Origin: a virus
DNA: 21,562 bases
Direction: 5' to 3' (one strand)
Virus record (IMG/VR): IMGVR_UViG_3300037585_002020
Coordinates: 1 to 21,562 of that record
Every line of letters begins with the position of its first letter. The stretch's first letter is position 1. The notes below the pieces were generated by a model. That model had not been told where the DNA came from, ran no database searches, and saw only the letters and a list, made by a program, of their open reading frames with translations. The translations under genes were made by a program, and so were the position numbers. Of this stretch, positions 1 through 21,562 are shown one piece after another.

Positions 1-598
1 TTCGGTATCAGTTGCCGGTGATGGTGGAGGTTTTTGGTCAACAGATTTAGAGGTAGGAGATTTAATTATAGCTAATGAAAACGACCCTGTTGATGAGGAT
101 GATTGGACGGAAGTTCAGAACAATATCGACTTAGCTACCAACTCTGTAGCGGGTATAGCTAAGTTCCCTACCGCCAATGGATTTGCTACCATTACAGATG
201 GTGTAGTCAAACTTTCTGAAGGAGATGAGGTAACTAACCTTGGAAGTTCAGCTAACTCTCTTACAATTACTACCGATGCTTTCGGAAAAATTACAAATGC
301 TACACAACAAGCTATAAGTATCACTACCTCTGATATTACGAACTTCGAGACTGCGGTAGAGACTGTAATAGAGTCTTATAGCAAAACTATAGCCTTTGGA
401 GATGCTGAGGCTACCTCTTTCGTCCTTTCACATTATTTTGGAACCAATGATGTTATGGTTCAAATCTATGAAGTGGCGACTGCTGATACCGTAGAGTGTA
501 GTGTGAGCAGAACTAACACCAATACTATTACTGTAAATACAGGCTCTTATGTTCCGGGCACCGCCGCTATGGAAGCTTTAATCACTAAAATAGTATAA
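1..598 (+). CDS. Tail fibre / receptor-binding protein, C-terminal part (partial)
   Basis: The frame beginning at base 2 is open from the window edge to the TAA at 596-598, giving about 198 residues of a protein whose start lies outside the window. It is rich in Thr, Ser, Ala, Asp and Gly with short beta-strand-like segments, typical of fibrous tail proteins. Its whole visible length resembles the C-terminal ~190 residues of the next gene: the stretch GDLIIANENDP matches GDFLIANDDDP downstream, and both end in a small domain containing H-x-x-G-T-x-x-V-x-V-Q-x-Y (here SHYFGTNDVMVQIY). That final domain probably forms a trimeric tip or knob (inference). The next gene starts 4 bases after the stop, so the two are almost certainly co-transcribed. 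The exact role as adhesin, side fibre or appendage cannot be decided from sequence. Confidence 0.75.
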   Translation, partial: SVSVAGDGGGFWSTDLEVGDLIIANENDPVDEDDWTEVQNNIDLATNSVAGIAKFPTANGFATITDGVVKLSEGDEVTNLGSSANSLTITTDAFGKITNATQQAISITTSDITNFETAVETVIESYSKTIAFGDAEATSFVLSHYFGTNDVMVQIYEVATADTVECSVSRTNTNTITVNTGSYVPGTAAMEALITKIV

Positions 599-602
599 TA
601 TC

Positions 603-2360
603 ATGGCTATATTTTATTACGACGATATAGACTTAGCTACCAATCAACTTCTAGATGTTTCTCTTGAAATTGTTGCAGACGTAGATAATATAGCTGCTGC
701 GGATAACTTTACAGGTAGAATAGCTTTCGACCAAGCTACGGATACTTTCTCTTTCTATAATGGAACGGAATGGGTAGACCTTACAGGTACGGGAGGGGTA
801 GAAGCTGTGTATGCTCAAGATGGAGTTAAAATTGATACTACTACGGGAGATGTAACTCTTGAGCTGAGGTATCAAACTAATGCCCCACATCCTAACTTTA
901 TAGCGGAAGCGACAAATGGGGGAGGATTAAATACAACAGATGGGTTCCTTGCTTATCAATCTACTCAAGACCCTCTTGTAAGTCAACGTTCTATATCTGA
1001 AATTTTAGCTTTAATTACTAGTACGGGTGGGGTAGAGGAGATTGAAATCCTTGCCGCCACTGACCAATCAGGCTCCGCACCTTATGTTCCTCTTACTCTT
1101 GATGAACCTAATCCGGAAGAGTTTACAATTACTCCTAGGATATATAAAGGGGGTGATAAAGTTGGCTATGTTCCTTCAAATGCTGATGTAGGTTCCACAT
1201 ATTTCCTTCGTGGAGATGGTCTTTGGGTAGTACCGGAAAATGACTTAGGGATATGGACGATTAGTGATAATGAATCACCTCCTGTAACACAGGCTGTTCC
1301 TAATGGAACTACTATAGATTTCGACGGAGGAATAGGAATAAATAGTGATGCAGGGTCGATTGGGGTAGTCGCGGTAATTCAATGGAGTCTCGATTTAACG
1401 GACAATAGTTTAGAAGTAGCTGATGGGGGAACTTTAGCTACTGATTCCATCGTCTATTCAGAATATGGTGTTGATACTAATATAAAAGGTGAGATTAGTG
1501 ATGCTCCTTTAAATGCGTTGGGAACTGCTAATGCGGATTTATCTATGACCACTAGTGGTACTGCATATAAAATTACAGGACTTGATACTGACGACCCTGA
1601 TACAGGTTCTGATATCGTAGATAAGAAATTTGTTGACGATACTGCGGGTGAGGTATTTAATTTCCAAGGAGGTTACAATGCTTCTAGCAATTCCCCTGAC
1701 CTTACTTCCTCTCCTAACTCTATAACCAAAGGTCAAGCGTGGGCCGTCACGGATGCAGGAACTTTCTATGGAGAGCAGTTACGTGATGGAGATTTCCTTA
1801 TTGCGAATGACGATGACCCAAGTCAACTTTCAGATTGGGAGGTGGTACAGAGTAATATCGGTTTAGCTGAAAACAATGTATTCGGTATAGGGTACTATAC
1901 CCAAGCGAATGGATTTGAACCATCTATGACGGCGGGAGAGCCTAAGTTAGATGCTGTAGCAAATGACGTAGGAACTTTTGGAGCCGCTGATAAATCTATT
2001 ACACTATCTACCGATGAGTTTGGAAGGGTTACAGATATTGCGGCTAATGATATCGTCCTCCCGGCTTCTGCATCAGATATAGCTAACGATTTGGGTCAGA
2101 TTACTGATTTCAATGCAGAAGTGTCTGCCGATATAAACGCTAAATCTTTTATAGCCACGGTTGGAGGTCAGACTATGACAGTCGTTCATAACTTAGGCAC
2201 TAAAAATGTTAGAGTCCAAGCCTATCGAAATTCCGGCCTTCGCGATACTATAAATTTCAGAGTAGAGAGATATGATACAAACACTGTCAAACTGTATAGC
2301 CAAACTACTTTAGGGGCTAATAGTGTTCAAGTTTTAGTACAGGAGTGTACGACTCCATAA
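603..2360 (+). CDS. Tail fibre / receptor-binding protein
   Basis: This 585-residue protein is probably an elongated trimeric tail fibre contacting the host surface. The N-terminal ~65 residues include the pattern RIAFDQATDTFSFYNGTEW (about residues 39-57), which I recognise as common near the starts of tail proteins in Bacteroidota and aquatic phages. Around residues 198-210 is a Y-F-L-R-G-D-G-x-W motif, a recurrent phage fibre repeat. The last ~60 residues (from about 528, HNLGTKNVRVQAY) form the same terminal domain as the upstream gene, and residues from about 392 onward are paralogous to it. There is no signal peptide or membrane segment. It sits between two other fibre-like genes. The ATG at 603 follows the previous stop by 4 bases. 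Structural class is confident; receptor and exact position in the virion are unknown. Confidence 0.8.
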   Translation: MAIFYYDDIDLATNQLLDVSLEIVADVDNIAAADNFTGRIAFDQATDTFSFYNGTEWVDLTGTGGVEAVYAQDGVKIDTTTGDVTLELRYQTNAPHPNFIAEATNGGGLNTTDGFLAYQSTQDPLVSQRSISEILALITSTGGVEEIEILAATDQSGSAPYVPLTLDEPNPEEFTITPRIYKGGDKVGYVPSNADVGSTYFLRGDGLWVVPENDLGIWTISDNESPPVTQAVPNGTTIDFDGGIGINSDAGSIGVVAVIQWSLDLTDNSLEVADGGTLATDSIVYSEYGVDTNIKGEISDAPLNALGTANADLSMTTSGTAYKITGLDTDDPDTGSDIVDKKFVDDTAGEVFNFQGGYNASSNSPDLTSSPNSITKGQAWAVTDAGTFYGEQLRDGDFLIANDDDPSQLSDWEVVQSNIGLAENNVFGIGYYTQANGFEPSMTAGEPKLDAVANDVGTFGAADKSITLSTDEFGRVTDIAANDIVLPASASDIANDLGQITDFNAEVSADINAKSFIATVGGQTMTVVHNLGTKNVRVQAYRNSGLRDTINFRVERYDTNTVKLYSQTTLGANSVQVLVQECTTP

Positions 2361-2377
2361 ATTAAATTAAATTAAAT
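2360..2377 (+). promoter_or_regulatory. A/T-rich leader repeat (AATTAAATTAAAT type)
   Basis: The gap before the ATG at 2379 consists of consecutive ATTAA units. The same unit occurs before the starts at 6416 (6393-6407) and 13012 (12996-13008). Bacteroidota often initiate translation from A-rich leaders without a strong Shine-Dalgarno, so this may be a shared translation leader. It could equally be simple AT-rich filler. Confidence 0.4.
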
Positions 2378-2378
2378 A

Positions 2379-4859
2379 ATGGCTGATATAAATTTTTATT
2401 CAGGTATTGATATTACGGGGAATATATCCCTTTCAGGTTCTTTCTCCGACACCGCCGGGTCTTCGGGTTCAAATGGGTTTATACTTTCTTCTACTACTAC
2501 CGGAACGTCTTGGATTAATCCAAATACGCTTGATAATATAGCAAATACAGATTTAACCTTAACGGCGAATAGGATTCTTTATTTTGGGGCGGCAGGTTTA
2601 GCTAACAGAACCCTTGAGTTTTTAGATAACGTAAATACAAGCGTAAGGATTATTAAATTTACTGATGCAGATATAGAAATGGCAAAAGAGGTTCATTTAA
2701 AATCTGCTTCTGCTACTGCTGTACCTTTACATTTCCATGGACCTTCTTCTTCCGCATTTTCGGTCTCTCTTCAAGCTCCTTCTCTTTTGGCTTCCACTGC
2801 CTATACTTTGCCTGACGCAGATGGGACTAATAAACAAGTTATTATTACTAACGGCTCTGCAGAATTATCGTGGTCCGATGCTGAAAATATTGGGAATAAT
2901 AACCTTTCTATCCCCGGAACTTCTACCGCGAGAACCTTAACTCTTTCTTCCGGAAGTAATGCTTCGTTTACTATTGAGTCCGATGGTAATGACCCGTATA
3001 TAGAATGTAAAAAATCGATAACAGATATATACAAAAAATTAAGAATAAAACCTGATAGCACTGACGGAGGGATAATACAAATCTATGAGGGAACAGGGGC
3101 TAGTGATGGATACGTAGGGTTTCAAGCAGGGCATATAACTTCTTCTATAGATTACACTCTTCCTGTAGGTCCTCCTGCTTCCGATAAAGTCCTTCAGTCT
3201 ACTTCTTTAGGTGTTATGTCTTGGGTCGATGCGGGTGGAGCAGATACGAACATTGCCAATACCGACCTTACTCTTGATGCAACTAGAACTCTCGACCTTG
3301 ATGGCAATTCATTATCTTTTTCATCAAACGATGGTGGGAGTACTGATACTATTGCATCGTGGTCATATACCACTATGCAGGTTTTTGGGGATTTTTATCT
3401 ACGTACTAATAGTAGTACTATTGCTCCTACGATGAGGTTTAGTGCGGGGACAAGCTCTAACTTTGTTGCTCTTAAGGCTCCCGATACGGTGGGGACATCG
3501 TACACCCTTACCTTACCTGATGCTGATGGAACTGATGGTCAGGTAATACAGACTGATGGTAGTGGAGAAATGTCTTGGGTAGATAATACAAATATAGGAA
3601 GTGCTAACCTTACTATTGACGGAACCTCTACCGCTAGAACTTTAACTCTTTCTTCGGGTAACGCTAGTTCCTTTGTTATTGAGTCCAATGGTAATGACCC
3701 GTATATACAATTTAAAAAAGGTGTCACGACTGCATACAAAAGATTAGAGATACAAGATGACAGTGCTAATGGAGGGGAATTTCGTATCTATGAAGGAAAT
3801 GCAGGGAGTGGTAAATACGTAGGATTTCAAGCTCCCGATTTAGTAACTACAACGGCAAACTATACCCTCCCTGTTTCTGCTCCTGCTTCCGATATGGTAC
3901 TGCAGTCTACATCGGCAGGCGTTATGTCGTGGGTTGCAGGTGGAGGAACAGATACAAATATTGGGGATGATGACTTAGTTATAAGTGATGCAGCCCGTAC
4001 TTTAACTTTAAATAGTGCTGCTCAAAGTACTTTCAGTATTTTGGATACAAGTGGAGATACTATTGCAGAGTTTACCGATGGTAGTAATAAATTCGTTGAC
4101 CCTGTAAGTATACAAAATGTCGCAGGTACTGTAGGAAGCCTTTTTATTTTTGACCAAGATAACACCAATTATATAGGGTTCGATGTTCCTTTCAATACTA
4201 CTAGTAGTATCCTTTATACTCTTCCTGAGCCTCCGACAACAAATGGTCAAATCCTTGCCTCTCAGACGGATGGTACTATGTCTTGGGAAGATAGCTCCCC
4301 TACTCCTACGTTAGTTATGGGAGGAGGAGGAAGAGTGGCAATAAGTACTACAATTGCTAATAATGCCCGATTCGCAGTGTGCGGTGGCACTCTTGGGTTT
4401 AATTATTACAGTTGGTCTACAGCAATGTACAATGGGACTCCGGATTTTACGGGATTAGGGGTTCCGGGTACAAGTACTTCAATAGTTACACCATACTTAG
4501 GCAACCAAGGGGCTTTTAAAGTTGTTCGAGAAGGGGAGATTAGTATTCAAGGAACGGTTGAGGGGTCTAATAATTCTGAGGTTTATGATGAGGATGTGTT
4601 TATATATGTTTTTAAGGTACCTTCAGCTATTGTGACAGCTATGGGAAATGGGGGAGCGCAGGATAATACAGCTTATGAGCTTGTAGCTTCAGCTAAATGT
4701 ACGATGCCTTCTTCAAACGCTTCTAGCCGTCCACAAAGTTTTGTCTCAACAAATGGTGAAACCCTAGATAAAGACGATTGGGTTTTTGCTGCCATGGCAT
4801 TTGATGCTGCAGTAACGTCCACTCGCTATTTTTATGTTAACTTTAATGTTTATACGTAA
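2379..4859 (+). CDS. Repeat-built tail fibre protein
   Basis: An 826-residue fibre-like protein made of repeated modules. A unit of the form Y-T-L-P ... G-x-x-S-W occurs about five times (near residues 141, 259, 374, 494 and 612), with a half copy near residue 45. A second unit, N-I-x-x-x-x-L-x-(I/L) followed by an A-R-T-L-T-L-like stretch, alternates with it. Two blocks of about 157 residues (roughly 141-297 and 375-532) are near-duplicates and are also recognisable at DNA level. From about residue 645 a non-repetitive C-terminal domain of ~180 residues begins after a Gly-rich hinge (GGGGR) and is probably the receptor-binding or trimerising head; a jelly-roll-type fold is possible but unproven. 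The ATG at 2379 is preceded by an A/T-rich repeat leader, and its stop overlaps the next start by one base. Confidence 0.8.
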   Translation: MADINFYSGIDITGNISLSGSFSDTAGSSGSNGFILSSTTTGTSWINPNTLDNIANTDLTLTANRILYFGAAGLANRTLEFLDNVNTSVRIIKFTDADIEMAKEVHLKSASATAVPLHFHGPSSSAFSVSLQAPSLLASTAYTLPDADGTNKQVIITNGSAELSWSDAENIGNNNLSIPGTSTARTLTLSSGSNASFTIESDGNDPYIECKKSITDIYKKLRIKPDSTDGGIIQIYEGTGASDGYVGFQAGHITSSIDYTLPVGPPASDKVLQSTSLGVMSWVDAGGADTNIANTDLTLDATRTLDLDGNSLSFSSNDGGSTDTIASWSYTTMQVFGDFYLRTNSSTIAPTMRFSAGTSSNFVALKAPDTVGTSYTLTLPDADGTDGQVIQTDGSGEMSWVDNTNIGSANLTIDGTSTARTLTLSSGNASSFVIESNGNDPYIQFKKGVTTAYKRLEIQDDSANGGEFRIYEGNAGSGKYVGFQAPDLVTTTANYTLPVSAPASDMVLQSTSAGVMSWVAGGGTDTNIGDDDLVISDAARTLTLNSAAQSTFSILDTSGDTIAEFTDGSNKFVDPVSIQNVAGTVGSLFIFDQDNTNYIGFDVPFNTTSSILYTLPEPPTTNGQILASQTDGTMSWEDSSPTPTLVMGGGGRVAISTTIANNARFAVCGGTLGFNYYSWSTAMYNGTPDFTGLGVPGTSTSIVTPYLGNQGAFKVVREGEISIQGTVEGSNNSEVYDEDVFIYVFKVPSAIVTAMGNGGAQDNTAYELVASAKCTMPSSNASSRPQSFVSTNGETLDKDDWVFAAMAFDAAVTSTRYFYVNFNVYT
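2801..3270 (+). repeat. Internal coding repeat, copy 1
   Basis: First copy of a ~470-bp duplicated block inside the repeat-built fibre gene. It encodes a Y-T-L-P-D-A-D-G start, a T-S-T-A-R-T-L-T-L-S-S-G middle, N-D-P-Y-I-x-x-K-K and a closing S-W-V-D. Copy 2 lies at about 3502-3976. Protein identity is clearly higher than between the other, shorter repeat units. Confidence 0.75.
3502..3976 (+). repeat. Internal coding repeat, copy 2
   Basis: Second copy of the block at 2801-3270, in the same frame and orientation, separated by ~230 bp of different sequence. Shared landmarks in order are L-P-D-A-D-G-T, G-T-S-T-A-R-T-L-T-L-S-S-G, G-N-D-P-Y-I, Y-V-G-F-Q-A, P-A-S-D-x-V-L-Q-S-T-S and G-V-M-S-W-V. 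The copies differ at many codons, so the duplication is not recent. Confidence 0.75.
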
Positions 4860-5050
4860 TGAGTATTGACCCTAATAAAATTATCCCTCACGAAGTAGAC
4901 CACAGCTATGACGGGATTCAGGAGATAAAAGACTATATCCCTACCTCTCAAGATACTGCCGCAGAAGTTAGAAATAAAATGCGTAAATTTACTTCTTATA
5001 TATACAAATATTTAGAGCAGTTAAATCCCCCTCGTGGAGAAGATAAGTGA
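4859..5050 (+). CDS. Small helical protein of unknown function
   Basis: A 63-residue soluble protein. Its ATG overlaps the TAA of the fibre gene by one base (TAATG), an arrangement that favours coupled translation. It has a polar N-terminus, a short D-x-I-P-T-S segment and a predicted amphipathic helix with basic residues over roughly residues 36-55. There is no membrane segment or signal peptide. I do not recognise the family. Lying between the fibres and the membrane/amidase pair, it could be a fibre assembly factor or part of the lysis cassette; neither is shown by the sequence. Confidence 0.55.
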   Translation: MSIDPNKIIPHEVDHSYDGIQEIKDYIPTSQDTAAEVRNKMRKFTSYIYKYLEQLNPPRGEDK

Positions 5051-5054
5051 AAGT

Positions 5055-5267
5055 ATGGAATATGAACTAATTGCCTTAGGGGTAGCTATGGTGTCCGGAA
5101 TGTTAGGAACATGGATTAAAATGACAAATGAAGTAACAAAAATAAAATCGCGCTTATACTCTTTAGAGAAATCTGAAACTAAAGTAGAGCAGACATTAGA
5201 TATTTTAGTGGAAGGGATGAATGATATAAAAATTTTACTTGCGGAACGAGGAATTAGAAAGAAATGA
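5055..5267 (+). CDS. Membrane-anchored coiled-coil protein (putative holin or lysis accessory)
   Basis: The frame can start at GTG 5034 or ATG 5055. I chose the ATG because it clears the preceding stop by 4 bases and places the hydrophobic segment at the very N-terminus, giving 70 residues. Residues ~5-22 (ELIALGVAMVSGMLGTWI) form one membrane span. The rest is charged and helical with heptad-like spacing, consistent with a coiled coil. The stop overlaps the amidase start as ATGA. One membrane span plus a coiled coil immediately before an endolysin gene is a common layout for phage holin-like or lysis-accessory proteins. Which of these it is, and its topology, remain uncertain. No enzyme motif is present. 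Confidence 0.6.
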   Translation: MEYELIALGVAMVSGMLGTWIKMTNEVTKIKSRLYSLEKSETKVEQTLDILVEGMNDIKILLAERGIRKK

Positions 5268-5692
5268 GAGACTTAAATCGTATTATATTACATTGCTCTG
5301 CTACGCCTGAAGGGAGAGAGGTTAGTGTAGAGACTATCCGAGCATGGCATGTTGACCCCCCTCCACAAGGGCATGGATGGTCCGATATAGGATATCATTA
5401 CGTTATTCACCTTGATGGGAAAACAGAGATAGGGAGGCCCGTAGAGATACAAGGAGCTCATACTTCCGGAGAGAATGAAGATTCCATCGGAATTTGTTAT
5501 ATCGGTGGTGTAGACGCCTCTAATGACCCCAAAGACACCATGACAGTATTACAAGAAATAGCTTTTATAGAAATAGTTAAAAGTTTAAGGCTTACATTTG
5601 GCAAATTATCTATTCATGGTCACAACGAATATTCACCCAAAGCATGTCCTTCTTTCTCAGTAGAGGAGAAGTTCGGCTTCTTAAACACATAA
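5264..5692 (+). CDS. N-acetylmuramoyl-L-alanine amidase endolysin (T7 lysozyme type, Amidase_2)
   Basis: This 142-residue protein closely follows T7 lysozyme in layout and size. It should cleave the amide bond between N-acetylmuramic acid and L-alanine in peptidoglycan during lysis. Visible landmarks are IILHCSAT with zinc ligand His10, I-G-Y-H with the catalytic Tyr44 equivalent, NEDSIGICYIGG, and H-N-E-Y-S-P-K-A-C-P. The last gives His120, Lys126 and Cys128, with the same spacing as T7 His122/Lys128/Cys130. All zinc ligands and catalytic positions are therefore intact. There is no signal peptide and no separate cell-wall-binding domain, so it needs a holin-type route to the periplasm, consistent with the membrane-protein gene overlapping it by 4 bases. 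T7 lysozyme also regulates T7 RNA polymerase; nothing here indicates that function. Confidence 0.95.
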   Translation: MRDLNRIILHCSATPEGREVSVETIRAWHVDPPPQGHGWSDIGYHYVIHLDGKTEIGRPVEIQGAHTSGENEDSIGICYIGGVDASNDPKDTMTVLQEIAFIEIVKSLRLTFGKLSIHGHNEYSPKACPSFSVEEKFGFLNT

Positions 5693-5693
5693 T

Positions 5694-6179
5694 ATGAGAT
5701 ACTTATATTTAACCCTTATTTTTTTAGTTTTTTCAGCCTGTTCACAAGCTGATACTGCATCTACCCCTGTAAACTCTGACCCTATTACTATTACATTAAA
5801 TGTAAAAAATTCTACTGACTCTGATATGAGATGCCATAAAACCTATGGTGTAGACAAATCAGATGTATGGGTAGAAATTGCTGCCGGGGCTTCAGCAGCT
5901 TTAACTTCTAACACTCACTCTCCTTCAGGAACTGTTTATACTTGTTATCCTGTAGCTCCTAAAAATATACCACAACCCAATCCTTCAGATGGAAATTTTC
6001 AAATGTCATATGGATATTGGGATGGAGCTCCTCATGTTACATGTGATAACGATTGCAATAAAGGTTATCCTACAGATAAAATTCATTATCAAGGTAACAA
6101 TTGGAAATATATTTTAAAATGGAAAAGTCCTGAAGATGTCGTAAACAACTCAGTAGAGTTTTTAACAGGCGCTTTATAA
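5694..6179 (+). CDS. Putative secreted lipoprotein, Cys-rich
   Basis: A 161-residue protein with a signal peptide (MRYLYLTLIFLVFSAC) ending in a lipobox-like F-S-A-C, predicting cleavage before Cys16 and lipid attachment there. The -3 position is Phe, not the usual Leu, so the call is probable, not certain. The mature part is beta-rich and has four more cysteines (47, 84, 117, 121), enough for two disulfides in the periplasm or on the surface. It follows the amidase stop by one base and is followed by a hairpin terminator formed over its own stop codon. Candidate roles are outer-membrane spanin partner, superinfection exclusion lipoprotein (as Llp of T5 or Ltp of TP-J34), or host-surface modifier. 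None is demonstrated, and I do not recognise the mature domain. Confidence 0.7.
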   Translation: MRYLYLTLIFLVFSACSQADTASTPVNSDPITITLNVKNSTDSDMRCHKTYGVDKSDVWVEIAAGASAALTSNTHSPSGTVYTCYPVAPKNIPQPNPSDGNFQMSYGYWDGAPHVTCDNDCNKGYPTDKIHYQGNNWKYILKWKSPEDVVNNSVEFLTGAL

Positions 6180-6192
6180 AGCGCATATTTTT
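6169..6192 (+). terminator. Palindromic terminator after lipoprotein gene
   Basis: GCGCTTTATAAAGCGC (6169-6184) is a perfect 16-base inverted repeat that folds to a 6-bp stem with a TATA loop, followed by ATATTTTTA. It overlaps the lipoprotein stop codon at 6177-6179. The T tract is short and interrupted, so termination may be partial, allowing read-through to the holin-like gene. Confidence 0.6.
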
Positions 6193-6214
6193 ATAACCTT
6201 TAAATTATTTTCAC

Positions 6215-6376
6215 ATGGAATTTTTAATAAGCAATTGGGCAAATATAGCCCTCGCCGTTATCACTGCAGCAGGTACACTGACTGCGTTAACAGAAACGAA
6301 GAAAGATGACAAAATTGTTAACGTTCTTTCTCGTATCCTTCAAGCTGTCGTAATGGGAAAAAATCGCAAGAAGTAA
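6215..6376 (+). CDS. Small holin-like membrane protein (53 aa)
   Basis: A 53-codon frame from ATG 6215 to TAA 6376. The N-terminus is MEFLISNW; residues ~9-25 (ANIALAVITAAGTLTAL) form a membrane span; the remainder is amphipathic and ends in a strongly basic tail, G-K-N-R-K-K. This size, single span and positive C-terminus fit a small phage holin, and the gene lies beside the amidase and lipoprotein genes. It would make the inner-membrane lesion that lets the signal-less amidase out (inference). It lies 35 bases after the preceding gene, downstream of the palindromic terminator. With two holin-like proteins in the cassette, one may be an antiholin or regulator. Small size limits certainty, but the membrane-plus-basic-tail pattern is not typical of a chance frame. 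Confidence 0.65.
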   Translation: MEFLISNWANIALAVITAAGTLTALTETKKDDKIVNVLSRILQAVVMGKNRKK

Positions 6377-6381
6377 TTGCG

Positions 6382-6389
6382 TATCTTTG
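6382..6389 (+). promoter_or_regulatory. Bacteroidota-type -7 box TATCTTTG
   Basis: TATCTTTG matches the Bacteroidota sigma -7 element TAnnTTTG and lies 26 bases before the ATG at 6416. No clear TTG -33 element is seen at 17-19 bases upstream, so it is a partial match. It would start transcription of the small virion genes after the lysis cassette. Confidence 0.55.
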
Positions 6390-6415
6390 ACTAAAATTAA
6401 ATTAAATCTATTATA

Positions 6416-6667
6416 ATGTCTACAGAATCAACTCAAACTCCGGTTAAGGAATTAACTCCTGAACAACTTACAAAACTTCAAGAGCTTTTATCTGCTTTTA
6501 ATCAGTCTAAGTTAGTCTTAGCTGACACCCTTTTATCTCAAAAAGATGCAATGGAAAAAGTGGAAGCTCATAGACTTGATTTCTCTACTATGGAGAAGAG
6601 TCTTATTGCAGAATATGGTGAGAATGTCAGTATTAATCTTCAAACAGGAGCTTTAACACATAAGTAA
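6416..6667 (+). CDS. Small coiled-coil protein of unknown function
   Basis: An 83-residue, mostly helical protein. Residues ~17-60 are Leu/Lys/Glu/Gln-rich and could form a coiled coil. The last ~20 residues, A-E-Y-G-E-N-V-S-I-N-L-Q-T-G, look like a short beta hairpin. I recall similar small proteins near structural genes of aquatic phages but know of no function. The start at 6416 is preceded by a TATCTTTG box and an ATTAAATTAAAT leader, making it the first gene of a transcription unit. The next gene begins one base after its stop. A chaperone or minor virion role would fit the position but is only a guess. Confidence 0.6.
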   Translation: MSTESTQTPVKELTPEQLTKLQELLSAFNQSKLVLADTLLSQKDAMEKVEAHRLDFSTMEKSLIAEYGENVSINLQTGALTHK

Positions 6668-6668
6668 A

Positions 6669-7238
6669 ATGTCTAAGATTAGTACGTATCCTATTGATAG
6701 TAATGTAAATGTTAACGATTATATTATCGGAACCGATAGTGACAATAACAGTATAACAAAAAATTACACTATATCAAGCATTATAGCTCTTTCTCCATAT
6801 GGGGGGATGGCATATATCAATGCGGTGGATACGGCAGGGACATCTGTTACTACATTTGCTTCTCAAGACATTTATTATCCTTTAGAGACTGTCCTTACTT
6901 CTCAAATTGCAAGTGGATGGACGGTAGATGATACTGAGACCAATAGAATTGTTTATGGCAATAGCGCTGTAAAACCTGCTACTATAACCTTTACGGTTAA
7001 TTGTAAGGGTACTGCAGGAGATGTTATAGATTTTGCTATGTATAAGAATGGTACAGAAATTTCAGGTACTGAACAAAAAACAGAGATACCTTCAACGTCT
7101 ACTATACCTGTTATCCTTACCATACAAACTTTACAAAGTTTAGCTGTTAACGATTATTTTGAGGTGTATGCAAAAAACACAAGCGGAACAGACTCGATAA
7201 CTACCACTCACCTTAATGTGGTGGTTCATACTTTATGA
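6669..7238 (+). CDS. Putative virion fibre/decoration protein with jelly-roll-like C-terminus
   Basis: A 189-residue protein in two parts. Residues 1-45 (from MSKISTYPIDSNVNVNDYII, with I-G-T-D-S-D and T-K-N-Y-T-I-S-S-I) match an attachment-type N-terminal motif that I recognise from small tail or head fibres of aquatic phages. Residues ~50-189 are beta-rich, with A-T-I-T-F-T-V and F-A-M-Y-K-N-G-T-E-I segments reminiscent of C1q/TNF-like jelly rolls, which usually trimerise. No catalytic motif, signal or membrane segment is present. It lies among small structural genes and overlaps the next start by ATGA. Likely a head fibre, decoration protein or short tail appendage; the fold assignment is pattern-based and moderate. 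Confidence 0.6.
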   Translation: MSKISTYPIDSNVNVNDYIIGTDSDNNSITKNYTISSIIALSPYGGMAYINAVDTAGTSVTTFASQDIYYPLETVLTSQIASGWTVDDTETNRIVYGNSAVKPATITFTVNCKGTAGDVIDFAMYKNGTEISGTEQKTEIPSTSTIPVILTIQTLQSLAVNDYFEVYAKNTSGTDSITTTHLNVVVHTL

Positions 7239-7465
7239 ATAAAGATATTCGTAAGATATCTATTGGGCCTGATTACAAGGGTGGAGCGATGCATTATATT
7301 GTTGGTCAACCTGTTTTAAATGGAGCGTATAAGATTCACCATATTAGGCATGAACAGGATACCCAATCTATTTTAATTTGGATAGAAAAAGAAAAGACTG
7401 TTGTCTTATGGAAAGAGTTTCGTGAGACGATGCCTATTTCTGTGGAGTACAACATAAACTTTTAA
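7235..7465 (+). CDS. Conserved small protein of unknown function
   Basis: A 76-residue protein beginning MNKDIRKISIGPDYKGGAMH, followed by Y-I-V-G-Q-P-V and alternating hydrophobic strands ending in a Trp-rich stretch (I-L-I-W-I-E-K-E and V-V-L-W-K-E-F). It is likely an all-beta, SH3-like small protein (inference). I recall related proteins beside terminase genes of aquatic phages, without assigned function. Translation is probably coupled at both ends: its ATG overlaps the previous stop (ATGA) and its TAA overlaps the next ATG by one base. No metal-binding or catalytic motif is visible. Confidence 0.6.
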   Translation: MNKDIRKISIGPDYKGGAMHYIVGQPVLNGAYKIHHIRHEQDTQSILIWIEKEKTVVLWKEFRETMPISVEYNINF

Positions 7466-8034
7466 TGAAATCACCTTTCAATTTTATAGTCCAACCTGCT
7501 TTAGGTAGGCGTTACTCCAATACAAAAAAAATTGGAGGGATAGACCTTATTATAAGCACCTCTGAAGAAGATGCTTCAGCCTCTAATCGTGAGGCTATAG
7601 TAAAAGAGTTGCCTATAGGCTATAGTGGTCCTATTAAAGTGGGAGATACTTTACTTGTTCACCACAATGTCTTTAAGTTCTATAATGATATAAAAGGTAA
7701 AAGAAAAAGTGGGAAGAGTTTTTTCCGTGACGACCTTTTTTTTGTGGATACCGACCAATTTTTTCTATATAAACAAGATGGGGTATGGCATTCTCATGAC
7801 CGTTTTTGTTTTGTTAAGCCTATCCCTATAGAAAAATCTTTGTTATCTAAACCCGGCACTGAAGAGCCTCTTATGGGAGTTATGGAATACCCTAATAAGT
7901 ATCTTCTAAGCCAAGGAGTAAATAAAGGGACTAAGATATCTTTTACTCCCGATTCTGAGTATCCTTTTAATATCGAAGGAGAGAAGCTATATAGGATATA
8001 TGACCATCAAATAACTATGGCACATGGAAGCTGA
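7465..8034 (+). CDS. Probable GroES-like co-chaperonin, two-domain
   Basis: A 189-residue protein that reads like a GroES-type beta barrel followed by a second degenerate copy. The first half has a beta start F-N-F-I-V-Q-P (residues 5-11), G-G-I-D (24-27), the barrel signature I-K-V-G-D-T-L-L-V (57-65) and F-F-L-Y-K (99-103), resembling GroES GGI...VKVGDKVL...ILRE. The second half restarts with F-C-F-V-K-P-I-P (114-121), then E-P-L-M-G-V-M, K-G-T-K-I-S-F and L-Y-R-I-Y-D-H-Q-I. The first half has a long loop (residues ~76-90) instead of a compact mobile loop. T4 gp31 is a precedent for phage co-chaperonins in capsid folding, so helping the host chaperonin fold the capsid protein is a reasonable hypothesis. 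Pattern-based, no search made. Confidence 0.55.
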   Translation: MKSPFNFIVQPALGRRYSNTKKIGGIDLIISTSEEDASASNREAIVKELPIGYSGPIKVGDTLLVHHNVFKFYNDIKGKRKSGKSFFRDDLFFVDTDQFFLYKQDGVWHSHDRFCFVKPIPIEKSLLSKPGTEEPLMGVMEYPNKYLLSQGVNKGTKISFTPDSEYPFNIEGEKLYRIYDHQITMAHGS

Positions 8035-8308
8035 AGAGTTAAAAACCAAAATTATTGCCGCAGGGAAAAGGGCGGTGGAGCAGCTTATTAAAGTGGCGCA
8101 AGAAGATATAATTAAACCCGACCCTGAGGATGAATTAGCTGCCGATAGATTGAAGAACGCTGCCGCTACCAAGAAGCTATGCATTTTTGATGCGTTTGAT
8201 ATATTGGCTAAAATTGAAGTCGAGCAAGAAAACCTTAACTTAGCAGGTAGTAACGGAAGTCGCACCGATAGCAAGCAGGGATTTGCAGAACAAAGAGCAA
8301 AAAAATAA
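8024..8308 (+). CDS. Candidate terminase small subunit
   Basis: A 94-residue acidic, helical protein encoded immediately before, and possibly overlapping, the large terminase. Key stretches are E-E-L-K-T-K-I-I-A-A-G-K-R-A-V, D-P-E-D-E-L-A-A-D-R-L-K-N-A-A-A-T-K-K and F-D-A-F-D-I-L-A-K-I, separated by breaks typical of a helical bundle. I recall close relatives of the ADRLKNAAATKK segment directly upstream of large terminases in Bacteroidota phages. Position, size and helical content suit a small terminase subunit, which would recognise phage DNA and stimulate the large subunit. No helix-turn-helix can be shown with confidence. It overlaps the preceding gene by 11 bases in another frame. Confidence 0.5.
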   Translation: MEAEELKTKIIAAGKRAVEQLIKVAQEDIIKPDPEDELAADRLKNAAATKKLCIFDAFDILAKIEVEQENLNLAGSNGSRTDSKQGFAEQRAKK

Positions 8309-8348
8309 ATTATATACGACGGTACATAAGCTAGTTCCGACTAATGTT

Positions 8349-10529
8349 ATGTCCAATAAAAACCGTGCGAAAACATGGCAATACGGATACAATGATAAGT
8401 ATGGCATTATAGTTATTTCTACAACCGGACAGTTAGGAGAGATAATACATGTATCAGGAATAAATATTGGACTTCCTCCTGTACCTACAGACATTCCGTG
8501 TGAGGGGAAAAAAGACCAACAGTATTGGGTGCGTGGCGTCTTACCTAAACCTTTATCTCGGATACCTTCTATATTTCAATGGAATGAAATGCCTGCAGGA
8601 TTTAAAGATAGATGGATAGATTATATAGAGACTGAATTTGACCGTAGAGAACAAGGCCATTGGTTTATGAACAATGGTATCCCTACTTATATAACAGGAG
8701 CTCACTATATGTATTTACAATGGGCTACTATAGATGTAGGGTTCCCGGAGTTCCGTGAAGCAAATAGAGTTTTCTTTTTATTTTGGGAAGCTTGTAAAGC
8801 TGATAATAGATGTTTTGGTATGTCGTACCTAAAAATTAGGCGTTCAGGATTTTCTTTTATGGGGTCTTCTGAGTGTGTGAATGTAGGAAGTTTAGCTAAA
8901 GACTCTAGAGTAGGTATACTTTCTAAAACGGGTGCAGATGCGAAAAAGATGTTTACTGATAAGGTGGTTCCTATATCTAATAGATTGCCTTTTTTCTTTA
9001 AGCCTATACAAGATGGTATGGATAAACCTAAAACGGAGTTAGCCTTTAGGATACCTGCCTCTAAGATTACAAAAAAGAATATGCATCTTTTGTCCGTTAA
9101 CGAGTTGGATGGATTGGATACTACTATTGATTGGAAGAATACAGACGATAACTCTTACGATGGAGAGAAGCTTTTACTTCTTGTCCATGACGAGAGTGGA
9201 AAATGGATTAAGCCTAATAATATCTTAAACAATTGGCGTGTTACAAAAACATGTTTACGTTTAGGAAGTCGTATTATTGGAAAGTGTTTGATGGGTTCTA
9301 CTTCTAACGCTTTAAATAAGGGAGGGAGTAATTTTAAGAAATTATATGAAGACTCAAATACAAGTCTCCGTAGTGGAAATGGACAGACTCGCAGCGGTAT
9401 GTACTCTTTATTTATTCCTATGGAATATAATATGGAGGGATTTATTGACCGATTTGGAGAACCTGTAATTGATACTCCTCTCAAACCTGTTAAAGGGATA
9501 GATGATTTAATGATTAAGTCGGGAGCCTTAGAGTATTGGGAAGCTGAAGTAGAGTCTTTAAAGAACGACCCTGACGCTTTAAATGAATTTTATAGACAGT
9601 TCCCTCGCACGGAGTCCCATGCTTTTAGAGATGAAAGTAAGTCTTCTTTATTTAACCTCACTAAAATCTATCAGCAGTTAGATTATGCTGAAGCTTTAAT
9701 ACGGGAACAGTATGTTACTCGTGGGTCTTTCGGATGGAAAGATGGAAAGATAGATTCTAAGGTGGTGTTCTATCCTGACAATCGTGGGAGGTTTAAGGTA
9801 AGTTGGACTCCTAAAGGTCCCTTACAAAATCAGTGGACAGAACGGAATGGGGTAAAATATCCTGCCAACGAACATATGGGTGCTTTCGGATGTGACTCTT
9901 ATGATATCTCCGGAGTAGTAGGAGGGGGTGGCTCTAATGGAGCGTTACATGGATTAACAAAGTTTCACATGGATGAAGGACCTACTAATGAGTTTTTTTT
10001 AGAGTATGTAGCTAGACCCCAAACCGCAGAGATATTTTTCGAAGAGGTGCTTATGGCTTGTGTATTCTATGGTATGCCTATCCTTATAGAGAATAATAAA
10101 CCTAGATTGCTTTATCACTTTAAGAACAGAGGGTATAGAGGATTTTGTATGAACCGTCCGGATAAGCGTTATAATAAACTTTCAAAAACTGAGCGAGAGT
10201 TAGGGGGTATGCCCAACTCTTCCGAAGATGTTAAGCAAGCTCATGCCTCAGCGATTGAATCGTATATAGAAAAATATATAGGGATAGATTTAGAAGGGTC
10301 ATTTAGAGATTCTGATGAGATGGGAACGATGCCTTTTGTAAGGACATTAGAGGATTGGGCTAAGTTTGATATTAGTAATAGAACAAAGTATGACGCTACT
10401 ATTAGCTCCGGTCTTGCGATAATGGCAACCCAAAAACATTTGTATACTCCCGAACAAAAGCAGAAAAAAATAAGCCTTACCTTCGCTAAGTATAGAAATA
10501 GTGGAACAATAAGCGAAATAATTAGATGA
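8349..10529 (+). CDS. terL: Terminase large subunit
   Basis: The DNA-packaging motor: an N-terminal ATPase plus a C-terminal RNase H-fold nuclease, docking on the portal. Numbering is from ATG 8349 (726 aa). A TTG at 8283 would add 22 residues and overlap the previous gene; the true start is uncertain. An unusual P-loop-like K-I-R-R-S-G-F-S-F-M-G lies at ~162-172, where Phe replaces the usual Lys of GK(S/T). Walker B is L-L-L-L-V-H-D-E with Asp281/Glu282. A coupling-type G-S-T-S-N-A follows at ~316-321. The nuclease triad is likely Asp516 (F-G-C-D-S-Y-D), Glu581 (I-L-I-E-N-N) and Asp682 (K-Y-D-A-T-I). Length and motif wording fit crAss-like terminases as I recall them. The stop overlaps the portal start as ATGA. 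Confidence 0.95.
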   Translation: MSNKNRAKTWQYGYNDKYGIIVISTTGQLGEIIHVSGINIGLPPVPTDIPCEGKKDQQYWVRGVLPKPLSRIPSIFQWNEMPAGFKDRWIDYIETEFDRREQGHWFMNNGIPTYITGAHYMYLQWATIDVGFPEFREANRVFFLFWEACKADNRCFGMSYLKIRRSGFSFMGSSECVNVGSLAKDSRVGILSKTGADAKKMFTDKVVPISNRLPFFFKPIQDGMDKPKTELAFRIPASKITKKNMHLLSVNELDGLDTTIDWKNTDDNSYDGEKLLLLVHDESGKWIKPNNILNNWRVTKTCLRLGSRIIGKCLMGSTSNALNKGGSNFKKLYEDSNTSLRSGNGQTRSGMYSLFIPMEYNMEGFIDRFGEPVIDTPLKPVKGIDDLMIKSGALEYWEAEVESLKNDPDALNEFYRQFPRTESHAFRDESKSSLFNLTKIYQQLDYAEALIREQYVTRGSFGWKDGKIDSKVVFYPDNRGRFKVSWTPKGPLQNQWTERNGVKYPANEHMGAFGCDSYDISGVVGGGGSNGALHGLTKFHMDEGPTNEFFLEYVARPQTAEIFFEEVLMACVFYGMPILIENNKPRLLYHFKNRGYRGFCMNRPDKRYNKLSKTERELGGMPNSSEDVKQAHASAIESYIEKYIGIDLEGSFRDSDEMGTMPFVRTLEDWAKFDISNRTKYDATISSGLAIMATQKHLYTPEQKQKKISLTFAKYRNSGTISEIIR

Positions 10530-12961
10530 AAAATGTCAAAATAAACATATCTTCTGTAGGTTTTCCTAGTCAATTTGTGTCTGATGCAGAGAAAGCAACC
10601 GTAGAATTTGGCTTGCAAATTGGACAGGCTATTCAATATGAGTGGTTTAAAAAGACAAGTAATCAATGTAGATTTTATACCCAAGCACGAGATTTCAATC
10701 GGTTACGTTTGTATGCTCGTGGAGAACAGTCTATTGCAAAATATAAAAACGAACTTGCCGTTGATGGAGATTTATCTTATCTAAATTTAGATTGGACGCC
10801 GGTTCCTATCCTTCCTAAGTTTGTAGATATTGTCGTCAATGGTATGTCTGAGCGCTTATTTAAAGTTAAGGCGTATGCTCAAGATGCTTTGTCTCAATCT
10901 AAGCGGAGTAAGTATCAGAATATGATTGAGGGACAGATAGCGGCTAAACCTATACTTGAGACTATTCAACAGAAAACAGGAGTAGATACCTTTATAATGC
11001 CTCCTGAAGAGTTGCCTACTTCCGATGAGGAACTACAACTGTATATGCAATTGAACTATAAACCTGCTATTGAAATTGCAGAAGAGGAAGCTATCAATAC
11101 TATTTTTGATGAGAATCACTATGAGGATATTAGACGCCGATTAGACTATGACATTATGGTGTTAGGTATCTCAGTAGCCAAACACGAATTTTTACCCGGC
11201 ACAGGAGTTAAACTCTCTTATGTAGACCCTGCAAATGTAGTTTATAGTTATACCGAAAACCCACAGTTTAAAGACTGCTTCTATTGGGGAGAGATAAAAA
11301 CTATACCCATTATTGAGTTGCTAAAGATAGACCCCACTCTTACAAAAGAAGATTTAGAAGAGATTTCTAAAAGTGGTCAAAGTTGGTATGACTATTATAA
11401 CGTTGCTCAGTATTATGATAATGATATCTTTTATCGTGACACTACAACTCTAATGTATTTCAATTATAAGACCACTAAAAAGATTGTATATAAGAAGAAA
11501 AATTTAGAGGGAGGAGGTTCTAGGATGATTGAGAAAGATGACCAATTCAATCCTCCCGTAGATATGATGGAAGAGGGAAGTTTTGAGAAAGTAGAGAAGA
11601 CTATTGATATATGGTATGATGGGGTTATGGTTATGGGGACTAATATCATCCTTAAGTGGGAAGCGGCAGAGAATATGGTTCGACCTAAGTCAGCTTCGCA
11701 GTATGCTATCCCTAACTACGTGGCTTCTGCTCCTCGTATGTATAAGGGAGTTATAGAGTCTTTAACACGTAGGATGATTCCTTTTGCTGACTTGATTCAG
11801 ATAACTCACTTAAAACTACAACAAGTAATATCTAGAGTAGTCCCTGATGGAGTATATATAGATGCTGACGGGTTAAACGAGGTAGATTTAGGAACGGGTA
11901 ATGCATATAACCCTGAGGATGCTTTAAGATTATACTTCCAAACAGGTTCTGTTGTGGGTAGAAGTTATACCCAAGAAGGAGATTATAACCAAGGGAAAGT
12001 TCCTATTACACAGCTTACAGCTAGTTCAGGGGCAGGAAAAGCGCAGATGCTTATACAAAACATGAATCATTATCTGCAGATGATTCGTGATGTAACGGGA
12101 CTTAACGAAGCTCGTGACGGTTCTACTCCTGACCCCTATTCTTTAGTTGGGGTGCAGAAATTAGCAGCTTTAAATTCTAATACCGCTACACGACATATTT
12201 TAGACTCAAGCCTTTATATGTACAGAAGTTTAGCAGAAAGTTTAACGTATAGAGTCTCAGATATCTTACAATATGCTGATTTTAAAGAAGAGTTTGCCAA
12301 TCAGATTGGAAAATATAACGTTAGTATCCTGAAGGATATTAACGATTTATATATATACGACTTTGGAATCTTTATCGAGATAGCTCCTGATGAAGAGCAG
12401 AAAGCACAGCTTGAAGCCAATATCAATATGGCTTTATCTAAAGGAGATATTAATCTTGAGGATGCTATTGATATCCGTGAGATACGAAATCTTAAGTTAG
12501 CTAACCAACTTCTTAAAATGAAGCGTATAGCTAAAGAAGAGAGAGAAGAACAGATGCAAATGCAACAACAAGCTATGCAATCTCAACAAGCTCTTAAATC
12601 TCAAGAGATGGCTCAACAATTAGCTATGCAACAAAGTCAAATGGAGATTCAAGGTAAGATGCAGCTTAAACAAGCTGAGGTAGCTTTCGATATTGAGAAG
12701 ATGAACAACGAGGCTCAACTGAAAGAAAAACTTATGGATGTGGAGTTTAATTATCAGCTGCAATTGCGTGATATGACTGAAACTAATATCCAAACGAGAG
12801 AAGAACAAAAAGAAGCAGCTAAGTCAGATAGGATTAGTCAACAGAATACTCAGCAGTCTAAACTTATCAATCAACGGAAGAATAATTTACCTGCACAGAA
12901 TTTTGAATCTAATGAAGATAGCTTGGATGGGTTTGACCTTGCTCAGTTCAATCCAAGGTAA
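10526..12961 (+). CDS. Portal protein
   Basis: An 811-residue protein directly after the large terminase and overlapping it by 4 bases; size and position fit the long portal proteins of crAss-like phages. It should form the dodecameric ring at one capsid vertex, through which DNA enters and on which the connector rings assemble. Recognisable stretches include W-T-P-V-P-I-L-P-K-F-V-D-I-V-V-N-G-M (about 92-109), K-L-S-Y-V-D-P-A-N-V and R-D-V-T-G-L-N-E-A-R-D-G-S-T-P-D (about 523-538), the last being a conserved portal stem/wing pattern. Residues ~660-780 are extremely rich in Gln, Met, Lys and Glu and should form a long alpha-helical barrel or coiled coil projecting into the head, as in P22 portal. 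The tail end carries N-P-R. No frameshift is seen. Confidence 0.9.
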   Translation: MKNVKINISSVGFPSQFVSDAEKATVEFGLQIGQAIQYEWFKKTSNQCRFYTQARDFNRLRLYARGEQSIAKYKNELAVDGDLSYLNLDWTPVPILPKFVDIVVNGMSERLFKVKAYAQDALSQSKRSKYQNMIEGQIAAKPILETIQQKTGVDTFIMPPEELPTSDEELQLYMQLNYKPAIEIAEEEAINTIFDENHYEDIRRRLDYDIMVLGISVAKHEFLPGTGVKLSYVDPANVVYSYTENPQFKDCFYWGEIKTIPIIELLKIDPTLTKEDLEEISKSGQSWYDYYNVAQYYDNDIFYRDTTTLMYFNYKTTKKIVYKKKNLEGGGSRMIEKDDQFNPPVDMMEEGSFEKVEKTIDIWYDGVMVMGTNIILKWEAAENMVRPKSASQYAIPNYVASAPRMYKGVIESLTRRMIPFADLIQITHLKLQQVISRVVPDGVYIDADGLNEVDLGTGNAYNPEDALRLYFQTGSVVGRSYTQEGDYNQGKVPITQLTASSGAGKAQMLIQNMNHYLQMIRDVTGLNEARDGSTPDPYSLVGVQKLAALNSNTATRHILDSSLYMYRSLAESLTYRVSDILQYADFKEEFANQIGKYNVSILKDINDLYIYDFGIFIEIAPDEEQKAQLEANINMALSKGDINLEDAIDIREIRNLKLANQLLKMKRIAKEEREEQMQMQQQAMQSQQALKSQEMAQQLAMQQSQMEIQGKMQLKQAEVAFDIEKMNNEAQLKEKLMDVEFNYQLQLRDMTETNIQTREEQKEAAKSDRISQQNTQQSKLINQRKNNLPAQNFESNEDSLDGFDLAQFNPR

Positions 12962-12986
12962 GTATAAATTTAGAGTATTTTTAGTG

Positions 12987-12994
12987 TAACTTTG
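12987..12994 (+). promoter_or_regulatory. Bacteroidota-type -7 box TAACTTTG
   Basis: TAACTTTG fits TAnnTTTG and lies 17 bases before the ATG at 13012, in the only sizeable gap of the head gene block. No good TTG -33 match is visible. It would give the scaffold-like and capsid genes their own promoter, separate from terminase and portal, and it is followed by the AATTAAATTAAAT leader at 12996-13008. Confidence 0.55.
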
Positions 12995-13011
12995 TAATTA
13001 AATTAAATCAT

Positions 13012-14097
13012 ATGGAAATGAAAGTGCGTCTTGTAGAGGAAGTAGACCAAAAATCTACTGCTGAAGTGGAATCTTTATTGCTCAAAAAGCATGAGGAAAG
13101 TTTAAAGGATACTCCTGAAGAGGTGGTTTCTGAAGAGGTAGTAGAACCTGTTGTAGAAAAAGAACCACTTGGAGAAGGGGAGCTTTTGTCTATTATTAGC
13201 GAAAGGTTAGGAAGGGAGATTAACTCTTTAGACGATTTAAAAGAGGCGAGAGAAGAGTCCGGAGAAATGGATTCAGAGGTGGCAGCGTTCTTTAAGTACA
13301 AAAAAGAAACGGGCCGTGGTGTCCAAGACTTTGTTCAATTGAACAAAGACTATGACGCTATGAAGCCCGATAATCTTATCAAAGAATATCTAACGGCAAC
13401 GGAAGAAGGACTTGATGAGGAAGATATAAATGCTATGATGGAGGATTATAGTTTTGATGAAGACCTCGATGACGAGAGTGCCATTAGAAAAATCCGACTA
13501 GCAAAAAAGAAAACTATTGCAAAAGCGAAGAAATACTTCGAAGAGGCTAAAGAAAAATACAGTGTTCCCCTTGAGTCAAGTGGGTCGCCTTCTTTAGAAG
13601 ACTCGGAAGAGTATGCTGAGTATAAGCAATATACCGCTAACGCGAAGACTGCTCAGGAAGAGCAAATGCGTAGAAAGACTTGGTTTGACGAGAAAACAAA
13701 CGAAGTATTTGGAAGTGAGTTCAAAGGTTTTGAGTTCAAAGTAAACGACCAACCCTACGTTTTTTCTCCCGGAGATAGGACTGAATTGAAGAAGCAACAG
13801 GAAACACCTATGAATTGGATAAATCAATTTGTAGATGAACAAGGCTTAGTCAAGGATGCCATGGGTTACCATAGGTCACTCGCGATAGCAATGAACCCCG
13901 ATAAATTTGCCAAGTTCTTTTATGAGCAAGGCCAAGCGGAGGCGGTTGATGGAGTTATGCGTAAGACAAAGAATATTAATATGTCTGAACGTAACTCTCC
14001 ACAAAACGCATCACCTTCGGGGGGCATGCAAGTTCGTTCTGTAAACCCTGATTCAGGACGAGGTCTAAAAATAAGAAGTGCACGACGTACTACTTAA
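13012..14097 (+). CDS. Scaffold-like capsid assembly protein
   Basis: A 361-residue, highly charged protein between portal and major capsid, the usual place of a scaffold. The N-terminal ~200 residues are very acidic and helical, with V-S-E-E-V-V-E-P-V-V-E-K and runs of Glu/Asp. The centre (residues ~160-235) is Lys/Glu/Gln-rich and could form a coiled coil. The C-terminus is basic and Gly/Ser-containing (S-G-R-G-L-K-I-R-S-A-R-R-T-T). An acidic helical body with a basic tail matches scaffolds whose basic end holds the capsid shell. No Ser-His-Asp or other protease signature is visible, so a combined protease is not supported. The ATG at 13012 has a TAACTTTG box 17 bases upstream; a second in-frame ATG lies at 13018. 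A minor internal head protein is the alternative. Confidence 0.6.
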   Translation: MEMKVRLVEEVDQKSTAEVESLLLKKHEESLKDTPEEVVSEEVVEPVVEKEPLGEGELLSIISERLGREINSLDDLKEAREESGEMDSEVAAFFKYKKETGRGVQDFVQLNKDYDAMKPDNLIKEYLTATEEGLDEEDINAMMEDYSFDEDLDDESAIRKIRLAKKKTIAKAKKYFEEAKEKYSVPLESSGSPSLEDSEEYAEYKQYTANAKTAQEEQMRRKTWFDEKTNEVFGSEFKGFEFKVNDQPYVFSPGDRTELKKQQETPMNWINQFVDEQGLVKDAMGYHRSLAIAMNPDKFAKFFYEQGQAEAVDGVMRKTKNINMSERNSPQNASPSGGMQVRSVNPDSGRGLKIRSARRTT

Positions 14098-14120
14098 TTA
14101 ACTTTTAATACAAAACTATT

Positions 14121-15575
14121 ATGGCAATAAAAGCCGACCCAACATATGCGTTGCAGCCGAGTGCCCAACAGGTACCGACTGAAACGAATTATATTACCGA
14201 CTTCAATTTCTTGAATCAGTATCTTCCTGATACATACGAGAAAGAATTTGAGCGTTACGGTAATCGAACACTCGCTTCTTTCCTACGTATGGTAGGAGCT
14301 GAGATGCCTTCTAACTCTGACCGCATCGAGTGGGCAGAACAAGGAAGATTGCATATTAAATACATCGACGTAGGAACAGCAGCTTCTGATGGAGATTTAG
14401 AAGCTACCTTCCAAGTTAATGATACAGGAGTGCCTGCTTTCACAGGTTCTAATGGTATTGCTATCAGAAAAGGTCAAACTGTTATGATTGTACAGAATGA
14501 CGGTTCAGGAAGTAATAAAGGTATCGTTACTGATGTAACTGTAGCTGATGACACCTTCAAAGTTGCTTTCTATGAAGCAGCAGGTTTAGTGACTGATGGA
14601 ACAGGAGTAGGTAATGCTGATGTAACTGTCTTTATCTACGGTTCTGAGTTCAGAAAAGGAACAGAGGGAATGGTAGGTTCATTAGAAGCTGATGACATCT
14701 TCTTCAATAACTCACCTATCATCATCAAAGATAAGTATGCAGTATCAGGTTCTGATATGGCACAGATTGGATGGGTAGAGGTTACTACAGAGAATGGAGC
14801 TAACGGATACCTATGGTACCTAAAGTCTGAGCATGAAACTCGTCTTCGTTTCGACGATTACTTGGAGACTGCGATGATTGAAGCCGTTCCTGCAGAAACT
14901 GCATCAGGTGCGTCTAACGCAGGTGCAGGTGCAGGTATGAATGCAAACTATGGAAACAAAGGTTCTGAAGGTGTATTCTACGTAGTTAATAACCGTGGAA
15001 ACGTTTGGACAGGAGGAGCTCCCCAAGATTTAGCGTCATGGGATTCTATCATAAGCAGACTTGATAAGCAAGGAGCTATTGAAGAGAATGTTGTTTTCGT
15101 TAACCGTAACTTCGGATTCCAAATTGACGATATGTTAGCTGCACAAAACTCTTACGGAGCGGGTGGTACTTCATATGGTCTTTTCGATAATGATAAGGAG
15201 ATGGCATTGAACCTCGGATTCACAGGATTCCGCAGAGGATATGACTTCTACAAGTCTGATTGGAAATACCTCAACGACCCAACTATGCGTGGTGGCCTAA
15301 GCCAAACTGCAGGTAGTGGAGCGATTGACGGTCTCTTGGTTCCTGCAGGTTCAACATCTGTATATGACCAAATCCTAGGAAAGAACGCGAAGCGTCCATT
15401 CTTACACGTGCGTTACCGTGCGTCTGAGACGGAAGACCGTCGTTACAAGACTTGGATTACAGGTTCTGCAGGAGGAGCTCGTACTAGCGGTCTCGATGCT
15501 ATGGAGGTTCACTTCCTTTCTGAGCGTGCAGTATGCACTTTAGGAGCGAATAACTTCTTTATTTTCGAAGCATAA
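14121..15575 (+). CDS. Major capsid protein (HK97-fold expected)
   Basis: A 484-residue protein in the canonical position after portal and scaffold-like genes; length suits crAss-like major capsid proteins. It should form the icosahedral shell. Early residues include N-Y-I-T-D-F-N-F-L-N-Q-Y-L-P-D. A likely long spine helix lies near L-R-F-D-D-Y-L-E-T-A-M-I-E-A (about 243-256), followed by a Gly/Ala-rich flexible segment (G-A-S-N-A-G-A-G-A-G-M-N). The C-terminal ~60 residues resemble the capsid P-domain end (V-H-F-L-S-E-R-A-V). Codon choice differs strongly from its neighbours: by my count Phe is TTC 23 times and TTT 3 times, whereas the terminase mostly uses TTT. This signals selection for very high expression. 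It is followed by a strong terminator. Identity comes from context and pattern, not a search. Confidence 0.85.
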   Translation: MAIKADPTYALQPSAQQVPTETNYITDFNFLNQYLPDTYEKEFERYGNRTLASFLRMVGAEMPSNSDRIEWAEQGRLHIKYIDVGTAASDGDLEATFQVNDTGVPAFTGSNGIAIRKGQTVMIVQNDGSGSNKGIVTDVTVADDTFKVAFYEAAGLVTDGTGVGNADVTVFIYGSEFRKGTEGMVGSLEADDIFFNNSPIIIKDKYAVSGSDMAQIGWVEVTTENGANGYLWYLKSEHETRLRFDDYLETAMIEAVPAETASGASNAGAGAGMNANYGNKGSEGVFYVVNNRGNVWTGGAPQDLASWDSIISRLDKQGAIEENVVFVNRNFGFQIDDMLAAQNSYGAGGTSYGLFDNDKEMALNLGFTGFRRGYDFYKSDWKYLNDPTMRGGLSQTAGSGAIDGLLVPAGSTSVYDQILGKNAKRPFLHVRYRASETEDRRYKTWITGSAGGARTSGLDAMEVHFLSERAVCTLGANNFFIFEA

Positions 15576-15590
15576 TCTATATATGATAAT

Positions 15591-15626
15591 GGGACGAGGG
15601 TTCAAACCCTCGTCCTTTTATTTTTT
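15591..15626 (+). terminator. Strong intrinsic terminator after major capsid gene
   Basis: GGACGAGGGT (15592-15601) pairs perfectly with ACCCTCGTCC (15606-15615) across a TCAA loop. The 10-bp GC-rich stem is followed by TTTTATTTTTT. This is the best-formed terminator in the window and should end the capsid transcript. Confidence 0.9.
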
Positions 15627-15633
15627 ATCTTTA
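15626..15633 (+). promoter_or_regulatory. -7-like box TATCTTTA after terminator
   Basis: TATCTTTA differs from the consensus TAnnTTTG at the last base. It sits directly on the T tract of the capsid terminator and 17 bases before the ATG at 15651. Two further terminators downstream are followed by perfect TATCTTTG boxes in the same arrangement, which raises confidence in this weaker one. Confidence 0.45.
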
Positions 15634-15650
15634 ACTCAAATCTAATTCTT

Positions 15651-16394
15651 ATGAAGAACAAAGCCGTTCTAAAAAACAAGTCGTATAAGTTAACTAACGG
15701 TGCGACCCCCCTATCTGCTTATATCAATGCAGGAGGAAACCCTCGTAACCCTATGCTACATTTCGATAAAGCTAAAGGAGAAAATCGAGAAATTCGTTAT
15801 GCCGCTAATCAACGTTCTATTTTTGTCGATGAACAAGATGGACACGTAGTTGTAGAGCCTATAGTATTTATTGATGGTATGCTTACAGTACCCGCTACTA
15901 ACCCTGCTTTACAAAAGCTTTTAAGCCTACACCCTTTAAATGGTAAGCGCTTTGAAGAGATTAACGTTGAACGCGATGCGGCGAAGCAGGTTGAAACTTT
16001 AAACGCAGAGGTAGACGCTCTTATTGAGTGCCGAAGTTTAAGTCTAGAACAAGCAGAGAATGTAGCTCGTGTAATGTATGGAGCTAATCCTGATAAATTA
16101 ACTACAGCGGAGTTACGCCGTGACCTTTTAATCCATGCTAAAAGAGACCCAAAAAGGTTTTTGGAAATTACAAGTGACCCTGAGCTTAAGCTTCAGTCTA
16201 CTATCCAAAATTTCTTTGCCAAATCTCTTTTAACTCACCGACGTAATAAATCTGAGGTGTGGTTTAATACTGCTCAAAACAAAAAAAGAATGCTTACCAT
16301 TCCTTTCGGACAAGAGTCTTTAGCTACATGTGAGGCATACTTTCTTACCGATGACGGTGTAGAAGCTTTAAAAATGTTGGAAACGTACCTATAA
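15651..16394 (+). CDS. Conserved structural-module protein downstream of capsid
   Basis: A 247-residue protein with a basic N-terminus (M-K-N-K-A-V-L-K-N-K-S-Y-K-L), a segment R-E-I-R-Y-A-A-N-Q-R-S-I-F-V-D-E-Q-D-G (about 47-65), then L-S-L-H-P-L-N-G-K-R-F (about 90-100). A helical region carrying T-A-E-L-R-R-D-L-L-I-H-A-K-R (about 153-166) follows. I recall relatives of this protein after the capsid gene in large aquatic and crAss-like phages (a position like crAss gene 75), without a firm function. The combination of capsid-adjacent location and basic helices suggests a head or internal virion protein, possibly DNA-contacting. It lies between two terminators, so it forms a single-gene transcription unit. 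No enzyme motif or membrane segment is seen. Confidence 0.65.
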   Translation: MKNKAVLKNKSYKLTNGATPLSAYINAGGNPRNPMLHFDKAKGENREIRYAANQRSIFVDEQDGHVVVEPIVFIDGMLTVPATNPALQKLLSLHPLNGKRFEEINVERDAAKQVETLNAEVDALIECRSLSLEQAENVARVMYGANPDKLTTAELRRDLLIHAKRDPKRFLEITSDPELKLQSTIQNFFAKSLLTHRRNKSEVWFNTAQNKKRMLTIPFGQESLATCEAYFLTDDGVEALKMLETYL

Positions 16395-16407
16395 AGACTT
16401 ATCTTTA
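16377..16407 (+). promoter_or_regulatory. Possible promoter for a short RNA
   Basis: TTG at 16377-16379 and TATCTTTA at 16400-16407 are separated by 20 bases, a near-consensus Bacteroidota promoter straddling the end of the preceding gene. No gene lies between it and the terminator at 16438-16463, so any transcript would be about 50 bases long. Weak evidence. Confidence 0.25.
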
Positions 16408-16437
16408 CAGTGTTATTTTTTCATTCTGTTTTTAGAG

Positions 16438-16463
16438 GGGACGCAAATTGCGTCCCTTTTTTT
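16438..16463 (+). terminator. Intrinsic terminator
   Basis: GGGACGC (16438-16444), loop AAATT, GCGTCCC (16450-16456), then seven T bases. A compact 7-bp GC-rich hairpin with a perfect T tract. Confidence 0.88.
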
Positions 16464-16476
16464 ATACGTATCTTTG
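16448..16476 (+). promoter_or_regulatory. Bacteroidota promoter with both elements
   Basis: TTG (16448-16450) and TATCTTTG (16469-16476) are separated by 18 bases, matching the TTG-N(17-19)-TAnnTTTG consensus. The TTG lies in the loop and the first base of the right arm of the terminator hairpin, so the two signals share DNA. The -7 box is 29 bases before the ATG at 16506. This is the most complete promoter in the window. Confidence 0.75.
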
Positions 16477-16505
16477 GTCTTTATTAATCATCTAATTTTT
16501 TAACG

Positions 16506-16796
16506 ATGGAAAAATATTTAAAGATATCTACATCTTCAAGACCTGCAGCTAATCCTTATCAGTTAGTGTCTTGTTCAAATGTAGCTCATGTATATTCTGC
16601 AAGTGCAGCAGCCACTTCAACTAGAATAGATTACACGGATGGAACTACCGCCACAGTAACTCATGCTGCAGCAGTAGGATTTAATGTAAGAGATGCGTTA
16701 TCTGACGCTATTATAGCTGCAAGAAAATCTTCGTGGACTAACGTAGAGTATTTAGTAACGGTGCCTAAAGTGGTATCAGGAATAACCTTAGCATAA
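16506..16796 (+). CDS. Small protein, paralogue of next gene
   Basis: A 96-residue, Ala/Thr/Ser-rich protein beginning M-E-K-Y-L-K-I. It contains T-D-G-T-T-A-T-V-T-H-A (about 45-55) and K-S-S-W-T-N-V-E near residues 77-84. The following gene has the same plan (M-E-K-F-I-K-L; A-I-A-T-L-T-H; K-S-W-T-N-N-E), so the two are tandem paralogues. Beta strands predominate, with one amphipathic helix. There is no signal peptide or membrane span. Lying just after the capsid region with its own strong promoter and terminator, the pair could encode abundant head decoration or minor virion proteins, but the function is unknown. Its TAA overlaps the next ATG by one base. Confidence 0.65.
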   Translation: MEKYLKISTSSRPAANPYQLVSCSNVAHVYSASAAATSTRIDYTDGTTATVTHAAAVGFNVRDALSDAIIAARKSSWTNVEYLVTVPKVVSGITLA

Positions 16797-17068
16797 TGGA
16801 AAAATTTATTAAACTAGCCGTTACAGGCGCAGGAACAGAAACATTAAGTTTATCTAATGTAAAAATGATTATTGGGGATGGAACTACAAGTACCGTGGTT
16901 TATTATCTTGGTGGAGCAATCGCCACTTTAACTCACCTTTCTGATACTACTTATACAGTAGAGAACCAATTACAAAACATTATGACTTCTTTATATAAAA
17001 AGTCATGGACTAATAATGAGGACTCTATCACCCCCGTTATGGCAATAAGTGCCCTAGTGGTAACATAG
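16796..17068 (+). CDS. Small protein, paralogue of previous gene
   Basis: A 90-residue protein, M-E-K-F-I-K-L-A-V-T-G, with V-V-Y-Y-L-G-G-A-I-A-T-L-T-H (about 35-48) and K-K-S-W-T-N-N-E-D-S (about 69-78). It aligns along its whole length with the preceding 96-residue protein by pattern, though clearly diverged. It overlaps that gene's stop by one base (TAATG) and is followed by a terminator 26 bases after its own stop. The pair forms a two-gene transcription unit. Function unknown; a decoration protein or a heteromeric virion component is plausible from the context but not shown. Confidence 0.65.
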   Translation: MEKFIKLAVTGAGTETLSLSNVKMIIGDGTTSTVVYYLGGAIATLTHLSDTTYTVENQLQNIMTSLYKKSWTNNEDSITPVMAISALVVT

Positions 17069-17093
17069 CATTAATCCATAATATATATTAGAA

Positions 17094-17122
17094 AGGGCCG
17101 CTATTAGTGGCTCTTTTTTTTT
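17094..17122 (+). terminator. Intrinsic terminator
   Basis: AGGGCCGC (17094-17101) pairs with GTGGCTCT (17107-17114) over a TATTA loop, including two G-T wobble pairs, and is followed by a run of eight T bases after the stem. Somewhat weaker stem than the two upstream terminators but a longer T tract. Confidence 0.8.
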
Positions 17123-17125
17123 GTC

Positions 17126-17133
17126 TATCTTTG
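17126..17133 (+). promoter_or_regulatory. Bacteroidota-type -7 box TATCTTTG
   Basis: TATCTTTG lies 3 bases after the terminator T tract and 15 bases before the ATG at 17149. No TTG is found at the expected -33 spacing (TTA is closest). Between box and start is AGGAAAGG, one of the few Shine-Dalgarno-like stretches in the window, about 7 bases from the ATG. The box implies a very short mRNA leader. Confidence 0.6.
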
Positions 17134-17148
17134 AGGAAAGGTTTACTC

Positions 17149-17898
17149 ATGATAAATTCCGTTAGAAATACAGTGTTGTCCGTACTCAATAAGAACAATT
17201 ATGGGTACATCTCTCCTTCCGACTTTAACCTCTTTGCTAAACAAGCACAGATTACAATCTTTGAGAACTACTTCTCAGACTATAATAACGCCTTAAATAA
17301 AGAGAATGTACGTAAGTCAGGCACAGAGTATGCTAATGCCTCTAAGAGCCTCTCAGAGTCTATAAACATCTTCTCGGTTACACGAGACCTTCCTATTCCT
17401 ACTCCCGGAACTAATATTTTTACTCTACCTTCATTAACTGCTACAGATGATGACTTTTATCTTTTGAATAAGGTTTTGTTTTATGATGCTTCTACTACTC
17501 CGAGAACTTTGTTAGGAGAAGCTGAAGCGGTAACCCACAGTAAAATTACGATGCTTAACGCTTCACCGTTATTAGCTCCAAGTAATACATACCCTGCGTA
17601 TACTACCGAGGCAGGTCTTCTTACAGCCTATCCTGATACGGTTAATGCTGCTACCGAAGTTTCAGTACAATATATCCGCTATCCTTTTGACCCAAATTGG
17701 ACATATTCTGTAGTGACAGGAGGAGAGCCTATGTTTGATAACACTCAAGCTGACTTTCAAGACTTTGAGGTTCCTATTGATGATGAACCAAAATTAGTAA
17801 ATTTAATTTTGCAGATGTGCGGTATATCTATTCGCGAATTAGATGTTTATACATATGCACAATCTGAGGAAAATAAAAATCTTCAACAACAAGCCTAA
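17149..17898 (+). CDS. Head-tail connector / ring protein
   Basis: A 249-residue protein starting M-I-N-S-V-R-N-T-V. The same frame is open upstream to GTG 17107, but that start lies inside the terminator hairpin and upstream of the promoter, so ATG 17149 is preferred. The N-terminal helical stretch G-Y-I-S-P-S-D-F-N-L-F-A-K-Q-A-Q (about 19-34) is characteristic, as I recall, of a conserved structural protein next to the tail stabilisation protein in crAss-like phages. The remainder is beta-rich, with D-D-D-F-Y-L-L-N-K-V and Y-I-R-Y-P near the end, and finishes in a Gln-rich tail. It probably forms a ring at the portal exit. The exact ring position is unassigned. The stop overlaps the next start by one base. 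Confidence 0.65.
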   Translation: MINSVRNTVLSVLNKNNYGYISPSDFNLFAKQAQITIFENYFSDYNNALNKENVRKSGTEYANASKSLSESINIFSVTRDLPIPTPGTNIFTLPSLTATDDDFYLLNKVLFYDASTTPRTLLGEAEAVTHSKITMLNASPLLAPSNTYPAYTTEAGLLTAYPDTVNAATEVSVQYIRYPFDPNWTYSVVTGGEPMFDNTQADFQDFEVPIDDEPKLVNLILQMCGISIRELDVYTYAQSEENKNLQQQA

Positions 17899-18821
17899 TG
17901 ACGTATATCACAGATTATGAGTATTATCAAAATTCGGGAGATACTCCTGAAAGAGAAAATTGGGGTTCGTATCAATTTGTTTCTCTTGCTGATATTGTAA
18001 ACAATTTTATGTTGATTTACAGTGGAAACCACTCTCTTGTAAATAACGAAGAAAGATTTAAAGTTCTCTTCCATGCTAAGAGAGCTATTATGGAGCTTAA
18101 TTACGATGCGTTTAAAGAGATTAAAATCCTTGAGCTAAATGTAGGAGACTCTTTGAGGTATATCCTCCCTCAGGACTATGTAAATTGGGTTCGTATCTCC
18201 TTATATGAGAATGGACTTCTCTATCCTTTAAGTGAAAATGTACAAACCAATTGGAGTGGAGCGTATTTGCAAGACAACTCAAGTAATATCTTATTCGACC
18301 AAGATGGTAATGTTCTTAGACCTGAGTTTTCAGATATCTCTTATCAACGTATTACAGGGACTAAGAGAAGTATTTACTTAAATGCTAACAACCCTTACAA
18401 TGGTTCGGAAGGTTGGTTGTGGGAGGGGACTTGGTATTTCGATTATCAAATAGGAGGGAGATTTGGATTAAATACAGAAACTGCTAATGCTAATCCTACT
18501 TTTTCTATAGATAAAAAAGGTGGTGTAATCAATTTTAGTTCTGAGATGAGCGATAGGTTAGCCATCTTAGAGTACGTCTCAGACGGTATGGAGAACGGAA
18601 ATGACGCAAGTGTAACCGTTAATAAGCTGTTCGAAGAGTATGTATATGCATATATTCGTTATTCTATTCTAAACTCTAAGTTAGGTGTTCAAGAGTATAT
18701 TGTATCGCGAGCACGGAAAGAGAAAGGAGCGTTACTTAGAAACGCAAAAATTCGTTTAAGTAATATCCATCCGGGCCGTTTGTTAATGAATATGCGTGGT
18801 AAAGACAAATGGTTAAAGTAA
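17898..18821 (+). CDS. Tail stabilisation / ring protein (P22 gp4-like position)
   Basis: A 307-residue protein containing a block that I recognise as conserved in crAss-like and related podovirus connector proteins: V-L-F-H-A-K-R-A-I-M-E-L-N-Y-D-A-F-K-E-I (about 56-75), then L-P-Q-D-Y-V-N-W-V-R-I-S-L-Y (about 91-104). The C-terminus is helical and basic (S-R-A-R-K-E-K-G-A-L-L and M-R-G-K-D-K-W-L-K). In P22 the corresponding protein gp4 binds under the portal and completes the head-tail joint. Here the gene lies between another ring protein and the large muzzle-like protein, overlapping the former by one base (TAATG). The order and motifs support the role well, but which ring of the stack it forms cannot be told from sequence. 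Confidence 0.7.
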   Translation: MTYITDYEYYQNSGDTPERENWGSYQFVSLADIVNNFMLIYSGNHSLVNNEERFKVLFHAKRAIMELNYDAFKEIKILELNVGDSLRYILPQDYVNWVRISLYENGLLYPLSENVQTNWSGAYLQDNSSNILFDQDGNVLRPEFSDISYQRITGTKRSIYLNANNPYNGSEGWLWEGTWYFDYQIGGRFGLNTETANANPTFSIDKKGGVINFSSEMSDRLAILEYVSDGMENGNDASVTVNKLFEEYVYAYIRYSILNSKLGVQEYIVSRARKEKGALLRNAKIRLSNIHPGRLLMNMRGKDKWLK

Positions 18822-18822
18822 G

Positions 18823-21562
18823 ATGGCAAATACTATAAGGAATTTCATTGCGGGTCGCATGAACAAAACGTTGGACGAGAGACTCGTTCCAAACGGAGAA
18901 TATATTGATGCTTTAAATATCCGTCTTGGTTCTACTGAGGCTTCAGAGATTGGTTCGGTAGAAAACTCTAAGGGGAATGAGAGGCTCACCACTCTTGAGT
19001 ATATAGACGGGACAGTATTAAGTGCTGATGCTACATGCATAGGAGCTTATGCTGATGGAGAGCAAGAGACGATGTATTGGTTTATCCATGATGAGAATTT
19101 TTCTGTAGGAGACACAGGAAAGTTAGACCTTATTGTATCTTATAACACCACAACTCTAACAGTTAATTATCACGTTATAAGTATTGACGATGGTGGAGGT
19201 GTTGATACTACTCTTAATTTCTCTAAATTAAATCTTATTACAGGGATTAATTTAGTAGATAACCTATTATTTTTTACTGACGATTTAAACCAACCTAGGA
19301 GAATAAATGTCAATAAAAACTATGGTAATCCCATAAGTGGAGTGGATACCGATAATTTTTCTGCTGAGGATATTCTTGTTATAAAAGCCCCTCCTATTGC
19401 TGCACCTACTATTTCTCCTATAAATATTGATGGAGAAGAGAATTTTTTAGAAGACCGACTTATCTCTTTTGGATATAGGTATAAATATGAAGACAATGAG
19501 TACTCTGCGATATCACAGTTCTCGGCTCCTTCTTTTATCCCTGAGCAATATCATTTAAGCCATGAGTCTTATCTAAATGAGGGGATGGTAAATTCCATTA
19601 ACTCATGTGTAATAACCTATAACTCCGGAGGTCCTTTAGTAGTTGGTATAGACCTTCTATTTAAAGAGATGACTAGTGATATTATCAAAGTTATCGAGAA
19701 GATAAATAAAGCTGATGATGGGTTGGCTAATAATACAGATTATACATTTTCATTCTCTAACAGTAAGATTTTTACTGTACTTCCTTCTTCTGAGATACTT
19801 CGATTGTATGATAATGTTCCTCTTTTAGCTAAAGCTCAAACTGTTATGGGTAATAGGCTTATGTACGGAAATTATGTAGATGGGTTTAATTTAACAAGAG
19901 GAAATGCTTCTACTCAATTTGACTATACCACAGAGCTTATTAGTGAAGAGGTAGGGTTTCAAGAGCTCTCTTATACCCGCTCGTCTTCTGACTATACTTT
20001 TGGGTCTACTGTTAGTATAGCTAACTCACAGCTAAACCTTGACCTTACCAACGCAGTGGGTCTTTTAAAGACGGGGGCTACTATAACCCTTACCCTTTCT
20101 TTTACTCATTCTCAATTTTCAGGAGCAAGCGGCGTTACCCTTTCTCCTACTGAAGTTACTACAGACAAGCAGTTAAATTTCTTATATACCCTCACTCAGA
20201 ATTATAACTCGGTAACTGAGCTCTTTGCAAGTGTTGACTTCCAAGCTAAAGTCGGTCTTGCAGGAGATATACTCCCTGTATATGATGCTACGGACCCTAC
20301 TTCTTGTAGTGGGTTAACTTTAACTGACCTTTTTAATTGCACTATAACAGATAGCTTACAGGGAGGAGACCCAACTCCTATGTATAAATTTGCGAGTGGG
20401 ATAACTGCTGCAGGAGAACCTGTAACAACCTATAATGTAAACGGAAGTAATGTTATTAGCTTTCAGTTTCCTTCTATGAAGTTTGTCTCTGACGTTTCAT
20501 CTCCTACTATATATATATATGAGTACTATACTGTTAGTGCTATTACTACCACCTTCTCAGCTCTCGGAAGCCCTAAGAGCCTCCATAGCAATCGAGGATA
20601 CGAAATAGGTATGGTGTATATGGATGAGTTCAATCGTGCCACTACAGCTCTAGTAAGTAGAGATAACACTATCCATGTTGGGTGCAGTAAATCTGCTGAT
20701 AAGAATCAAATTAAGGTTACTATACCAACAACACAGTTAGCTCCTGATTTTGCCAAGCGGTATAAATTTGTTATTAAACCTGATGAAACGTCATACAACA
20801 CTGTATATACAAGTATCTTTTTCTATGATAGAGGCACGGCAAGTGACTATTTCTTACTTCAGGGAGAGAATGCGGCTAAAGTAGAAGAAGGGGATAGACT
20901 CATTGTTAAAAGAGATGTTGATGGGCCTTTAAATAGTTGCACATACGTTACTGTTCTTGAGAAAAAAGCGCAAGAAGAAGATTTTATTGAAGTTTTTCAA
21001 TCAGATGGAACAACTCAAATAACGGTTCCTCAGGGGGTGTATATGCAAATTCGAAGTTCTGAGTTTAATAGTTCTTTAACAGATAATGCTGTTCTTGTGT
21101 CTGACCAACCAAATTCTTGTTGGGAAAATGCTAATGCTTTTTCAAAAGGCACAAATTTCTTTTCGGCACGTACCTCCACCGCAGATGGTTCAGGAGTTTA
21201 TCCTATTAATGATATCCCTATAGGGAGTTCTATACGTTTAGAGTTTGAATTTTCTAGAAGGGGGCCCGGAGATGGAGATAAAAGTTGTGAAAGAAGGATA
21301 TATAAATTTGATAAAACATATTACTCTAGTGAAACATATGGTAATATAATTGATTGGTGGAATGGGGATAATATAGGGGAAACTCTTAATGACGGAGACC
21401 AAGAGGTAGGAGGAGATGGAAACCCTATTGAAAATGAATATATAACCCCCACAGCAGACCAAAATACTGCAGGCTATTATTATGGTATTGGCGATTCGGC
21501 CACGGTTGAAACTAACCTTTATAGATGGTATATGGATACCTCTACTAACGAGATACGTTTAG
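18823..21562 (+). CDS. Large tail tube / muzzle-like protein (partial)
   Basis: The frame from ATG 18823 is open to the right edge, giving 913 complete codons; I read it through and found no stop. It starts one base after the preceding stop. The N-terminus (M-A-N-T-I-R-N-F-I-A-G-R-M-N-K, then D-E-R-L-V-P-N-G-E-Y-I-D-A-L-N, G-S-V-E-N-S-K-G-N) matches the P22 gp10-like tail family and the very large proteins that, as I recall, form the distal muzzle of crAss-like tails. Propeller-like beta repeats follow: T-C-I-G-A-Y and M-Y-W-F-I-H, then L-V-D-N-L-L-F-F-T-D-D-L-N-Q-P-R-R-I-N-V. A later stretch, Y-E-I-G-M-V-Y-M-D-E-F-N-R, also looks typical of the family. The residues after ~800 are Gly/Asp/Glu/Asn-rich. 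The end of the gene is outside the window. Confidence 0.85.
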   Translation, partial: MANTIRNFIAGRMNKTLDERLVPNGEYIDALNIRLGSTEASEIGSVENSKGNERLTTLEYIDGTVLSADATCIGAYADGEQETMYWFIHDENFSVGDTGKLDLIVSYNTTTLTVNYHVISIDDGGGVDTTLNFSKLNLITGINLVDNLLFFTDDLNQPRRINVNKNYGNPISGVDTDNFSAEDILVIKAPPIAAPTISPINIDGEENFLEDRLISFGYRYKYEDNEYSAISQFSAPSFIPEQYHLSHESYLNEGMVNSINSCVITYNSGGPLVVGIDLLFKEMTSDIIKVIEKINKADDGLANNTDYTFSFSNSKIFTVLPSSEILRLYDNVPLLAKAQTVMGNRLMYGNYVDGFNLTRGNASTQFDYTTELISEEVGFQELSYTRSSSDYTFGSTVSIANSQLNLDLTNAVGLLKTGATITLTLSFTHSQFSGASGVTLSPTEVTTDKQLNFLYTLTQNYNSVTELFASVDFQAKVGLAGDILPVYDATDPTSCSGLTLTDLFNCTITDSLQGGDPTPMYKFASGITAAGEPVTTYNVNGSNVISFQFPSMKFVSDVSSPTIYIYEYYTVSAITTTFSALGSPKSLHSNRGYEIGMVYMDEFNRATTALVSRDNTIHVGCSKSADKNQIKVTIPTTQLAPDFAKRYKFVIKPDETSYNTVYTSIFFYDRGTASDYFLLQGENAAKVEEGDRLIVKRDVDGPLNSCTYVTVLEKKAQEEDFIEVFQSDGTTQITVPQGVYMQIRSSEFNSSLTDNAVLVSDQPNSCWENANAFSKGTNFFSARTSTADGSGVYPINDIPIGSSIRLEFEFSRRGPGDGDKSCERRIYKFDKTYYSSETYGNIIDWWNGDNIGETLNDGDQEVGGDGNPIENEYITPTADQNTAGYYYGIGDSATVETNLYRWYMDTSTNEIRL

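Follow-up and report, generated by a model that had tools for sequence, protein, structure and literature searches.

A predicted tandem GroES-fold protein, probably an assembly co-chaperonin, encoded beside the packaging genes of flavobacterial phages

The best-known tandem GroES proteins are those of plastids and apicoplasts, for which it is debated how an even number of domains is reconciled with the seven-fold symmetry of GroEL. Chloroplast Cpn20 assembles with Cpn10 into hetero-oligomers of seven domains, and GroES concatemers of six to eight domains still function with GroEL (PMC3542282; PMC5780408). Since both kinds of assembly exist and the concatemers work, a lid built from tandem domains is mechanistically feasible.

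Phages are known to encode co-chaperonins of their own. Gp31 of phage T4 lacks roof loops and its mobile loop is lengthened relative to GroES, features thought to make the folding cage larger for the capsid protein gp23 of 56 kDa (PMC6318259). Among the Pervagoviridae, a chaperonin cpn10 belongs to the eight core genes (PMC8776804). Here we characterize a putative co-chaperonin gene of a marine bacteriophage on a 21.6-kb IMG/VR virus fragment, the whole of which (21,562 nucleotides) is referred to as the window, and compare it with these systems.

The co-chaperonin gene and its packaging block

The ORF at 7465-8034 (+) starts with ATG and encodes a protein of 189 aa. Compared to its closest relative it showed a dN of 0.033 and a dS of 0.39, and dN was far below dS in the comparisons with relatives. 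As hundreds of relatives are moreover present in IMG/VR, this frame is a real gene under purifying selection. The original prediction had placed it next to packaging genes, and this was borne out by the terminase and portal genes identified downstream. The features of the block are as follows.

7235..7465 (+): conserved 76-aa ORF, its stop overlapping the co-chaperonin start; homologue at the same position in phi38:1, Panino, elemoF and MW202828
7465..8034 (+): putative tandem two-domain GroES-like co-chaperonin, 189 aa, 21.6 kDa (phrog_13932, AlphaFold2, Foldseek)
8024..8308 (+): 94-aa ORF in the interval between co-chaperonin and large terminase, overlapping both neighbours (position and overlaps)
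8283..10529 (+): terminase large subunit (phrog_6681, E 9.6e-174)
10526..12961 (+): portal protein (phrog_6547, E 2.5e-139)
14121..15575 (+): virion structural protein, 52.6 kDa (phrog_13704, E 6.4e-96)

The order of the block is 76-aa ORF, co-chaperonin, 94-aa ORF, terminase, portal, a 361-aa acidic protein and the 52.6-kDa structural protein. The last of these is the probable major capsid protein by position, matching Calle_1, and the acidic protein may be the scaffold. PHROG searches assigned no family to the 76-aa ORF and gave no match for the 94-aa ORF, which is an unproven candidate for the small terminase; the corresponding slot holds a 99-aa ORF in phi18:3 and no ORF in elemovirus or phi38:1. 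Elsewhere in the window, the product of ORF 5264-5692 resembles, by eye, a peptidoglycan amidase (IILHCSATPEG, HGHNEYSPKACPSF).

Predicted fold of the two halves

An AlphaFold2 model of the full protein, computed from an alignment of 39 sequences, comprised two successive sets of barrel strands (pLDDT 81, pTM 0.77). When this model was compared to the PDB with Foldseek, only chains 7ekq_R and 7ekq_Q reached an E value of 0.001, over about 216 columns. A sequence search names them as the Cpn20 co-chaperonin subunit and Chaperonin 23, respectively, both of which are tandem Cpn10 proteins. Ranks 3 to 34 were occupied by GroES/Cpn10 chains, the last of these being T4 gp31. In this model, two GroES-type barrels in one chain are well supported, and the window protein as predicted has the tandem arrangement of Cpn10 domains. 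Structure prediction had been set beforehand as a check, and it returned a GroES barrel in both halves and no other fold; together with the match to phrog_13932 described below, this upholds the proposal of a tandem two-domain GroES-like co-chaperonin. The structures in BFVD that matched the model included A0A516L046, a longer form of 304 aa, and S0A2F3 from Cellulophaga phage phi14:2, which has 129 aa and is labelled "uncharacterized". The two halves were delimited as follows.

7465..7785 (+): first GroES-type barrel, D1, residues about 1-107 (model of D1 alone, Foldseek, profile score)
7498..7590 (+): probable D1 mobile loop, residues 12-42, 31 aa, with GGIDL (motif in relatives)
7786..8031 (+): second GroES-type barrel, D2, residues about 108-189 (hhalign, PDB profile search, Pfam in relatives)
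7822..7869 (+): shortened mobile-loop position of D2, residues 120-135, with S-phi-phi only (length compared to relatives)

Modelled alone (residues 1-111), D1 gave a pLDDT of 84.7 and all of PDB ranks 1 to 12 were Cpn10/GroES, with modest E values of about 0.01 and TM-scores of about 0.45-0.5. Its roof segment is shortened and it carries an insertion between strands three and four. In hhalign comparisons with Cpn10, the match of D1 was modest at 41 percent (score 26.3; shuffled mean 10.9, maximum 16.6), and D2 reached 95 percent (score 45.5; shuffled mean 10.1, maximum 19.5); for either half, none of 300 shuffles attained the observed score. A search of the PDB with the family profile had GroES as its best match, at profile positions 130-184, although this match was weak (E 0.07). 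Judged by sequence, D2 comes closer to a canonical Cpn10 than D1 does.

In GroES, the mobile loop is the region between the first two barrel strands. Counted there from the sequences, the loop has 31 residues in D1, 16 in D2 and about 22 in E. coli GroES, in agreement with the predicted long loop in the first barrel. Model confidence was lower within the D1 loop (pLDDT 60-64, residues 21-40). The motif G-[ILVM]-x-[LIVF] (G-phi-x-phi) was found in the D1 loop of 42 of 46 relatives and in the D2 loop of 2 of the 46; D1 of the window protein reads GGIDL at this place, GroES GGIVL and gp31 SGLII. The D2 loop differs between lineages: compared to the 16 residues of the window protein it measures 24-25 in phi38:1 and relatives L142 and L143, and it is nearly lost in the elemoviruses, whereas it is long and Cpn10-like in phi38:1, L142, L143 and phi18:3. 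The segment corresponding to the roof hairpin of GroES is short in D1, in D2 and in the single-domain GroES of these phages, as seen by sequence comparison.

All motifs quoted in the original prediction are present, namely G-G-I-D at residues 24-27, K-V-G-D-T-L-L-V at 58-65, FNFIVQP at 5-11 and FCFVKP at 114-119. The view that the second copy mirrors the first held only in part: each half matches Cpn10 above all 300 shuffles, but the direct similarity of D1 and D2 is at chance level. In a profile comparison, the D1-D2 score was no better than that of column-shuffled controls and was reached by 40 of 300 shuffles. This comparison thus gives no sign of a direct repeat or of a recent internal duplication. 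D1 and D2 are old relatives or separate acquisitions, and as the match of D1 to Cpn10 is modest and the similarity between D1 and D2 is at chance, homology of the halves rests on the fold.

Relatives and their GroES and GroEL genes

The window protein matched phrog_13932, annotated "co-chaperonin GroES", with an E value of 2.9e-22 over residues 1-179 and profile positions 1-191 of 200, and on the strength of this alignment it is a full-length member of that family. A Pfam search with the window protein gave no match, its score lying below the curated cut-off of Cpn10 (PF00166); this cut-off was passed by the second half of the homologues in phi38:1, L142, L143 and phi18:3. The profile searches suggested as a check matched GroES families and no unrelated family. 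Matches to the Pfam family MJ0548_C were taken as chance (best E 0.005; elemoF 13.7 bits, compared to a cut-off of 27), and a search of PDB sequences with the single protein returned chance matches only, to acyl-CoA dehydrogenase.

One scan of IMG/VR yielded 493 relatives, and a scan with a second query confirmed at least 594; the Panino homologue as query retrieved no relatives from IMG/VR. These hundreds of relatives occur in flavobacterial podovirus-type phages. In GenBank, relatives occur in Flavobacterium elemoviruses, in Cellulophaga phages phi38:1, phi40:1 and Calle, and in Maribacter phage Panino, where they are labelled chaperonin cpn10, co-chaperonin GroES or hypothetical protein. 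The homologue in phi18:3 (Pachyviridae), gp096, is a chaperonin cpn10 of 200 aa and was the second match among predicted viral structures. Wherever the flanks of relatives were inspected, the co-chaperonin gene was located upstream of the large terminase gene, and relatives share the gene order upstream of terminase and portal. The cpn10 core gene of the Pervagoviridae is presumably the tandem gene, since the Calle_1 record puts that label on the tandem gene. The gene was also seen on contigs binned in three bacterial MAGs labelled Aliivibrio, TMED88 and Nitrosomonadaceae (L103, L104 and L105). A phage-type GroES shares the contig with the gene in at least L103, and all three are probably phage contigs in bacterial bins, not host genes.

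The records of relatives were searched with Cpn10 (PF00166) and Cpn60 (PF00118). All 21 records of at least 55 kb contained a separate single-domain Cpn10 above the cut-off and 19 contained Cpn60 (GroEL), counts that do not represent independent events because the 21 records include close relatives of one another. The single Cpn10 and Cpn60 genes usually adjoin each other, apart from the tandem gene. Two phages, phi18:3 (L254, gp096) and G077 (L142), carry the tandem gene and a single Cpn10 but lack GroEL. A universal link of the tandem gene to phage GroEL is thereby ruled out, and since these two phages keep the pair without GroEL, the single-plus-double co-chaperonin pair looks like a retained unit that outlasts phage GroEL.

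Several shorter contigs lacked one or both of Cpn10 and Cpn60, as expected for fragments. The 21.6-kb window is itself a fragment, in which neither a GroEL nor a second GroES was found; the record of its closest long relative (L001, protein 95 percent identical) has both a single Cpn10 and a Cpn60. In Tenacibaculum phage Gundel_1 (L255), a relative by its terminase, Pfam detected no Cpn10 or GroEL.

Proposed function and comparison with known systems

Overall, we consider it likely that the window protein is a tandem GroES-fold assembly co-chaperonin that caps phage or host GroEL. It would serve as the lid of a GroEL ring, or as one component of that lid, with the ring coming from the phage in most relatives and from the host in others, and would bind GroEL through the hydrophobic mobile loop of D1. 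As near-complete relatives usually encode GroEL, the partner may be the phage GroEL as well as the host's. Together with the single-domain GroES of the phage, the tandem protein could form mixed rings totalling seven domains, in the manner of chloroplast Cpn20 with Cpn10; three tandem chains and one single-domain chain, for instance, would make up that number. As chains of two domains cannot add up to seven by themselves, such a mixed ring would be the most likely arrangement, although we propose it tentatively. The short roof and the long D1 mobile loop should result in an open, roomier cage like that of T4 gp31, which would suit the folding of a large capsid protein from the same gene block; we infer the capsid protein to be the client from gene position, the sole support for this assignment.

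Seven copies of the tandem protein might instead build a two-tier homomeric cap, in which seven D1 form a ring with their loops on GroEL and seven D2 are stacked above, plugging or heightening the open roof. In the window lineage, where only D1 has the full G-phi-x-phi loop and the D2 loop is shortened, this would provide one binding site per chain and keep the seven-fold symmetry. However, D2 of phi38:1, L142, L143 and phi18:3 retains a Cpn10-like loop region, and the single-domain Cpn10 in all 21 long records would be left unexplained; we regard this cap as unlikely. The presence of a single-domain GroES that already works with GroEL in these phages would also accord with a tandem protein that is no chaperonin lid, and instead reuses the GroES-like fold as a virion or head-assembly component, for example in the neck. 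The gene is part of the packaging block, immediately ahead of terminase and portal, and barrels of the GroES type are also known from unrelated proteins, alcohol dehydrogenases among them. Nevertheless, conservation of the mobile-loop motif in 42 of 46 relatives and best fold matches to co-chaperonins, both tandem ones included, speak against such a component. Concordantly, the MS/MS-flagged structural proteins in the phi18:3 record include the products at the portal and probable capsid positions and neither co-chaperonin, an absence which constitutes weak negative evidence. A structural role in the virion is thus less likely, and we rate this explanation as quite unlikely.

Retention of the tandem gene in phi18:3 and G077, both without a GroEL of their own, would also be consistent with a decoy that competes with host GroES and draws host GroEL from host clients. 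Most relatives encode their own GroEL, though, and a gene linked to those for capsid and packaging is more in keeping with a role in assembly, leaving the decoy very unlikely. Finally, the best fold matches belong to the 7ekq complex, where Cpn11/20/23 are found on Chlamydomonas ClpP, and this raises the thought of a cap for a ClpP-type protease. Since these chains are co-chaperonins whose structures were, as it happens, determined on ClpP, and no ClpP was found in any of the 15 relatives searched, we attach almost no weight to it.

The preferred reading of a GroEL-capping assembly co-chaperonin can be set against four described systems. With GroES/Cpn10 (PF00166) the window protein shares the barrel in both halves, the motif order and the mobile-loop motif of D1; it differs in having two domains and in scoring under the Pfam threshold. 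The cpn10 genes of phrog_13932, that is of the Pervagoviridae and relatives (phi38:1, Calle, elemovirus, Panino), and gp096 of phi18:3 have the same gene neighbourhood as the gene in the window. The GroES/cpn10 annotation of this family is already known and is not new; a description of a tandem or double phage GroES, or of the single-plus-double pairing, was not found in the open-licence literature searched. Like T4 gp31, the tandem protein is phage-encoded and has a GroES fold, a reduced roof and a lengthened mobile loop, and the capsid candidate of 52.6 kDa is of similar mass to gp23 (56 kDa). Gp31, in contrast, is a single-domain protein that replaces GroES on host GroEL, whereas the protein described here has two domains and is accompanied by a separate GroES and, in most relatives, a GroEL of the phage.

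The best structural match in the PDB, Cpn20 and CPN23 of Chlamydomonas, likewise consists of two Cpn10 barrels joined head to tail in a chain of similar length, and chloroplast Cpn20 occurs alongside a single-domain Cpn10 and a chaperonin of the GroEL type, as the phage tandem gene does in most of the long records. Identity between the phage protein and Cpn20 was 12 percent in the Foldseek alignment, and Cpn20 was not among the PDB matches when the phage protein was searched by phmmer and the family by profile, which gives no sign of sequence kinship with the plastid protein. In Plasmodium Cpn20, mobile loop and roof are reported to be kept in both domains (PMC3542282), whereas the window protein has short roofs and a D2 loop of 16 residues without the G motif. 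The phage tandem protein is probably convergent with plastid Cpn20 and not a member of that family. Going further, it is possible, though less likely than not, that flavobacterial phages independently evolved a chloroplast-like set of tandem and single GroES, which would form an asymmetric seven-domain lid for the capsid protein with a number of mobile loops per lid that varies by lineage. A common phage family with a double lid, a single-domain GroES in all long records searched and usually its own GroEL provides an independent, cultivable test of why double lids evolve and how lids suit large capsid clients. As phi38:1, phi18:3 and elemoviruses are in culture, the question is directly testable in phages whose double lid resembles that of the chloroplast.
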